From: a virus
Virus record (IMG/VR): IMGVR_UViG_3300037493_001343
Coordinates: 1 to 61,581 of that record
DNA length: 61,581 bases
Direction: 5' to 3' (one strand)
The translations under genes were made by a program, and so were the position numbers. This document shows, piece after piece, positions 1-61,581 of the stretch. Position 1 is the stretch's first letter, and every line of letters starts with the position of its first letter. A model generated the notes under the pieces. It was not told the DNA's origin. It saw nothing but the letters and a program-made list of their open reading frames with translations, and searched no databases.

Positions 1-89
1 TGTAGCTGTAAAAAATCCTGATGCTAAAATTCTACCCCCTGTAAACGAAGAACCTGTTAAGTTATATTCTACAGAAGAGTTTGTTCCTG
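1..89. repeat. Left copy of 89-bp terminal direct repeat
   Basis: The first 89 bases are identical to positions 61493-61581. A virion gene reads in frame across the join when one copy is removed, so the contig is circular or circularly permuted with about 61492 unique bases. The repeat may be an assembly overlap rather than a physical terminus. Confidence 0.95.
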
Positions 90-1071
90 CACTTACCCAA
101 GAACCACCTGTTGTTGTTCCTGAACTTGCCACTTGCCAATTATAATTAGCTGCTGTATTACCTATTACAGAAATAGCAGTGGCTAGAATTATAGCATCTA
201 ATCTTGTAGACTTAAGTCTTATAGAAACTATAGGATAAAATGTACCTCCTGTTGTTAAGGTTCTAGGAGAAGTTATTGGTGTACCTACAGCTTGTTGTAA
301 ACCACGAAGTTCATAACCTCCTTCAGATAACACTGTAGAGCATATTTGTTTTAATGTACTTGCACCACTTGTTGCACCTGTATTTGTTATCTCATATCTT
401 AATGGTAATGAAGCTGTAGTAATGTATGTAGATGTAATTATGTTAGCGTGCTGAAACTTATGACAAACATAGAAGTTACCATCTATTACAAATCCTATTC
501 TAACTGTACCCACCCCCAACCATTCTAAGTCCATAAACAAGATTTGAGCTTTAGTCAAATCAAGTGTAATACCACTAGGACCTGACCCATTCATAGGGTC
601 AACATTCCAACTTGCTTGGGCAACAGGAGTATTTACTAATGAACCACTAACAGAACTTCTTTCAACAAAACTAACTGTGCTGTCATTTTGTTCTAGATAA
701 TATCCATTTTCCGTTCCATAATATCCCACTCTTTGTCTAAGCCCTGTCTTAGCAGCGCTCATTACAAATGTATTAAGCACAAGAAGACTTTTGCCAGGCT
801 GATAAGAAAATACCTTTGTGGTTTCTCTAATCACCTCGGAACCTGAAGCTGTTGTTATAGTTAAATCAACTAGTCCCTGACTAGAGTTAAATGTAGCAGA
901 ACCACTTACAGCAGTAGCTGTAGACCACAATCCATTATCTGCAAATCTATGACTAGAGTCAAACAATGTAAAAGGATTACTAACTCTTAGCCTTCCAAAT
1001 GCATCTATGTTTGGAGAATTTGAGTATGAAACCTCACTATTAAATATACTATATCCTGAATATCCTTGCAT
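1..1071 (-). CDS. Virion/tail-associated protein, N-terminal part of origin-spanning gene
   Basis: The ATG is at 1069-1071 and the frame stays open to base 1, giving the first 357 codons. Joined to the piece ending at 61325, after removing one 89-bp repeat, it gives a 412-residue protein. The sequence is rich in Gly, Ser, Thr and Asn with many short beta-prone segments and no membrane span, as expected of a tail or baseplate-like structural protein. The N-terminal part carries the segment DAFGRLRVSNPFTLFDSSHR. It lies between the 109-residue protein and the long fibre gene in the structural operon. Exact role not recognised. Confidence 0.8.
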   Translation of the reverse strand, partial: MQGYSGYSIFNSEVSYSNSPNIDAFGRLRVSNPFTLFDSSHRFADNGLWSTATAVSGSATFNSSQGLVDLTITTASGSEVIRETTKVFSYQPGKSLLVLNTFVMSAAKTGLRQRVGYYGTENGYYLEQNDSTVSFVERSSVSGSLVNTPVAQASWNVDPMNGSGPSGITLDLTKAQILFMDLEWLGVGTVRIGFVIDGNFYVCHKFQHANIITSTYITTASLPLRYEITNTGATSGASTLKQICSTVLSEGGYELRGLQQAVGTPITSPRTLTTGGTFYPIVSIRLKSTRLDAIILATAISVIGNTAANYNWQVASSGTTTGGSWVSAGTNSSVEYNLTGSSFTGGRILASGFFTAT

Positions 1072-1075
1072 AGTT

Positions 1076-1405
1076 TTAATTTATTTCTGTTCCAAATAAT
1101 TGAAATGAAAGACTAGCATTTCCTGAATATACTCTTACTACATCTGTTGTTGCAAGAGATATACCTATTGTAGCAATGAATGTATCATTACCTGCTAATG
1201 TAACATCATAATAAAGATAGTCTTTATTAGCTGTAGCACCACCGCCTTGGGAGATAGACACCCTAAAAGTGGTTTGCGTACCACCTCTATTACATATAGA
1301 AATGGAACTACACACTGTAGATGTAGCTGCAGGAACAGTGTATAAGACTGTTTCTGTCGTAGCTGATGGACTATTTTGTCCTAATATTTTGTATATGTTT
1401 GCCAT
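1076..1405 (-). CDS. Small virion protein (109 aa), function unknown
   Basis: A beta-rich, Thr/Ser/Gly-rich 109-residue protein with no signal peptide or membrane segment. Its pattern (short VYTVPAATSTVCSSISICNR core, one domain) resembles small beta-sandwich decoration or fibre-associated proteins of tailed phages. It is packed between fibre-like genes with gaps of a few bases, so it is co-transcribed with them. Function inferred only from position. Confidence 0.75.
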   Translation of the reverse strand: MANIYKILGQNSPSATTETVLYTVPAATSTVCSSISICNRGGTQTTFRVSISQGGGATANKDYLYYDVTLAGNDTFIATIGISLATTDVVRVYSGNASLSFQLFGTEIN

Positions 1406-1407
1406 AA

Positions 1408-2094
1408 TTATGCTCCCATTAATAAAAAGTTCATTTCAAATCCTACAGCTGTAGCACTAAGTGTTCCTCCTGAGAGAGAAAGTCCTGTACCCACCGTTAT
1501 TTCTTCCATTTCACCAGCACCAGCAGTACTTCTACCAATAAGTTTATTGGTACTCATACTTGTTGATATATTAGGGGCTGTACCTCCAGAAGATACTAAA
1601 GGAGAAGAAGCAGTTACATTAGTTACTGTACCGCCTGGCAATGTACCTAAAGTACCATCACCTTTAATGTATTCAGACGCTGTACCATTAGCAGCTATAT
1701 CTATAACACCACTCGTAGTTACAGGGCTATTAGTAACAGTAAATGCAGCAGGCGCTGTAATACCAATACTTGTTACTGTACCATCAGTATCACCTATTGT
1801 TTCTTGAACCCATACACCTCCATCGTTAGCAGGGAATATAGTAGTTCCATTTGGTGTACCAGTAGCACTCCATCTATAAAATGCTTCATCTTGTACATAA
1901 CAAAGGATAGCATTATTAAACCCTTGATTTGCTAAAGCAGCAGTTGTAGGAACAGTAAAGAAAGTTCTTTCTCTTAATGTACTTACAATGTCTTCTTGTA
2001 TTGACTTTAAACCATTAGACCCAGACCAACTTACTGTGTTGTTCTGAGTCTGATTAGCTCTAAAGATTTTATTTATTAACGCTTGTATAGTCAT
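1408..2094 (-). CDS. Tail fibre-like protein with shared N-terminal anchor (228 aa)
   Basis: Residues 1-50 (NNTVSWSGSNGLKSIQEDI region) closely match the start of the 179-residue protein at 58646-59185 and, more weakly, the 686-residue fibre at 56576-58636. The next section (about 60-105) ends in a VPTT...NDGGVWV block also shared with the 179-residue protein. The remainder is low-complexity Gly/Thr/Ser sequence typical of a slender fibre. The shared N-terminus is probably a virion attachment domain with interchangeable distal parts. Role inferred from composition, duplication and context. Confidence 0.75.
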   Translation of the reverse strand: MTIQALINKIFRANQTQNNTVSWSGSNGLKSIQEDIVSTLRERTFFTVPTTAALANQGFNNAILCYVQDEAFYRWSATGTPNGTTIFPANDGGVWVQETIGDTDGTVTSIGITAPAAFTVTNSPVTTSGVIDIAANGTASEYIKGDGTLGTLPGGTVTNVTASSPLVSSGGTAPNISTSMSTNKLIGRSTAGAGEMEEITVGTGLSLSGGTLSATAVGFEMNFLLMGA

Positions 2095-2096
2095 AT

Positions 2097-3020
2097 TTAT
2101 TCTCTTGTTCTACCAAACGCAGCTTGTAGTGAGCGTTTAATATCAGTAGTAGTAAGGTTATTATTTTTAGCTCTTAATAATCTAAACTCTTGATCGTATA
2201 TTTGTTTTCTTAAACCAGCTTCTTGTAAACCATTACGTCTAACAGATGCCATTTTGTAGCTAATATAAGCCTCAATAACAACCTGCGCCTTCTTAGGAAG
2301 CATACTCATAGAGTCTACGTTTCCAACGCCTACATAGCACAAATAAAGCTCTTTGCCAGGGAAGTTTGAAGGACAAGTAATAATACCTTGTTCTACATTT
2401 ATATTTATAGAGTCAACTCTATTTCCATCGCCATAACCAAATGCTCTACCTTTTAACTGGCCCCAATCGTTATAAACGTCAGAATAGAAGAAAGGGACAA
2501 AACCTTGGTAAGGAGTATATGATTGTCCAACTGCAGAAACAGTAGGTGCAAATGTAGCAGGATTATTAATAGGATCTTGAGTAGTAAAGTCATCCATATA
2601 GAAATCAGTTGCCCAAAAGTCAGCTTGGTTACAAGGTTGTCCTACCCAATTAATCCAGTCTCCAGAAGTATTCATTTCTCCTGGAATCTCACTAAATTCG
2701 CTAGGGTTATACTGAGCCAAACCATCTGAGTAAGGGAATGGCATAATACCTTTTCTTATTCCGATCGGTCTCCAATATTGGCCAACTCTAATTCCAGCAC
2801 TAACGTAATCGGTATAGTCGCTTGGTATATCCCACCAGTCTTGGCAGTCTCTAATTAATATTTTATGGTTAACCAATTGGAGAGAAGTAACAGACAACTC
2901 ACGCACAGCCTCAGCTGCAAACGTAAGCACCTTTGCGTAGCTATGAACAGTTTTACCGTTCTTAAATAGCCACGCATTGATTATCTCATCCAATGATACA
3001 AAAGCTCCGTTTGGTGTCAT
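2097..3020 (-). CDS. Putative head-tail adaptor/tubular protein (307 aa)
   Basis: Soluble 307-residue protein with a helical N-terminus (SLDEIINAWLFKNGK and an AVRELSVTSLQLVNHK helix) and a helical C-terminus with repeated basic residues. It resembles a family conserved next to the connector genes of crAss-like and related Bacteroidota podophages and has the general plan of T7 tubular-A-type adaptors. It is third of three connector-size genes (244, 215 and 307 residues) starting at 4408. Family recognition is by eye; the precise ring position is not known. Confidence 0.65.
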   Translation of the reverse strand: MTPNGAFVSLDEIINAWLFKNGKTVHSYAKVLTFAAEAVRELSVTSLQLVNHKILIRDCQDWWDIPSDYTDYVSAGIRVGQYWRPIGIRKGIMPFPYSDGLAQYNPSEFSEIPGEMNTSGDWINWVGQPCNQADFWATDFYMDDFTTQDPINNPATFAPTVSAVGQSYTPYQGFVPFFYSDVYNDWGQLKGRAFGYGDGNRVDSININVEQGIITCPSNFPGKELYLCYVGVGNVDSMSMLPKKAQVVIEAYISYKMASVRRNGLQEAGLRKQIYDQEFRLLRAKNNNLTTTDIKRSLQAAFGRTRE

Positions 3021-3026
3021 TTGTTA

Positions 3027-3674
3027 TTATTTTATAAAGTTTTCTGGTGATGCCTCTAAGCCCTCATCTCTGATTGTTCTTGGTTCAGCAATGTAGATTG
3101 AAACAACAGCTTGGATAGCTTGTTCTTCTAATTCTGGAGACAATGGCAATGGATCGTTTGGTCCGTACTGAGATAAGTCAGCAATAGCTAATTTCATATC
3201 TACAGTAAACATACCGTCACCAATAATATTTCTATATATAGTTATTTTTTTACCTTCCCAAACGTAAGGAACTCTACCCAATAAAGAGTTAACTTCTTTT
3301 ACTTGTTGAAGGATATAGTATTGGCCAGCAGGAATAGGAATAAATTCCAACTCAGGATAGCTAGATGGATAAACACTAAACACACCCATCTTCTCTGGTA
3401 AATACATTGGCGTAACAGGGAGCGTCACCGTGCACGTGTCATTTAGACCTCCTGTTACTGATACGTTTTCATATGTGCCTAAAACAACTCCATCAGGAAT
3501 TGTAGCACCGTCTATGTTGAATGTTGTATTTAAAACTTCAGTTTTTAATAGTCTATTCATTGCAGACTCAAGATGCTTTTCTATTTCAGCATCACGCACA
3601 CGATCTCTGTTTGATGGGAAACCACCAGACAACATTCTTCTGCAACGCTCAATCATTTGTGATTTGGTAGTCAT
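3027..3674 (-). CDS. Putative connector/ring structural protein (215 aa)
   Basis: The N-terminus is helical and basic (MIERCRRMLSGGFPSNRD), the centre beta-rich and the C-terminus helical. The order helical start, beta core, helical end is common in head-completion and tail-ring proteins. Its ATG overlaps the last base of the upstream 244-residue gene, showing translational coupling. Similar genes sit beside the portal/capsid block in crAss-like phages. No catalytic motif seen. Confidence 0.65.
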   Translation of the reverse strand: MTTKSQMIERCRRMLSGGFPSNRDRVRDAEIEKHLESAMNRLLKTEVLNTTFNIDGATIPDGVVLGTYENVSVTGGLNDTCTVTLPVTPMYLPEKMGVFSVYPSSYPELEFIPIPAGQYYILQQVKEVNSLLGRVPYVWEGKKITIYRNIIGDGMFTVDMKLAIADLSQYGPNDPLPLSPELEEQAIQAVVSIYIAEPRTIRDEGLEASPENFIK

Positions 3675-4408
3675 TATACAGATTGTATTTGTTGATTAGC
3701 CAATGCTTGTACTTCTTGTGCGGACAAGTTTACGCCTACGTAAGGTAGTGCTCTAGCAACCAACTCAACCCAATAAGTAGAATCAAATTGAGGAGGAACC
3801 GATGCATTAGGACCAGTTGTAAGATCGTTAATTGTAATCGTATTACCTGTAACAGTATAGCTTATAAAAACATCTTCTGGAAGGCCTATGTAGTGAACCT
3901 CAGCTGCATATCCTGCAGGCATTGGAGTTCTTGGGTATAATTGAATTAAATCATTCTCAAATACAAAAACCTGATCATCTACCGTAACTGGATATAATGT
4001 AGATCTTAAAGCCTCTACAATCTCAGAGTTCAAATATTGGTTAATACCACTAATCTCATTAGTTGAGGTATTGATCTTGAATAAACCGATAAAGTGACCA
4101 AAGTCTGGAATCTGATATGCAACACTATTGTTGTATAAGTATATGACACCTCCAGGGCCTGGAGTTACTTGAGTTCTAGTTCTAAATGGACTTAATGCGT
4201 CTATTGTCAATTGGCTTGATCCATAGTCTGGATTAGGCGCACCACCCTTTAATGCTTGGGCAGTTTGTGGTAAACCCCAATAGTAGTTCCAAAGATCTAC
4301 TTGAGCCGAAGATAACGCTTGGGAAATCTCCTCTGGAGACAGATAACCCCTACGATTCTTATCAGCTATGAAGTTTATAAAGTTGTATAAATCAGATACA
4401 TTCTGCAT
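3674..4408 (-). CDS. Putative connector/ring structural protein (244 aa)
   Basis: Begins with an MQNVSDLYNFINFIADKNRR segment of a kind that recurs in structural proteins of Bacteroidota phages, followed by a long beta-rich region. It is the first gene after a perfect late promoter (4424-4435), so it heads the tail/connector transcription unit that runs through position 1 toward 59.2 kb. No signal peptide or membrane span. Structural role inferred from neighbours. Confidence 0.7.
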   Translation of the reverse strand: MQNVSDLYNFINFIADKNRRGYLSPEEISQALSSAQVDLWNYYWGLPQTAQALKGGAPNPDYGSSQLTIDALSPFRTRTQVTPGPGGVIYLYNNSVAYQIPDFGHFIGLFKINTSTNEISGINQYLNSEIVEALRSTLYPVTVDDQVFVFENDLIQLYPRTPMPAGYAAEVHYIGLPEDVFISYTVTGNTITINDLTTGPNASVPPQFDSTYWVELVARALPYVGVNLSAQEVQALANQQIQSV

Positions 4409-4423
4409 CTACGTTAAGTTTCC

Positions 4424-4435
4424 TATATAATACGC
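4424..4435 (-). promoter_or_regulatory. Late promoter motif upstream of 244-aa connector gene
   Basis: Minus-strand GCGTATTATATA, a perfect copy of the repeated late motif, with its first G 27 bases before the ATG at 4408. Confidence 0.75.
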
Positions 4436-4438
4436 TTC

Positions 4439-4978
4439 TTAGAAGGGCTTAACGAGCCTAAGTAATGGCTTTCTAAATAGGAGGATAGCGAGTATTGCTA
4501 TGATTGCTAACAACTTAAATTTTTGCTTTTTTTGGGTGCTTATTTTGTTATTTAGGGAGTATATTTCTCTAGTTTGATTAGCACAAGAATCTAACAATAT
4601 AGCCTCTTTTGCTCTATCTACAATTACGTGAGTCGTTTTTTTTTGAATGGTCCTTTCAGGTATTTTACCTAACCATTTAACCCACATATTTCCATTTTCT
4701 AAATAAACACTAAAATCATTAACTATGGTATCTAACTTACACTCAGCTGGCATTAAAACCCTAAAGCTATCGTGAACAACAGTATCTTTATAAACTACGT
4801 TGTCTATAATAACTTCTTTAGTAACTGTATCATTGGCACACTCTCCACGCAAGATAACTTGGCGTTTAACTTGGTCGTAATATTTAGGAGTTGAAAGAAC
4901 TGTTTTGACAGGACTACAACTATATGCAATTAAAAGCATTGCGCCTAATATTAATAAACTATATGTCTTTGTGTTCAT
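4439..4978 (-). CDS. Putative unimolecular spanin (lipoprotein with C-terminal TM)
   Basis: The 179-residue protein starts with a lipoprotein signal (hydrophobic stretch ending IAYSC, lipidation Cys at about 21). It ends with a membrane segment at about 155-170 (FKLLAIIAILAILLF) and a basic tail. An outer-membrane lipid anchor plus an inner-membrane C-terminal span on one chain is the architecture of u-spanins such as that of phage T1, which join the two membranes in the last step of lysis. It follows the endolysin and a small membrane protein, completing a lysis cassette. Not matched to a family, so the call rests on topology and position. Confidence 0.75.
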   Translation of the reverse strand: MNTKTYSLLILGAMLLIAYSCSPVKTVLSTPKYYDQVKRQVILRGECANDTVTKEVIIDNVVYKDTVVHDSFRVLMPAECKLDTIVNDFSVYLENGNMWVKWLGKIPERTIQKKTTHVIVDRAKEAILLDSCANQTREIYSLNNKISTQKKQKFKLLAIIAILAILLFRKPLLRLVKPF

Positions 4979-4981
4979 AAG

Positions 4982-5161
4982 TTATTTTCTTTTCTTAAGA
5001 TTTTTCTTAATCTGAATAGCATAGTTTACAATAGCAAGGCAAGACACAATAACACCTAATCCAAACGTGACATTTGTTCTGTCTAAATTTGCTAAAATAT
5101 TAAGCGTTATGCTTGACCAAAGAAGTATGTGGTTATCGTGATTTTCGTTTCCAGTAATCAT
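4982..5161 (-). CDS. Putative holin (59 aa)
   Basis: A 59-residue membrane protein whose ATG overlaps the endolysin stop codon (TAATG). It has a clear hydrophobic segment at about 30-46 (FGLGVIVSCLAIVNYAI), a weaker one at about 12-25, and a strongly basic C-terminus (IKKNLKKRK). Size, charged tail and location between the GH19 endolysin and the spanin-like lipoprotein fit a small holin that permeabilises the inner membrane. Holins are diverse, so this is inference. Confidence 0.65.
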   Translation of the reverse strand: MITGNENHDNHILLWSSITLNILANLDRTNVTFGLGVIVSCLAIVNYAIQIKKNLKKRK

Positions 5162-5760
5162 TAGAATAAAAGCTTTTTGTAATTGTTAAATCTCTCCACT
5201 CTGTCTGCAAGTCCGTGAGTTCCACCGTTAACCCTTTTGGTTATTTTTTCAACAGTAGCACTATCTCTCAAGTTGTCTGTGTCTGCAATTTTATTTAAAC
5301 CATTTTTATTCCAAAACCAAATAGCACTAAGTCCTGCATATTTATCTTCAGCAACTTGATCTGGATTTGTTAATATAGATGGTTCTTTAGCCCATTCACT
5401 AAACGCTTTATAGTTATCTTTACCAGTTAATTGAATGTAACCACGGCCTTTAAACTTCCATCCGTCTTTACTTGCTTCATCACCATTACCCATACGATTA
5501 GCATATACTTTAGACGCAATCTTCTCTGGGTTTCTATTGTAAGCTTCAGCAGACGCAGGAGTGAAATACTTAGGGAATATCTTAAGCAATCCGTCTTTTC
5601 CGTAATTTAAGTTTTCTGATTTGAATTTAAAGCCGCCAGATTCGTGTGCAGCTTGCGCTAAAAAATGAGCAGCTCTTAACGGAGAATCAATCTCGTGAGC
5701 CATCATATCATCTATAAGAGTCTGAGGAACAAGCCCTTTCAGTTTATCAAACATTTCCAT
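5161..5760 (-). CDS. Endolysin, glycoside hydrolase family 19 (chitinase-like lysozyme)
   Basis: A single GH19 domain fills the 199 residues. AHFLAQAAHESGGF carries the catalytic acid (E40), and FKGRGYIQLTGKDNY is the conserved GH19 substrate-binding strand. It would cleave the peptidoglycan glycan chain. There is no signal peptide, so it needs the adjacent holin for release. The start used is ATG at 5758-5760; the in-frame ATG two codons later (5754) would give a promoter-to-start distance closer to other late genes. First gene of the lysis cassette behind its own late promoter. Confidence 0.92.
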   Translation of the reverse strand: MEMFDKLKGLVPQTLIDDMMAHEIDSPLRAAHFLAQAAHESGGFKFKSENLNYGKDGLLKIFPKYFTPASAEAYNRNPEKIASKVYANRMGNGDEASKDGWKFKGRGYIQLTGKDNYKAFSEWAKEPSILTNPDQVAEDKYAGLSAIWFWNKNGLNKIADTDNLRDSATVEKITKRVNGGTHGLADRVERFNNYKKLLF

Positions 5761-5770
5761 AAAATATACT

Positions 5771-5782
5771 CATATAATACGC
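5771..5782 (-). promoter_or_regulatory. Late promoter motif upstream of lysis cassette
   Basis: Minus-strand GCGTATTATATG, one mismatch from the consensus, 22 bases before the endolysin ATG (28 to the second in-frame ATG). Confidence 0.7.
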
Positions 5783-5800
5783 ACTTTATAAAAACTCAAA

Positions 5801-5818
5801 GCCCCTAAGAATAGGGGC
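5801..5818 (-). terminator. Intrinsic terminator after 292-aa gene
   Basis: GCCCCTA / TAGGGGC hairpin with a 4-base loop. On the minus strand it is followed by TTTGAGTTTTT. It lies between the 292-residue gene and the lysis promoter and separates the capsid unit from the lysis unit. Confidence 0.75.
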
Positions 5819-5846
5819 CGTTGAGCAACACAAACACACTCTTCAG

Positions 5847-6725
5847 TTATTTTTTAGCTTTCTTTTTAGTCAGCTTTAATTCTACTAATTTATTCATCTG
5901 ATCAAGTACAGCAACTTGTTTTTTCTTGTCAATAAAGTCTGCGAATTGTTCGTAAACCATATCATCTTCAAGATCTGCAAGTTTCATAATATCTCCGTCA
6001 GAATCTGTCCATTTCAATTTAGATTCTTCTACGCTGACATAAGCAACGTCTAAAACAATAGCTTGTGCAACTAATGCTTTTATTCCAACTTGCTTATCGC
6101 TTATGCGTTCCATAAAATCTTCTGGTTCTCCTTCTGCGTAATCCTCAATGTTAAATCTCATTTCCTCTTCAGAAAGTTCTGTATCATAACCAAGTAACAA
6201 TGTTAAATTGAATACTTCTTCTTTAGATAAAGCAGCTGCTTTTATTAAAGCATCTCTCTTTATACGTAAAGCTTGACGGTTTTCCTTAGCCTCCGCTTCA
6301 AAATTAACTCGCTCTAAAATAGTATGAACTTCTTCATCTCTATTTGTATTAGCTGCATTAAAAGAAGCAAGCTCAAGATATTGGAATAATTCATCATCTT
6401 GTGAATTACCAATAGTTAAATGCAACATACCTGCATTCTCTTGTGGCGATGCCCAAACTCTTCTTACTCTGTTAGGAATTGGATTACCAAAGTGATCTAC
6501 ACCAGACACTAAACCAATTTCAACCCATTCGTTTTTACCTGGGTCAAAACATTTAGAAAATGGAGGGATTTTTAATTTAGCTTTATAATATGATTGTCCA
6601 CTCATTGGATCCTCATATATGTCTAAAAATCTGTAGGAAATCTGTGTACCTTTTTTAGGTAAAGCTATAAGCTTTTTTAATTCATCAGAGAAGTCATTGT
6701 AGACTCCTAACTTTTTAAGTGCCAT
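5847..6725 (-). CDS. Head-associated protein of unknown function (292 aa)
   Basis: Soluble, acidic protein with a Lys-rich C-terminal tail (LTKKKAKK). It has a beta-rich first 130 residues and helical remainder, with no recognised motif. It directly follows the major capsid gene and a strong hairpin, so it may be a head-completion or internal protein made at a different level from the capsid. Its leader contains the repeated ACACAAAACACAATG pattern shared with three other late genes. Confidence 0.7.
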   Translation of the reverse strand: MALKKLGVYNDFSDELKKLIALPKKGTQISYRFLDIYEDPMSGQSYYKAKLKIPPFSKCFDPGKNEWVEIGLVSGVDHFGNPIPNRVRRVWASPQENAGMLHLTIGNSQDDELFQYLELASFNAANTNRDEEVHTILERVNFEAEAKENRQALRIKRDALIKAAALSKEEVFNLTLLLGYDTELSEEEMRFNIEDYAEGEPEDFMERISDKQVGIKALVAQAIVLDVAYVSVEESKLKWTDSDGDIMKLADLEDDMVYEQFADFIDKKKQVAVLDQMNKLVELKLTKKKAKK

Positions 6726-6777
6726 TGTGTTTTGTGTTTTGTGTTAATAAATGTTTGTGTTTGATAAGTGAAGATTA

Positions 6778-6795
6778 GAGGGGGCGAACCCCCTC
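6778..6795 (-). terminator. Strong GC hairpin after major capsid gene
   Basis: GAGGGGG-CGAA-CCCCCTC, read on the minus strand as a 7-bp stem with a UUCG tetraloop. There is no clear U-run, so it may be a partial terminator or protect the 3' end of the capsid mRNA. Confidence 0.6.
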
Positions 6796-6811
6796 CTTTC
6801 CTCAAGTTTTA

Positions 6812-8269
6812 CTATGCTAAGATATTAGTAATTTTAGCAAATTTGTTTGGAGCAAATACTTCAAGACCCATATTTGAAGTCCAAGAAACTGTTAAGCTTT
6901 GTTCTTGGTTTGTAGGGGTTGGAGCAAGAGCACCAGTCATTAATTCTGCAGTCTCTACAGAACCTGTACCAGGAGCTGGTTGAGCCATATACTTGTAACG
7001 GAAGTAATCGTTCATTCCACCACCAACAGTTTTTACTTTACCCATTGGTAAGAAATAGATAGATTTAGCGATTGGTCCACCAGTGTAGTTGATAACGTCA
7101 GTATTAGATAATACTTTGAACGCTTTCAAGTTATAAGTGTAACCACCGTGCATAAACTTCTCAGCTTGTAAATCAATCTCACGACCATTAACGCTTAACA
7201 CACCAGAGTTGATACCTGATTTGTAGAAACCGTTATTAGCTGTTGTTTGAGATGTGTAACCAGCAGGAGGAGTAGCTGTATTTACATTAGAAGTAATAGT
7301 AGTTCCAGCACTTGGTAAGTTTTTCAAGAAATCAGAAATAACTGCTACAGCTGGATTAGAACCTGCGATCATATATTCCATTGGAGCACGGACAGCAGTT
7401 AATTGAGCCTCTAAGTCAGATAAATCAGATAAAGTGAAAGTACCAGCAGTAGTAACTGAATCATTAATACCGTAGTTAGTGATGTAAGAATCCATACCAC
7501 GAGTAGTTTGAACACCATAACCAGTTTCGCCTTGTAAGTAAGGAGGAGTTGCAGTTGCTGTTGGACCATCTACGTCAGCAAATAAAGTGTTTGAAACTTC
7601 ACCTAACCACATAGCTAAAGAAATGTCACCACGGTGTTTTTGTAAACCTTGGATCATTTCATAAGGTAAGATGTATGGTTTGCCATTGAACTCTAACTCA
7701 ATTTTAGAAGCGTTCTGAACGTCTGTAATTTTAATTGCATTACGGAAGATTTGAACACGGTTTTGTAAAGAGTTAACTGACCAACGGCGAGTACCTGGCT
7801 CAACTGAACCCTCTTCTTGTGCATTAGAGAAAGCAGATAATTTAACACCATTCATTGCAGCTAAAGAAGCAGCTAAAGCTGTACCAGAAACTGATTGAAC
7901 TTTAATGATAGCCGCAGATTGTTTTTCTTGAACACGACCTACTGCACCGCTAGGGAATTTTAACAAATCACCAACTAAAACGAAGTTGTAATCAGCAGTA
8001 GATAAAGGAATCAAAGGAATAGTTGTAGTTCCAGTTGGAACGCCAGCTACTGTTAACAATTTGTAAAGATTGTCATTGTAGAATGAAGTATAGAAAGGAA
8101 CCGCAGTTGCGTCTTTTTTTCCTGCCATATACATAAAATCTAACCACTCAGCATCGTCTTGGATGTCGATAAGTTGGTTATAAATCTCTCTTTGGTCTAA
8201 GAGAGCCACCGCTGATGCGGTATACTTGTTGGTAGCACCTGCTACACCATTGCCGTAAGTAAACGCCAT
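6812..8269 (-). CDS. Major capsid protein (HK97-fold type)
   Basis: A 485-residue soluble protein in the canonical position after portal and scaffold-like genes. It has a helical N-terminus (ALLDQREIYNQLIDIQDDAE), a long mixed beta/helix core and a beta-rich C-terminus. Size and order match major capsid proteins of crAss-like and other Bacteroidota podophages. The bracketing strong hairpin and dedicated leader suit very high expression. No maturation protease gene was seen nearby, and HK97 fold is inferred from family resemblance. Confidence 0.85.
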   Translation of the reverse strand: MAFTYGNGVAGATNKYTASAVALLDQREIYNQLIDIQDDAEWLDFMYMAGKKDATAVPFYTSFYNDNLYKLLTVAGVPTGTTTIPLIPLSTADYNFVLVGDLLKFPSGAVGRVQEKQSAAIIKVQSVSGTALAASLAAMNGVKLSAFSNAQEEGSVEPGTRRWSVNSLQNRVQIFRNAIKITDVQNASKIELEFNGKPYILPYEMIQGLQKHRGDISLAMWLGEVSNTLFADVDGPTATATPPYLQGETGYGVQTTRGMDSYITNYGINDSVTTAGTFTLSDLSDLEAQLTAVRAPMEYMIAGSNPAVAVISDFLKNLPSAGTTITSNVNTATPPAGYTSQTTANNGFYKSGINSGVLSVNGREIDLQAEKFMHGGYTYNLKAFKVLSNTDVINYTGGPIAKSIYFLPMGKVKTVGGGMNDYFRYKYMAQPAPGTGSVETAELMTGALAPTPTNQEQSLTVSWTSNMGLEVFAPNKFAKITNILA

Positions 8270-8310
8270 TTTGTTTTAATTTAAAAGTTTTAAAAAATTG
8301 TTTTTATATT

Positions 8311-9453
8311 TTAACCACCGAATGGTTTACCATCGATAGCTTTTATCACGAATCCAGAACCTCTTGATGGAGTTTGAACAACATCCTCCGCCTTAGTGTT
8401 TTTAAGCTCATTAAATAATCTTTTCTCTCCTAGGGATTTACCATAATTGATTAAAGACTTTTCTACAGCAGTTGGGTTGTTTGCATATGTCCAAGCTTTC
8501 ATCCATTTCTTCATATCCAATTGACCGTCTTGGCCAACGAATTTTTGAAAGAATTTGTTTTGGTCTAATGTTTCACCCAAGAAGTCAGCGTTTTTGTCTA
8601 CTTCAAAATTCATTCTGTTCTCACCGTCTCCAAATTCTACAAGCCTGCTCGTCTCGAATTGCTTGAAGTCTGGTAGTGAAGTTAAATGATTCTTGAAGCT
8701 TTCTACTTGTTGCTGAATTGCCTCCTGTTGAGCTTTCAACTGTGCTTCAAATTTTGACGCTTCGTTTTCAAAAGATTTAGGTTTGTATTGAGCTTGTTCG
8801 GCTTTTAATCCCTCTCGGATTTTGTCTGCCTCTAGCTTCATCATCAAACGTGCAACTTTATCATCGTCTTCGTCACCTGTTATTCCATACTCTTTCTGTA
8901 GAGTCTTCTGTAATATCAGATTCTTTTCTTCCTCACCTAAACTTGGATACTTAGAATCGATCTGAGTTTTAATGATCTCTTCGTCTGTATACAAGTCATA
9001 GTTTGTATTCGTCTTAATTAAGAACTCGTCAAGCTGGTTAGTTTTATAAGCATCGATTAATTGCTTTGCATAATCGTCTTCTTGTAAACCTAATTTTTCC
9101 CAAGGGTCAAAAACAATTGGTTCTTGAGTAGCTTGTTCTTGTGAAGATACTACGCTTTCTGTTGTATCTTCTGCTCTATAAACTGGAACTTCAGGTGTTT
9201 CAGCCATTGCATTTTCTGCAACAGTTGAAGTTTCTTCTACCTTTGTTTCAGTAGGTGCTTCCTCAAATTGATTTATAGGTTGGTTGTATTGAACCCCTGC
9301 ACTTGAGTGCTCACCTTTTATTATCCATTTTCCTTCTCCTGCAAATGGATTCTCTTGTGGAGCTTCCGCTTGTGGAGCTTGTGCTTCTGCAACTGGAGCA
9401 GTTTGTTCAACTACTTGTTCAGCTACTTGTGCTGTTTCTTGTGTGTTTTCCAT
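8311..9453 (-). CDS. Putative scaffolding protein (380 aa)
   Basis: Highly acidic, Gln/Glu/Ala-rich N-terminus (about 1-120, probably disordered), a charged helical and coiled-coil middle (about 200-250, EAQLKAQQEAIQQQVESFK) and a short basic tail. This composition and the slot between portal and major capsid genes are typical of capsid scaffolds. Its leader carries the late promoter motif and the ACACA-type leader. No protease motif seen. Confidence 0.75.
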   Translation of the reverse strand: MENTQETAQVAEQVVEQTAPVAEAQAPQAEAPQENPFAGEGKWIIKGEHSSAGVQYNQPINQFEEAPTETKVEETSTVAENAMAETPEVPVYRAEDTTESVVSSQEQATQEPIVFDPWEKLGLQEDDYAKQLIDAYKTNQLDEFLIKTNTNYDLYTDEEIIKTQIDSKYPSLGEEEKNLILQKTLQKEYGITGDEDDDKVARLMMKLEADKIREGLKAEQAQYKPKSFENEASKFEAQLKAQQEAIQQQVESFKNHLTSLPDFKQFETSRLVEFGDGENRMNFEVDKNADFLGETLDQNKFFQKFVGQDGQLDMKKWMKAWTYANNPTAVEKSLINYGKSLGEKRLFNELKNTKAEDVVQTPSRGSGFVIKAIDGKPFGG

Positions 9454-9475
9454 TTGTGTCTGTGTTTATGTTATG

Positions 9476-9487
9476 AATATATTACGC
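9476..9487 (-). promoter_or_regulatory. Late promoter-like motif upstream of scaffold/capsid genes
   Basis: Minus-strand GCGTAATATATT, two differences from the consensus, 34 bases before the ATG at 9453. It overlaps the portal stop codon and could boost scaffold and capsid expression. Confidence 0.55.
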
Positions 9488-12115
9488 ACCTTGTTGATTC
9501 TGAAACGCTAACATATCTTGCATTTGCTGTTGTTCCTCACTCATTTGCGCTCCTTGTTCTTCTTGTGCACCTGCCATTTCCTCTTGCATACCTTGTTCTT
9601 CTTGCATTGGATTAGCAGCATTCATTTGCTCGTTCATTCCCTGTTGCATCATATCTGCACCTTGAGCAGCTGGCTGTTGTTTAGAAGCTGAACCCAAGAA
9701 AGAGAAACCGCTTGGCTCTTGAATAGGTAATGGTTGACCACCTGCAGTCTCTGGAGCAACTCTAGATTCTAATTCTGCTGGAACATCAATCTCACCCATC
9801 TCTTCCATCCTGTCGTCTTGCAACAATTTAGTTTTATTATCTCTAATATTAGCAGCATCTCTTTCTTTTGCTTGAACAAATGAAGACTCAACTCTACCAG
9901 TTGCAGAAATTCTTTCTCTTTCTAAATCAAACTGACCACGTAATTCAATTAGTCTACCTTCCATCTCAGCCTTAACCTTTTCAAGTTCTGACTTCATTTG
10001 ATATTCCATTTGCATTGTTTGTTGCTTAGCTTGCTCGGCAACCATAGCAGATTGTTGTTGGATCTGACCATTCATTTGCTGAGCTTCCATAGCCTCTCTC
10101 TGCTTCTTCTCTCCATTCTTCTTAACTTTATAAGCCAAGAATAACTCTGCTTGTTTAATGTTCTGGATGTTATTTAAACGGATAACATCATCAATATTAA
10201 TTTGACCAGATTGTAAAGCAACTTTAACTAATTCATCTAACTTGGCTTTTTCTTCTGCCGTAGGTTTATCTACAATAGAAATGCCATATGTATACTTAGA
10301 AATTTCTTGAGATCGTTTTAATAATTCTACAGTTCCTAAACCTAATGAATTATCGTATGCTTCTCCTCCACCTCTTTTAATAACATCTTGTACACGAATA
10401 ACAACTGCTTCAGATAACGATTGAGCAAGTGATCTATCTGCATAACTAATATCGCTTAACGCATTGTTAGTTCCAGATGCAGCTAATTGAGCAACCGTAG
10501 TTAAGAACTTAGGATTAGGAGTTGATCCATCTGTAAGTTCATTTAAACCTAGAGTCTGACGAATCATATCTAAGTTGTTGTTGATCATATTCCAATACTC
10601 ACCAATAGCATTACCTACACCACCTTCTAATTGGTTAATAGCTGGAGGAACAGGCTTTCCGTCTGCTGCTACTGAACGACTAACCAACACACCTCTTTGT
10701 AAATATAAATCAATAATATCAGATGGACTCATTGCTTTACCGCCACCAGACAAACTGATTTCTTCTAATGCTGCAAGGTTAATATTAAAACCACGTGGAA
10801 CAGCAGTATTTAATTCGTGTTGTAATCTGTAATATGCTAATTGAATAGAGTCAGCATAAGGAATAATTGCTTCCATACGGCTGAACGTCTTCATATCAAA
10901 AAAGTCAACTGGAGCGATATGGAAACTAGATTTAGCACGAGCTATGTTAATAGGATCACGCTTAATGTTCCATTGCTTACCGTAGTCAAAACAAATGTTT
11001 GTACCTACAATCCATTTAACTCTATATACACCTACAACTTGTTTTCTTTTAAACTTTTGTTTCTTATTATTAGTATCTTCAAATCCTGCTCTTCCAAATA
11101 TAGTATTACCTCTTCTGTCAACTCTTTCTTCTCTAACTAAATCGTCAGTAGATAGAATCTCAAGATCTAATACTTGAACCTTTCCTTTATTCCAAAAGTC
11201 ATTATATGTTCCATAGTATGCATTACCTACTGGCATATTACCACGCCATTGATTAGCGTTAGCATATTTGTAAATAAACTCAACATCTTCTTTAGTTAAT
11301 TCGCCATTACTCATTTGAATTAATTGAGCAACAGGAACCTCTAATACTTCACCTGCATATCTTAAATCTCTAAAGTCAGGGTATGTACAGAAGTTAGAAA
11401 GAAAACGTCTAGGGTCTACCCTTCTAAATCCAACCAATCCGTCTTGTTCGTAATCTTTAAATATAGCAACACCATAGTCAAAATGGTCTTGTAATTGTTG
11501 TCTGCGTTGTCCTTCGTAATCATTCTGATCAAACACTAACTCAACTACTAACTCAGCTTCCATAGATGTTTTATGACGCATACCTAATTCGGCAACTTCA
11601 ATTCCATCTAAATCATCTGGCTCTCCAGGGTTTGCCATAAGCGCTGGGCTTTCTGCAAGATCTGGTCTTCCTTGTTTTTTAAATTCTTCTCTTAGGATAG
11701 TTTTAGCTTTCATTTCAGCTACAAGCTTATCCTTTTCAGATTGAGCAAAAGGATCCACAGGATCTATTTGAATATCATAGTTTTGTTTCTCTAATAATCC
11801 TAAAGCAGTTCTTCTGAACTTAGGTATAATAGGCAATACAGACCAGTCAACAACAAGGTTATTGTTATTTGGATCTTGGTCTGGAGTTAATACTCTTTTG
11901 TATCTTTCTATAGATTGACGGCCTTGAGCGTATGTTTTAATCCACTCATATTTATCCCTAGATCTATAACCAATTGAACCGAATGGTGTATCTCCGTAAG
12001 AGTTAAATGCTGCTTGCGCAAATTGCATTAACCATTCTTTGCCTTCTTTTTCCTTTGGCGAAACGTCTTCGTTAGGGAATAAGGATCTTGCATTACTAAT
12101 TATTTCTGCTGACAT
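9482..12115 (-). CDS. Portal protein
   Basis: 877 residues, soluble, long central portal body followed by a very Gln/Glu-rich C-terminal tail (about 680-877) with a coiled-coil section. The segment around RQTLGLNELTDGSTPNPK resembles the portal core of crAss-like phages. It forms the dodecameric ring through which TerL pumps DNA. It directly follows terL, the standard order, and begins 33 bases after a late motif. The Met/Gln-rich tail is long and may reach into the head interior. Confidence 0.88.
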   Translation of the reverse strand: MSAEIISNARSLFPNEDVSPKEKEGKEWLMQFAQAAFNSYGDTPFGSIGYRSRDKYEWIKTYAQGRQSIERYKRVLTPDQDPNNNNLVVDWSVLPIIPKFRRTALGLLEKQNYDIQIDPVDPFAQSEKDKLVAEMKAKTILREEFKKQGRPDLAESPALMANPGEPDDLDGIEVAELGMRHKTSMEAELVVELVFDQNDYEGQRRQQLQDHFDYGVAIFKDYEQDGLVGFRRVDPRRFLSNFCTYPDFRDLRYAGEVLEVPVAQLIQMSNGELTKEDVEFIYKYANANQWRGNMPVGNAYYGTYNDFWNKGKVQVLDLEILSTDDLVREERVDRRGNTIFGRAGFEDTNNKKQKFKRKQVVGVYRVKWIVGTNICFDYGKQWNIKRDPINIARAKSSFHIAPVDFFDMKTFSRMEAIIPYADSIQLAYYRLQHELNTAVPRGFNINLAALEEISLSGGGKAMSPSDIIDLYLQRGVLVSRSVAADGKPVPPAINQLEGGVGNAIGEYWNMINNNLDMIRQTLGLNELTDGSTPNPKFLTTVAQLAASGTNNALSDISYADRSLAQSLSEAVVIRVQDVIKRGGGEAYDNSLGLGTVELLKRSQEISKYTYGISIVDKPTAEEKAKLDELVKVALQSGQINIDDVIRLNNIQNIKQAELFLAYKVKKNGEKKQREAMEAQQMNGQIQQQSAMVAEQAKQQTMQMEYQMKSELEKVKAEMEGRLIELRGQFDLERERISATGRVESSFVQAKERDAANIRDNKTKLLQDDRMEEMGEIDVPAELESRVAPETAGGQPLPIQEPSGFSFLGSASKQQPAAQGADMMQQGMNEQMNAANPMQEEQGMQEEMAGAQEEQGAQMSEEQQQMQDMLAFQNQQGA

Positions 12116-12136
12116 CTCGTCTATTTAATAGTTGTT

Positions 12137-12148
12137 TAGATAATACGC
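12137..12148 (-). promoter_or_regulatory. Late promoter motif upstream of portal gene
   Basis: Minus-strand GCGTATTATCTA, one mismatch, 33 bases before the portal ATG, positioned at the end of terL. Confidence 0.7.
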
Positions 12149-12149
12149 T

Positions 12150-14192
12150 TTAAAAACCGAACTTTTTGCCCAAAATATTGCTAGAACTCTTTCCCCTCAA
12201 GAAAGGTAGAACATTTAAAACGTCTATATCTTCCTTGTTTCCAACCTTTGGATTGTACTTATGGTTATTAATTAACATAAGTGCATAGCCTGCTGCCATA
12301 GCGCTATCCGACTTAGTAGTATCACCTGGGTCAAACTGTAGCCACTCCTCTATAAGTCCTTCATACCAAACATTGTTTATGTGGTCGTTTATGTACTGGT
12401 CCGTCAACTCAGCCATATAAGTTGTTGTCTTAAGCGTAGCTGATAGGCCCCTAGTTGTTTTGTCAGGAGGCATAAAGCAGAAATCTGCACAGCCTTTCTC
12501 CTCTAGGTAATAAATGATACCTGGTTTATTGTTCTCTATAAGCGCATTACAGCCGTAAAAGCACAAAGCCATACGTACATCCTCATAAAAGGTTTCAGGA
12601 GAATCTGGACGATTACAATAGTAAAGAACAGGACTCATATCGTACTCTGTAGGAGACAATGGATTAGACTTTTTAAATATAACCATAGCCCCATTAGAAG
12701 CTCTTGACTCGTGAGACTTACTTACCGTCTGGTGAGAGAATGGATCGACTCCAGCTGCATACATAGAACTATTCGTTGGCTTAATTACGCTTCCTTTCTT
12801 TTCAAATGCATTTGGCTTAGCTGGCATCTCCGCAATCAAGAATCTTCCGTTCACACTTTCTTTAAACTCAATCTCCGTATCTCTAACCCCATCTTTCCAT
12901 TGGAAGTTACCTTTCTTTAATCTTGACCTACTCCACTTTAGTATATCCAATCTGTCATTCAACAAAATGGGATTATACACGCAAACAGAACTATCAGATT
13001 GAAATGCTTCTTTCTCGTCCAATGGTTCCTTTCTTTTTGCAGAAGATAAAGCTCTAGGGTCTTCTTTTAAAGACTCCCTTTCTTCCAATATCTCTGCCCT
13101 TGCTAATTCTTTATTAGCCACACCATAGCGTGGATGGAGGTGTCTTGTTTCGTCTGCCGCAACAAAGAATCTAGCCAATCCACTCGCAGTCCTTTTGCCT
13201 TTCTTTTCGTATTGATTAGAGTTCTTCCATAGGTCTAACATCTGACTACCGCCAGCTTCCATCTCCTCTACAGTTGTAGTATGGAAAGACTTTCCGATTA
13301 TCTTACCTTGGTCATCAAGCAAACAATACTTAACGACATTCCATCTGTCTCTAATGTCTAATAGCGTTACCTTACCGATCTCATCGTGTAGATAATATCC
13401 TAGTTTCTGTCCGTCATAAGCAGTAACACCAGAAGACCTGAAGTCAATTCCTGACATCAATTCTTCCTCATCTAACTCTAGTTTACCAGTAGAGAACTTA
13501 AGTCCTGTAGCTGGAACCTTTCCTGTTAATGGAACATCCGACAATGGCCTAAAAAAAGATGGTAGCTTTCTGTAAGCATTAATAACAGTTTTTCTAAATA
13601 ATATTTTTGCATCCTCATCCGTTTTAGATTGGATACCTGCCCAGAAGTTCTCTGACCTTGATGCGGCCTCTAACGCAATACATCCTGCAGTAAATGACTT
13701 ACCAGATCTACGTTTAGTTACATATACAATACCAAAGCTTTCTGGATCTTCTACATTGTAATCCCAAAAGTAAAACAATTCCCTATCCTTATCTCTATAT
13801 CTAGGAAGACCAACGTCCATATGATAGCAAGACAAATAATACCAATGCACACCTGTAATATATACAGGCTCTCCGTTATTACTAAACCAATGTCCACTTA
13901 GTCTTCTAATCCAACAATATCTTTTAAAGTCCTCTAACTCTGGATGGATATATTCAGGGTCTTTCTTTTGTTTAATCTTTTCTTCTTGTTCCCACTTATG
14001 GTATTCTTGAAATCTAGGATCTGGCTCCCAATAGCATAGCTCCATTTTTGTAGATCTGCGCTCAATACCAAAGTATTCCCACTTAGAAGTGAAAGGATTA
14101 TACAACCATCCCTTTGCAGGAACATTGCATTTTAATCCAGCTACTTCCATTTCTGTAGATACCCAGCTTTGTTGCTTTATTGGTTTAAACAT
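12150..14192 (-). CDS. terL: Terminase large subunit
   Basis: 680-residue packaging motor. The N-terminal ATPase has a Walker A variant KRRSGKS (about 160-166) and Walker B with catalytic Glu in LHDE (about 268-271). The C-terminal RNase H-like nuclease begins with an acidic residue in AAGVDPFS (D483). The overall look is that of terminases of crAss-like phages. It translocates DNA through the portal and cuts concatemers. Its ATG overlaps the end of the upstream small gene by 8 bases, so translation is coupled. Confidence 0.95.
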   Translation of the reverse strand: MFKPIKQQSWVSTEMEVAGLKCNVPAKGWLYNPFTSKWEYFGIERRSTKMELCYWEPDPRFQEYHKWEQEEKIKQKKDPEYIHPELEDFKRYCWIRRLSGHWFSNNGEPVYITGVHWYYLSCYHMDVGLPRYRDKDRELFYFWDYNVEDPESFGIVYVTKRRSGKSFTAGCIALEAASRSENFWAGIQSKTDEDAKILFRKTVINAYRKLPSFFRPLSDVPLTGKVPATGLKFSTGKLELDEEELMSGIDFRSSGVTAYDGQKLGYYLHDEIGKVTLLDIRDRWNVVKYCLLDDQGKIIGKSFHTTTVEEMEAGGSQMLDLWKNSNQYEKKGKRTASGLARFFVAADETRHLHPRYGVANKELARAEILEERESLKEDPRALSSAKRKEPLDEKEAFQSDSSVCVYNPILLNDRLDILKWSRSRLKKGNFQWKDGVRDTEIEFKESVNGRFLIAEMPAKPNAFEKKGSVIKPTNSSMYAAGVDPFSHQTVSKSHESRASNGAMVIFKKSNPLSPTEYDMSPVLYYCNRPDSPETFYEDVRMALCFYGCNALIENNKPGIIYYLEEKGCADFCFMPPDKTTRGLSATLKTTTYMAELTDQYINDHINNVWYEGLIEEWLQFDPGDTTKSDSAMAAGYALMLINNHKYNPKVGNKEDIDVLNVLPFLRGKSSSNILGKKFGF

Positions 14193-14760
14193 TTTTCTTT
14201 GTTATTTTAGACATAGCCTCTGGAGTAAACATAGTTTTTCTATTATGTTCCTCAATTAAGTCCTGATCGTTAGAGAATAGCTTACCATATAACTCATCAA
14301 TAGAGTTACTCATATCAGCCATCTGATTAAGCATCTTGTTCTTTATCTCTACGGCTTTTAATATATCAATTTCTTTTCCATTCTCGGCATCCTCAATACG
14401 CTTTGCTACACGCTCTGCATACTCTGTAAATGTAGACTCTAAGCTACATATCAAAGTCCAAGTTCTAGACTTAACTACCTTAGTTAAAAAAGAAACGGCA
14501 AGCTCGTAACTAGGATCTTTTGTTGTCTCAGTTTCAAGTCTTGCCCATTCTTTTCTTTTATTTATGTCTGAGAAGTCTCTTACGGCAGGGGAATTAAAGT
14601 CATAAACCCAAGAGAGAAATGCTATCTGCTGTGTTATGTGTTTGGTGTCTGTGTTTCCAATAACTTCTTTGAGCCTTGGGTATTCAGATAGCACATCTCC
14701 GCAATATGGATTGATAATCATTTTGGCTACCTGTGGTTGTGCGTATTTACTCGTAGCCAT
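14185..14760 (-). CDS. Putative terminase small subunit (191 aa)
   Basis: Mostly helical 191-residue protein just upstream of terL, overlapping it by 8 bases. The charged helices at about 105-170 could mediate oligomerisation. No helix-turn-helix is obvious, so the DNA-recognition assignment comes from position and size only. Confidence 0.55.
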   Translation of the reverse strand: MATSKYAQPQVAKMIINPYCGDVLSEYPRLKEVIGNTDTKHITQQIAFLSWVYDFNSPAVRDFSDINKRKEWARLETETTKDPSYELAVSFLTKVVKSRTWTLICSLESTFTEYAERVAKRIEDAENGKEIDILKAVEIKNKMLNQMADMSNSIDELYGKLFSNDQDLIEEHNRKTMFTPEAMSKITKKNV

Positions 14761-15340
14761 AAATCCTATCTTTCTTTAGTATTACAAATTCTGTGCCATC
14801 TTTAAATGTATACACAGATCGGTACATTTCATCAAATAAAACTGTACTGTTGACAGGAGCATCTATATCTCCTGACAAAAACGTACACTTTCCTTGTTTG
14901 TACTTTGTAGTAATTGTATCTGGTATTATTATTAAACTTGACTTTATTTCATTCTCTGGGATAGCCTTAAGTAAAAGCCAATCGCCCACTGCTTGCCACT
15001 CTCCATCAACTTTACGAGCCATAACAAAGCCCTCGTCACAAAGCCACACAAGCTTGTCATCAATGTTGAAAACACGATTAAATTTACGGTCCCCATTATC
15101 ATCAACAAAGTAATCAGCAGCCATATGGTAGCTAATAGCAATTTCATCATCTTGATTTACATTTAGTTTGCACCTTCCACCTATAGAGTACACTCTTGCG
15201 TTAACTTGGGCGTGCTGCTCAGGTTCAAATGAAGGATCAATAAATAAGGTAACACCGTTATCTGTAGTAACGGTTGATTGCAAAATTTCTGGTATCTCAA
15301 CAAATAGTTGACTACCAGGAGGCATAGATCTTTTATTCAT
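14747..15340 (-). CDS. Tandem GroES-like co-chaperonin protein
   Basis: 197 residues that read as two successive GroES-type beta barrels. The second (about 118-197) runs DWLLLKAIPE, an IIIPDT strand, a KQGKCTFLSG turn, VNSTVLFDE, and ends VILKKDRIYGYE, in step with GroES. The first (about 10-112) follows the same order with insertions, including an IDDKLVWLCDEGFVMARK end strand. GroES proteins cap GroEL; phage versions (T4 Gp31, crAss-like phages) help fold the capsid protein with host GroEL. First gene behind a late-like promoter and upstream of the packaging genes. Assignment is by pattern. Confidence 0.6.
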   Translation of the reverse strand: MNKRSMPPGSQLFVEIPEILQSTVTTDNGVTLFIDPSFEPEQHAQVNARVYSIGGRCKLNVNQDDEIAISYHMAADYFVDDNGDRKFNRVFNIDDKLVWLCDEGFVMARKVDGEWQAVGDWLLLKAIPENEIKSSLIIIPDTITTKYKQGKCTFLSGDIDAPVNSTVLFDEMYRSVYTFKDGTEFVILKKDRIYGYE

Positions 15341-15355
15341 TGTGTGTTTGTGTTT

Positions 15356-15367
15356 TGTGTTATACGC
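15356..15367 (-). promoter_or_regulatory. Degenerate late promoter-like motif upstream of GroES-like gene
   Basis: Minus-strand GCGTATAACACA, matching in GCGTATTA-like core only, 27 bases before the ATG at 15340. It is followed by the ACACAAACACACAATG-type leader. Confidence 0.45.
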
Positions 15368-15399
15368 AAAGATACGGAATTATCCGCAACTTATACTAT

Positions 15400-15525
15400 T
15401 TATTTTCTGCCTTGACCTCTATATGCTTTTGGTCTAGGCGTGTGTTTATTGTAAGACTTTTTAGCCTTTCCTTTCTTTCTTGGTCCAAACGTAACCTTGC
15501 TTGGATTAGATACTTGCTTTGCCAT
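15400..15525 (-). CDS. Small basic protein (41 aa)
   Basis: 41 residues, strongly basic (KVTFGPRKKGKAKKSYNKH and a terminal GQGRK). Similar KVTFG...KKGKAKK...RGQGR mini-proteins are common in Bacteroidota phages, probably as nucleic-acid-binding virion components. The 3' part of the neighbouring gene overlaps its start by 20 bases. Function unknown. Confidence 0.65.
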   Translation of the reverse strand: MAKQVSNPSKVTFGPRKKGKAKKSYNKHTPRPKAYRGQGRK

Positions 15526-15721
15526 TGTTAAATCTTAATGTATTATTTGTAGTAATTTTAATGTCATTTGAATCGTAATGACGAACTCTTCCATCGTCCT
15601 TATTGGCCACAACCCATACCGTATTTTGATGTATCCCATAGTCTATAATTAATATTGCTACACCTTCTCCGTGGGGAGTATCAACCCATATTGTAGATTG
15701 AAACTCGTGGATCGCTGTCAT
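15506..15721 (-). CDS. Conserved phage protein of unknown function (71 aa)
   Basis: The ATG at 15719-15721 is preferred over an upstream in-frame start because it lies just after the previous stop and begins a typical family start (MTAIHEFQSTIWVDTPHGEG). Beta-rich, IIDYGIHQNTVWVV core. Comparable proteins occur in many Bacteroidota phages without known function. Confidence 0.7.
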   Translation of the reverse strand: MTAIHEFQSTIWVDTPHGEGVAILIIDYGIHQNTVWVVANKDDGRVRHYDSNDIKITTNNTLRFNNGKASI

Positions 15722-15725
15722 TATC

Positions 15726-15995
15726 TCACCACTTGATTTTATTGGCCCACCAAGCAGCACTCATTTTACCCTTAGCAATATTCTTAGCGTGACGAGCTTT
15801 AAATGAAGCCTTTCTTGCTTTTTCAGAAGCAGACTTAGGATTCTTTCCAGCACCCTTAACGCCTTGTTGACCAAAACGAATAAGTTTTACCTTGTCTCCT
15901 TCCTTAGCAAGAACAGCGTGACTCTTCTTTGGATTGCCAGGAGTACGTTTAGGTTTGTTGTAACCAGCAAAAGTTTCTTTACCTTTCTTTATCAT
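15726..15995 (-). CDS. DUF5872-like basic phage protein (89 aa)
   Basis: Lys-rich protein with the recognisable pattern KETFAGYNKPKRTPG, KLIRFGQQGVKGAGKNP and KARHAKNIAKGKMSAAWWA, seen in a family shared by large phages and some giant viruses. Probably a virion-associated nucleic-acid-binding protein, but the role is unknown. ATG at 15993-15995 overlaps the upstream stop (TGATG); a GTG one codon earlier is possible. Confidence 0.8.
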   Translation of the reverse strand: MIKKGKETFAGYNKPKRTPGNPKKSHAVLAKEGDKVKLIRFGQQGVKGAGKNPKSASEKARKASFKARHAKNIAKGKMSAAWWANKIKW

Positions 15996-16150
15996 CACAT
16001 ACGTTTTTTCGCAACTTTAGACTGAACTTTTGTCTTTACTTTATTAGGAAGCTTCTTTCCTTTTGGAGTTTCTTTTTCCCAGCGTGCAGCCATCTTAGGA
16101 TCGGTTGCGTACATAAAACCTCTTTGCGATTGGCTCTTAAATGGACTCAT
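15995..16150 (-). CDS. Small basic phage protein, PFKSQSQRGFM family-like (51 aa)
   Basis: Starts MSPFKSQSQRGFMYAT and contains WEKETPKGKKLPNK, a pattern of small proteins recurrent in tailed phages (PFKSxxQRxFM...TPxxKxLP). Overlaps both neighbours by one to three bases, so it is one link of a translationally coupled chain of basic mini-proteins. Function unknown. Confidence 0.75.
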   Translation of the reverse strand: MSPFKSQSQRGFMYATDPKMAARWEKETPKGKKLPNKVKTKVQSKVAKKRM

Positions 16151-16293
16151 TATTTTTTCTTTGTTTTAGCGTTAATCTTTTTAGCTGCAGCTACTGCTTT
16201 CTTATAAGCAGGAGAACCTTTCTTTGCAGGCTTTTCTCCTCTAGCTCTTTTAGCTCTTATGTTTTCCCAAAGACCTGGTAGTTTTGCTTTCAT
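16150..16293 (-). CDS. Small basic protein (47 aa)
   Basis: MKAKLPGLWENIRAKRARGE followed by an Ala/Lys-rich helix and terminal KKK. Stop overlaps the next start (TAATG). Very basic, likely nucleic-acid-binding or virion-packaged; no known function. Confidence 0.7.
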   Translation of the reverse strand: MKAKLPGLWENIRAKRARGEKPAKKGSPAYKKAVAAAKKINAKTKKK

Positions 16294-16294
16294 A

Positions 16295-16693
16295 TTAATA
16301 TCTATCTAAAATGTATTTTCTTCTTATATATTTCGCCCTTCTCATTAAAGCGCTATCGACAGAGCTACTTATATCCTCAAATGCTTTTCTTAAACCTTCG
16401 TTATATCCAAACAATTGGTTATTAGCCGTAATAGCAATTTCCAATCTTTCTTTTAAACTATCAATTACAGCTTTATTCCCAACTTTACTAAGTAAGAAGA
16501 GACTATCGATTTTAGCTTTTTGATTATTAATTGTTTCATTGTAGTTAAAGAATTTAGTGTTAATATCATCTGCCTGACTCTTCAGTAATAATACAACCGT
16601 ATCGTTATTAATTATTTTTGTCTTTGGATACGATTGGCTTAAGCTCGAAAGGCTCACCAGCAACATCGTCACCATCACCGTTAATCTTTTCAT
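16295..16693 (-). CDS. Exported protein, outer partner of a putative second spanin pair (132 aa)
   Basis: A type I-like signal peptide (residues 1-20, MLLVSLSSLSQS, no lipobox Cys) leads a helical, coiled-coil-prone periplasmic domain with a basic C-terminus (RRAKYIRRKYILDRY). Its first 86 bases overlap the 3' end of the gene at 16608-16964 in another frame, like the overlapped Rz/Rz1 gene pair. Absence of a lipid anchor weakens the o-spanin reading. Confidence 0.6.
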   Translation of the reverse strand: MKRLTVMVTMLLVSLSSLSQSYPKTKIINNDTVVLLLKSQADDINTKFFNYNETINNQKAKIDSLFLLSKVGNKAVIDSLKERLEIAITANNQLFGYNEGLRKAFEDISSSVDSALMRRAKYIRRKYILDRY

Positions 16694-16964
16694 TTAATTT
16701 AGTATTTTCTTGTTTAAGTTCAGTTACTACTTCTTTAAAGCTATCACAAGCTTTCTCTGCCTGCTTGAGCTCACCAACACGCTTCTCAATAAATGCGCTA
16801 TTCTTTTTAACCGTTACAGTAACCATTGAATCTATATTGATAGAATGCCACCCTTTAACTGGGTGAGGCCTAATAGCTTTCTGGGCTGTTATAGAGGTTA
16901 ACATAATTAATATTAACCCAAGTATCGTTAGGATAATTACTACCCCTGCTTTATTTGGTTGCAT
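16608..16964 (-). CDS. Membrane-anchored coiled-coil protein, i-spanin-like (118 aa)
   Basis: N-terminal signal anchor at about 7-25 (GVVIILTILGLILIMLTSI) and a periplasmic helix with heptad-like charge pattern at about 55-95. This is the plan of an Rz-type inner-membrane spanin subunit. The gene overlaps the exported 132-residue gene by 86 bases and starts one base after the GIY-YIG gene ends. Confidence 0.6.
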   Translation of the reverse strand: MQPNKAGVVIILTILGLILIMLTSITAQKAIRPHPVKGWHSINIDSMVTVTVKKNSAFIEKRVGELKQAEKACDSFKEVVTELKQENTKLNEKINGDGDDVAGEPFELKPIVSKDKNN

Positions 16965-17582
16965 TTAATTTAATTTTATATATGACCACATAAATCCTCC
17001 AGCTGTTTTATATAATTTTACTTTTCTACAGCATTTAGATATGTGAGAATGATTTATACCAGTTTCTCTTTCTGCCTCCATTGTTGAGCCATATCTTTTA
17101 ATAAAAGTTTTTCCATTTTTTTCATACTGAAAAACTTCTAAAGAACTTGGGTTTTCATCACCAAATTTGCCATAATAAAATGACGATTTGCTTTTACCAT
17201 ACATAGGATTTTTTTCTCCTGAAATTAAATACCCTTTGTTATAGTAATGGTGATTTTTTCCACTTTTTTTTTCTATAAATTCTTTACTTCTTTTTAATCC
17301 CAATATTCCTTCTCCTCCATCAGTTAAATTACTTAATATCCCAGTGCCATTATCTATTCTGCCATACAAACCTATAAATTCTTTTTCTTTTTCACAAGCT
17401 TGTTCCCAAGTTAAACTGTCAAATAATATTTCAACTTCATAACTAGTTTTTTCAACTATTTTATTCCATATGTTATTTCTTGTAGTTTTTCTATTTGCTC
17501 GTTTATAATATTTATCGCTACCAATACCTATATAGAATGGTTCATTTTTATCTAACCTAATATGTCTATAAACGTATGGCAT
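16965..17582 (-). CDS. GIY-YIG homing endonuclease with NUMOD3/NUMOD1-type motifs
   Basis: The N-terminus has the split GIY-YIG signature (YVYRHIR ... PFYIGIG, residues 3-21) and a helix with the metal-binding Glu region (EKEKEFIGLYG). It is followed by an NUMOD3-like GEKNPMYGKS (about 122-131) and an NUMOD1-like DNA-binding end (EAERETGINHSHISKCC, about 168-184). These are features of free-standing phage homing endonucleases such as the SegA type. It fits exactly between two membrane-protein genes with 1-base spacing on each side, as a mobile insertion, and looks AT-richer than its neighbours. Confidence 0.9.
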   Translation of the reverse strand: MPYVYRHIRLDKNEPFYIGIGSDKYYKRANRKTTRNNIWNKIVEKTSYEVEILFDSLTWEQACEKEKEFIGLYGRIDNGTGILSNLTDGGEGILGLKRSKEFIEKKSGKNHHYYNKGYLISGEKNPMYGKSKSSFYYGKFGDENPSSLEVFQYEKNGKTFIKRYGSTMEAERETGINHSHISKCCRKVKLYKTAGGFMWSYIKLN

Positions 17583-17583
17583 T

Positions 17584-17886
17584 TTATTTTGTAGCTTGGA
17601 TTATGGCTTGTTGTGCAATGATGTTATAAATAATTGAATCCTTCTTGTCTACTGTCTTTTGAAGACTACGGTTATCTTCAATACAGTTGTCTAATCCTTT
17701 AGTTGAACCAGTCTTCATATCTTTGTATACATAGATAATACCAAATACACAAAGGAAAGCTACCGCTGCAATAGGGTACTTTCTGAACTGGTTAAAACTA
17801 ACAGGTAACTTAACAGCACCTGTTGCTGCTTCTGTTACTTTCTTTGTAGCTGTTCTTTTAGTTGCTGGTTTTTTCGCTGTTGTCAT
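17584..17886 (-). CDS. Small single-pass membrane protein of lysis-like cluster (100 aa)
   Basis: Basic Lys/Thr-rich N-terminus, one membrane segment at about 37-56 (YPIAAVAFLCVFGIIYVYKD), then a short helical domain. ATG at 17884-17886 chosen because an upstream in-frame start would extend further into the preceding gene. Overlaps the end of the 92-residue gene by 29 bases. Could be a holin partner or spanin component. Confidence 0.6.
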   Translation of the reverse strand: MTTAKKPATKRTATKKVTEAATGAVKLPVSFNQFRKYPIAAVAFLCVFGIIYVYKDMKTGSTKGLDNCIEDNRSLQKTVDKKDSIIYNIIAQQAIIQATK

Positions 17887-18136
17887 TACTATTTTTTTTA
17901 CCAAAATATCCATCAATAGCTTTCTCTACTACTTTCAACCCAAGCAATGCAGCAATCAATATTGTTACTGAATATACTAAAGCTTCAGAAGGAGCTACGT
18001 GAGCTTCGCTAAATGAGTTATGATATAGGGTTACTCCTAATAAGATACCCAAGAATAAAGCAATTAAACGCTTCATAGAAGGAGCGTCTGGTTTATCTAA
18101 AAAGAAACCTGCAATAAATGATATTAGTTTTTTCAT
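17858..18136 (-). CDS. Two-TM holin-like protein (92 aa)
   Basis: Two hydrophobic segments at about 23-39 (RLIALFLGILLGVTLYH) and 53-71 (LVYSVTILIAALLGLKVV), short loop, hydrophilic Ser/Asn/Lys C-terminus. Size and topology match class II holins. It begins a second membrane-protein cluster separate from the endolysin cassette at 4.4-5.8 kb. Role inferred. Confidence 0.6.
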   Translation of the reverse strand: MKKLISFIAGFFLDKPDAPSMKRLIALFLGILLGVTLYHNSFSEAHVAPSEALVYSVTILIAALLGLKVVEKAIDGYFGKKNSNDNSEKTSN

Positions 18137-18148
18137 AAGTTTAAGTTT

Positions 18149-18175
18149 TAAAAAGGGGGAACTTAATCCCCCTTA
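18149..18175 (-). terminator. Intrinsic terminator between 50-aa and 92-aa genes
   Basis: AAGGGGG / CCCCCTT stem with 8-base loop followed on the minus strand by TTTTTAAAA. It should reduce transcription entering the holin-like cluster. Confidence 0.75.
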
Positions 18176-18178
18176 TAA

Positions 18179-18331
18179 TTACTCAGCTTCTACTACTTCA
18201 GCTTCTTTTGCTTGAGACTTAATAGCCTCGTTTAAGAAGTTTACGATTGGAGCACCATACTTCATTGGTAGCTCTTGTAAGAAAGCGTCTAAAGCTTTTA
18301 ATTGTTCTTCATTCAATGTTACTTGTTTCAT
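18179..18331 (-). CDS. Small acidic helical protein (50 aa)
   Basis: Starts MKQVTLNEEQLKALDAFLQE and ends in an acidic AEVVEAE tail. It has the same ACACAAAACACAATG leader as the 292-residue and GroES-like genes, which supports real translation. Function unknown. Confidence 0.7.
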   Translation of the reverse strand: MKQVTLNEEQLKALDAFLQELPMKYGAPIVNFLNEAIKSQAKEAEVVEAE

Positions 18332-18357
18332 TGTGTTTTGTGTTTTATTGTTATAAA

Positions 18358-19704
18358 TTATACTACGCTTATTTTATTTAATACTACTTCTGCTTTTACC
18401 CAACAAGGAGCTGAACCACCAACGTGTGGATGAACTTCTATTAAAAATCCATTTGTAGTTGTAGAATAAACAACATTAACTTGAGCTGTATTATCATTTG
18501 TTACGTTTTTTACAGCTGATATTCTCATTACATTGGTTAAATTATCATTTGAAACCATAAATGTATCATATATAAACCAATTACCTCCTGTTCCAAAGTC
18601 ATTCTCTCCAATATAAGAAACTATTTTTACTTCAACTAAGCAGTTAGAACCTTGAGGCACTATTATTGTCGCAGAACCTAAAGTATCATATAATAATTGA
18701 TTTGCATCTGGGTCACTATAATATCTAAATAGTTGTTTTTGTTCTATTTGAACTTGACCTGGAGTTGTTCCATAACTCATATTATAATAACCAAATACAT
18801 TAGAAAAGTTATTTTTTGCTAATGCTTTTTGACCATAAATATTAACAGAGGTTGTTTTTGCAATTGGCAATGAATGTTCTGCTTGAACAAGAGTTCCATT
18901 ATTATCATAAAAATCACCTCCAAAAATATTAATACAACTACATTGGTTTTCAATAAATACACCACTTGCATTTAAAATAAATAGATTATTACTTTCAGTT
19001 CCAATATCCGTATTTGATGTGTTAAAAATAATTACATTTGCTTTTAATACAGTTAAATCTGGTGTATAAAATTTAAATAAATTATCACCAAAAATATTAG
19101 TTGCTCCAAAAACAAAACAATTTGAAATTTCTTGTTTATTACTATAAATAACATTTAAACCAACATCAAATAGTGAACCATTATTTATAAATATAGAATC
19201 AAGTAAAGAAATACTTTGTGTATCTACACCAGAAGTATCATTAATAAAACAATTGTTTGCTAATGGGTAATTCCCAAGACTACTGTTAGTTAAAGTCCAA
19301 TTAAAATTACCTATTATTGTATTATTTAATACAGCTCCACTTAAGTTATCTATAGTATAATTACCATCAAATTCTCCCAATGCTATATTTTGATTAAGCA
19401 TTACCTTCAACTCTCTATTGAAAGTTTGGACCTTAGCAATACTATTATTAACATCAATATATAAATAAGTTGGATTAACAGAACCAGTGTAATCTCCAAA
19501 TTGAAATATACTATTTGCAAAATCCATTTGCAAACCAGCACCAGTTGTTACTATTTTATCTCCAGATAATTGCAAAGGAGTATCATTACCTAACCCATCA
19601 GATATAGTAATAAGGGTTGTAGGGTCTAAGCTACCATTAGTACCAATTTTTAATAGGGCTTGGTACGAGTCTTTAATTTTATTTCCAGTTAATGCACTTG
19701 ACAT
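18358..19704 (-). CDS. Fibre/spike-like beta-helical protein (448 aa)
   Basis: Long run of Asn/Thr/Ile-rich beta strands (about 60-330) consistent with a right-handed beta-helix, with a compact beta-rich end (about 340-448). The opening (residues 1-60, LTTITISDGLGN-like strands, GLQMDFANSIFQFGDYTG) parallels repeated modules of the 686-residue fibre at 56.6-58.6 kb. Probably a receptor-binding or tail-associated protein coded away from the other fibres. Confidence 0.65.
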   Translation of the reverse strand: MSSALTGNKIKDSYQALLKIGTNGSLDPTTLITISDGLGNDTPLQLSGDKIVTTGAGLQMDFANSIFQFGDYTGSVNPTYLYIDVNNSIAKVQTFNRELKVMLNQNIALGEFDGNYTIDNLSGAVLNNTIIGNFNWTLTNSSLGNYPLANNCFINDTSGVDTQSISLLDSIFINNGSLFDVGLNVIYSNKQEISNCFVFGATNIFGDNLFKFYTPDLTVLKANVIIFNTSNTDIGTESNNLFILNASGVFIENQCSCINIFGGDFYDNNGTLVQAEHSLPIAKTTSVNIYGQKALAKNNFSNVFGYYNMSYGTTPGQVQIEQKQLFRYYSDPDANQLLYDTLGSATIIVPQGSNCLVEVKIVSYIGENDFGTGGNWFIYDTFMVSNDNLTNVMRISAVKNVTNDNTAQVNVVYSTTTNGFLIEVHPHVGGSAPCWVKAEVVLNKISVV

Positions 19705-19723
19705 CTTATAATATTTTATTTAG

Positions 19724-19846
19724 TTAATCTTCCCAATTATTTGAATCATTCTCCCAATTAAGAGATACTAAGTTCCAAATGTTAGTTGTTAATGTAGCAG
19801 CAGCATCAGCTATGTCTACAATTGTATTCCAGATTATGTTTACCAT
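19724..19846 (-). CDS. Short acidic Trp-rich peptide (40 aa)
   Basis: MVNIIWNTIVDIADAAATL start, four Trp residues, acidic end (NSNNWED-like). ATG overlaps the preceding stop codon region, suggesting coupling. Unknown function; could be a fibre accessory. Confidence 0.5.
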   Translation of the reverse strand: MVNIIWNTIVDIADAAATLTTNIWNLVSLNWENDSNNWED

Positions 19847-20142
19847 AAACCCATAATGTTTGAAGCTGTTGAAGTAGAACTTACTTGCTTTACTTGGATA
19901 GGTAAGAATGTACCTGCCTTAACACCATTAAAGGTAACCAATGTGTTGGTAGTATCTTGAGCCATAACAACAATTAAGTTACCATCTCCACCTATATAAA
20001 TACCACCACAGTATCCTGCTGGATTTAAAGAAGGATTTATATTTGCATTGAACGCAACCTCTATAGCTGGATTAGTAACCGTAGTTACGAACAACTTAGC
20101 AACACCTGCTTGATAGTTTACGTCTTTTTGAAAAGAAGCCAT
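19840..20142 (-). CDS. Small beta-rich structural protein (100 aa)
   Basis: Soluble beta-rich domain with a glycine-rich turn (GYCGGIYIGGDGN). It is first behind a perfect late motif, upstream of the 448-residue fibre-like gene, so it is probably a virion protein attached to that fibre. Confidence 0.65.
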   Translation of the reverse strand: MASFQKDVNYQAGVAKLFVTTVTNPAIEVAFNANINPSLNPAGYCGGIYIGGDGNLIVVMAQDTTNTLVTFNGVKAGTFLPIQVKQVSSTSTASNIMGLW

Positions 20143-20161
20143 TAGTTTTAAATTTTATACC

Positions 20162-20173
20162 TATATAATACGC
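20162..20173 (-). promoter_or_regulatory. Late promoter motif upstream of 100-aa structural gene
   Basis: Perfect minus-strand GCGTATTATATA, 31 bases before the ATG at 20142. Confidence 0.75.
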
Positions 20174-20175
20174 AC

Positions 20176-20607
20176 TTACTTTTTAATCCTACTACCATTG
20201 AAAACCATATTAGGATTCACATAGTATAAATTGGCTATCTCGGACTTGGCAATCACATTGGCCTCTATTAGCCCCTTTAAGGCCTTATAAAAGGTAGCCC
20301 TACTATTCCATCCTAAATCCTTACAAACCTCAATACAGCGCAAATATACGTAGCTATCCTTATATTCCAGATCATTCATTATGTATAGAGTCAGTTTTAT
20401 GGTAGCCTGACAATTGGTCTTTAACATAAAATTGATCATCTCGTAGTATACCTTAACAAAGGGCAGGGAGTCTATAACCTTCTCCTCCCCTGCCTGGAGT
20501 ACCTCAAATACCTCCCCCGTCTTAGGATCCAATAATTGGTTAACCATCTTCTTGGTTACTACCTTCCTTAAACCATTTAAAGGGATTATGCTTTTTCTCT
20601 TATCCAT
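20176..20607 (-). CDS. RepL-like winged-helix DNA-binding protein (143 aa)
   Basis: C-terminal winged-helix-like region (about 85-140): WNSRATFYKALKGLIEANVI is a typical recognition-helix segment, and the end YYVNPNMVFNG matches the closing strand of RepL-type plasmid replication proteins. The gene sits on the edge of the 0.95-kb control region and has a host-type promoter overlapped by a palindrome. It may be a replication initiator acting in that region or an autoregulated early repressor; the sequence alone cannot separate the two. Confidence 0.6.
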   Translation of the reverse strand: MDKRKSIIPLNGLRKVVTKKMVNQLLDPKTGEVFEVLQAGEEKVIDSLPFVKVYYEMINFMLKTNCQATIKLTLYIMNDLEYKDSYVYLRCIEVCKDLGWNSRATFYKALKGLIEANVIAKSEIANLYYVNPNMVFNGSRIKK

Positions 20608-20623
20608 AAGTATAATTGTTTAT

Positions 20624-20654
20624 CAAAGGTACGTGTATATTCTGAGAATACAAA
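20624..20654 (-). promoter_or_regulatory. Bacteroidota-type promoter for RepL-like gene
   Basis: On the minus strand TTTG (20654-20651), exactly 19 bases, then TACCTTTG (20631-20624), matching the -33/-7 consensus of Bacteroidota housekeeping sigma. The ATG lies 17 bases further on. Confidence 0.75.
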
Positions 20655-20673
20655 AAATATTATTCTGATGATA
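20638..20673. promoter_or_regulatory. Putative operator pair
   Basis: TATTCTGAGAATA (20638-20650) is a perfect palindrome with 6-base arms and sits inside the -33/-7 spacer of the RepL-like gene promoter. TATTCTGATGATA (20661-20673) is an imperfect second copy 23 bases (two helical turns) away. The RepL-like protein is the obvious candidate ligand. Confidence 0.6.
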
Positions 20674-20992
20674 CAACACCTATTGATAATCAATGCACTT
20701 ACAACGCCTTCCTTCTTATATAATAAGAGAGGGGCTATATATATACTATATATTACTGGTGTAAATTAACCAATTAGTAAGCCCCCTCAAGGGGCGAAGT
20801 CAAAGGCCGACCCTGTAAAAACTGGGATATAGTGTATTTTTGGGGTACCATATATATATTGACTTAGGACACAGTGTCTTGATGGGGTTATATACTATAT
20901 ACGAGGACTCACACGCCTAAGGGGAACTCGCTCCTCTCAAGTGGGTAGGTATGACTATATGAATATTTTTTTACTATGGGATTACACGCGCT

Positions 20993-21050
20993 ACTTGAAG
21001 TACTACTTTAGGTACACTATAAAGGTTACTTGAAGCTTTACTTTAAGTCC
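20993..21050. repeat. Two 23-bp direct repeats, 35 bp apart
   Basis: Copies at 20993-21015 and 21028-21050 share ACTTGAAG, then ACTTTA and a GTxC end. Each contains CTTGAAG facing CTTTA(A/G)G, so they could be protein-binding iterons of an origin. Confidence 0.5.
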
Positions 21051-21483
21051 TTACTTTGCATATGGATATAGTATTACTTTTATGTATGGGGAACTTTTAT
21101 TTTTCTTTGTATATTGTTTTTGTTTTGGGATACATACAAAAAAGGGGATAGCCTCCTGATTCTTTTCTTCTTCTTTTCTTCTTTATTACTTTTACCCACA
21201 TATACCCACTTTGCCCCACTATTACTATATGTATGCTATAGTTTATGTATAGGTAAATTAGCTGTATGTATTGGTATTGCTGTATTCTACCTATTCTATA
21301 TTACTTTTGTTCGCCTTTTGATATGGTATTTTTCTTTAATATATACCCTATATTCAAATTATTTTACCCTATCTGAAAAATATTTTTAATTATTTGCCTG
21401 TATTAAAATAGTTGATTCTATTGGGATTGATTGCCATTATAAATTTTATCTATAATTGCTATAGAAAATAAGTATTGAAAAAA

Positions 21484-21515
21484 TTTGGAAAATGATTTTT
21501 GCCGTTGTATGTTTG
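21484..21515 (+). promoter_or_regulatory. Bacteroidota-type early promoter
   Basis: TTTG (21484-21487), 20 bases, TATGTTTG (21508-21515): an exact match to the host -33/-7 consensus. It drives the leftmost early gene at 21558. Confidence 0.75.
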
Positions 21516-21557
21516 CATTATCAAATTAATCATTAACAATTTAAATCTTTAAACACT

Positions 21558-21797
21558 ATGAAAAACAAAAGACAATTATTCGAACATTCACTTCTTAATT
21601 ATCAAAGGATAGCAGATGAAATTCTAGGCATCACTGACAATTTTTGGGACGCTATGCATTACGACATAGAAGGATATTATGGTGCGGCAATTGAAGAAGG
21701 CATAGAATACATTGATATCGAAGTACTAGAAAAACAAGTTAATACTGCCGAATCATTACTTAGCGCATTGAAAAATTTAAATTACATTTACGGATAA
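21558..21797 (+). CDS. Early protein, unknown (79 aa)
   Basis: Acidic helical 79-residue protein, first gene of the early operon 42 bases after a strong host-type promoter and behind the recurring CTTTAAACACTATG leader. First position suggests immediate-early expression and possibly host takeover. No motif recognised. Confidence 0.65.
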   Translation: MKNKRQLFEHSLLNYQRIADEILGITDNFWDAMHYDIEGYYGAAIEEGIEYIDIEVLEKQVNTAESLLSALKNLNYIYG

Positions 21798-21813
21798 ACT
21801 AAAACTAAACAAT

Positions 21814-21930
21814 ATGAAAAAAATTCTATTAGCAATTGCAGTAATCATTACAATATACCTTCTAGGTAATGATATCGACAAACAATTAGCATCAGACGGC
21901 AATCAATCACCTGTAACTTTAACTAAATAA
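21814..21930 (+). CDS. Small membrane peptide (38 aa), paralogue of 22680 gene
   Basis: Hydrophobic residues 3-17 (ILLAIAVIITIYLLG) then a hydrophilic tail DKQLASDGNQSPV. The same DKQLASDxNQxPV tail follows the membrane segment of the protein at 22680-22895, so the two are probably duplicates. Likely an inner-membrane protein of unknown role. Confidence 0.6.
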   Translation: MKKILLAIAVIITIYLLGNDIDKQLASDGNQSPVTLTK

Positions 21931-21955
21931 ATTAACTTTAAAAATCTAAAAAACT

Positions 21956-22312
21956 ATGAAACAATTTACAATTAACATCGGCCTACACAATAATCCTTTT
22001 GCTGTTATCAGGGAAGACGGCAAGTATTCTATGGTGCAAAAAAACATACAGCGCCTGTTGAATCTAGCATTTGAACATTCATCTGATTTTTATCGAATAG
22101 AAACAGGCAAATGGGACGGAGCAGATGAACCAACATTTGTCGGATATGTAGAAGCAGACGAGTACACCATAGACGCTAAGGTGCAATTACTTTGTGATAT
22201 AATGACTCAGCAATGTATACCATACCACTCAGAAGAGCAAAGCAACCTAGTTTATCAAACAGGTTGGAACGAATCTAAATTTGATTTTAACCCTAATTAC
22301 TTTATCAAATAA
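21956..22312 (+). CDS. Early protein, unknown (118 aa)
   Basis: Soluble alpha/beta protein, acidic, with repeated short strands (FAVIREDGKYSMVQ, EPTFVGYVEADEY). Good AAAATCTAAAAAACTATG-type leader. No family recognised. Confidence 0.65.
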   Translation: MKQFTINIGLHNNPFAVIREDGKYSMVQKNIQRLLNLAFEHSSDFYRIETGKWDGADEPTFVGYVEADEYTIDAKVQLLCDIMTQQCIPYHSEEQSNLVYQTGWNESKFDFNPNYFIK

Positions 22313-22338
22313 CTTTAACCCTTAAAACTTTAAACACT

Positions 22339-22674
22339 ATGAAACAATTTGCTAGAAAATGTACTAAATGTAACAAAGGTATGAATGATGGATACCTAGT
22401 TAATGATGTTGAATACTATTGCTCAGATGAATGTCTTTACAGCGTATACTCTGAAGATGAATACGAAGATTTATATATTGAAGACTCAGCATATTATACT
22501 GAGTGGAGCGAAGATGATATCGACCACGATGATGAGCCAATATACGAGAGCAATATACCTTCAACAATAAAGATAGATGTATACTACACAAGTGACGAGA
22601 ACGGAGCAATAATATTTGACGAAGAGCAAATGAGACAAATGTTTGAAACTAAATTAAATAACCTTAAAAACTAA
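22339..22674 (+). CDS. Zinc-finger-like acidic early protein (111 aa)
   Basis: N-terminal metal-binding motif CTKCNKG ... YYCSDEC (Cys pairs at about 8, 11, 28 and 32) resembling a treble-clef zinc knuckle, followed by a very acidic domain (YSEDEYEDLYIEDSA). Acidic regions of this kind are common in phage proteins that bind host nucleic-acid machinery, but that is inference. Confidence 0.65.
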   Translation: MKQFARKCTKCNKGMNDGYLVNDVEYYCSDECLYSVYSEDEYEDLYIEDSAYYTEWSEDDIDHDDEPIYESNIPSTIKIDVYYTSDENGAIIFDEEQMRQMFETKLNNLKN

Positions 22675-22679
22675 AAACT

Positions 22680-22895
22680 ATGAAACCTCAACAAGTAACT
22701 AACTTAATTTTATTAGTAGCCGTAGCTATTACCTTTTATTTCATTGGCTCATCTGAAGATAAACAACTAGCCTCTGATGTCAATCAGAAGCCTGTAGTAT
22801 TATTCAATATGTCGGAAGAAGAGCGTGACTACAACCTAGAGGTTGATGCCGTAAGAAATGACACCATATTCGTTTCACCTAAAGAGATTAAATAA
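22680..22895 (+). CDS. Small membrane-anchored protein (71 aa)
   Basis: Membrane segment at about 8-24 (NLILLVAVAITFYFIG), then a soluble acidic tail sharing DKQLASDxNQxPV with the 38-residue peptide at 21814. The paralogy suggests selection for a short anchored tail facing the periplasm or cytoplasm. Confidence 0.65.
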   Translation: MKPQQVTNLILLVAVAITFYFIGSSEDKQLASDVNQKPVVLFNMSEEERDYNLEVDAVRNDTIFVSPKEIK

Positions 22896-22901
22896 ACCAC
22901 T

Positions 22902-23186
22902 ATGAAAACAAGAATCGAAATTACAAGTCATTACGGCTTCGACCACAATTGGACATTGATATGTGAAACCTCAAAAGTAACTAGAAGTTTCTATCTAGGG
23001 CAAGATGTAAAGTTTTGCCATAGAGTTCTAGGGTTAACGCCTAGAGATGTAGTAGAAGCCATAGGCACTAAAGAGATAACGACTAAAGAGGGCAACCTAA
23101 AGCTAGCTAAGTTTATATGTAAGCAAATAGGCTTAGACGGACGCTCTATGCATAAGCTACAAGATTGGGTATTATGCTCAGAATAA
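22902..23186 (+). CDS. Early protein, unknown (94 aa)
   Basis: Soluble, basic, alpha/beta; one conserved-looking helix pair (DVVEAIGTKEITTKEGNLKL). Starts six bases after the preceding stop. No motif recognised. Confidence 0.6.
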   Translation: MKTRIEITSHYGFDHNWTLICETSKVTRSFYLGQDVKFCHRVLGLTPRDVVEAIGTKEITTKEGNLKLAKFICKQIGLDGRSMHKLQDWVLCSE

Positions 23187-23217
23187 ATAACCTCTATAAC
23201 CATATAAATAAATTCAA

Positions 23218-23248
23218 TTTGGATATTAATTTTAACTAACTAACTTTG
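23218..23248 (+). promoter_or_regulatory. Bacteroidota-type promoter in early region
   Basis: TTTG (23218-23221), 19 bases, TAACTTTG (23241-23248). It restarts transcription before the gene at 23280. Confidence 0.75.
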
Positions 23249-23279
23249 CAATATCAAATAACCTTAAAAACTAAAAACT

Positions 23280-23480
23280 ATGAATGACAATGCACTGACT
23301 AAGAAGTCAACAATTAAAATCAAGGAAACCTATTGCGGTCCAATTGTAAACACAGGAGTAAGAAACCTAGACGGCCCAATACAAGACAAAGAAAAATACT
23401 ATAAGAAGCTAGAGAAACAAGGCTTTATTGTAGAGCGTACAAAGTACGGCGTATTTATTACTAACCCTAAAAACTTTTAA
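23280..23480 (+). CDS. Early protein, unknown (66 aa)
   Basis: Lys-rich soluble protein ending in a small beta/helix unit (YYKKLEKQGFIVERTKYGVFI). First gene after the internal early promoter. Unknown function. Confidence 0.6.
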   Translation: MNDNALTKKSTIKIKETYCGPIVNTGVRNLDGPIQDKEKYYKKLEKQGFIVERTKYGVFITNPKNF

Positions 23481-23483
23481 CCA

Positions 23484-23621
23484 ATGAAACAATTAATAAC
23501 ACTAACACTAATCGCAATTCTATTTGCATCTTGCACCACCACCAAGATTGGTTGGGGAACAGGAAACGGAATGAATGCTAACTGCTACAAAGCAAAACAT
23601 AGAATGCCTAACTTAAATTAA
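23484..23621 (+). CDS. Small lipoprotein (45 aa)
   Basis: Signal with lipobox LFASC (Cys at about 17) and a short mature part of about 28 residues. A phage-encoded early lipoprotein suggests a surface role such as superinfection exclusion, as for some Gram-negative phage lipoproteins; unproven here. Starts three bases after the preceding stop. Confidence 0.6.
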   Translation: MKQLITLTLIAILFASCTTTKIGWGTGNGMNANCYKAKHRMPNLN

Positions 23622-23643
23622 TTAACCTTAAAACTTAAACACT

Positions 23644-23847
23644 ATGAAAACAATTTGGATTGATGAAGGTAGTAGCAATGGCACTACCTACTACGAAAAT
23701 AAAAATGATGTCCTAGCGCACATTCGTTCTATTTTAAAAGAAGATAAAGATATGATGGACGCAAGAGGATATGCAAACATAAACAAAGTTTCTGAAGACG
23801 ATTTGTTTGAGATTGCACATTATCATTATTCAATATCAGAAATGTAA
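23644..23847 (+). CDS. Early protein, unknown (67 aa)
   Basis: Acidic helical protein behind a clear AAAACTTAAACACTATG leader. No motif recognised. Confidence 0.6.
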   Translation: MKTIWIDEGSSNGTTYYENKNDVLAHIRSILKEDKDMMDARGYANINKVSEDDLFEIAHYHYSISEM

Positions 23848-23880
23848 AAACAATTAACTAACCTTAAAACTTTAAACACT

Positions 23881-24093
23881 ATGAATTACTCACAATTTTT
23901 ATTCAGCCAATTACTCAGAGACCTTTTAAAAACAAACCACCCTATCGAATACGATACACTATTCGAGGTTTCATCTAGAATATATAAAGATTACGATGAA
24001 TCTAATTATAACGATTCAAATAAAGATGAATATTCTTGTATGGTTTCTTACATAGAAAACAATACCGAAAAACTATTAACTTACTTTAACTAA
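23881..24093 (+). CDS. Early protein, unknown (70 aa)
   Basis: Acidic, Tyr/Asp/Asn-rich helical protein behind an almost identical copy of the early leader. No motif recognised. Confidence 0.6.
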   Translation: MNYSQFLFSQLLRDLLKTNHPIEYDTLFEVSSRIYKDYDESNYNDSNKDEYSCMVSYIENNTEKLLTYFN

Positions 24094-24112
24094 CCTTAAA
24101 ACTTTAAAAACT

Positions 24113-24508
24113 ATGGAACACATATTTAGCATCAACGCAATTGAATTAGCATCTGAATTAGCAGATGAAAAAGTAAGAAACGAATTGTCTAACTACTTAA
24201 ATACCTATACCTACACTGACGAGGCACAAGATTTGTTTAACGAATACTATGACGAATACCTAACCAAGATCGAAGAGACAAAGGCCACAAAGCAATTGAC
24301 TATTCAAGTATACGGAGTACGCCTATCTGAAATGCCAAGAGAAGAAGCATTAAGGTTTCATCTTAACCTATCTGATGATGACTTTATGACCTCAGCAGAA
24401 GAGCAAGGCTATGTGTGGTCGCTAGAAGGATACACTAAGCAATATAATATGGATACCTTACCTAAAATTGACTTCATCAGATTCATTAACCTAACTGAAA
24501 AAATATAA
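24113..24508 (+). CDS. Early protein, unknown (131 aa)
   Basis: Helical N-terminal half (acidic) and alpha/beta C-terminal half. Among the larger early genes; good leader. No catalytic motif seen. Confidence 0.65.
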   Translation: MEHIFSINAIELASELADEKVRNELSNYLNTYTYTDEAQDLFNEYYDEYLTKIEETKATKQLTIQVYGVRLSEMPREEALRFHLNLSDDDFMTSAEEQGYVWSLEGYTKQYNMDTLPKIDFIRFINLTEKI

Positions 24509-24510
24509 CT

Positions 24511-24768
24511 ATGACTTTCTTACAACAAAGAGTATACGCAACACTATGCGCTAACCGATTAGAGCCGTTAGCCTACCACGACTTCCAATATCTAGCAATG
24601 GGATTACTAAGGGAATTGCAAGGCACAAATGACTATAGTAGTGTACATAAAACCATATGCGAAGCTGAGGAGCGAATGTACAAGATGCATAACTTCAAGC
24701 CATATGAAGAAACAGAGGTAAGCAACGATTCAATATTTCATTATCACATAATTAACTTTAACTTTTAA
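24511..24768 (+). CDS. Early protein, unknown (85 aa)
   Basis: Starts two bases after the preceding stop; helical (LLRELQGTNDYSSVHKTICE). Coupled to its neighbours; function unknown. Confidence 0.6.
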   Translation: MTFLQQRVYATLCANRLEPLAYHDFQYLAMGLLRELQGTNDYSSVHKTICEAEERMYKMHNFKPYEETEVSNDSIFHYHIINFNF

Positions 24769-24771
24769 CTT

Positions 24772-25056
24772 ATGAAACTACATTTTAATATCGATGTTCA
24801 CCCTTTCTATAGCGAGATTAGGTTTGAAGTTACCAACGGAGTAGACAAATTGGTCCACACTGATAAGTATACTAACGGAATAGAAGATTGGGGAAGCCTT
24901 ATCTTTGATGGCAAGCAATACGATTGGAGTATATGTCACGCATATGGTCAAGATGTACAAGACCTAGTGAAACTATACGAGGTCGATGCTAATGATAACT
25001 TCAAGGTAGACTATACCAAGCCTTTGAAAAACAAATGGGTAAGAATATTTATTTAA
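24772..25056 (+). CDS. Early protein, unknown (94 aa)
   Basis: Beta-rich acidic protein with an Asp/Trp-rich centre. Coupled to the upstream gene. No motif recognised. Confidence 0.6.
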   Translation: MKLHFNIDVHPFYSEIRFEVTNGVDKLVHTDKYTNGIEDWGSLIFDGKQYDWSICHAYGQDVQDLVKLYEVDANDNFKVDYTKPLKNKWVRIFI

Positions 25057-25074
25057 CTTTAAAAACTTTAAACT

Positions 25075-25314
25075 ATGGGATTCTCAGTATTATATACAAG
25101 ACAAAGAGAAAAAGAATTAGCACAGGGAACACAATTCGATTCAGACGGAAATGAATTAGTACAATGGCACGACATATTCGATTGGTACAACGGAGACGAG
25201 CAGGATAGTTTTGATAAGGCAACCAACAGAGGCGCTAATAGTCAATCAATGCTAGACCTTCAGAGGCAGTCGGATCGGATTGTAAAAGAAAAACAAATAG
25301 GAGGTATGTATTAA
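25075..25314 (+). CDS. Early protein, unknown (79 aa)
   Basis: Hydrophilic, acidic with charged ends. Stop overlaps the next start (TAATG), and a GGAGG sequence just before that start is one of the few Shine-Dalgarno-like sites in the region. Confidence 0.6.
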   Translation: MGFSVLYTRQREKELAQGTQFDSDGNELVQWHDIFDWYNGDEQDSFDKATNRGANSQSMLDLQRQSDRIVKEKQIGGMY

Positions 25315-25460
25315 TGGAAACTAGGCTAACAACAATACTAAGGATAACAACAGGTCTGCCATTCGTTTATGGTATGCACCTATGGAATATCGGATTAGCA
25401 TTCGTACTAGGAATTGTAATGCACTACATAATTAAATTCTTTAAATTATATAACTTTTAA
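25314..25460 (+). CDS. Small membrane protein (48 aa)
   Basis: Two hydrophobic segments (about 14-22 and 27-41, IGLAFVLGIVMHYIIKFF) with basic end. Overlaps the preceding stop and has a strong AGGAGG ribosome-binding site, unlike most early genes. Possibly an inner-membrane toxin or superinfection factor; role unknown. Confidence 0.6.
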   Translation: METRLTTILRITTGLPFVYGMHLWNIGLAFVLGIVMHYIIKFFKLYNF

Positions 25461-25472
25461 TAACTTTAAACT

Positions 25473-25688
25473 ATGAGCAGTAAAACTATTAAAGAGTGGT
25501 TCGAGCAACTACCTAAAGACATCAAAGCAGAGGCTATCTATTTGGCTACTGATTCTGGCACTTACGATTCAAGATTGAAAGAGCCGTCACTATCTGAGGC
25601 GCTATTGGTTGCATTCCCACACGACCACGAAGATGCCAAGACCGATTGGACAGGAGTATACCTTACATTAACCGCACTAAATAAATAA
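25473..25688 (+). CDS. Early protein, unknown (71 aa)
   Basis: Acidic alpha/beta protein that starts with an IKEWFEQLPKDIKAEAI helix pattern, recurrent in small phage proteins of Bacteroidota. No functional motif recognised. Confidence 0.6.
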   Translation: MSSKTIKEWFEQLPKDIKAEAIYLATDSGTYDSRLKEPSLSEALLVAFPHDHEDAKTDWTGVYLTLTALNK

Positions 25689-25691
25689 ACT

Positions 25692-25919
25692 ATGAGCAAC
25701 GAACTAAACGACCTATACGACCTACCCGACCACCTGCGTCATCTTGCCTATTTTACTACGATTCTAGAGGCTTGTAACAAAGATTGGAGTAATACTATAT
25801 CTAGCAAATTAGAGGAGCTGTATGAGGATACATTAAACCATTGCCTAAACAACGGAATTAAACTATCAATTGTATTCCCTCAGAAAGAATACACTAAACC
25901 AAACACTAATGAACAATAA
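25692..25919 (+). CDS. Early protein, unknown (75 aa)
   Basis: Helical, acidic; starts three bases after the upstream stop and overlaps the next gene by 11 bases. Function unknown. Confidence 0.6.
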   Translation: MSNELNDLYDLPDHLRHLAYFTTILEACNKDWSNTISSKLEELYEDTLNHCLNNGIKLSIVFPQKEYTKPNTNEQ

Positions 25920-26193
25920 GATAAATAGAAACAAGCAGTGCAACCATTGTGGTAATTACTTTGTAACTACAAACTACAAGATGAATACCTGCTCTAAGCA
26001 TTGCCAAGATAGAGTAGAAAGCAATCTGCATTTTAAATACTACGAGATAGACCTACCTAGTTTAGACGGAGATATATTCGATAGCGATTCATTCCAATGG
26101 AACGACTACCCTAACCCTAAAAACCACCACAAGATAGGCGATGGCTATCAAATAGAAGAAATTAACCTAAGTAAATTAACCTATAAACGCTAA
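25909..26193 (+). CDS. Zinc-ribbon-like early protein (94 aa)
   Basis: CNHCGNYFVTT ... NTCSKHC motif at about 11-31 resembles a zinc ribbon or treble clef. The remainder is acidic and hydrophilic. ATG at 25909, which overlaps the upstream stop, is preferred over a weaker upstream start. Possibly DNA- or protein-binding. Confidence 0.65.
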   Translation: MNNKINRNKQCNHCGNYFVTTNYKMNTCSKHCQDRVESNLHFKYYEIDLPSLDGDIFDSDSFQWNDYPNPKNHHKIGDGYQIEEINLSKLTYKR

Positions 26194-26196
26194 ACT

Positions 26197-26379
26197 ATGG
26201 AAGACAAACACTATGAAACTATGATTGCACCCACCACCTTCAACGAGTGGGACTTAGAAACCTTAAGAGTATTCGACCTAGAGGATAACCCAATGAAGAG
26301 ATACGGAAGAGATTGCGAAACTGATTATTTAAGAACTAACCCATACACCAATGCGAAAAAAGAAAATGATATCAGTTAA
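26197..26379 (+). CDS. Early protein, unknown (60 aa)
   Basis: Acidic, hydrophilic. Overlaps the following DnaA-like gene by 29 bases in another frame. Function unknown. Confidence 0.5.
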   Translation: MEDKHYETMIAPTTFNEWDLETLRVFDLEDNPMKRYGRDCETDYLRTNPYTNAKKENDIS

Positions 26380-26743
26380 GAGAGGAACCCACAGGATAAG
26401 CCCACAGGTCATAAAGAAAGTTATGTGTATGGCTAACAACCTAGATGAATCAATCTTTGATAACAAGACAAGGAAGAACGAGGTAATCTTTATTAAGCAT
26501 ACATATGTGTATCTGTGCCGTAAGTATAGTGGCTTGGGAGTAGTACCTTTAGGTAGGCTAATGCAGAAAGACCATACCACCATATCTTACATATTGGATA
26601 AGATAGAATTTCAGAATGGCAAAGATGATTACATAACCGAACTTATTACTAACTTTGAAAAAACAATGTTCCACAATGAGCAATTCAACTTCAGACAAAC
26701 AACCAAAGAAGACAAGAAAGAAGAAAGTATCTTTACCCTCTAA
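26351..26743 (+). CDS. Free-standing DnaA domain IV-like DNA-binding protein (130 aa)
   Basis: Residues about 17-97 match the C-terminal DNA-binding domain of DnaA: a basic TRKNEVIFIKHTYVYLCRKY helix, then KDHTTISYILDKI, equivalent to the DnaA-box signature (RDHSTVLHACRKI in bacterial DnaA). There is no AAA+ domain. The protein could bind DnaA boxes in the phage control region or compete with host DnaA to stop host initiation. The preceding gene overlaps it by 29 bases, so it belongs to the same early operon. Confidence 0.75.
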   Translation: MRKKKMISVKRGTHRISPQVIKKVMCMANNLDESIFDNKTRKNEVIFIKHTYVYLCRKYSGLGVVPLGRLMQKDHTTISYILDKIEFQNGKDDYITELITNFEKTMFHNEQFNFRQTTKEDKKEESIFTL

Positions 26744-26990
26744 TGAGGAAATGGATAAGGCTAAGGAGATAACCAAAGTACAGAGGCTATCAATACCTAC
26801 AGGCAATAAGCTTTGGGAGGTAGACCTCAAGACGCAGGAGATCCGAGAGGCTGAGGTAACTATAGTCGAGGGCAACAAGTCAGCCTTTAAAAAGGAGAAC
26901 TGCCTGTACATAGTGGCGCTCAACCCTAAGAATGTAATGCGTAAGCTATCTAACAAGCTTTCCGAGTACAAAAAGAGTCGTAATATATAG
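26676..26990 (+). CDS. Early protein, unknown (104 aa)
   Basis: Basic Lys/Ser/Thr-rich N-terminal third and an alpha/beta remainder (LYIVALNPKNVMRKLSNKL). ATG at 26676 preferred over a TTG 21 bases upstream; the remaining overlap with the DnaA-like gene is 68 bases. Function unknown. Confidence 0.6.
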   Translation: MSNSTSDKQPKKTRKKKVSLPSNEEMDKAKEITKVQRLSIPTGNKLWEVDLKTQEIREAEVTIVEGNKSAFKKENCLYIVALNPKNVMRKLSNKLSEYKKSRNI

Positions 26991-26992
26991 GT

Positions 26993-27313
26993 ATGAAAAA
27001 GAAAACTAGAGCCGACTACTACAAGGAGAACCCTGAGTCATATGCTAAGAAAAAGAAATACGATTCTAAGCTAGGCAAGAGGGAAGACCTTAAGGACAAA
27101 CGAGTTGAATTAAATACCTATAACCGAAAGAAAGGTGTATACGGCAATGGCGATGGCTTAGATGCAGTGCATAAGGGCAAGAAGATTGTAGGCTACGCTA
27201 AGGCTTCCAAGAACAGAGGCGATACCAACGATTCAGCAGGAGACAAACGAGCAAGAGGAAAGAAAAAGATGATAGTGCAAAAGAAAAGCCCAGTGAAGCT
27301 CAAAAAAAAATAA
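26993..27313 (+). CDS. Conserved small basic phage protein (106 aa)
   Basis: Lys/Arg-rich: TRADYYKENPESYAKKKKY, RKKGVYGNGDGLDAVHKGKK and NRGDTNDSAGDKRARGKKK, a pattern I know from a family of small proteins in diverse tailed phages, function unknown. Likely nucleic-acid-binding. Last gene before the non-coding RNA region; followed by long A-tracts. Confidence 0.7.
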   Translation: MKKKTRADYYKENPESYAKKKKYDSKLGKREDLKDKRVELNTYNRKKGVYGNGDGLDAVHKGKKIVGYAKASKNRGDTNDSAGDKRARGKKKMIVQKKSPVKLKKK

Positions 27314-27344
27314 AAAAAAAGAGAAAAGTTCATATAACATTGAT

Positions 27345-27352
27345 TATCTTTG
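27345..27352 (+). promoter_or_regulatory. Host-type -7 element before the tRNA-like element
   Basis: TATCTTTG matches TAnnTTTG exactly; the -33 region is weak (AAAGTTC). The expected start site, about seven bases on, coincides with the 5' end of the tRNA-like element at 27359. Confidence 0.55.
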
Positions 27353-27358
27353 TTATAT

Positions 27359-27449
27359 AGTCAAGTGGCTGAATGGTGAGGCAGTTAACTCAATAAAACA
27401 TTAGAAAAGAGGATTAATAATGATGCAGGTTCAAATCCTGTCTTGACTG
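27359..27449 (+). tRNA. tRNA-like element with enlarged anticodon domain (isotype unassigned)
   Basis: AGTCAAG (27359-27365) pairs fully with CTTGACT (27443-27449). A four-pair D stem GCTG/CAGT has a loop containing GG, and a five-pair T arm GCAGG-TTCAAAT-CCTGT is canonical. The interval between D and T arms is 39 bases instead of about 23. No 5-bp stem with a 7-base loop fits; alternatives are TTAACTC with GAG..TTAA around a 17-base loop, or CATTA/TAATG. The ends are thus tRNA while the anticodon part is atypical: a type II, intron-bearing or degenerate tRNA. No CCA is encoded directly. Confidence 0.6.
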
Positions 27450-27450
27450 C

Positions 27451-27525
27451 AACCAAGTTCATAGTTGGTTTAAGGTTTAAAAGTGAAATGCCCTCTCTGA
27501 AAAGGGAGGGTAATTTTACCAACTA
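27451..27525 (+). ncRNA. Structured hairpin domain downstream of tRNA-like element
   Basis: TAGTTGGT (27462-27469) pairs with ACCAACTA (27518-27525), enclosing a CCCTCTC/GGGAGGG hairpin (27491-27510). AACCAA at 27451-27456 can compete for TTGGTT. No U-run, so it is probably part of a longer transcript or a processing structure. Confidence 0.5.
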
Positions 27526-27527
27526 GA

Positions 27528-27539
27528 GCGTATTATATT
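27528..27539 (+). promoter_or_regulatory. Late promoter motif before the candidate ncRNA
   Basis: GCGTATTATATT, one mismatch from the late consensus. No gene follows for over 400 bases, so it would drive an untranslated RNA. Confidence 0.65.
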
Positions 27540-27544
27540 GATAG

Positions 27545-27765
27545 ATTATTGATGGGACATATCAGTAGTTAATATAAAGAAATATTGAATGGCTTTTTGC
27601 TTGAAGGAGATGTCCCCTCCGATAGCGATTAGCCATTCTTGTTTTTAGACCTATCGTCCTATATGGTCTCTAATCTTTGGGATACTCTCAGCACGAGTCG
27701 GCAGATGTTCGGTGTTTTAATAGAGTATTCTGTCCACTACACAAGGTGAGCATCTTGTCTTTTTC
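27545..27765 (+). ncRNA. Candidate pseudoknotted small RNA with own promoter and terminator
   Basis: Within about 220 bases: GGGACAT (27554-27560) pairs with ATGTCCC (27610-27616). GAATGGCT (27587-27594) pairs with AGCCATTC (27631-27638), crossing the first stem to form an H-type pseudoknot. CGATAG/CTATCG (27620-27625, 27651-27656) and GATACTCT/AGAGTATT (27681-27688, 27722-27729) add further stems. It starts after a late promoter motif and ends at an intrinsic terminator, with no reading frame over 60 codons. It does not match tmRNA, 6S or RNase P RNA by eye and is shorter than GOLLD or ROOL. Function unknown. Confidence 0.6.
27741..27765 (+). terminator. Intrinsic terminator of candidate ncRNA
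   Basis: ACAAGG / TCTTGT stem with a 6-base loop followed directly by CTTTTTC. Confidence 0.75.
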
Positions 27766-27985
27766 TAAATTTTTGACTAAAGGGGGGTAGTGATTCGCAG
27801 GTATTCGCCTTTCATAACACACACATCAATAAAATTTATAAGCCCCCTTGTCTCAAGCCACACAAAGACGCCTATCTATAACAACCCAACGAAACCTATC
27901 ATTGAATATGACGGCAATAAATAAATATAAAGATTTAACCAATAATAATATAACATTAATTAACTTTAACTAAAACTAAACAATT

Positions 27986-28363
27986 ATGAAAAAACAATTA
28001 ATTACTTTACTCTTGTTGCTTTCTAGCTATATTTCATATGGTCAGCAAGTAAATAGTTTCTGTTCTGTTGAAATTTGGAAATACAATGACTATACTGGTA
28101 AATTTTACCTTAGTAATACCACTACAAGTTATGGATATATGTTTACTAATGACGATGTAATTAAGATATATGTAGATGGTAAGTTGTATTTTGACTTTAA
28201 TAAAGTTGATTTAGAAATATATTCTGAAAAGGTAATTGAAGGAGTAAGCATTGTAACACTTAGAAGTAAAGTTGATAAAACATTATATATACAAGCTAAT
28301 AAATACTGGGTTGCAATAACAAAAGGAACTGATTATAAAATAATATTTAATACTTGCAAATAA
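27986..28363 (+). CDS. Secreted protein of unknown function (125 aa)
   Basis: Clear type I signal peptide (ITLLLLLSSYISYGQ, cleavage near residue 20) and a beta-rich mature domain with Tyr and Lys, one Cys near each end. Phage-encoded exported proteins of this size may modify the cell envelope or block superinfection. First gene after the RNA region. Confidence 0.65.
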   Translation: MKKQLITLLLLLSSYISYGQQVNSFCSVEIWKYNDYTGKFYLSNTTTSYGYMFTNDDVIKIYVDGKLYFDFNKVDLEIYSEKVIEGVSIVTLRSKVDKTLYIQANKYWVAITKGTDYKIIFNTCK

Positions 28364-28365
28364 CT

Positions 28366-28560
28366 ATGGAACAAACAACTTACAAAGGGTTCCCAGTAAC
28401 CTTTAAATCTTATTACCAACCAAGTGAAAGAGATCTTGGCATAGAAGAACACTACATTATCGAGGAGATACTTATGTGTGGTATTGACCCTGAGGAACTA
28501 CTCGGTGATGATGGAATGAAAGAACTTATTGATTACATTCACGAAGAACTAATAAACTAA
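28366..28560 (+). CDS. Early protein, unknown (64 aa)
   Basis: Acidic; ATG at 28366 follows the AATAACTATG leader and replaces an upstream TTG start. No motif recognised. Confidence 0.6.
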   Translation: MEQTTYKGFPVTFKSYYQPSERDLGIEEHYIIEEILMCGIDPEELLGDDGMKELIDYIHEELIN

Positions 28561-28566
28561 ATAACT

Positions 28567-28761
28567 ATGGCCCTACCAAAGAAAGTACGCATATACTATG
28601 ACAACATAGATAGCATCAAAAGAGAAATAAAAAGAGGTTGTAAGTTTGATGTGGTTCAAGAGAAGTACGCACTTGCATATGCTGATGAGAAAATAAAGGA
28701 CGGATCTTGGAAATCTTATTGCATTCCTCAATTAATAAATTGGAAAATTACTAAACACTAA
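28567..28761 (+). CDS. Early protein, unknown (64 aa)
   Basis: Basic, Lys/Tyr-rich soluble protein. No motif recognised. Starts six bases after the preceding stop. Confidence 0.6.
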   Translation: MALPKKVRIYYDNIDSIKREIKRGCKFDVVQEKYALAYADEKIKDGSWKSYCIPQLINWKITKH

Positions 28762-28774
28762 TTAACTTTACACT

Positions 28775-28879
28775 ATGAATAACAAAAACTTTTCTACAGC
28801 TGTCACAGCCATTATGATTATTATGGCTTTAATTGGTTATGTATTCACCTTAACATACTTTATGCTATGCCCTCAGTAA
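28775..28879 (+). CDS. Small membrane peptide (34 aa)
   Basis: Single hydrophobic helix at about 8-30 (AVTAIMIIMALIGYVFTLTY). Typical early leader (TTTACACTATG). Overlaps the start of the next gene by 13 bases. Function unknown. Confidence 0.5.
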   Translation: MNNKNFSTAVTAIMIIMALIGYVFTLTYFMLCPQ

Positions 28880-28992
28880 AAGACGAAGTACTAATAGCAT
28901 TTATAAACGAATGCGAAAGAACAGACACCCTAGTTAATATGAGTAACTTTATCTATTGGCTATTTGAAAACTACAACCTAACTAAAAAATGA
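28867..28992 (+). CDS. Short early protein (41 aa)
   Basis: Acidic helical peptide (VKDEVLIAFINECERTD). Its stop overlaps the next start (ATGA), a coupling signature that supports it being real. Confidence 0.5.
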   Translation: MPSVKDEVLIAFINECERTDTLVNMSNFIYWLFENYNLTKK

Positions 28993-29159
28993 AATACCTA
29001 AAAGAACTTAAAGAACACCTAGAAACATTACAATACCAATGTGACGATACTGGTATGAGGATTGCTATTCATATGACTGAAGCAATGATAGAAAAGAAAG
29101 AATTTAACTCACTTAAAAACAAAATAAAAAGATTATGGAAGAAAAAACAATTGAACTAG
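28989..29159 (+). CDS. Short early protein (56 aa)
   Basis: Helical, basic at the C-terminus (KNKIKRLWKKKQLN). ATG overlaps the previous stop and its end overlaps the next gene by 25 bases. Function unknown. Confidence 0.5.
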   Translation: MKYLKELKEHLETLQYQCDDTGMRIAIHMTEAMIEKKEFNSLKNKIKRLWKKKQLN

Positions 29160-29374
29160 ACTTGGTTGAAGAATATCAAGCGTCACTTAACTTATTTAAG
29201 AATAATTTAAAAGAAAATGATTTCAAAGAATCAGATATAGAATTATTTGAAATGATATTTGAAATGGGTTACCAATCAGGAACCAAAGATGTTGTTGAAA
29301 AAATAAAAACTATAGCTAATGAATATGAAGCAACAGGTAAAGTTGGAGATAATCCATCTGCTCAAGATAGCTAA
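29135..29374 (+). CDS. Early protein, unknown (79 aa)
   Basis: Acidic helical protein (LDLVEEYQASLNLFKNNLKE). Overlaps both neighbours. No motif recognised. Confidence 0.55.
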   Translation: MEEKTIELDLVEEYQASLNLFKNNLKENDFKESDIELFEMIFEMGYQSGTKDVVEKIKTIANEYEATGKVGDNPSAQDS

Positions 29375-29525
29375 TGTATCTAACGATGATATAGCTGATC
29401 GTATAGCAGAGCGCATATGCCAGATCGCAAAGGAACACTACGATCCAGAAGAAAGGGTGGTAGTAAAAGGCAGATGGTACGATAAAATAGTCCATAAATG
29501 GTTTGATAACGAATCTAAATTTTAA
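29319..29525 (+). CDS. Early protein, unknown (68 aa)
   Basis: Charged helical protein; a long overlap (56 bases) with the upstream gene makes the start uncertain and a later start is possible. The C-terminal half (HYDPEERVVVKGRWYDKIVH) is clearly coding-like. Confidence 0.5.
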   Translation: MNMKQQVKLEIIHLLKIANVSNDDIADRIAERICQIAKEHYDPEERVVVKGRWYDKIVHKWFDNESKF

Positions 29526-29527
29526 CT

Positions 29528-29749
29528 ATGGAAACATACATACAGATCCACGATGCCGAGATAGTAGACGGCAAGATAGTAGTCAATAAGGTAGTAATAG
29601 TTGACGAGAAAGGAAATATAATCCGAGAAGCTACAATGAACAATAACCTATTGGGTTTACTAAAGAGAATGATGACTAATACTAAATTTGATGGCGTAAT
29701 AAAAATGTTTGAACAAGATAAACCAACACTAAATGATCTACTTAAATAA
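29528..29749 (+). CDS. Early protein, unknown (73 aa)
   Basis: Beta-rich start (IQIHDAEIVDGKIVVNKVVI) and helical end. Overlaps the next gene by 17 bases. No motif recognised. Confidence 0.6.
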   Translation: METYIQIHDAEIVDGKIVVNKVVIVDEKGNIIREATMNNNLLGLLKRMMTNTKFDGVIKMFEQDKPTLNDLLK

Positions 29750-30257
29750 GCTCAGCTATGTAATCCAACTTCACGGATTAATCTACGACAGCTTCTACAA
29801 AGACAAAGACATAGACGCTAACTTCAGAGACGACCTTTCCACTAAGCAATTTATGAACCATAGAGATAAGGCTATGTACATTACTAACCAAGTAATAGAT
29901 TCCATCTTTGATTTGGCTAAGATCAATAAGAAGATTAATCTATTTGAGGTAAAGAAAGAATCCGATGGTAAACCTATTGGGTTCCTAGTAGTGACGGACC
30001 AGCTACAACTTATCTATAGTTTTGGTATATTCCCAGAGTTCAGAAAGGAATACTCTAAGGCTTTTATGGATCTAATACTAAAGGCTTACCCTAACTACCA
30101 ATTTGCATTATATAACAGAAATGAAAGGGCTATTCAATGGTTACAGAAGAACGGATACCTTATAGTTTTGGAAGACGAAGACCACGAGAGACGCAAATAT
30201 TCAGTGTTTGAACACTTCCAAAGAGTTAACGATTTGTCAAGCGTATTATCATTATGA
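29733..30257 (+). CDS. GNAT-like acetyltransferase-fold protein (174 aa)
   Basis: Residues about 75-150 follow the GNAT order: a strand with PIGFLVV, a beta-bulge strand LQLIYSFGIFPEFRK, a helix, then a NERAIQWLQKNGY helix and closing strand that resemble GNAT motif B. Phage GNAT-like proteins may acetylate host proteins or act in virion internal complexes. The acetyl-CoA loop is not an ideal match, so the fold is more certain than activity. Confidence 0.55.
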   Translation: MIYLNKLSYVIQLHGLIYDSFYKDKDIDANFRDDLSTKQFMNHRDKAMYITNQVIDSIFDLAKINKKINLFEVKKESDGKPIGFLVVTDQLQLIYSFGIFPEFRKEYSKAFMDLILKAYPNYQFALYNRNERAIQWLQKNGYLIVLEDEDHERRKYSVFEHFQRVNDLSSVLSL

Positions 30258-30337
30258 TGGAAAATATACTCGTTCAGATTGCTGAAGTTATAATTAAGGT
30301 TATTAGCGACATTGACTTCGAACAAGGTCAAGGCTAA
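30254..30337 (+). CDS. Possible 27-aa peptide
   Basis: Begins at the stop of the GNAT-like gene (TTATGATGG) with two consecutive ATGs and runs 27 codons. Coupling is plausible, but length and lack of a family make it uncertain. Confidence 0.3.
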   Translation: MMENILVQIAEVIIKVISDIDFEQGQG

Positions 30338-30351
30338 AATATTTTTAGGTA

Positions 30352-30385
30352 TTTGATTAATTATTCAAATTAACATATACCTTTG
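30352..30385 (+). promoter_or_regulatory. Bacteroidota-type promoter for sigma-factor operon
   Basis: TTTG (30352-30355), 22 bases, TACCTTTG (30378-30385). The spacer is slightly long. The next ATG is 15 bases after the -7 element, giving a short leader. Confidence 0.6.
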
Positions 30386-30399
30386 TCAAAATTCCATCT

Positions 30400-30768
30400 A
30401 TGCAAAATTATTATCGTTCCGAAATGGATCCGAAGAACTACTCAGTTTGTGAAGATCAATTAATCCATTGTGAATGCTTAGTGCAAGACAATGACACACT
30501 TCTTATGGCTGAGCAGTTAGGCATAGATATGGATGGTAAGCTATGGGTAGACATTACATTCGATCCTTCTGAGATCAAGATGTTAATGGTTGGCTCTGTG
30601 TTGACTCCAGACAACCCAAAGAAGAAGGCAGTAGCACTAACCTTGGTTTACTTTAAAGGTGAGTCTATGATGGACTGCATTGAGATTAATATCCCATATT
30701 CAATTATGAACGCACTTTGGCACGATTCCAGATCTAAACCTACCCACGCAATTTACAAATTAAAATAA
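30400..30768 (+). CDS. Protein of unknown function preceding sigma factor (122 aa)
   Basis: Soluble alpha/beta protein (MLMVGSVLTPDNPKKKAVAL core). It is first in the operon with the sigma factor; its last base overlaps that gene's ATG, so the two are co-translated. A co-regulator of the sigma factor is possible but unproven. Confidence 0.6.
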   Translation: MQNYYRSEMDPKNYSVCEDQLIHCECLVQDNDTLLMAEQLGIDMDGKLWVDITFDPSEIKMLMVGSVLTPDNPKKKAVALTLVYFKGESMMDCIEINIPYSIMNALWHDSRSKPTHAIYKLK

Positions 30769-31622
30769 TGAGCTTCATTCAAAAACATTGGGAAGGGAAA
30801 CCTAAGTTCTCCTCGTCTATCCTTATTGACGATGAGTCCCTATACCGTATGCTAAACGAGAAAGAGTTCAGCAAGTCTAAGTTGGTTATATCCAACGATG
30901 ACTGCTTAAGAAACCTTTCAGAGTATAGACTTACAGGCGATGTTAAGTTCAGAAATAAAATAATAGATGGTAACCTTAGACTATTGCTATACCTAGCACT
31001 AAGATCATCGCAAGGCCAGTTCCCAGTATCTGACCTATTCCAAGAAGCCATCATTGGTTTCGCTGAAGGTATTGAAAAGTATGATGAGTTAAAAGCAAAT
31101 GGGGCTAAGGTGTCCTCATATGCTTATTACTTCGCAAGAAAGTATGTTCTGGCATATATAGAAAGAAATCAGTCAATTGTTTTCTTTACCAGAAAGCCAC
31201 TACGACTTAGGGCAAAAATCAAGAAGGGCCTCAAAGATGCGGTTAACGACCTCCAGATCGATGAGGCCTACATCCCTATAGAACTTATTGTAAATTCAAA
31301 GATGGAACGATCAGAGATGATAGGAGCCATAGAATTAAGCTATGATATTGTTAGCCTATCGGAAACACCAACCGATGGCGATGTATCCATAGGAGAAACC
31401 ATAGGAGACAGGTCTGAACAAGTAAGTGCACTAGATAATAAAGCCGATTTAATGGCTATCCTAGAAGGTTTAAATACTCAAGCAAAGAGAATGATTCTAG
31501 CTAAGTTTGAGGTCTCTGACGAGGATTACAAGGATGTTTGCGCATACTATAACTTAACTACAAAGCAAGGCGATGCCTACGTTTCAGAATTAATTTCGCA
31601 TTTAAGAAAAAATATTTTTTAA
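30768..31622 (+). CDS. RNA polymerase sigma factor, sigma-70 region 2/4 type
   Basis: 284 residues. Region 2 lies at about 60-135: NLRLLLYLALRSS, then DLFQEAIIGFAEGIEKYD (core-polymerase-binding helix), then SSYAYYFARKYVLAYIERN. The C-terminus (about 228-282) has region 4-like helices ending VSELISHLRK. It would redirect host core polymerase to phage promoters. The 12-base GCGTATTATATA motif before late genes on both strands is the best candidate target. Region 1.1 is absent and region 3 is short. Expressed with a 122-residue partner from a host-type promoter. Confidence 0.75.
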   Translation: MSFIQKHWEGKPKFSSSILIDDESLYRMLNEKEFSKSKLVISNDDCLRNLSEYRLTGDVKFRNKIIDGNLRLLLYLALRSSQGQFPVSDLFQEAIIGFAEGIEKYDELKANGAKVSSYAYYFARKYVLAYIERNQSIVFFTRKPLRLRAKIKKGLKDAVNDLQIDEAYIPIELIVNSKMERSEMIGAIELSYDIVSLSETPTDGDVSIGETIGDRSEQVSALDNKADLMAILEGLNTQAKRMILAKFEVSDEDYKDVCAYYNLTTKQGDAYVSELISHLRKNIF

Positions 31623-31627
31623 AAAAG

Positions 31628-31658
31628 TTTGAAAGTAATATAACAATCATTACTTTTG
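31628..31658 (+). promoter_or_regulatory. Bacteroidota-type promoter for recombination/replication operon
   Basis: TTTG (31628-31631), 19 bases, TACTTTTG (31651-31658). It matches the host consensus exactly. Confidence 0.8.
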
Positions 31659-31681
31659 TAATATAATAAACATCCAACCTT

Positions 31682-32269
31682 ATGAAAGACACACAAACAA
31701 AAAGCGTTTTCGAAACGCTATCTGCAATCAATTGCAACGATCACACAGAACAAAAGAATGGTTTAACCTATTTATCTTGGGCTTGGGCTTGGGGTATAGT
31801 TAAGTCTTACTATCCATCGGCTAACTACGAAGTGGTTAACTATGATGGAAAACCTTTTCTTAGCGATATGTTCTTAGGGTATTTAGTAACCACTAAAGTT
31901 ACAATAGATGGCGAGACTATACCAATGTCTTTGCCAGTTATGAATGGAGCCAATAAGTCTCAAAAGCACGTTGAGTATACCTATAAAACTAAGTACGATG
32001 AAAAAACAGTAGAAGCTGCTACAATGTTTGACATCAACACAGCTATTATGAGATGCTTAACCAAGAACTTAGCAATGTTTGGATTAGGTCATTACATCTA
32101 TGCAGGCGAAGACTTACCTAAGTCTGTAGAGACCAGATCTATATCTGAAGTTATGAAAGACTTTAAAACTAAGGCTTCATTGAAGCAGTGGTATGCTACA
32201 TTAAATTCTGCTCAGCAGAAAGAAATCAAGGCTTCATTAACAGAGTACGCTGGTACTTTATCTGAATAA
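31682..32269 (+). CDS. Single-strand annealing protein, DUF1071/Sak3-type
   Basis: Residues about 10-150 carry the hallmarks of DUF1071: a KNGLTYLSWAWAWGIVKSYY start, LPVMNGANKSQK, and TMFDINTAIMRCLTKNLAMFGLG. Members are phage annealases (Sak3-like) that pair complementary single strands in recombination-dependent replication. The next gene is a RecE-like exonuclease, the usual two-component partner. 195 residues, similar to the family's usual length. Confidence 0.85.
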   Translation: MKDTQTKSVFETLSAINCNDHTEQKNGLTYLSWAWAWGIVKSYYPSANYEVVNYDGKPFLSDMFLGYLVTTKVTIDGETIPMSLPVMNGANKSQKHVEYTYKTKYDEKTVEAATMFDINTAIMRCLTKNLAMFGLGHYIYAGEDLPKSVETRSISEVMKDFKTKASLKQWYATLNSAQQKEIKASLTEYAGTLSE

Positions 32270-32292
32270 ACTCTCTTTGGTTGGAAAGGCTT

Positions 32293-32308
32293 GGGGACTT
32301 AGTGCCCC
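32293..32308 (+). terminator. Hairpin between annealase and exonuclease genes
   Basis: GGGG...CCCC stem with imperfect inner pairs (GGGGACTTAGTGCCCC), followed by only two Ts. It may be an attenuator that lowers downstream expression. Confidence 0.4.
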
Positions 32309-32348
32309 TTGACTTCCGATCTCCTTTTAACCTTTTAAATTCAACCAA

Positions 32349-33170
32349 ATGCAAATCGATCAAAGATTTATTGATTGGCTTAACGGCCCAGACTTCAGAC
32401 TTTCATACTCTACACTTAAGAGTGTATTGAGTTCACCTGCTAACTTCTACTGTACTATTATGGAGAAGTTGACTAGAACCGAACAGGAACCTACACCTGC
32501 ACAAAGATTCGGTACATTGATTCACACATTAGTATTGGAACCAGAAACATTTGAAGGTAAGTATGTTGTCGGTAAGAAGTTCGGTAGAACAAAAGCAGAG
32601 CAAGAAGAGAAAGCTTTGTTTGCTGAACAGAACGCTGGCAAGATTGTACTTACTGACGAAGAGTTTGCAAAGGCTCAAATGATATTATCATCTGGCTCAG
32701 ACGAGTTAAACCAAATGAGAGAGCAACTCAGCTATGCTGAGTTAGTAATCCAAAAAGATATTGAGGACCTAAGATTCAAAACTATTATAGATGGTTTATC
32801 TTTGGATCACGGCACAATCTTTGAAGTTAAAACAACTTCAGATGTAGATGCTGATAAGTTATTGTCCTCGTTCTATAATTACAAGTACACTATGCAAGCT
32901 GCATTGTACAAGCGTATGGTTCGTGAGTTTCACGGAGTAGATCCAGTATTGGAATACGTAGTAGTACAAACGGTTGCGCCTTACAAAGTTTATATGTTAC
33001 CTGCTGCAGACAGATACATTGCATACGGTGAGAAGCAATTAGCAGATGCTATTAGTGAATTTAAAATGGTTAGAGCGATGGGGAATTGGGGAGACGGATG
33101 GAACCTTAAGGCATTAGATTTGCCATCTTGGGCAGTAAAACAACAAGAAAGAAAAGATCTAGAATTTTAA
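32349..33170 (+). CDS. RecE-like/DUF3799 PD-(D/E)XK exonuclease
   Basis: 273 residues. The N-terminal SYSTLKSVLSSPANFY motif and RFGTLIHTLVLEP are typical of the DUF3799 family (lambda-exo/RecE-like). The nuclease core is at about 150-165, with TIIDGLSLDHGTIFEVKTTSD holding the catalytic D and ExK (EVKTT). It would resect DNA ends to feed the annealase. It lies in one operon with the annealase and an SSB-like gene, a complete recombination set. Confidence 0.88.
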   Translation: MQIDQRFIDWLNGPDFRLSYSTLKSVLSSPANFYCTIMEKLTRTEQEPTPAQRFGTLIHTLVLEPETFEGKYVVGKKFGRTKAEQEEKALFAEQNAGKIVLTDEEFAKAQMILSSGSDELNQMREQLSYAELVIQKDIEDLRFKTIIDGLSLDHGTIFEVKTTSDVDADKLLSSFYNYKYTMQAALYKRMVREFHGVDPVLEYVVVQTVAPYKVYMLPAADRYIAYGEKQLADAISEFKMVRAMGNWGDGWNLKALDLPSWAVKQQERKDLEF

Positions 33171-33171
33171 G

Positions 33172-33594
33172 ATGAATGAAAAGCAATTGATGGGTATATT
33201 GAAACAAACGATATACCCTGATCTTGACAAGGCAGAGGATCTAACATCTACATTTGATTGTATAAGTTTTATAAACTTAGAGATGATTGAACTCAAGTCA
33301 AGACAGACACACTACGATGATCTGGTTATTGAAAAGATGAAGTATGATTCACTGGTTGATAAGTCGAAGAAGATAGGTATGAAGCCAGTATACATATGCT
33401 CAACGCCAAATGGTATATGGAGGTTCAGAGTATGGACACTTGCAGAACCAATATGGGAAATGAAGTCGATGCCTAAGACCTCACAATTCAATAACAGAAA
33501 CTGGGTACAAAAAGAAGTAGGGTTTATTAATATCGAGAAAGGAGAGGATATAACCTACATAATTGAAAAAGCTAACACTAAATCCTTTCGGTAA
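33172..33594 (+). CDS. Small PD-(D/E)XK nuclease-like protein (140 aa)
   Basis: FDCISFINLEMIELKSRQTHYDDL (shown in parts: D at about 29, ELKSR at about 39-43) gives the D...ExK pattern of the PD-(D/E)XK superfamily. It is a VRR-NUC or Holliday-junction-resolvase-like core. Immediately follows the exonuclease gene. Probably a structure-specific endonuclease; activity is inferred from the motif. Confidence 0.65.
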   Translation: MNEKQLMGILKQTIYPDLDKAEDLTSTFDCISFINLEMIELKSRQTHYDDLVIEKMKYDSLVDKSKKIGMKPVYICSTPNGIWRFRVWTLAEPIWEMKSMPKTSQFNNRNWVQKEVGFINIEKGEDITYIIEKANTKSFR

Positions 33595-33615
33595 TAGGTG
33601 AACCGAGGATATATT

Positions 33616-33879
33616 ATGAGTACACAAGCTAAGTACGAACAACGTGAAGGTTCTGGAACCTTATTCGTAAATGACAAAAAAGGAAACGAGAAAGCGCCAG
33701 ACTATTCTGGAACTGTCTTAATCAACGGAAAAGAAATGCGTATCGCTGGTTGGAAAAAACAAGCGAAGTCTGGATCTACCTTTCTTTCTATCCAAGTAAG
33801 TGAACAAATGGCTCCATCTGGAAAACCTGCAACGACCTCAAAATCAGCAGCTCCAGTATCAGATGATTTACCATTCTAA
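33616..33879 (+). CDS. SSB-like/DUF736-like protein with acidic DDLPF tail (87 aa)
   Basis: A single beta-barrel-like domain (SGTVLINGKEMRIAGWKKQ, typical of DUF736-like or OB-fold proteins) and a flexible Ser/Ala linker ending in DDLPF, the tail that lets SSB recruit replication proteins. ATG at 33616 preferred over an upstream GTG. Placed last in the recombination operon, followed by a terminator. Probable ssDNA-binding protein. Confidence 0.7.
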   Translation: MSTQAKYEQREGSGTLFVNDKKGNEKAPDYSGTVLINGKEMRIAGWKKQAKSGSTFLSIQVSEQMAPSGKPATTSKSAAPVSDDLPF

Positions 33880-33898
33880 TTGAGAATCAATAGTTTAT

Positions 33899-33919
33899 GG
33901 GGAGTTAACGCTCCCCTTT
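33899..33919 (+). terminator. Intrinsic terminator after SSB-like gene
   Basis: GGGGAG-TTAACG-CTCCCC hairpin followed by TTT, 20 bases after the stop of the SSB-like gene. It also lies in the spacer of a weak promoter for the next gene. Confidence 0.7.
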
Positions 33920-33926
33920 AACTTTG
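33919..33926 (+). promoter_or_regulatory. Host-type -7 element before RNR
   Basis: TAACTTTG matches TAnnTTTG; the -33 box is poor (TTTA at 33894). It overlaps the end of the preceding terminator. Confidence 0.45.
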
Positions 33927-33935
33927 AAAAGTAAG

Positions 33936-33947
33936 GCGTAGTATATT
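33936..33947 (+). promoter_or_regulatory. Late-type promoter-like motif before RNR
   Basis: GCGTAGTATATT, two differences from the late consensus, 40 bases before the RNR ATG. Dual early and late expression is possible. Confidence 0.45.
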
Positions 33948-33975
33948 AAATCACTAAGAAAAAACAGAACGGCAA

Positions 33976-35832
33976 ATGGATCAAGCATCACAAATTTTAT
34001 CGGAAGTAACAGTCTTCCTTAAGTACGCTAAGTATTTACCAGAATCAAACAGAAGAGAGACGTGGGAAGAATTAGTCTCTAGAAATATGCTAATGCATAT
34101 CAAAAAGTACCCACATCTAACCAACGAAATTATTGAAAACTACAAGTTTGTTTTCGACAAGAAAGTTCTTCCGTCAATGAGATCATTGCAGTTCGGAGGT
34201 AAACCAATCGAGATGTCTCCTAACAGAGTTTATAACTGTGCCTATGCACCTATAGACAATTGGAGAGTATTCTCAGAGATTATGTTCTTATTGCTAGGTG
34301 GAACAGGAGTAGGTTACTCAGTTCAGAAACACCACGTAGAACAACTACCAGAAATTAGAAAACCAAATCAATTAAGAAAGAAAAGATGGTTAGTAGCTGA
34401 CTCAATCGAAGGATGGGCAGACGCTGTTAAGATCCTTATTAAGAGCTATTTCTTTGGAGGATTAAGTATTGACTTTGACTTCAGAGACATCCGCCCTAAA
34501 GGCGCAAGACTAATTACATCTGGCGGTAAAGCACCTGGTCCTCAACCATTAAAAGAATGTTTGGTTAAGATCGAAGGTATGCTATCTGCAAAAGTAGATG
34601 GCGAAAAACTTTCTCCAATTGAAGTACACGATATCGTATGCCATATTGCTGACGCTGTATTGGCTGGAGGTATCAGAAGAGCAGCATTGATTTCTTTATT
34701 CTCTGCTGACGATGACGAGATGATTGCTTGTAAGTCTGGCAACTGGTGGGAACTAAACCCTCAAAGAGGCCGTGCAAATAACTCAGCTGCATTGGTTAGA
34801 AGAAAGCTATCTAAAGATTTATTCTTTGACCTATGGGAAAGAATTAAAAATAGCGGATCTGGTGAGCCAGGTATCTACTTAACCCACGATAAAGATTGGG
34901 GTACTAATCCTTGTTGTGAGATCGCATTAAGACCTAATCAATTCTGTAATTTAACAGAGGTTAACGTATCTAATGTAGAGAATCAAGAAGACTTGAACCA
35001 ACGTATGAAAGCTGCTGCATTCATCGGTACATTACAAGCTGGTTATACAGACTTCCATTACCTAAGAACCATATGGAAAAGAACAACCGAGAAGGATGCT
35101 TTAATTGGTGTATCAATGACAGGTATTGCATCTGGCGCTGTATTGAAATTAAATATGACTGAGGCTGCTGAGGTTGTTAAGTTGGAGAACGAAAGAGTTG
35201 CTAAGTCAATAGGTGTAAACAAAGCTGCTAGAACTACAACAGTTAAGCCTGCAGGTACAACATCTTTGACTTTAGGTACATCATCTGGCATCCACGCTTG
35301 GCACAACGATTACTATATCCGTAGAATACGAGTAGGTAAAAACGAAGCTATCTATTCTTACTTGGTTAACAACCACCCAGAGTTAATCGAAGACGAATAC
35401 TTCAGACCACACGACACTGCTGTAATTAGCGTACCTCAAAAGGCTCCAGAAGGATCTATCGTAAGAACTGAAACTGCTTTAGATTTATTAGAGAGAGTTA
35501 AGTTGGTTACTGAGAAGTGGGTAAACCCTGGCCACAGAGATGGTGCTAATAGCCACAACGTAAGTGCTACGATTTCTTTAAGAGATAATGAATGGGAAGA
35601 AGTAGGTAATTGGATGTGGAAGAACAGAGAGTTCTACAATGGTTTATCAGTATTGCCTTTCGATGGTGGAAGTTACGTCCAAAGTCCTTTTGAGGATTGT
35701 ACAAAAGAAAAGTATGAGGAGTTAATGAAGCACTTAGTAAGCGTAGACTTATCTAACATCATTGAATCAGATGACAACACAACACTAACAGATCAAGCAG
35801 CCTGTGCATCTGGAGCCTGTGAGGTTAAATAA
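33976..35832 (+). CDS. nrdJ: Adenosylcobalamin-dependent (class II) ribonucleotide reductase
   Basis: 618 residues matching the RTPR type: RSLQFGGKPIEMSPNRVYNC, with redox Cys about 88; NPCCEIALRPNQFC with radical Cys 313, Glu 315 and second redox Cys 324; and the C-terminal ACASGACEVK pair (Cys 610/615). Spacings 313 to 324 and 610 to 615 equal those of the Lactobacillus leichmannii enzyme (408/419, 731/736). It makes deoxyribonucleotides with coenzyme B12 instead of a second subunit or oxygen. About 64 residues are missing between Cys 88 and Cys 313 relative to that enzyme. The neighbours dUTPase and primase-helicase complete the nucleotide/replication block. Confidence 0.95.
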   Translation: MDQASQILSEVTVFLKYAKYLPESNRRETWEELVSRNMLMHIKKYPHLTNEIIENYKFVFDKKVLPSMRSLQFGGKPIEMSPNRVYNCAYAPIDNWRVFSEIMFLLLGGTGVGYSVQKHHVEQLPEIRKPNQLRKKRWLVADSIEGWADAVKILIKSYFFGGLSIDFDFRDIRPKGARLITSGGKAPGPQPLKECLVKIEGMLSAKVDGEKLSPIEVHDIVCHIADAVLAGGIRRAALISLFSADDDEMIACKSGNWWELNPQRGRANNSAALVRRKLSKDLFFDLWERIKNSGSGEPGIYLTHDKDWGTNPCCEIALRPNQFCNLTEVNVSNVENQEDLNQRMKAAAFIGTLQAGYTDFHYLRTIWKRTTEKDALIGVSMTGIASGAVLKLNMTEAAEVVKLENERVAKSIGVNKAARTTTVKPAGTTSLTLGTSSGIHAWHNDYYIRRIRVGKNEAIYSYLVNNHPELIEDEYFRPHDTAVISVPQKAPEGSIVRTETALDLLERVKLVTEKWVNPGHRDGANSHNVSATISLRDNEWEEVGNWMWKNREFYNGLSVLPFDGGSYVQSPFEDCTKEKYEELMKHLVSVDLSNIIESDDNTTLTDQAACASGACEVK

Positions 35833-35842
35833 ATAATACAAT

Positions 35843-36409
35843 ATGAAAAGCATAAACGATATAGGAGTTAGATTTGGAATGCTTCTTGTTATTGAAGAGG
35901 TTAAGATTGATAAATCAAGTAGGAAGAGATATATATGCCTTTGTGAGTGTGGAAACACTCACGAGGCTCTTTCTTCTCACTTAAGAGCTGGAAGAATAAC
36001 TCATTGTGGGTGCGAAAAATATAAAGGAGAAAAGCATACGCAATGGGGAGGAGTAGGTGAGATATCTGGTAACTTCTGGTACAACCATATAATAAGAAGT
36101 GCAAATGGATCTAAAAATGGAAATAGAGAAAGGAAATCAAAAGAGCTTACGATAGATATTGAATATGCTTGGAATTTATTTTTAAAACAAAACAGAAAAT
36201 GTGCTCTATCTGGTATTGAATTAAACTTTCCAAAAGTACACAAAGATAAAAACTACAATGCATCTTTAGATAGAATAAATTCAAATATTGGATATGTAGA
36301 AGGAAATGTACAATGGGTTCACAAAGATGTGAATATGATGAAAAACAAGTATGATCAAAATTATTTTATAGAAATTTGTAAACTTATAACCAAACACAAT
36401 GAAAATTAA
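35843..36409 (+). CDS. HNH homing endonuclease
   Basis: 188 residues. Zinc-binding start (CLCECGNTHEALSSHL...HCGCE) and C-terminal HNH core: KCALSGIELNF, then NASLDRINSNIGYVEGNVQW, the classic signature of free-standing HNH homing endonucleases, ending KDVNMMKNKY. It sits 10 bases after RNR and overlaps the dUTPase start by 11 bases, as an insertion between two nucleotide-metabolism genes. Such enzymes spread by cutting relatives lacking the insertion. Confidence 0.9.
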   Translation: MKSINDIGVRFGMLLVIEEVKIDKSSRKRYICLCECGNTHEALSSHLRAGRITHCGCEKYKGEKHTQWGGVGEISGNFWYNHIIRSANGSKNGNRERKSKELTIDIEYAWNLFLKQNRKCALSGIELNFPKVHKDKNYNASLDRINSNIGYVEGNVQWVHKDVNMMKNKYDQNYFIEICKLITKHNEN

Positions 36410-36845
36410 ATTTAAAAAACTACACCCAGAAGCTGTGATCCCCTCCTATCAAAAGGAGGGTGATGCTGGCCTTGACCTAACAGCAGTTGACTTTGAAGTT
36501 GACAAATATGGAAACGCAAGTTACGACACAGGACTTGCAATGGAAATTCCAGAAGGCTACGTTGGATTAATATTCCCTCGCTCATCAATCTGTAAGACAG
36601 ACCTTTCTTTGGCTAACGCAGTAGGTGTTATTGATTCTAACTATAGAGGACCAGTAACATTTAAGTTTAAACCAACTGGTGCATTTAAGAAGGCAGAAGG
36701 AAACTACGAAACTGTTGCTTACAAGAAAGGAGACAGAGTAGGGCAATTGATTGTAATGCCTGTGCCTCATATCGAACCAATAGAAGTTAAAGAATTAACT
36801 GAAACATCTAGAGGAGAGCAAGGTTTCGGATCGTCAGGAAATTAA
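36399..36845 (+). CDS. dut: dUTPase
   Basis: 148 residues, trimeric dUTPase family. Motif 1 DAGLDLTA, motif 2 PRSSIC, motif 3 GVIDSNYRGP, motif 4 GDRVGQLIV and the C-terminal motif 5 RGEQGFGSSG are all present. It hydrolyses dUTP to dUMP and keeps uracil out of phage DNA while providing thymidylate precursor. Starts inside the HNH gene end. Confidence 0.95.
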   Translation: MKIKFKKLHPEAVIPSYQKEGDAGLDLTAVDFEVDKYGNASYDTGLAMEIPEGYVGLIFPRSSICKTDLSLANAVGVIDSNYRGPVTFKFKPTGAFKKAEGNYETVAYKKGDRVGQLIVMPVPHIEPIEVKELTETSRGEQGFGSSGN

Positions 36846-36847
36846 AT

Positions 36848-36878
36848 TTTGTTTCTTATACAACAATCAGTAACTTTG
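36848..36878 (+). promoter_or_regulatory. Bacteroidota-type promoter for primase-helicase
   Basis: TTTG (36848-36851), 19 bases, TAACTTTG (36871-36878), exact consensus. Confidence 0.8.
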
Positions 36879-36902
36879 TAATAACACAAACACTTATTTA
36901 TT

Positions 36903-36928
36903 AGGGAGGCTTTTGTGGTCTCCCTTTT
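36903..36928 (+). terminator. Leader hairpin/attenuator before primase-helicase
   Basis: AGGGAG/CTCCCT stem with 11-base loop and TTTT, between the promoter and the ATG at 36954. It looks like an intrinsic terminator in the leader and could attenuate helicase expression. An in-frame GTG within it was rejected as the start. Confidence 0.6.
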
Positions 36929-36953
36929 AAATTACAAACACACCAACCAAAAA

Positions 36954-38798
36954 ATGTATAGAGAGTTCGTCACCCACAGTTTAACTAATCGGAACAACAT
37001 CGTTCCAATAACCGAAATTAAAAATGAGCCAAGAGACTATGAAGCCTATGCGAGTCTTTTTCAGTATTCATCAGATATCTTTGACTACATTTCAGTTCAA
37101 TCTGGTGTGTCAGGATACAATGGGAAATTGTATTCCAACAGCATATCGTTGGACATCGACAATGCCACCAATAAGTCTGAGGCAAGGAATAGCTTAATCA
37201 AATTGATTCGCCATATCAATAGAGAGTATGGCATTCACCCTGATGATCTAAAGATTTATTTCTCTGGATCTAAAGGTTACCACTTAGAGATACCAGAAGT
37301 TTCTGTAGGTGAGATTAAAGGTTCAGATAACTTGCATAACTACTGCAAAGACTTTGCAACTAAATTAAAACAAGACAGCGGAGTAGAAGACATAGACACC
37401 AAGATCTATGACGCTACTCGTATCTTCCGTTTACCCAACTCGTTAAACTCTAAGTCTAACCTATACAAGATTCCAGTTTCTTACCAAGAGATTATGGAAC
37501 TATCTGACGATCAAGTTAGAGACTTAGCTAAGGAGCCAAGAAGTAATTGGAAGCCTCCTACTGGATATAACCCTAAGTATAACCATAAGTTGTCTGACCT
37601 ATGGAATAGCATTACTTCAAGAGAGGTAGTTGTTTCTTTAGGTGTAGAGAACTTAGAAGGATTCTTTGCTCCTGCTATGGAAGGTAATAGAAATACCCAA
37701 TACTACAAGCAGGCGGTTATGCTATTGGAGAAAGGCCTATACCCAGAAGCTGTATACCAAATCATTCAGAATGCAAACGTAGCATCAGGTAATCCAATAG
37801 ACGAAAGAGAGATTAAGACTATGATGCGCTCAGCATCTGACACCATAGCTAAAAAGAAAGTAGCTAGGAAGGCATCATTCAGACCATTGGTTGATTTCAT
37901 TGAGGATTGGGAGAAAGAGCAAGTAGACGAGACGAGTCCTATATGGACAGGCTTTAAGGTTATTGATAACGACTTGAAAGGAAAGCTTAGAGGCAAGCTT
38001 GTCGTTGTTGCTGGTTACGCAGGTTCTAAGAAGTCTTTATTCTGTCAGCAAGTATTGTTGAAGAATATTAAAGAAGGAAAGCAAGTAGGATTGTATAGTT
38101 CTATGGAGATGAGTCCATCGTCTGTAGTAGATAGAACCATTAACCAATCATTCAACGGATCTTACAAAGGTTCAGTAAGTGAAGCGGTAAGAGAGGCTTA
38201 TAAAATGGAGAAGCAAGGTGCTAGGGACTTTATCCAAAAGCATATTGTTGAGATGTATGGTAGCCGCCTTATGGTTTCTTCTGATGGTTCTATGAACTCG
38301 GACCACTATCGTCAAGCGCTATTGGATACAAGAGAAAGACTTGGCCGTGTAGATATCTTAGTTGTAGATGGGTTGTCAATGATGGAAGGTAGCGAGAGCG
38401 AGTTAGCCTCAGCTAATAAACATACTAAGGAATTAAAGGAACTTGCAATTGAGTTTAACATATCTGTATTCTTAATTGTTCACGCATCAAGAGGTGAGGC
38501 TTTGGACACAAGGGACTTGCGTAATAAGATTAGGGGTAGTGAGAAGGTTATTGACAATAGCGATGCCGCTATATACCTTTCTCAGATTGTAGACCCTGAG
38601 AAGTCTTTTGATAACTTGACCGAGTATAGAAAGGATGTTGGATATATCAGATGTTATAACAAGCGTGGATCTGGAAACTATACAAATGTAGTATATGACT
38701 TTGATGACAATACTTTGTTGATGTCTGAATCGTTTGAAGACCCTAGAACTGTAGAAGTAAAGACTAAAAGTTCTAACGGTGGCGATGGTTGGCTATAA
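36954..38798 (+). CDS. Primase-helicase (AEP-like primase plus DnaB/RecA-type helicase)
   Basis: 614 residues from the ATG at 36954. The N-terminal archaeo-eukaryotic primase-type domain (about 30-165) has SISLDIDNA (acidic pair D67/D69), SGSKGYHLEIP (about 104-114) and DATRIFRLPNS. The C-terminal RecA-like helicase has a Walker A at about 354-361 reading GYAGSKKS and a Walker B RVDILVVDG at about 465-473. The expected Gly before the Walker Lys is Lys here. It primes and unwinds the replication fork. The absence of a phage polymerase suggests it recruits the host enzyme. Confidence 0.9.
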   Translation: MYREFVTHSLTNRNNIVPITEIKNEPRDYEAYASLFQYSSDIFDYISVQSGVSGYNGKLYSNSISLDIDNATNKSEARNSLIKLIRHINREYGIHPDDLKIYFSGSKGYHLEIPEVSVGEIKGSDNLHNYCKDFATKLKQDSGVEDIDTKIYDATRIFRLPNSLNSKSNLYKIPVSYQEIMELSDDQVRDLAKEPRSNWKPPTGYNPKYNHKLSDLWNSITSREVVVSLGVENLEGFFAPAMEGNRNTQYYKQAVMLLEKGLYPEAVYQIIQNANVASGNPIDEREIKTMMRSASDTIAKKKVARKASFRPLVDFIEDWEKEQVDETSPIWTGFKVIDNDLKGKLRGKLVVVAGYAGSKKSLFCQQVLLKNIKEGKQVGLYSSMEMSPSSVVDRTINQSFNGSYKGSVSEAVREAYKMEKQGARDFIQKHIVEMYGSRLMVSSDGSMNSDHYRQALLDTRERLGRVDILVVDGLSMMEGSESELASANKHTKELKELAIEFNISVFLIVHASRGEALDTRDLRNKIRGSEKVIDNSDAAIYLSQIVDPEKSFDNLTEYRKDVGYIRCYNKRGSGNYTNVVYDFDDNTLLMSESFEDPRTVEVKTKSSNGGDGWL

Positions 38799-38810
38799 CA
38801 GCCGATTAAA

Positions 38811-38840
38811 TGTCCAGTTTTTTTTCTAATTTACTGGACA
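38811..38840 (+). terminator. Inverted repeat after primase-helicase
   Basis: TGTCCAGT and ACTGGACA form a perfect 8-bp stem around a T-rich 14-base loop. The T-run is in the loop, so intrinsic termination is not certain. 38841-39085 holds no gene and only weak promoter-like elements (TAAATTTG at 38945-38952). Confidence 0.5.
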
Positions 38841-39085
38841 AACTGAATGAATATTTTGGAAAAATTCAAGCACTTTTGGTATTTATAATGGAAAGAAATC
38901 ACATTAAAGTATGAATAAATAATAACAAATGGAAAATTCTATCATAAATTTGTAGAAAATAATATTATAATATGATTTATTAACAGTTGCAAAAAATGCA
39001 ACAGTTAAATAACTTGTCTTATAAATAACAAAATGCCAATTTTTGTACCCTATAAGGTAAATTATTGAGCGATAAATAAAATAAT

Positions 39086-39334
39086 ATGAGCGATAAAATG
39101 TGGACACAAACAACGACTAACGACACAATAAAGGAGGACTCTATCGTAGAGGCCATTAGAACCCAATTAAAGGATCGGTCAGATGTAGGCATACGAAAGT
39201 ATAACACAACCCTAGATCGTACAGATTTGAGCCTATTAGATTGGTTAGAACACGCAAAACAAGAGGCTTTAGATTTTGCATTGTATTTGGAAAGAATCAA
39301 ACGAGAAGTTAAGGAGAAAGGATTAGATGGCTAA
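39086..39334 (+). CDS. Small acidic helical protein (82 aa)
   Basis: The segment DVGIRKYNTTLDRTDLSLLDW and a following helix with DFALYLERIK resemble short phage proteins found beside nucleotide-metabolism genes; a MazG-like relationship is possible but unproven. Overlaps the RusA-like gene by 8 bases. Confidence 0.6.
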   Translation: MSDKMWTQTTTNDTIKEDSIVEAIRTQLKDRSDVGIRKYNTTLDRTDLSLLDWLEHAKQEALDFALYLERIKREVKEKGLDG

Positions 39335-39725
39335 GACTCACACAATAGACTTCGGCCCAGTACCTACAAAGGTAGCCATAAGTAAACGCAAGTATGCCTA
39401 CGTAAGTTATAATACGATATACGGAGGGGCTCACTACTCGGTTAGAAAAAAAGTGGTTGACACTATGAAGGAATTTATATTTCCTTTATTCAAAGAATTA
39501 CCCATAATAAAAAAACAAATATCTATAACTATAACTTACTATTCCAAGAGAACAACTTGGGATTTGGACAATCGATGTGGCTTGTGGTGTAAAGTAATCC
39601 TTGACACCTTAAAAACTAAATGGATACAAGAAGACAATGTTAAATATGTTCCTAAAATAAACTATGAATATATAAGAACAGACGACACAAATGATTATAT
39701 AATACTTAAAATCAAAGAGTTATAA
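39327..39725 (+). CDS. RusA-like Holliday junction resolvase
   Basis: 132 residues. The core WDLDNRCGLWCKVILDTL (D79, D81 and D93) with the following QEDNVKYV (D103) matches the RusA active-site spacing. It resolves recombination or replication junctions before packaging. It sits in a short cluster at the end of the replication module, coupled to neighbours by overlaps. Confidence 0.85.
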   Translation: MAKTHTIDFGPVPTKVAISKRKYAYVSYNTIYGGAHYSVRKKVVDTMKEFIFPLFKELPIIKKQISITITYYSKRTTWDLDNRCGLWCKVILDTLKTKWIQEDNVKYVPKINYEYIRTDDTNDYIILKIKEL

Positions 39726-39949
39726 TGGGAAAAGTTTATGTAGCAGACGTAATAGTGATCACCCCTGACAAACAGTCTAGGGTAATTCCTAGCGTAGTTA
39801 TGGGGGAAGAAAGGCTTAACGATCCGTATACAAGGGGAAGGATAGTTGAAAAGCTATGTGATCGGAAGACCGCCAAGTTCCAAAAGTACAAGGAGGAATG
39901 CAAGATGTCGGTTGTTGAGGAGACTTTTAGGGAGGTGAATGGGCTATAA
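39725..39949 (+). CDS. Protein of unknown function (74 aa)
   Basis: Alpha/beta, basic/acidic mixture (CDRKTAKFQKYKEECKM). ATG overlaps the RusA-like stop (TAATG). Unknown. Confidence 0.6.
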   Translation: MGKVYVADVIVITPDKQSRVIPSVVMGEERLNDPYTRGRIVEKLCDRKTAKFQKYKEECKMSVVEETFREVNGL

Positions 39950-39955
39950 CTTTCT

Positions 39956-39971
39956 TTGCACTATCATCTTT
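39956..39971 (+). repeat. 16-bp repeat shared with 52153-52168
   Basis: TTGCACTATCATCTTT occurs here, 14 bases before the late promoter of the ejection-protein operon, and again just past the operon's terminator. The second copy has no adjacent promoter. Significance unknown. Confidence 0.45.
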
Positions 39972-39984
39972 ATTTCCTTTTAAA

Positions 39985-39996
39985 GCGTATTATATA
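39985..39996 (+). promoter_or_regulatory. Late promoter motif upstream of ejection-protein operon
   Basis: Perfect GCGTATTATATA, 31 bases before the ATG at 40016, the same distance as the copy at 51254. Confidence 0.8.
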
Positions 39997-40015
39997 AACA
40001 ATATCAATCAAATTT

Positions 40016-41527
40016 ATGGCAGGAGAATTATCACCAGAGCAAATCGCTAAAGGCTATTACACAGACATTTCTGGAATAGGAACCGCTCTAGACAAAGTTC
40101 AAGAGCAAGAGGCTCTAAGAGCTAAAGCTAAGCAGGCGCAACAAGATAAATTATATCAAGGCATTAAGGATGTTTCTAGTGCATTAGACAATAAATTTAC
40201 AGCAACTGGAACAGCGGCTGACCCAATACTTTTATCTCAAATAAATCAGCTAAAGGGTGATCTTACGCAGGGTATTATGAATGGAAAAATTAGCCCAGCT
40301 TCTGCATATATGTTAGCAAGTACAAAGGTTGCAGATGTAAATAACTTAGCTGGAACTGTTTCTCAATTTAGAACAAATGTAGAGAAGAAAATTGCTGAGA
40401 TAAAAAAGGATAGACCTGAGTTAAACCAAGAGTTATTGACTAACGATGTAATAAAACAAGGAATATTTGATCCTCAAACTGGACAAATAGTTACTCCTAA
40501 TTCTAACTATGACTATGTATCTACGATTCTCGATCAAGACAGGACAGGTAGATATTCAGATAAAAACATAATACATAAACTTAGTGCTGAAGACTTTATC
40601 AAAGCTCCAGGATCTACTTTTACTTTAAATCTTGGTAATGGAATTGAATCTCAAGCTACTGTAAGGCCAGGTCAAAGAGTTGTAAGGAATGAACAAGGTG
40701 GTTTGGGTGTTGATTATGACAGACAAAGAGTTGGTGAATCAATACAAGAAACAACCGTTAAGGAGAAAGGAAAGCCAGTTAAAAGATCAGTAAATGTTGG
40801 CTTATTTGATGGTGCTACAGATGAATTAATTAGTTACTTTGAAGGAAACAGATTAGCAAAAAGAGGCGCATTAATTGAAATGGGAGAGATGGATGAGTAT
40901 GCTGATAACAATCCAGAATATGGAAAAAAATGGAACCCCCTCAATGACCAAGAAAAATACAGGGTTGCTGCATTAAATTATGCTGTTAAACATTTTGGAA
41001 CAGCTGGATCCAAAGTGGAAAGGCCAAGTGTTTCTGCACAAACGCAATTAGCAATGGAACAAGCAAGGTTAGCTAAGTCTTCATCTTCTGAATCTGGAGA
41101 TAAGAAAAACGATTACAGCGGCCTTCTTGATGCAATAAAAATAACCACAGGTGTGGCAGACGCTTTTATAAACGCCCAGGCAACTAACATTGAATTTAAA
41201 GATTTGCAAACCAAAAACGGAAAGACGGTAGTAAATAGAAACATACCAGTTTTAGACTTAACTAATATGGTTAGCAAAGGTCTTGATAAGAATTTAGAAG
41301 ATGGACACGGACATTTAATAAAAGTTTATTTTGATAAGATAGGAAACAAAGTCATCCTTAATTATAAAAATAAAACATCTCCAGAAGATACAGAGGGCGG
41401 CACAACTTATGAGACAAAAGAATTTGATGCTAGCAGTGAGAAAAAAATATTAGAAGCATTTGGCACTGTTGGACAATCAGTTGGCGTTTCTCCATCTAAA
41501 CTCAGAAAACTAATTCAAGGAAAATAA
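40016..41527 (+). CDS. Putative internal (ejection) protein (503 aa)
   Basis: A soluble, mostly helical protein, Ala/Gln/Lys-rich in the first 150 residues (EQEALRAKAKQAQQDK) and beta-rich later. First gene of the plus-strand late operon of large proteins and the likely counterpart of T7-type core proteins. No enzyme motif seen. Role by position and composition. Confidence 0.65.
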   Translation: MAGELSPEQIAKGYYTDISGIGTALDKVQEQEALRAKAKQAQQDKLYQGIKDVSSALDNKFTATGTAADPILLSQINQLKGDLTQGIMNGKISPASAYMLASTKVADVNNLAGTVSQFRTNVEKKIAEIKKDRPELNQELLTNDVIKQGIFDPQTGQIVTPNSNYDYVSTILDQDRTGRYSDKNIIHKLSAEDFIKAPGSTFTLNLGNGIESQATVRPGQRVVRNEQGGLGVDYDRQRVGESIQETTVKEKGKPVKRSVNVGLFDGATDELISYFEGNRLAKRGALIEMGEMDEYADNNPEYGKKWNPLNDQEKYRVAALNYAVKHFGTAGSKVERPSVSAQTQLAMEQARLAKSSSSESGDKKNDYSGLLDAIKITTGVADAFINAQATNIEFKDLQTKNGKTVVNRNIPVLDLTNMVSKGLDKNLEDGHGHLIKVYFDKIGNKVILNYKNKTSPEDTEGGTTYETKEFDASSEKKILEAFGTVGQSVGVSPSKLRKLIQGK

Positions 41528-41528
41528 T

Positions 41529-44500
41529 ATGCCTACAGGATTAAAAAAACTTCTTTTAGACAGAGCATCAAATCAAGATAAAAATGCATCTAGTTTAAAA
41601 GATATATATGGTCAAAGCAGCGAAAGCATTGCTCCTATTGCTCTTGGAACAGATAAGCTTTCTAGTGCTATTATATCTCAAAGACAAAAACAAGACGAAG
41701 AAGGAGCCAAAATAGAGTTTGGGTCATTAACATCTTCTGAAAAACAAAACAAAGCTCAATTATCAATAAATGAGTTGAAAAAAGTAATTCAAACTCAAGG
41801 ATTAAAAGAGAAAGAAACAAACACAAGAACTGAAGATGCAATACTAAGAGCAAATGTAATAAATAAAATAAAAAATGCGTATCCTGACTTTACCGAAAGT
41901 GAAGTAAACAAATATGTAAATTCTTATCTTCCAGACGAAAAGAAAAAATATAATGAGTTTTTAAATCAAGAAACTGTAAAAGTAAAAAAGGAATTAGATC
42001 CTTATACCCTTTCTAGGCAATCTGGTGCATTTGGTCAACTAAGTGAAGTAGAGGCTCAAAGAAAAGGCGCTAATGAAAACATAGGAATGTTCCGAGTTGG
42101 CCCTAAAGAAACAAATGTTGGGGCATATTCTATTCCTGACAAGAAATTTGATTATAGCCAAATATATGACGTAGTTAACGGAAAGCCTCAATTCAATGAG
42201 AAGTTTCTTAATGAAGTTGCAAGACAAAGAGTTTTATCAAACTACCAAGTTCCTGCATCTGAAATAGCTAAGAATCTTGTAGAAGGAAAAATAAATAATT
42301 ATAAGTACGGTTTTACAGACGCTCAAGAGCAATACAATAATTTTATTGATGAGGCTAATAAAAACGGAATACTAGGAAAGTCAACAATATTTGTAGACCA
42401 AGTAGGAAAGAAGGCGTTAAGTGCATTTCATACAATAGCAAGGTATGCAGAGGGATTGGCTGGAGAGGCTGGTCTTAGCGTTGACGGAATGCCTAGATCT
42501 ATTATGGATGCGGCAGAGTATTCAAGAAAAGATAGACAAAAGGAAAAACAAATATATAACCCAGAGGTTCAAAAAGGTTTAGCAGCACAGCTAGGTGGTG
42601 CTATTGGTACTCAAATACCTATGATACTTGGAACCATTGCTACTGGCGGTGGATCAGCATTAGTTGAAGGTGAATTAGAAGCGGCTACTGCTTCTTTAGG
42701 AGGAATAAAAAGTGCTGTTGTAGGAACTGCAATGAGATCTGGTCTTGCTGAATCTGGAATAGGAAAATTTGGATTAGATGCAACAGCTAACGTACTAAGA
42801 GGATTAAATGCAGGATTAAAAGGTGCACAAAAAGTAGGACTAGGTGGAGTTGCTGACAACTTTATTACTACGTTCCCAACTTTCTTTCCAACAGTCCATT
42901 CATCTTACTACGAAGAATTATATAATAAAGGATATAGAGGTGAAGAGCTAGAGCAAAAAGCTTGGCAACGATCTTTAATATCTATGGCTACAGAATCACT
43001 GTATAACCCATTTCATAATATTGGCTCAATAGGACAAGGAAATGTAGTTGAGTCGGTGTTGAATGCTTCTAAGAAAAGCTGGCCAGACACTTTGTTAAAA
43101 CTTGGAAAGGCAGCTGTTAAATCAGGCGCTCCAGAAGGTTTTGAAGAAGTTGTAAATAAAGTTGCTGATGACTGGCAAGACTATAATGATTACACATCAA
43201 TAAACGGAAAGGATTCAGCTAAGTTTAATCTATCTCAATCCATTTTAAGCTCTGGAAACGACTTCTTAGTTGGATCGTTAGCTGGTGTTATTATGGGTGG
43301 ACCAGTAGAAGCCCTTAATCTTATCCATAGACCAATGCAAGCAGATGCTTTGGATTTTGCTATGACTAATAAAGAGGAGTACAATAAAGCTTTAGAAGAG
43401 AGTGTAGCTAAAAAGAAAATAACTCCAGAGGTTGCTAAAACTCTTAAATCTTTTACTGAAACCTTATCTCCTTATTATGATAAAGCAAAAAACAAAGGTT
43501 TAACTGGTCCTGCTGCAGCACAATATGCAATTGAAAATGCAAGATTAAACGAAGCTGTAACTAATTTACAAAAGCCTACAACTAGCCCTTTAGAGTCAAA
43601 ATACTTAACCAATGTAATAGGTAAGGCAAATACAAGTATAAAGGCTTTGGAAAACGGAGTGTTTACTGGCAATGCTTTAGTTGGTGCTGAAGAGATTGGA
43701 AGAATGGTTGAGTCTCAAACTCCATATGGAAAGTTAACTAAAGAGCAAGTAGATGCAATAGCATCAAACGGATTATATGAGGTTAAATCAATACCTATTG
43801 TATCTAACCCTAAGACTATTGCCCCTAAAAATGAAGATGGAACATTTGATAACACAATACCTTTCTTGGCTCAACAAATAAGAAACAAAGAGGTTGCCGT
43901 TGAAAATCCAAATGGTTTACTTCCTATACTTGATAGTAACGGAAGAATAATAGATGGAAAGAAAAGAATAGCAGCTGCTTTAGCTTTAGGACAAACAGAA
44001 ATGGATGTTATGGTTCCTGTTGCTCCAGATAAAGTAAACTCAATAGTTGCAGATGCACTTAATACGTCTATAGGTACAACATTAGATCCAAATAAAATAA
44101 GTGATTTATCACCTGAAGATCAAATGATTGTAAAATCAATATCTAAAGAATTTGATAATTACAGAGAAATAGAGAGAGCAAAAGCTGAAGAGCAAGGTGA
44201 TTTTGAATCTAACTTAAAAGGTTCAGCGTTCCCTATAGAGAATGTTGCCCAACAATTAAAGCCTATGTATTGGGCTATAAACCAATTGGTTTCAAATGGT
44301 ATAGCTCCAGAGCAAATACCTAGCATAGTTTCTGCTATGACTGGTTCTGCTGTAACACCTGCAATGGTAGATGCTGTTATTAAGTCTCAAAATATAACAC
44401 CAGCTGAAAGGCCTATTACTTCAACAGTTGCACCTACAGTTCCTGGAGTTGCTCCTGCAGAAGTTGCCACAGCAACAAGCGTAGCGGATCAAATTAGAAA

Positions 44501-44669
44501 TCTAACTGCTCAATTAGATGAGGGCGGATTATCTAAAAGCGAAGCTAGAGAAGTTAAAAAACAAATAACAGAGCTTAAAAAATCCGATAAAATTAGTAAC
44601 TTTACAAAAATAGTCAATGAGCTAGAAAGAAAAGGTATAGCCCAAAGACTTGATAAAAACTGTCCATAA
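41529..44669 (+). CDS. Putative internal (ejection) protein with ParB-like segment (1046 aa)
   Basis: Long protein with a highly charged helical start, hydrophobic helices at about 355-378 (LGGAIGTQIPMILGTIATGG), more amphipathic segments, and a segment at about 757-840 (LPILDSNGRIIDGKKRIAAA, LGQTEMDVMVPV) with the look of a ParB/Srx-type fold. Multi-domain large proteins of this kind (large polyvalent proteins) are ejected with phage DNA. The stop overlaps the ferritin start. Confidence 0.65.
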   Translation: MPTGLKKLLLDRASNQDKNASSLKDIYGQSSESIAPIALGTDKLSSAIISQRQKQDEEGAKIEFGSLTSSEKQNKAQLSINELKKVIQTQGLKEKETNTRTEDAILRANVINKIKNAYPDFTESEVNKYVNSYLPDEKKKYNEFLNQETVKVKKELDPYTLSRQSGAFGQLSEVEAQRKGANENIGMFRVGPKETNVGAYSIPDKKFDYSQIYDVVNGKPQFNEKFLNEVARQRVLSNYQVPASEIAKNLVEGKINNYKYGFTDAQEQYNNFIDEANKNGILGKSTIFVDQVGKKALSAFHTIARYAEGLAGEAGLSVDGMPRSIMDAAEYSRKDRQKEKQIYNPEVQKGLAAQLGGAIGTQIPMILGTIATGGGSALVEGELEAATASLGGIKSAVVGTAMRSGLAESGIGKFGLDATANVLRGLNAGLKGAQKVGLGGVADNFITTFPTFFPTVHSSYYEELYNKGYRGEELEQKAWQRSLISMATESLYNPFHNIGSIGQGNVVESVLNASKKSWPDTLLKLGKAAVKSGAPEGFEEVVNKVADDWQDYNDYTSINGKDSAKFNLSQSILSSGNDFLVGSLAGVIMGGPVEALNLIHRPMQADALDFAMTNKEEYNKALEESVAKKKITPEVAKTLKSFTETLSPYYDKAKNKGLTGPAAAQYAIENARLNEAVTNLQKPTTSPLESKYLTNVIGKANTSIKALENGVFTGNALVGAEEIGRMVESQTPYGKLTKEQVDAIASNGLYEVKSIPIVSNPKTIAPKNEDGTFDNTIPFLAQQIRNKEVAVENPNGLLPILDSNGRIIDGKKRIAAALALGQTEMDVMVPVAPDKVNSIVADALNTSIGTTLDPNKISDLSPEDQMIVKSISKEFDNYREIERAKAEEQGDFESNLKGSAFPIENVAQQLKPMYWAINQLVSNGIAPEQIPSIVSAMTGSAVTPAMVDAVIKSQNITPAERPITSTVAPTVPGVAPAEVATATSVADQIRNLTAQLDEGGLSKSEAREVKKQITELKKSDKISNFTKIVNELERKGIAQRLDKNCP

Positions 44670-45169
44670 TGAAACCATTTAAACTAGAGGCTCCAGTAGT
44701 AAGCCTAATTGAAAAAACAATACTTGAAGAGTATAATGCTCAGTATTTTTACCAAGCAGCTGCTAACTGGTGTAATGAAATCGGCTATATGAATGCTGGT
44801 AAATTCTTTCAAGCAGAATCTAACGATGAGCTAACACACTCTCAAGGACTTCAAGAATACTTGGTTAGTTGGAATGTAGTTCCAATGTTGCCTAATATTC
44901 CTAAACCTCAATGTGAGTTTAAAACTCTTCCTGAAATTTTAGAGAATGCTTACAAAATGGAGTATGACTTATATGAAGTGTACGAAGAAATATCTAGCAA
45001 AATATTTAAAATGGAAGATATTTGTACTTTTGACTTCTTAAAAAAATACAGAGAGATCCAAAGACTTGCAGTTGCTGAATATAGCGACTTCTTAAATAAA
45101 CTTGAGTTGATTGATGTAAACAATAAACTTAGTGTTTATCTATTTGAAAAAGAAGAGTTCGAAAACTAA
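44669..45169 (+). CDS. Ferritin-like iron-storage protein
   Basis: 166-residue four-helix ferritin aligning with Escherichia coli FtnA without gaps in the core. Ferroxidase ligands E21, E54 and H57 (from DELTHSQ) and E98 are present. Q131 is kept, but the residue equivalent to FtnA E130 is Ala134, and the outer-site acidic residues are missing. It could store iron or protect DNA from iron-driven oxidation. It is translated by overlap (TAATG) with the 1046-residue ejection protein and precedes the 2019-residue one, so it is expressed late and might be packaged. Confidence 0.85.
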   Translation: MKPFKLEAPVVSLIEKTILEEYNAQYFYQAAANWCNEIGYMNAGKFFQAESNDELTHSQGLQEYLVSWNVVPMLPNIPKPQCEFKTLPEILENAYKMEYDLYEVYEEISSKIFKMEDICTFDFLKKYREIQRLAVAEYSDFLNKLELIDVNNKLSVYLFEKEEFEN

Positions 45170-45191
45170 TTAATAATTTTTAACCATAATT

Positions 45192-48100
45192 ATGGCTTGT
45201 AAATATTTTTACGACAACAAGGAGTACACCTTTGATGAATTTGCATCTTTACTTGAAAGCGGACTGGCTGACGAATTAGTAGCTAAGAATGTTCTTTCAA
45301 GTTCTGGTGTATATAATAAAAAAGCACCAGTAGATACTATGCCTGGAGCTATTACTATTAATGCAAGCAATGCGAATGTAAACGTAGGAAAGGGAGACAA
45401 TGTAGTAAATCAAATTGTTAGACAATCTCAAAGAATGGTTAAAGCAATGACTAAGCTTGCTCCAAACCTTTCTTTTACTGTTCACGCAACTGAGGATTCT
45501 TGGAATCAACTTAGGGAGCAAATGCTCGCTAATGGAGTTGACATTACAGGTATGGATGGATTCTACGATCCTAATACAGATCAGATCCATTTAAATATAC
45601 CTATGATGAAAAGATTAGGAAGATTAAATACTGCTTATCACGAAGGTTATCATCCATTGACAAATGCATTGTTCAATTCTAGACCAGATCTAAGAGATGC
45701 TATGCATAATCAAATGGAGATTATGTCTGAAGATAAAACATTGCCACAAGATTTTAGAGACCAAGTTAAGGAATGTTTAGCTTTTGGAAGAAGCTATGAT
45801 ACTGAAAAGTATGGTAAAGAGTCTCCATTAAACGAGGCTATAGTTGAGTTCCTTTCAAGAGTAAGTAACGGTCAAATTCAAATTGACGGTAAGAACAAAA
45901 CAATGATGGATCACATCCGCATATTCTTAAACAACCTTGCTGGTATGTTTAATATAGGTGTGATGATGGGTAATAAAGAATACACACTTGACAACTTATT
46001 AGACTTTGCTAGAGCTATGGACTTTGCTATCAAGCAAGGCGTAGCTATAGAGTTTAATCCAAGAAATGTTCCTGTATTTAACTCTCAAGACAATATAGAG
46101 ATTGAAAATGGAGATGTAATAACTTCTGGTTACTATCCTATGACAAAAGCAATACAGGCTTCTTTTACACCTTTAGATATTAATTGGGATTATGCAGAAC
46201 TTCCTGGTAATATACAAATGGTTGTTCCTAGTAATAGAGAAAGCTTAGCTGATACTTTGAAAAAATCTGGCGGTGCTGCTGTATTTATAAACTCAGATGG
46301 AACAGGTGTTGGTGTTATGTCAGAAGATAAATATATTGATGGTGGTATATCATATACTTTTTTTAAAGATAATGTTGACAATAAAATAGGGTTTGCTGCA
46401 TCTGACGATGCAAAAATACCTGCTTTTTACACAGCTGTTAAACACGCTGCAGAAGTTAGAGATAAAACAAACCCAGAGTTCAAGGGTTTGCCAGTAGCTG
46501 TATATGTTACTATTCAATCTGCCCCATCAACTATAGGTAATTATCACGGAGCTGAATTTGTTTTAGATAATATAAAAGAAGCTATAGACAAAAGAAAAAT
46601 AAATTTAACTGAACTAAAGAAAGCTTTTGATTATTCTGGAAAGTCATCTTTAAATGCAGCTATAAAAGCACTAGAGAAAAAAGGCAGATCAAAAGAAAAT
46701 GAAAAAACTAGATCATACAATAAATTTATTGCTGACTTAAAAAGTACTAAAGCTTCAGACTTGCTTGAAAAACTAGATTCGGATTTAAAGAACGGATCAT
46801 TTAAATTTAGGTTAGATATTTTAGGTAACATTATACCAAATATAAATGTAAAATCAAAAACTGAAATAACTGATTTTCAAAATAAATTAAAAGATTTAAA
46901 TATAGATTTACCTAGTTTTTATAATAAATATTTAGATAAAAATATTTTAAATTCATTAGAAGGTGATACTCCTGGATTAAAATTAATAGACAATGGGTTT
47001 ATTATGACTGGGTTTTATGTTGATCCTTATATGACAGAAGGTGAATATATAAATAAATCTAAAGGTGAAAAGTTTAAACATAAACAATTTAATTCAGGCT
47101 TCCACGGAACTAATCCATTTGTATTAAATGGAAAATATTATGCTGATCCATTTTTTCAAGAAGCTAGATTTACAACTGACAAAGGTAAAGACATTCCTGT
47201 TAATGTATCATCTGCAGGCTCAATGTACCCAAGGACTTTTAGGTCAGGGGATTTTAATGAGATAATTGAGAGAGCTGAAAGATTAACAATTATGCCTTCT
47301 CTTGCTGGAGAGTTTGTAGATAAATTAAACGAAACTAAAGAGTCTGATCCGAAACAATATTGGTCAGTAGATACTGTTTCTTTAGAAGATGCTAAGCAAG
47401 GGACTGTTATTAAAACAGAAGCAGGTTACGGTTTTGTTTCTCAAAGCGGTGATATTAAAGGTGTATTTAAAGCTAATAAAGAAAGCTCTGAGAAAACAGG
47501 TGATGAAGTTTTAAAGAAAGCTGTTAAAGCTGGTGGTATCAAGTTAGATAACTTTGACGGTTACTTAACCAAGATATATGAAAGAAACGGATTTGTTGTA
47601 GCATCTCGTATTCCTTTTAACGAAGAGTATGCGCCAGAAGGTTGGAACAAAGAAGCTCACGGAACTCCAGATGTAGTTGCTATGGTTTACGATCCAGCTA
47701 AACAATTAGATATCGAAGAGAAAAGATTCGAAGACTATATGGAAGGTATAGACTACAGAAATTCATTTGTAGATCTAGCTTATGGCAACGCTGTTACTAA
47801 CGGTGCTATGCCTCCTCGTATTGATGCAAGACCTAATGATTTAGTATCTGCTTCTCCTATCGTTTACGATATGACAGAAGATGGTAATGGAAACTACGTT
47901 TTCTACACAAGCAATGTTTCTGGAAAGAATGCTGACGTTGACGAAGATGGAATGTTGAATCTTTCTACAGAAAAAGGAATACAGCCATCTATGGTTAAGG
48001 TTCCTTATGAATCTACATATCCATTAGACACCAATCCTCTCGGTTTAAAAGGGTCAGAAAAGGAAATATTACAACAAGCTAAGAACTTAGGTTTTGCAGC

Positions 48101-51100
48101 TGTTGTAGATAAAGATATGAAAGGCAATGCTGTTGTAATGAGCGATACTGTTATGCCTGCAGAACCTGTAGGTAATGCTCAACACTTGCCAAACAAACAA
48201 GCTATTCAACCATCTTTTGGATGGGCAGGTAGCAAGGGTGTACAAGAAATAAAAGTTGGACCATCGGGGTTAAAAACTTTATCTCCTGTGTCTCCTGTAA
48301 GAGGAAACGTAAGAGAGTTAAGCAATAGACAGCAAAGTGCGTTCTATAATAACTTCAGAACTTTCTTTTCTGCTACACAAGGAAATAGTCAAGCTGCTAA
48401 GTCTTTGCAAGAAAGATTACTTGGAGAAAAAGATGAAATAGAAGATCAAATAAATAAGAATGCTATTGAGATAGCAAAGCTTGTGAAATCATTTGTTAAG
48501 TCAGAAGCTGCTAAATCTACAGGCCTTTCTGAACAAACTATTTATAGAATAGTAAACGGTGCAATGATAAATGAATCAGATCCAAAAACTGGAGTAAGAT
48601 ACATTGATATGTTGCCACAAGATATTGCAGAGTCTGTAGTTAAAGCAAGACAAAATATAGTTACACTTCAAGAAGCATTAATTCAATCTGGTTTACTTCC
48701 AGCTGAGATAGAGGCTATAATTGCAACTACAATTGGATCTTGGTCTAAGCGTTCTTTCTTTGCATTTGAGTTGAAGAAAAACAAAGGTTTGTTTAGTATG
48801 TTTACTAAGCAAAAGAAATCACCTTGGTTTGAGTCTGTACCACAAGATGTAAGAGACAAAGCTAAAGTAATATTTACTTCAATGGCTATGAATGGAACAT
48901 TAGACAATGGATTCAATATAGCTTTAAATGAATACAAGAAGAACTTTGAAGATCCTTATTTGGCTCTATTAGCAGCTGACCCTACAATGCAATCAAATGC
49001 AACTCAGCAGGCAGCAATGGCTATGCAAAATGCGCTTGCAGATCTACAGGTTAAAGCTAGTGAATTTGCAGATGCAGTAATGAGACAAATAGAAGATGTT
49101 AACCAAACAGGTGATGTTAACTTTACAATAGGTGGATCAATTGTTTCTATGAAAGATTATATAGAAAAGAATCCAGCTCTGCCTAAAGAGATAAGAGATT
49201 ATTTAGGTGAAATAAAAGATCCAGCTATCAACTTTAGACTTAGTGCTATGAAGTTGACTCGTATGTTATATAACCATCAGACTGTTGCCCAGTTTAAAAA
49301 CTTAGGATTGCAAAGTGGAGATGTTGTTACAGCTTCAGAACCAACACCAGCTGGTTGGATTAAATTGGGAGATATTTCAAAAGCTGACGTTAAAGGAAAG
49401 AAAGGAACCGCTACAGATGATATGGATGCATTAAACAGATATGGTGCATTAAAAGGATGTAGTATTAGTCCTGCGTTATATGACTTATTATTTGATAGTC
49501 CAATAGAAGGTACTTTATATTATAAGTATATAACTACAAATGTTAAGAAGTTTAAAACAATATACTCTCCTTCTACTCAAATTAAAAACTTATACGGATA
49601 TGCATTCTTTGGATTAACAAGTGGTGCTATTCCAGAGGGTATTTTCTATAGTGCTAAAATTGCTTCTGGTGCGTACAAAGAAATATCAACGCAAGAAGGG
49701 TTTATGAATTATTGGAACAATATATTTGTTGAGGCTAAAAGAAGAGGTATAAATACATCTTTAGAGATACAAGAAATAAATAGAGTTGGTAAAGAGTTAA
49801 GCGAAAATAAAGAAATGCTTAGAGCTTTAAAAGGATCTAGCAATCCTGCAACCGACATCTATCAGTTCTTTACTGAGATGTATACTAACACTGAAGGTTT
49901 ATTTAAACAAGGTATGATGTTAGGTGATGCTATCCCTAAGACTATAATGTTTGAGATCTTCAGAAATACTAATGCTGCTATATTAAACAATACGTCTTAC
50001 TATGAATTAGACGAAAGACAAAAAGAGATAGCGGATGAAATGGCAGGAAGAAGAGTTAAACTTACAACCGTTACCGATACAAGAACGGTTAAAGGTATAG
50101 ACTTTATACAAAGAAAAATGGGTATCTTCGGAACATTCCCTAGATTCTTGTCTGAAAGTATTAGAAACTTTGTAAATGCACATTTGTTAATTGCAAACCC
50201 TGGTATGTTGCACGAAGGTCTTGTGCTTTCCGACAATAAAGCTAAAGATGCCGAACTTAAAAAACAAATGGATTTAAAAACCAGAGGTTCTGGTATGGTT
50301 GGATTAGCAGGTTACTATGGATTGATGGCATTGCTAAAAGCAGCAATTTCTTTCGGAGATGACGATGACGATAAAGTAAGTGCAGATATTCCATCAAGTG
50401 CATTATTAGAGGCTTCTCAAATTTACAATAAACCAAAAGGTACATTAACACAAAGTGAGGCTTTAAGAATGTTAGTTCCTGAGTATGATAGATTTGCAGA
50501 TCTTTCTTTTGAAGTTAAAAAAGACGGAACAATTGAGTACAAAAACGAATCAAGCGTTGACCCATTCAATGTATTCCCTCAAGCATTTAGATCTTACATA
50601 TATTCAGAGAATGTAGGTACAGGTACAGCGAATGCGGCAAAACAAATAGCAGATCCTGTAATAGGATGGGAGATTTTATTTGGAACTGCATTAGAGGTTA
50701 TAAGAAATGAAAACTCAAAAGGAAATGTTATTTATAAGAACTATGATGACTTTATAGATAAAAGCTCTGATGTTTTAACTTATGCATTTAGGAAGGTAGG
50801 ACCTGGCATTGCAACTTCAGGTATGAGATACTCTGACCTTGTAAAAGGCGGACAAAGAGAAGGTGGAGCGTTTGGATACATTAACTTTATGCTTGTTGAA
50901 GGATCTAAAGGTAGAATATCTACTATGGATGTAGAATCTAAATTAAAATCAAAAGTTTCTGAAATCAACAATTCTTGGATAGATGACCAAAGAAGCTACA
51001 AAGGAGATTTCTACAAAGACAAGTCTGAGCAAGAAAGAGCTAAGCTTAACCAAGAAAGGGATAATAATGCTAAAATGTTTGCATATGAGTTAAACCAACT

Positions 51101-51251
51101 GGTTGAAGCTGGATATACATTAGGATTATCTACTGGTCAAGTTAAGCAAGTTTTCAAAGATGCAAGAGTTTCTAAAAAAGTTAGAAACGCAGCAATGAGA
51201 GGTGGATCGGCTCTTGATAAGCTTAATATTAACGATATCAAAGAGGATTAA
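45192..51251 (+). CDS. Giant ejection protein with HEXXH metallopeptidase motif (2019 aa)
   Basis: A multi-domain large polyvalent-type protein. AYHEGYHPL at about 148-156 is an HExxH zinc-metallopeptidase motif (ImmA/IrrE-like) with candidate third ligands at about E215/E219. A GNAT-like section lies at about 723-832 (KLDNFDGYLTKIYERNGFVV, PDVVAMVYDP). A C-terminal region with a hydrophobic segment at about 1703-1720 (GLAGYYGLMALLKAAIS) is comparable to the membrane-channel parts of T7 gp16-type proteins. It probably passes into the host with the genome, crosses the envelope and processes a host or virion target. Catalysis is unproven. Confidence 0.7.
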   Translation: MACKYFYDNKEYTFDEFASLLESGLADELVAKNVLSSSGVYNKKAPVDTMPGAITINASNANVNVGKGDNVVNQIVRQSQRMVKAMTKLAPNLSFTVHATEDSWNQLREQMLANGVDITGMDGFYDPNTDQIHLNIPMMKRLGRLNTAYHEGYHPLTNALFNSRPDLRDAMHNQMEIMSEDKTLPQDFRDQVKECLAFGRSYDTEKYGKESPLNEAIVEFLSRVSNGQIQIDGKNKTMMDHIRIFLNNLAGMFNIGVMMGNKEYTLDNLLDFARAMDFAIKQGVAIEFNPRNVPVFNSQDNIEIENGDVITSGYYPMTKAIQASFTPLDINWDYAELPGNIQMVVPSNRESLADTLKKSGGAAVFINSDGTGVGVMSEDKYIDGGISYTFFKDNVDNKIGFAASDDAKIPAFYTAVKHAAEVRDKTNPEFKGLPVAVYVTIQSAPSTIGNYHGAEFVLDNIKEAIDKRKINLTELKKAFDYSGKSSLNAAIKALEKKGRSKENEKTRSYNKFIADLKSTKASDLLEKLDSDLKNGSFKFRLDILGNIIPNINVKSKTEITDFQNKLKDLNIDLPSFYNKYLDKNILNSLEGDTPGLKLIDNGFIMTGFYVDPYMTEGEYINKSKGEKFKHKQFNSGFHGTNPFVLNGKYYADPFFQEARFTTDKGKDIPVNVSSAGSMYPRTFRSGDFNEIIERAERLTIMPSLAGEFVDKLNETKESDPKQYWSVDTVSLEDAKQGTVIKTEAGYGFVSQSGDIKGVFKANKESSEKTGDEVLKKAVKAGGIKLDNFDGYLTKIYERNGFVVASRIPFNEEYAPEGWNKEAHGTPDVVAMVYDPAKQLDIEEKRFEDYMEGIDYRNSFVDLAYGNAVTNGAMPPRIDARPNDLVSASPIVYDMTEDGNGNYVFYTSNVSGKNADVDEDGMLNLSTEKGIQPSMVKVPYESTYPLDTNPLGLKGSEKEILQQAKNLGFAAVVDKDMKGNAVVMSDTVMPAEPVGNAQHLPNKQAIQPSFGWAGSKGVQEIKVGPSGLKTLSPVSPVRGNVRELSNRQQSAFYNNFRTFFSATQGNSQAAKSLQERLLGEKDEIEDQINKNAIEIAKLVKSFVKSEAAKSTGLSEQTIYRIVNGAMINESDPKTGVRYIDMLPQDIAESVVKARQNIVTLQEALIQSGLLPAEIEAIIATTIGSWSKRSFFAFELKKNKGLFSMFTKQKKSPWFESVPQDVRDKAKVIFTSMAMNGTLDNGFNIALNEYKKNFEDPYLALLAADPTMQSNATQQAAMAMQNALADLQVKASEFADAVMRQIEDVNQTGDVNFTIGGSIVSMKDYIEKNPALPKEIRDYLGEIKDPAINFRLSAMKLTRMLYNHQTVAQFKNLGLQSGDVVTASEPTPAGWIKLGDISKADVKGKKGTATDDMDALNRYGALKGCSISPALYDLLFDSPIEGTLYYKYITTNVKKFKTIYSPSTQIKNLYGYAFFGLTSGAIPEGIFYSAKIASGAYKEISTQEGFMNYWNNIFVEAKRRGINTSLEIQEINRVGKELSENKEMLRALKGSSNPATDIYQFFTEMYTNTEGLFKQGMMLGDAIPKTIMFEIFRNTNAAILNNTSYYELDERQKEIADEMAGRRVKLTTVTDTRTVKGIDFIQRKMGIFGTFPRFLSESIRNFVNAHLLIANPGMLHEGLVLSDNKAKDAELKKQMDLKTRGSGMVGLAGYYGLMALLKAAISFGDDDDDKVSADIPSSALLEASQIYNKPKGTLTQSEALRMLVPEYDRFADLSFEVKKDGTIEYKNESSVDPFNVFPQAFRSYIYSENVGTGTANAAKQIADPVIGWEILFGTALEVIRNENSKGNVIYKNYDDFIDKSSDVLTYAFRKVGPGIATSGMRYSDLVKGGQREGGAFGYINFMLVEGSKGRISTMDVESKLKSKVSEINNSWIDDQRSYKGDFYKDKSEQERAKLNQERDNNAKMFAYELNQLVEAGYTLGLSTGQVKQVFKDARVSKKVRNAAMRGGSALDKLNINDIKED

Positions 51252-51253
51252 AA

Positions 51254-51265
51254 GCGTATTATATA
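51254..51265 (+). promoter_or_regulatory. Late promoter motif upstream of gp14-like gene
   Basis: Perfect GCGTATTATATA beginning two bases after the stop of the 2019-residue gene and 31 bases before the next ATG. Confidence 0.8.
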
Positions 51266-51284
51266 AACAATAAATAAAGAAATT

Positions 51285-52115
51285 ATGCCAATAACAGCAG
51301 GTGCAATAATAGGATTAGGATCAGGTTTATACCAAACCATATCTGGCTCTAAGCAACAAAAAAAAGGTCAACAAGCTTTTGAAGAAGCAATGTCCGCTAG
51401 ACCACAATACCAAATTAGCGACACAGTTAAACAACAATTAGCTGAAGCTCAATCTAGATATAATGCTCAAAACCCTGCTATTGCTATGGCTTATCAACAA
51501 GCACAGCAAGGTATGGCTGGACAGATGGCTAATGCTCAAAGAAATGCATCAAGCGGTGCACAAGCTTTAGCAGCAGGTGCAGGGGCACAAGCTCAACTGC
51601 AATCTATTGCTCCTCAATTAGCGGCACAACAAGCTGCATATAGCCAGCAACAACAAGCTAACTTAAATCAAGCAAGAGGCTTGATGACAGAAGAGCAAAG
51701 AACTAAATTTTCTGATATGTTATCCGCTAACCAGGCGAGACAAAACTTTGGATTAGGCTTGGCTCAATCTGGTTCTGCTATGAAAAGTCAAGGTTTAGGT
51801 GCTATTGCGCAAGGTGGTTTAAGCCTAGCAACAGCTGGTTTAAATGCAAATGCAAAAACAAATGCAAAAATACCAACTGGATTTACAAATAGTAATCCTT
51901 TTCCAACACAAACCGTATCTGATGGCACCATATCTGGAGCCTTAGCACCAGCAACTACAGGAGTTCCAATTGCTGCCCCTGCAGGTATGACATCTGCTTT
52001 TAACGCTCCCACATCTCCGTTTCAGGTGGGTTTAAATGCTGGAATGCCAGCTCCTGCTATTCAACAAAATACGTTGCCACCTTGGTACGGATTCGGATGG
52101 AATCCTGGAAGATAA
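51285..52115 (+). CDS. T7 gp14-like internal virion protein (276 aa)
   Basis: An N-terminal hydrophobic helix (about 3-20, TAGAIIGLGSGLYQTISG), then a long Ala/Gln-rich helical region (LAEAQSRYNAQNPAIAMAYQ, QQQANLNQARG) and a Pro/Gly/Thr-rich disordered end. This composition is that of small internal core proteins (gp14 type) that begin the DNA-ejection channel. Last gene of the plus late unit, with its own promoter. Confidence 0.75.
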   Translation: MPITAGAIIGLGSGLYQTISGSKQQKKGQQAFEEAMSARPQYQISDTVKQQLAEAQSRYNAQNPAIAMAYQQAQQGMAGQMANAQRNASSGAQALAAGAGAQAQLQSIAPQLAAQQAAYSQQQQANLNQARGLMTEEQRTKFSDMLSANQARQNFGLGLAQSGSAMKSQGLGAIAQGGLSLATAGLNANAKTNAKIPTGFTNSNPFPTQTVSDGTISGALAPATTGVPIAAPAGMTSAFNAPTSPFQVGLNAGMPAPAIQQNTLPPWYGFGWNPGR

Positions 52116-52121
52116 AATAAG

Positions 52122-52146
52122 AAACCCACCTAAATGGTGGGTTTTT
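52122..52146. terminator. Bidirectional terminator between convergent late operons
   Basis: AAACCCACC/GGTGGGTTT hairpin with a 5-base loop, U-runs on both sides (TTTTTC on plus; TTTCTTATTTT on minus). It separates the plus-strand ejection operon from the minus-strand tail operon. Confidence 0.9.
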
Positions 52147-52152
52147 CTTTTC

Positions 52153-52168
52153 TTGCACTATCATCTTT
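52153..52168. repeat. 16-bp repeat shared with 39956-39971
   Basis: Second exact copy of TTGCACTATCATCTTT, immediately past the bidirectional terminator and before the 1463-residue gene's stop. Confidence 0.45.
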
Positions 52169-52171
52169 TCT

Positions 52172-55100
52172 TTAGTGTCCGCTTGACGGTTTCACCTCGA
52201 CTCTTACGCCTTGGAAATTTATCTGCTGCTCAGCAGGGAATGTAACCTGAACCCAAGGAGTTTTAGAACGTATTCTGTCTCCTTTTATTCCTTGATAATC
52301 AAAAGTATTAGTTGTTGCTACACCTACCGTTAAAGTGGCTGTAGCAGTCACACCTGTTGGTGGAGGAGCTACGCTTATTGAAGGTACAGATGTATAGCCA
52401 GTCCCTGGATTAGTAATGATATATGACGTAACTGATCCGCCAGTAAGTACAGCGATGGCTGTTGCTTGAGTTCCACCTGCAACTGCAGGAGGACCAATAG
52501 TAACCAATGGTGCTGTTAAATAACCAGATCCAGTAACTAATGGGCTAACGGTTAACACTTGAGATTGGCCAGCATTATTGCTTAATCTGTTTCTTAAAAC
52601 AGGTGCAAACTTTTCGCCCTCTCTTGTGCTATAGTTTGAATCATTCCAAGAGGTAACCTGGGTAAGATTATTGTTTACAGTAGTAGAGCTATCTCTAGCG
52701 TATACAACAGTAGAATCCGTTAGTAATTGACCCATAAGTATTACACTTAATGGTTCGATAGTTGCAGGATAACCTTCTGATACTGGGAAAGAAATATAGC
52801 ATTTAGGATTAATCAATTGATTGAAATGACCAGGTGTTGCGTCAAACTCTTTATATAGGTTTAAACCTACTTGAAGTCCATATTGATATCCAATACTGAA
52901 TACGTCATCACCTACTCTTATCCATTGATCTGGGTTGCTTTCATATGCGCCTACCCATCTGTTCAATTGATAATTATAAGTGTAACTTACATTCTTATTT
53001 GGAATATATTGGTTCAATCTATTTTCTCCGCTATTAGCAGGAAATACAGCAGCTGTCAAGTTAGGATTAGGACAAGTTACAAATATTTCAGAAGTATAAG
53101 GATTGATACCTAGTTTTATATTTTTAGCGCTATTAGTGCTATCATTGAATGGCAAGTTTCTGAACACTTGGTTCCATAAGAATCCTGCTTTCTGTTGGCT
53201 AATAGGTGTTGCACCATCTCCAGCTAATTGGATAATTTCTCTGTTTAATGCATCTGCCCAAAATACCATACCCTTGTAAGATATAACACCTTGTGGGCTT
53301 ATACATCCCCATTGTCCAGTAATTGGCTGAATTGTACCTATAACAGGAGCTGAAGATAAGAATGCCGTAGTTTGGTCTTGGCTATAAATTTGAGCTTGAC
53401 CAATTAAACCAATGAAGCTTCCGCTATTACAAAGAATAACTAATCTTGATGCTAAGTTTGCTTCTTTAGAAGATAGTATAATTGAAGTAATAGGACCTGC
53501 GTTAGAATCAACATCTGCAACATCTAAAGCGTCAAATGAAGCAAGTCCATTTACACTGCTATTAGGTATCTTAACATTTGACCATCTAATCTGATTGGTT
53601 AAACCTTTTTGACCAACAGTATCTGTAGGTGTTATTCTTCCGCCATTTTCTATCCAATATTTATATCTAACTTCATTGTTTGTTTCTGAAACAACATTAA
53701 ATGCACCACCATCTGCATTGCTGCCTTGAATATAAGTATCTCCATATAGTTTTGCTAAAAGGCCATTGTATGGTGCTAATAAGCTACCTGAAGAAACCTC
53801 TCCAAAAAATGCTACCTCAAAAAAAGACTTTTGAACTGTTTTAGGAGTATATAGTGTACAAATAAATACTTGTTGGTTTAAAGCAGCTGGAGCATAAGCA
53901 TAATATATTATAGAAGGAGCCGTTATAAAATTCCAAACACCTGCAACTTGTTGTATATAACCAGGAATTGAAGTGTATTCGCCATAAGAGTAAACAATAT
54001 CAGCTGTATTGTAAGCTGTAAAGTTCCAAACTCCACCAGTTGAATATACAGCAAATGTATAAGGATGCCCTGCCCAAACTCCAGTAGGAGAAGCTTTTGT
54101 TAAAAATACATCACCTACTTTTGGATTCGTAACAATTGAAGGATCATCTGAAAAATCATTAATGTATGCATTAACTGAAGACGCTCCAGTGTTTGCGGTA
54201 TACTGAACTTTCTTTCCTTGATAGGAAATAATGTTGTTAAATGTTGATTTAGGTGAATTAACTATTACATATCCATCTATTGATTCAAGAACTGGAAAAG
54301 TATACGATCCAGATGAAGTTGATGTTTCATAGTCATACACTTCAAACTGACACAAGTCACCTTGCTTATAAGTATATCCTTGATTTCTTTTATATAAAGA
54401 ATTTAAAGGTATCGCAACGCCATAATAATTACCTTCTGGATTTGCTTCGTCTATGTTATATGCAAGTGTTCCATCTGCGCTTTTATACGCATATCTAATT
54501 ATGTCTGGAACAAATTGTAAAAAAGAAGACGCTTTGTTGTTGTTTGTTAAGTTTATGCTATAGTATTTTGCCCAGCTAGGAACTGATCCAGCAGGCTGAA
54601 CACCAGTTACATTTACATCAATTGTTTCAACAAGGGTTTTTGTATCTGGATTGTAAGATCCTATACTTATATCGCCTATATATTTATTACCACTTTTTCT
54701 TAATGCCTCATCATAAAACGTAGCACCATAAGAATACGTAGAGCTAGGAAGAAATGCAGACTTTCTAGATGTTAAGTTATTATCAGAATATGTAGATTCT
54801 GAAAGAACAAGACAAGATGGTAAGGCTATTGATGAACTTTTAGATAAAGGAACACAAATGTTATTTGGCGTGTATCCTAAGCCTATTGATTTTCCTCCCC
54901 AATATGGGTTTAGTTCTTGTATTATAGCTATTCTTCTTCTTAATATAGAGGGAATTGCAGGTCCAGGCCCAGAAGTTGTTTCAACATTCAATGGCTGAAA
55001 GTCTAAGCTCTCATCTAATTCTATTAAGTTATCCTCGCTTATTGTTTGAGGTAATGTTATATATGTATTGTTTGTTGTTTTTAAACCTGTAGGGTAGTAG

Positions 55101-56563
55101 TTACCACCGCCTTGTAGTGCATCAAAAACTATACCTTGCGATGCTAATGGAAATGCATAGTTTTTACCATTTCCATAATTTCTAGTAACAACTGCACCAT
55201 ACCATACGCCAGTTGCATCTTCTCTTATAGCCAATAAGTAAGGAGCTAAAGAATACATACTTTTACTAAACTCTGTAGTTGCAGTGTTTTGAGTAAGTGT
55301 TACATCAATTGCTGTATCAGGAGTATCATACCCTTCTATGTTATTAGCTAAAAATAATCTATTAGATGTAAATTCTAATGACTGCGATGTAATAGGTATA
55401 GAGTCAAAAGCTTTTGCGCAATACGCAGGATCTAAAGTCTCTAATATAACAGACCCATCATAATTTTGAAGAGTTATATATGGAATTAGAAATAAACTAT
55501 TGTTATGTTCGTAAACAAGTTGAGCATCAGTATAGTAAACTGGACCCATACCAAAATCATACTCTCTAGAAGTTGAATCGTTTTTATCAAATGTTCTAAT
55601 TACATCAAACGTATTAGTATCCAAATACCTCATAACAAAGTCAATCTTCTTCCAGTTTTCTGGTATCTTTTGATCTTTACTTAGGCTTATTGTTACAACA
55701 TTGTCAGCAAATGGATCAAGTTCAAAGTCTTCTTGCCTTGCAGGTAAAGACGTTAAACTAAACGGAGAAAGAACTGAAACAAAACCATCTTCATTTATAA
55801 CTCTATATGTAAACTGAACAGCCCTAAATTGTATTGCTGTAGCTTTTGTAGAGTCAGATCCTCTATCTGCAATTAAAGGAACAACGCCAGGTTCTGTAAT
55901 TAAAGATAATTCTTCAAGTGTTGGATTGTTTGCATTGTAGTCTTTATTGACATCAACATATCTTACAGCATTATGACCATCGGTCCAAATCAATTGCGTT
56001 CCACTTGTCCTAGCTGATATAAAATAATCAGGCTCAAAACCTAATGCATTTGTAGCTGAAGGTATAATCCAATTAGAATCTAAAAGAATTGACGAATCAG
56101 CTATAGATATTGTGTTTACTTTATTTGTGCTATCGTATTTAATAGCAACTTTTACTATCCAAGAGTTTTCTTGAACTACATAAGATGGCGTTGGAGGAGG
56201 AGGGTATACTGTGTATGTTGGAGTATAGATAAATAAGTAAAAGAATCTTGTATCGTTAGATATAGACTCTGTATCATCTACCGCATACCCTATACATTTA
56301 GATCCAGTTTGGTTATAACCAGTAACGCCTAGCGTAAAGAATAAAGCGCTCCAATCTGTGTTACCAGCAAATGGCTCCAACACTCCAAGGTCACCTCCAA
56401 TATTATATCCGCTCATATTGGTTCCTGTTCCGTCATTTACGCCCAATAAAGAGCCTAAAGAGAAATGGACATTCATAGCAGAAGAATACGACTCCTTCTC
56501 TTGCAAGTGGGGAGCCGTATCAGTATCTAAACCTTTTGTAAAAAGTTTTGTAATTTGAGCCAT
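52172..56563 (-). CDS. Tail-nozzle (gp12/stabilisation)-like protein, extended (1463 aa)
   Basis: The start TKGLDTDTAPHLQEKESYSS followed by AMNVHFSLGSLLGVNDGTGT follows the opening pattern of podovirus nozzle/tubular-B and crAss-like stabilisation proteins (GLxxDxxPxxL, SxAxNVxF, GxGT). The protein is a long succession of beta-propeller-like strands (VYSTGGVWNFTAY, VGDDVFSIG). At 1463 residues it is much longer than T7 gp12 (about 790), so extra domains have been added, the C-terminal GTGYTSVPSISVAPP part being fibre-like. Last gene of the tail operon, ending at the shared terminator. Confidence 0.7.
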   Translation of the reverse strand: MAQITKLFTKGLDTDTAPHLQEKESYSSAMNVHFSLGSLLGVNDGTGTNMSGYNIGGDLGVLEPFAGNTDWSALFFTLGVTGYNQTGSKCIGYAVDDTESISNDTRFFYLFIYTPTYTVYPPPPTPSYVVQENSWIVKVAIKYDSTNKVNTISIADSSILLDSNWIIPSATNALGFEPDYFISARTSGTQLIWTDGHNAVRYVDVNKDYNANNPTLEELSLITEPGVVPLIADRGSDSTKATAIQFRAVQFTYRVINEDGFVSVLSPFSLTSLPARQEDFELDPFADNVVTISLSKDQKIPENWKKIDFVMRYLDTNTFDVIRTFDKNDSTSREYDFGMGPVYYTDAQLVYEHNNSLFLIPYITLQNYDGSVILETLDPAYCAKAFDSIPITSQSLEFTSNRLFLANNIEGYDTPDTAIDVTLTQNTATTEFSKSMYSLAPYLLAIREDATGVWYGAVVTRNYGNGKNYAFPLASQGIVFDALQGGGNYYPTGLKTTNNTYITLPQTISEDNLIELDESLDFQPLNVETTSGPGPAIPSILRRRIAIIQELNPYWGGKSIGLGYTPNNICVPLSKSSSIALPSCLVLSESTYSDNNLTSRKSAFLPSSTYSYGATFYDEALRKSGNKYIGDISIGSYNPDTKTLVETIDVNVTGVQPAGSVPSWAKYYSINLTNNNKASSFLQFVPDIIRYAYKSADGTLAYNIDEANPEGNYYGVAIPLNSLYKRNQGYTYKQGDLCQFEVYDYETSTSSGSYTFPVLESIDGYVIVNSPKSTFNNIISYQGKKVQYTANTGASSVNAYINDFSDDPSIVTNPKVGDVFLTKASPTGVWAGHPYTFAVYSTGGVWNFTAYNTADIVYSYGEYTSIPGYIQQVAGVWNFITAPSIIYYAYAPAALNQQVFICTLYTPKTVQKSFFEVAFFGEVSSGSLLAPYNGLLAKLYGDTYIQGSNADGGAFNVVSETNNEVRYKYWIENGGRITPTDTVGQKGLTNQIRWSNVKIPNSSVNGLASFDALDVADVDSNAGPITSIILSSKEANLASRLVILCNSGSFIGLIGQAQIYSQDQTTAFLSSAPVIGTIQPITGQWGCISPQGVISYKGMVFWADALNREIIQLAGDGATPISQQKAGFLWNQVFRNLPFNDSTNSAKNIKLGINPYTSEIFVTCPNPNLTAAVFPANSGENRLNQYIPNKNVSYTYNYQLNRWVGAYESNPDQWIRVGDDVFSIGYQYGLQVGLNLYKEFDATPGHFNQLINPKCYISFPVSEGYPATIEPLSVILMGQLLTDSTVVYARDSSTTVNNNLTQVTSWNDSNYSTREGEKFAPVLRNRLSNNAGQSQVLTVSPLVTGSGYLTAPLVTIGPPAVAGGTQATAIAVLTGGSVTSYIITNPGTGYTSVPSISVAPPPTGVTATATLTVGVATTNTFDYQGIKGDRIRSKTPWVQVTFPAEQQINFQGVRVEVKPSSGH

Positions 56564-56575
56564 TAAAAAATTTTA

Positions 56576-58636
56576 TTATGACAAGTAAACAGGTATGTAT
56601 CTTACACCAACACCTGGTATAAATACTCTAATTTTTTCTAATTGAGTTCCACCTACAGCTGCAGCTACAACCAAATCAGAACCTACTTGAACTTGAGGTG
56701 TAGCAGTTCTTGAACCTTTAACACCAATTGCAGCAGACTTAGTTGCATACTCACCACCTAACAAGTAAGTGTCACCAGTATAGCTAAAGTTCAATCCGTT
56801 AATATTAGCACCTGTACTACCTGGGTTTAAGAATGTTTGTAATGTTTTACCTGTATTAGAAATATTTAAACCTACAGCATTACCGCCAAGAGAATAATTG
56901 CTACCTAATAAATCTACATACAAACCTTCAACCCCAGAAGCTCCATAAGTATATACTGATTTAATAGTGTCCCACATTTCAAAGCCATACGTACCAGTAC
57001 CATTCAATTGAATTTTACCATTTGGAATATCTGCTTTAAAACCATAAGCTGTAGTACCAGCAGTAACAACACTTGTATTTAAATCTGCTCTTAACCCTAT
57101 AGATGTAGTACCTAGGGTAGCTACATTTGTAGTATCATTAAGAGTCATATTTACAGAGCTATTACCAGCAATCATTGTAGTCGCTGTAAAGTTATATCCA
57201 AATGTAGAACTACCTAAATATCCAGTAGTAGCACCTAAAGACAAACCTGTGTATGTAGATAAATCACCTAATACATATACAGTATTAGTAACGTCTACCA
57301 ATAAACCTTTAGTAGCAATACCTACATTTGCTGTATTAGCAGTATCATTAATTGTTAAATTAATTGAACTGTTACCAGCAACCAATGTAGTTGCAGTATA
57401 ATTATAACCAAGAGTTGAATATCCTAATCTACCAGTTGTAGCAGTTAATGATAAACCATAACCTGCAAAAGTACCTAATATATAAGTTTCTGCTGCTAAA
57501 TTTATAAATAAACCTTTACCAACTGTTTGGTTTGCTAAATTATATATGTCACCAGATGAGCCATTAAATATATAAAGCCCATCTCCTGAAGATAATGAAC
57601 CTAAATTTACAGTAGCAGCCAATGGTATTGAATAGTCAACTTTTAACCCATAGTTTGGTGTTCCTAATGTATAATCATCAGTAGTTGTATTAATAGACAA
57701 TCCATCAGTTCCATTACCTAATGTATATGTACCAGCCGTGTTTATATTTAACCCATTAGTACCATTACCTAAGATATATCCATTATTAGTTACATCAACA
57801 GTAAGACCTTTTGTACCATCACCTAATGTAGCTGTATTAGCAGTATCATTAAGGGTTAAGTTAATTGAAGCATTACCTGCGACTAAAGTAGTTGCATTAT
57901 ATACATAAGACCAAGTAGGATTACCAATGTAACCATTATTTAAATTAATAACAACTCCTTCGCTAGAAGCTGTATTACCTAACTTGTAAACAGTATTTGC
58001 AGTATCAACAGATAAACCTTTATTAGCATCAATGTCTCCAATCTTATGGATATTGTTAGCAAAGTCTAATTTGATACCTTTATTAGCAGTAGATTTTTTA
58101 CTGTTGATTACTTGGTTTTTATCGTCAATAGTAAATATAATATCATTACCTATAGAGTCAGTATCACCTGCTTGGAAATAAGGACCAGTAGTAGTTGAAT
58201 TATTAGCTACAAAACTACCGCCCATCATTTTAATTTCGTTAGTAGTTTGTCTTAAGTAACTAGCAAGGAAATTAGAACCATTACTATATGGGATGTAACC
58301 AGCTGCAATAACAGAAGTAACACCAAATTGAATTAAATTCCAAAAACCATTACTTCCTGCTGGGAAATTAATTGTTGATACAGCAGTTAAATTCCAAAAG
58401 TAAATTCCATTATTAGCTAATGTTGGATCAGAAGTAACAAAAACTAATTGAGAGTTATCGTTAATTGTGCTTTGAAGCGTAGTAGTATTATTTACTACTT
58501 GGATAGCGTTCTGAGAGAACAAATATTCTACTTCTTGCTGTATCCCCTTTAATGAGGTATCTGTCCACTCAATCTTTCCAGATGGTGTACTCTTTGCATT
58601 AGCAATGAGATTTGTTAAATTATTTAAAGTTGCCAT
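56576..58636 (-). CDS. Repeat-rich tail fibre (686 aa)
   Basis: An N-terminal anchor like those of the 179- and 228-residue proteins (WTDTSLKGIQQEVEYL) is followed by more than a dozen short repeats of the form GLxVDxxNxxYxLG, then a C-terminal domain. Three copies of a longer TATTLVAGNSSINLTINDT-type unit are spread along it. This layout builds a trimeric beta-helical fibre. Probably a receptor-recognition fibre, with C-terminal end VGVRYIPVYLS-like. Confidence 0.75.
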   Translation of the reverse strand: MATLNNLTNLIANAKSTPSGKIEWTDTSLKGIQQEVEYLFSQNAIQVVNNTTTLQSTINDNSQLVFVTSDPTLANNGIYFWNLTAVSTINFPAGSNGFWNLIQFGVTSVIAAGYIPYSNGSNFLASYLRQTTNEIKMMGGSFVANNSTTTGPYFQAGDTDSIGNDIIFTIDDKNQVINSKKSTANKGIKLDFANNIHKIGDIDANKGLSVDTANTVYKLGNTASSEGVVINLNNGYIGNPTWSYVYNATTLVAGNASINLTLNDTANTATLGDGTKGLTVDVTNNGYILGNGTNGLNINTAGTYTLGNGTDGLSINTTTDDYTLGTPNYGLKVDYSIPLAATVNLGSLSSGDGLYIFNGSSGDIYNLANQTVGKGLFINLAAETYILGTFAGYGLSLTATTGRLGYSTLGYNYTATTLVAGNSSINLTINDTANTANVGIATKGLLVDVTNTVYVLGDLSTYTGLSLGATTGYLGSSTFGYNFTATTMIAGNSSVNMTLNDTTNVATLGTTSIGLRADLNTSVVTAGTTAYGFKADIPNGKIQLNGTGTYGFEMWDTIKSVYTYGASGVEGLYVDLLGSNYSLGGNAVGLNISNTGKTLQTFLNPGSTGANINGLNFSYTGDTYLLGGEYATKSAAIGVKGSRTATPQVQVGSDLVVAAAVGGTQLEKIRVFIPGVGVRYIPVYLS
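57111..57906 (-). repeat. Internal coding repeats of the 686-aa fibre
   Basis: Three about 86-bp units (near 57111-57200, 57323-57408 and 57821-57906) encode near-identical ATTLVAGNxSxNxTxNDT blocks, between many shorter GLxVD repeats. They could recombine to change fibre length. Confidence 0.7.
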
Positions 58637-58645
58637 ATTTTTATT

Positions 58646-59185
58646 TTATAGTGTATGAACAGTTCCTGCAGGGTCTTTATATTTTAAAACTCCAGCTTGA
58701 GAGTATAAAACAATTCCTCCTGTTGGAGTAGCTGGAACAGTTGTTATGTTTGTTAAGTATATAGGTCCTGATATTTTTAATATATCTACAGTTGATCCGT
58801 CAGTTTTAGAGTATACATTTACACCTGTACCTGCTGTAGGAGCAGTTAAATCAGTAGCTACACTTGGATAAAAATTACCATTAGCTTGAAGAACCCATCT
58901 TCCACCGTCATTTGCAGAAACTATGTTACTGCCATTAGCAGGACCTACAGTTGCAGGAAACCAAGTGTATAAACCAATACCTTGAACAATAGCATTTTGT
59001 GAATTGTTCTTTCCTTGATTGTTTAACTCAACTGTTGTAGGAACTACAATACATCCTCTAGCACGAATCTCTTCAGCTATGTCGTCTTGAATACCCTTTA
59101 ATCCATTAGTGCCAGACCAGCTAACCGTATTGTTAGGAGTTTGATCGGCAGTAAAGATTCTATTAAGTAAGCTTAAAATTGTCAT
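58646..59185 (-). CDS. Tail fibre-like protein with shared N-terminal anchor (179 aa)
   Basis: Starts MTILSLLNRIFTADQTPNNT and continues with SWSGTNGLKGIQDDI, closely matching the 228-residue protein's start. The distal part (about 95-179) is a short, Gly/Thr-rich fibre section ending with a small beta unit (GVLKYKDPAGTVHTL). First gene after a perfect late motif. Probably one of several exchangeable fibres. Confidence 0.75.
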   Translation of the reverse strand: MTILSLLNRIFTADQTPNNTVSWSGTNGLKGIQDDIAEEIRARGCIVVPTTVELNNQGKNNSQNAIVQGIGLYTWFPATVGPANGSNIVSANDGGRWVLQANGNFYPSVATDLTAPTAGTGVNVYSKTDGSTVDILKISGPIYLTNITTVPATPTGGIVLYSQAGVLKYKDPAGTVHTL

Positions 59186-59207
59186 TATTGTTAGTATTAG
59201 TATTTAG

Positions 59208-59219
59208 TATATAATACGC
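59208..59219 (-). promoter_or_regulatory. Late promoter motif upstream of fibre genes
   Basis: Perfect minus-strand GCGTATTATATA, 34 bases before the ATG at 59185. Confidence 0.75.
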
Positions 59220-59224
59220 TTTAG

Positions 59225-59518
59225 TTACACTATCTGAGCCCCTGAAACAAAGGTTAAATTTAACTGAGCAGCAGCCCAATCCATAATCCAAGCGTTACTT
59301 CCGTCCCAAGTAGGATACTCAGTAGGTCCTAATGTAAGGTTACCTTGAGCCAACTGAGTTTCAGTAGCTGGTTCTACAGTAGTGTCACTAGCCAATAATT
59401 GGTAGTAGAATGTTGCTGTATCCAATAGATTATCAGATATAGAAATCATACTGAATAAGTTAGCGTTTTGGCTTGTTCCGTTTGCCCAGATTGATACTGG
59501 TTCAATTGCTCTTTGCAT
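59225..59518 (-). CDS. Small structural protein (97 aa)
   Basis: Acidic alpha/beta domain (WANGTSQNANLFSMISISDN; TWDGSNAWIMDWAAAQL). It lies between two fibre genes and ends just before a late promoter. Probably a fibre-associated protein; no motif recognised. Confidence 0.7.
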   Translation of the reverse strand: MQRAIEPVSIWANGTSQNANLFSMISISDNLLDTATFYYQLLASDTTVEPATETQLAQGNLTLGPTEYPTWDGSNAWIMDWAAAQLNLTFVSGAQIV

Positions 59519-59537
59519 TGTTATTTAAGTTTTAAGT

Positions 59538-61310
59538 TTATATTATAAATGTCCATCCTGTTGATTTGTATATGTATAGACCTTCTGTAGCATCTGTACA
59601 ATATACTATTAATCCTACTGCTGGTGTTGCTATTGCTGTTCTTTGAGCATTAGTCATTCTTGGTGGTAAGAACCCTTTAGTTGTAGAAGATAACTCTACA
59701 AGTGATGATGAATTAGCAAGACCAAATCCTCCAAAATAAGTACTTCCATCTCTATTGATGACAAAATTAACTGTACTTGGTTGACTTTTAAACTGTAACC
59801 CATAATGCAAACCACCTCCACTTGTATGTGTACCAATTGATGATGACCAGTTAGGGCTATTTTGTCTAAAGGTTATAGAACTCGCCATATCAACAGTTCC
59901 AACTGTATCTATCATTAATGATGATGTAGATGCTCCATATATTCTAGTTGTACCAAAAATATCTAATTTATAACCAGCATCTGTTGTAGTTCCAATAAGT
60001 ACGTTACCATTTGTGTTAAATTGTGTACCAGTAGAACCTATTGCATTAACTTTTAATACAGGTGTCCAAGCAACATTACCTTGTTGTACTGTTAATGCTG
60101 GTGAACCATTTGAACCAGTTATAGTTGTGCAAAAATTAGAGGTCATTCCTCCAGCTCCATTCAAATTCAAATTATATCCATTAGCAAATATAACCATTGC
60201 ATTAGATGCATACTGCGTGTAAATACGCATCTGATGACCACTTGTTGTATTAGGGAAAAATAATGTGGCATCAGCAGCCCCACCCATTGTAATGCTTGTT
60301 TGAAACCTACCTGTACCATTAACATCTAACTTATACCCAGCATCTGAAGATGTGCCTATTCCCCAGTTTGCAGTTGGATATATAGACCCAGCAGTTGTCA
60401 TTGCAGTTGTGCCAGTTCCTTTAACTTGAAATCTTATTGGTGGAGCCGTACCAGTTCTTGAATCAAAATAAACTGCTCCTCCTTGATTACCACTAGAAAC
60501 TCCATCATTCAACCCCATTTGTACATATGATGAGCCATATGCGCCACCATTTAAATATATGCTAAAGTTATCCGTAGTTGAACCACCTGATAGCATATAA
60601 AAATCACTTCTTCCGCTAGAAGAAACTCTAAGATTAGCTACAACAGAAGCAGAACCTACTCTTGCTGTTCCATTAACGTCTAGTTTGTACCCAGCATCTG
60701 TTGTAGTACCAATGAGTACGTTTCTTGTAGCAGAAGGTATTCTCATAGCCTCAATATTATTTGAATAAAAAGTCAAATAATATCCACCGTTACCAGCATA
60801 TAATTTTGTTTCACCAGAACCATTATCTACAGATAAAGAAGCAACACCATTATTTAAATAGTAAGCATATGTACCAGCTGCTGAAGCATTTCTAACTAAA
60901 TTAACATATGCATTTGAACTACTTGTTGATATTGCCTCTAAGTAATAATTGTTTGGTGCAGCCCCCCCAGTATATAGTTTAAATCCACCTAACACATCTA
61001 ATTTAGTAGTAGGCGTAGTTGTTCCAATACCTAATCTACTATTAACATTATCCCAAAATAAATTATTACTTCCTGTTTGAGTAGTTGTACCATTCCAAAA
61101 AGCTACTTGCCCTGAAGCTCCTGTACCTGTTAGATATGTGCTATTATCATAACTGATAGTTGTACCACTAGCTTTTACAAAACCTGTTCCATTAAGCTGA
61201 GGTTGAGCATAGCTCTTTACAGCCTTCTGTGAAGGAACAAGTAGATCACTATCTGCTGCTAACAGTGGATCTATATCTATTGGTACTCCTCTTGTTGTTC
61301 CTTGTGCCAT
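59538..61310 (-). CDS. Long tail fibre (590 aa)
   Basis: Contains three NVLIGTTTDAGYKLDVNGT-type repeats, typical of fibre stalks of Bacteroidota phages, separated by beta-rich domains, and ends with a compact KGFLPPRMTNAQRTAI / GLYIYKSTGWTFI C-terminal domain common in such fibres. No signal peptide. Likely a main host-recognition fibre. Confidence 0.8.
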   Translation of the reverse strand: MAQGTTRGVPIDIDPLLAADSDLLVPSQKAVKSYAQPQLNGTGFVKASGTTISYDNSTYLTGTGASGQVAFWNGTTTQTGSNNLFWDNVNSRLGIGTTTPTTKLDVLGGFKLYTGGAAPNNYYLEAISTSSSNAYVNLVRNASAAGTYAYYLNNGVASLSVDNGSGETKLYAGNGGYYLTFYSNNIEAMRIPSATRNVLIGTTTDAGYKLDVNGTARVGSASVVANLRVSSSGRSDFYMLSGGSTTDNFSIYLNGGAYGSSYVQMGLNDGVSSGNQGGAVYFDSRTGTAPPIRFQVKGTGTTAMTTAGSIYPTANWGIGTSSDAGYKLDVNGTGRFQTSITMGGAADATLFFPNTTSGHQMRIYTQYASNAMVIFANGYNLNLNGAGGMTSNFCTTITGSNGSPALTVQQGNVAWTPVLKVNAIGSTGTQFNTNGNVLIGTTTDAGYKLDIFGTTRIYGASTSSLMIDTVGTVDMASSITFRQNSPNWSSSIGTHTSGGGLHYGLQFKSQPSTVNFVINRDGSTYFGGFGLANSSSLVELSSTTKGFLPPRMTNAQRTAIATPAVGLIVYCTDATEGLYIYKSTGWTFII

Positions 61311-61324
61311 ATTTTTAAATTATT

Positions 61325-61581
61325 TTATCTACTTATTTCTTCCCAATCCATTGATACAAATGCAGTTTCATTATTTGTCCCTGCTGCTAAAATTATTGTA
61401 AACTCATAAGGGGTTCCTGTTAATCCATCTCTTTCTAACTGATTGTTAAACAAAGCTGCTCTTAATATATCAACAGATACACTCGTACTTGCTGTAGCTG
61501 TAAAAAATCCTGATGCTAAAATTCTACCCCCTGTAAACGAAGAACCTGTTAAGTTATATTCTACAGAAGAGTTTGTTCCTG
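61325..61581 (-). CDS. Virion/tail-associated protein, C-terminal part of origin-spanning gene
   Basis: Frame-continuous with the piece at 1-1071 once the 89-bp repeat is counted once; stop TAA at 61325-61327. Adds SVSVDILRAALFNNQLERDG and a final WEEISR. See the entry at 1-1071 for the whole protein. Confidence 0.85.
   Translation of the reverse strand, partial: GTNSSVEYNLTGSSFTGGRILASGFFTATASTSVSVDILRAALFNNQLERDGLTGTPYEFTIILAAGTNNETAFVSMDWEEISR
61493..61581. repeat. Right copy of 89-bp terminal direct repeat
   Basis: Exact copy of positions 1-89. Both copies lie within the coding sequence of the same origin-spanning minus-strand gene, which argues against a special non-coding packaging end. 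Confidence 0.95.

Follow-up and report, generated by a model that had tools for sequence, protein, structure and literature searches.

We found that a 61,581-nt stretch of the IMG/VR virus record IMGVR_UViG_3300037493_001343 (the window; its coordinates refer to the plus strand throughout) carries a structured RNA element at 27544-27646 (RNA-A), delimited by covariation, folding energy and relatives, which on our best reading of the sequences belongs to a family of ~90-120-nt leader RNAs of replication-initiation genes in Bacteroidota phages. Judged by sequence comparison, the element is real and covarying and has a clear gene context, and the family is apparently undescribed. Across the phages compared, the RNA starts within ~10-30 nt of a promoter motif, and in the relatives an initiator (HTH_36/O-like Rep or DUF6291) comes next, directly or after one small gene. 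We consider it probable (about 0.6) that these RNAs act as leaders or attenuators of phage replication-initiation genes through intramolecular kissing loops, with the window copy an orphan.

The element in the window lies in a gene-free interval and consists of two hairpins. Hairpin P1, identified from the sequence, a descriptor scan and the fold, has a 10-pair stem (27544-27553 with 27561-27570) and a 7-nt loop L1, GGGACAU (GGGACAT in the DNA; 27554-27560), which forms the 5' strand of the kissing helix. It is followed by an A/U-rich linker (27571-27586; 3' end AAAGAAAUAUU), whose A-rich then U-rich character, counted with a regular expression, recurs in 31 of 66 elements. Hairpin 2 (27587-27638), supported by sequence, fold and the covariation of both its stems, comprises a perfectly paired outer stem P2 (27587-27594, GAATGGCT, with 27631-27638, AGCCATTC), an inner stem P3 seen in the fold (GGAG/CTCC; 27606-27609 with 27617-27620) and the 7-nt apical loop of P3, L2, AUGUCCC (ATGTCCC in the DNA; 27610-27616), the 3' strand of the kissing helix. 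Directly 3' of P2 stands a U-run, TTGTTTTT (27639-27646), resembling the RNA end of an intrinsic terminator, and hairpin 2 looks like a candidate intrinsic terminator as well; in the listed relatives, a U-run after P2 was a requirement of the scan. L1 and L2 pair perfectly over 7 bp and cross the equally perfect P2 helix, so that both crossing helices of the preliminary description are exact in the sequence. Its H-type pseudoknot stands as far as the crossing is concerned, but the geometry is that of two hairpins with kissing 7-nt loops, which describes the element better than a bare pseudoknot.

The preliminary description had drawn the RNA from 27528 to 27765, and this span holds for one part only. 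The 105-nt core of RNA-A folds well beyond dinucleotide shuffles (z = −5.6), whereas the 3' half, about 27640-27765 (RNA-B), has a folding energy in the range of its shuffles (z = −1.0) and was therefore dropped from the element. RNA-B is present in only one near-identical relative, L005, and the stretch at 27767-27870, considered as a further structured RNA, also folds like shuffles. When the 238-nt stretch was shuffled 2000 times, a bare crossing of a 7-bp with an 8-bp helix arose in 6 cases, and each shuffled 61-kb window gave several, as would be expected if the element were a chance pseudoknot beside an ordinary terminator. Because similar bare crossings arise in shuffled windows, the single sequence is weak proof, and the case for the element rests on the folding energy of RNA-A and on its relatives.

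Upon examining the nearest relatives, we observed that the RNA of L005 is 97% identical to that of the window, against about 84% in the flanking genes, and that, as in the window, no initiator gene follows it; at the base of P1, a G-U pair in the window is G-C in L005. A further relative, L003, has the same promoter motif and other letters in the same architecture, and its gene order runs from the RNA through a homing-endonuclease-like gene (L003 4781-5185), which sits between the kissing-loop RNA and the initiator, to the replication-initiation gene, whose product matches phrog_19658 (E = 4.8e-19). Two more phages (L252 and L253) were found by searching with the L003 initiator, and in both the RNA ends a few nucleotides before the initiator start codon; the RNA stands directly before rep in L252, L253, L255, L256, L258 and L262. 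Within this clade the kissing helix occurs as GGGACAU/AUGUCCC, GUUGCAG/CUGCAAC and GUCGCAG/CUGCGAC, with 7 of 7 pairs in five phages, and L003, L252 and L253 keep the helix with letters other than those of the window. Loops of different alleles are mismatched, with only 2-4 consecutive pairs between them. Among more distant initiator relatives, whose hairpins were aligned by eye from the sequences, the helix reads GGACGAG/CUCGUCC, GUCGGAU/AUCCGAC, AUGCGAC/GUCGCAU or GUUGCAG/CUGCAAC, with P3 stems of 6-7 bp, TAnnTTTG-like promoters and a position right before the ATG. The upstream gene also has distant homologues (L006-L011); their context is another one, and the descriptor scan detected no such RNA there. 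Additionally, 27300-28000 had no blastn match among 50,697 phage records, an exact 19-mer scan of IMG/VR gave none, and a pattern of the promoter plus the TGGCTTTT type returned 17 stretches, with only the two already known among them.

The window copy differs in what follows it. The feature of an initiator gene directly downstream is absent, and 27857-27878 holds a remnant of a replication-initiation gene, recognised by identity to L003 and consisting of the last codons only (..PHKDAYL stop in L003), without start or body. The region 27857-28000 is 95.8% identical to L003 5682-5825, the 3' end of the initiator gene, and tblastn with the initiator product found no rep copy anywhere in the window. 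From this alignment we read that the initiator gene is lost in the window's lineage and that the RNA is now a stand-alone orphan, which either has kept a role in trans or is a relic. The noncoding stretch at 27640-27856, 97% identical to L005, occupies the initiator gene's place; it holds a long-range GGGGG/CCCCC pairing and a second terminator-like hairpin, CAAGGTGAGCATCTTG then TCTTTTT (27744-27763), is not more structured than chance, and shares the 10-mer GTATTCTGTC, within RNA-B, with the element that follows the tRNA in the elemo phages. That second hairpin, read from the sequence, is a plausible terminator outside the RNA family; its G-U pair in the window is A-U in L005.

The retention of the RNA in the window and L005 without an initiator, at 97% against about 84% in the flanks, together with the endonuclease gene that parts it from rep in L003, would suit a small RNA that stands alone and acts in trans on phage or host targets, for which the initiator-adjacent site is a favoured niche and the terminator just ends the RNA. 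This explanation is distinctly unlikely in our view, given that the RNA is strongly linked to the start codons of initiators in dozens of phages, that the complementarity lies within one molecule and that there is no conserved single-stranded seed across clades.

Beyond this clade, genes of another initiator-type family, DUF6291, have the same architecture in front of them in dozens of phages of Bacteroidota, isolated phages of Flavobacterium and Cellulophaga among them. We collected 160 DUF6291 loci from two scans of IMG/VR and 10 from one scan of GTDB genomes, and selected 37 by a TAnnTTTG motif followed by a long terminator hairpin, leaving the loops unused to avoid circularity. The 5' segment is complementary to the interior of the hairpin over at least 7 nt in 32 of these 37 loci (36 at 6 nt or more), against 90 of 1332 (7%) at the same 7-nt threshold when partners were swapped, and in the larger set with the second scan in 57 of 66 against 316 of 4290 swapped; these counts are not independent, as many loci are related, and the swapped control contains shared alleles. 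Counted without repeats, the complementary segments of the larger set number 40, and those few that consist of A/U only are probably due to chance. A score-based scan upstream of DUF6291 reached a score of at least 19 in 18 of 91 loci versus 1 of 273 shuffled ones, and about half of the DUF6291 loci had no element under the criteria used. In most elements the terminator stem ends 7-39 nt 5' of the DUF6291 or rep start. Under the same criterion, control stretches taken irrespective of DUF6291 (the window and five phage stretches) gave 7 matches, three of them real elements, two of which belong to Cellulophaga phage phi13:2, one standing before its DUF6291 gene. A second and different kissing-loop candidate in phi13:2 (L062 23470-23570) precedes a gene of 149 aa whose product weakly matches a HigB toxin and is 99% conserved in four related Cellulophaga phages.

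The elemo phages of Flavobacterium, whose replication gene is DUF6291, carry the element 3' of a tRNA and 5' of the replication operon, in three alleles within otherwise conserved surroundings. In the elemoA phages (L065, L066 and L067) the RNA alleles differ while the flanks are nearly identical, and the differences look as if a cassette had been exchanged. The stretch from tRNA to RNA (L061 10330-10494, minus strand; L065-L067) is ~100% conserved, with both neighbours variable.

Next, we evaluated covariation in an alignment of 11 close marine elements, in which 94.9% of cells are paired over the whole structure and 12 of 23 pairs are changed on both sides. The covariation score was 0.425, compared with 0.177 (sd 0.024) in a shuffled control that ignores relatedness and 0.02-0.09 in a slid control that keeps it. 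The kissing helix is paired in all 11 elements without a broken cell, three of its seven pairs being doubly changed, and doubly changed pairs number six in P2 and three in P3. Compensatory stem changes in homologues had been set beforehand as the test of the preliminary description, and they are present in the kissing helix, P2 and P3. A chance pseudoknot beside an ordinary terminator is refuted by this covariation across phages, and with the swapped-loop control and the folding z-score of −5.6 also against it, we regard it as the most improbable of the explanations. Diversifying selection on the loops, an idea taken from the elemoA alleles, is not claimed here, as the marine loops are no more variable than P2. 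The marine alignment (A5, columns 45-50 and 67-71) additionally contains a conserved internal loop, AGUA/GAAA, beside P3, which recalls the bulged-G (loop E) motif.

With respect to known families, Rfam 15 yielded only a tRNA at the gathering threshold over the whole window, one tRNA only across 20 loci with relatives, and nothing relevant at low threshold in 12 loci. Low-threshold hits in 27300-28000 to Prevotella-2 (21.4 bits) and 6A (15.8 bits) are at chance level, far below the gathering scores, and a group I intron, an HDV-like ribozyme, tmRNA and GOLLD/ROOL were set aside on helix order and size, with no model matched. In the part of the literature covered by our search, there was no described equivalent of a phage leader RNA of this kind and no mention of DUF6291; the main text of the 2010 and 2021 structured-RNA surveys has no kissing-loop phage leader, an unnamed supplementary entry being possible. 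The compensatory changes and the absence of an Rfam 15 match support the earlier proposal that the element, lying behind a late-type promoter, is a phage structured RNA of a new class outside the known families.

The promoter motif proposed before the RNA is recurrent in the window. It reads GAGCGTATTATATT (27526-27539), the RNA begins directly 3' of it (the promoter being given by motif only), and it has 20 matches in the window with at most 3 mismatches versus 9.2 expected. With up to 2 mismatches allowed, six further copies of the form AAGCGTATTATATA each lie 15-22 nt 5' of an ATG; the genes behind them include that of the portal and others not in the replication region, and from these genes we infer the label 'late'. 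The window phage also encodes a sigma-like factor (30768-31622). This late-type motif stands 5' of the RNA in the window, L003 and L005, and the complementary loops are reminiscent of the way in which phi29 pRNA molecules pair through their loops; both features would fit a packaging or late-infection RNA. Most relatives, however, use the host-type promoter TAnnTTTG (others the same phage motif) and precede early or replication genes, not packaging genes, and such a role is very improbable. The functions initially suggested, namely packaging, late regulation or host interference, are not supported; the relatives place the RNA as a 5' leader of replication-initiation genes, often under TAnnTTTG.

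For the leader or attenuator that we favour, the most economical idea is that compact folding of the leader would set the chance of read-through. As RNA polymerase leaves the promoter, L1 would kiss L2, and the terminator stem would close on the compact kissing fold; most transcripts would then end as a stable ~100-nt RNA, with the initiator made only from read-through. The leader would limit initiator synthesis, and the kissing helix would matter for termination. Since the kissing partner is the terminator loop and not its stem, both pairings can coexist, unlike in a classic terminator/antiterminator switch.

Since the two complementary loops sit together on every molecule, pairing between copies is also possible. 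Released RNA could engage leaders still being transcribed, in which case initiator output would depend on genome number and self-antisense copy control or immunity might result. A more speculative proposal, which we rate as rather unlikely, is that a widespread and hitherto undescribed kind of sense-strand switch, built on a self-complementary kissing-loop terminator, controls Bacteroidota phage initiators, the terminated RNA being its own antisense, the alleles being compatibility groups of co-infecting phages and the window allele being a trans-acting exclusion RNA. An antisense TAnnTTTG within 150 nt was found in 4 of 66 elements versus 7 of 66 at control distance, and this lack of enrichment excludes the usual plasmid-type antisense control and leaves the trans model without independent support.

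The main rival to the attenuator is a protein-bound autoregulatory leader, in which the initiator or another phage protein would bind the kissing fold and repress its own mRNA, as T4 gp32 does. The leader lies directly before the start codon, and its architecture is kept while the letters change, as shape recognition would predict; against this, the same leader architecture occurs with HTH_36 Rep and with DUF6291, initiator families that are unrelated, the RNA is retained without the gene in the window, and the search for an RNA-binding domain returned only a weak L11-like match (E = 0.03), so that autoregulation seems unlikely to us.

Plasmids and a handful of model phages offer the classic examples of leader pseudoknots and of copy control by RNA. 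In ColE1 copy control, kissing loops form between RNA I and RNA II, two RNAs of opposite strands. The likeness lies in fully complementary 7-nt hairpin loops, linkage to replication and letters that vary between relatives, while here a single sense RNA carries both loops, the search for an antisense promoter was negative, and the target is the leader of an initiator mRNA, where ColE1 has a primer. In the IncI-alpha/IncB RepZ leader pseudoknot, a short pairing activates translation and is opposed by antisense RNA; there, as here, an initiator mRNA has a leader loop that pairs with sequence further downstream, close to the gene start, but in the present element the pairing partner is an intrinsic-terminator loop. 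The T4 gene 32 leader is an H-type pseudoknot with a known protein ligand and no terminator; it too is a pseudoknot in a phage replication-gene leader, and it differs in lacking the kissing hairpins and the terminator, both of which are present here. The CI RNA of P4 and the c4 RNA of P1/P7 (Rfam RF01695; PMC2864571) are also sense phage RNAs with self-complementary stretches in the leaders of replication or antirepressor genes, acting by premature termination or translation block; the present element has no sequence or model match to them, the structures differ, and P4 termination is Rho-dependent. Finally, the type III toxin-antitoxin systems (ToxI and its kin) have the same order of promoter, pseudoknotted RNA, intrinsic terminator and gene. 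ToxI, however, is a tandem repeat accompanied by a toxin endoribonuclease, and a type III antitoxin RNA does not fit here, the element being a single unit followed by DUF6291, HTH_36 Rep or no such gene.

The family appears to guard replication genes across many Bacteroidota phages, which are major in the sea, soil and gut and whose gene control is little known. The element is compact, and its loops are freely recodable while matched, which makes swap mutants feasible in cultured phages such as Cellulophaga phi13:2 and the Flavobacterium elemo phages. Should the RNA work in trans, one type of superinfection incompatibility would have an explanation, and Bacteroidota would gain a set of orthogonal RNA parts.

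Upstream of the RNA in the window lies a tRNA-like gene (27359-27449; 45 bits with Infernal, missed by ARAGORN), with an anticodon arm ~22 nt too long, a host-type promoter TATCTTTG at its 5' side and a terminator of its own (27491-27519). The corresponding tRNA slot near the RNA holds a similar odd one in L005, a normal tRNA-Ile in L003 and a tRNA-Ala or tRNA-Met in the elemo phages, and a tRNA beside the kissing-loop RNA recurs in L156 too. Furthermore, an AT-rich repeat resembling a 5' leader, 83% identical between 27955-27990 and 21927-21960, stands before two different genes.
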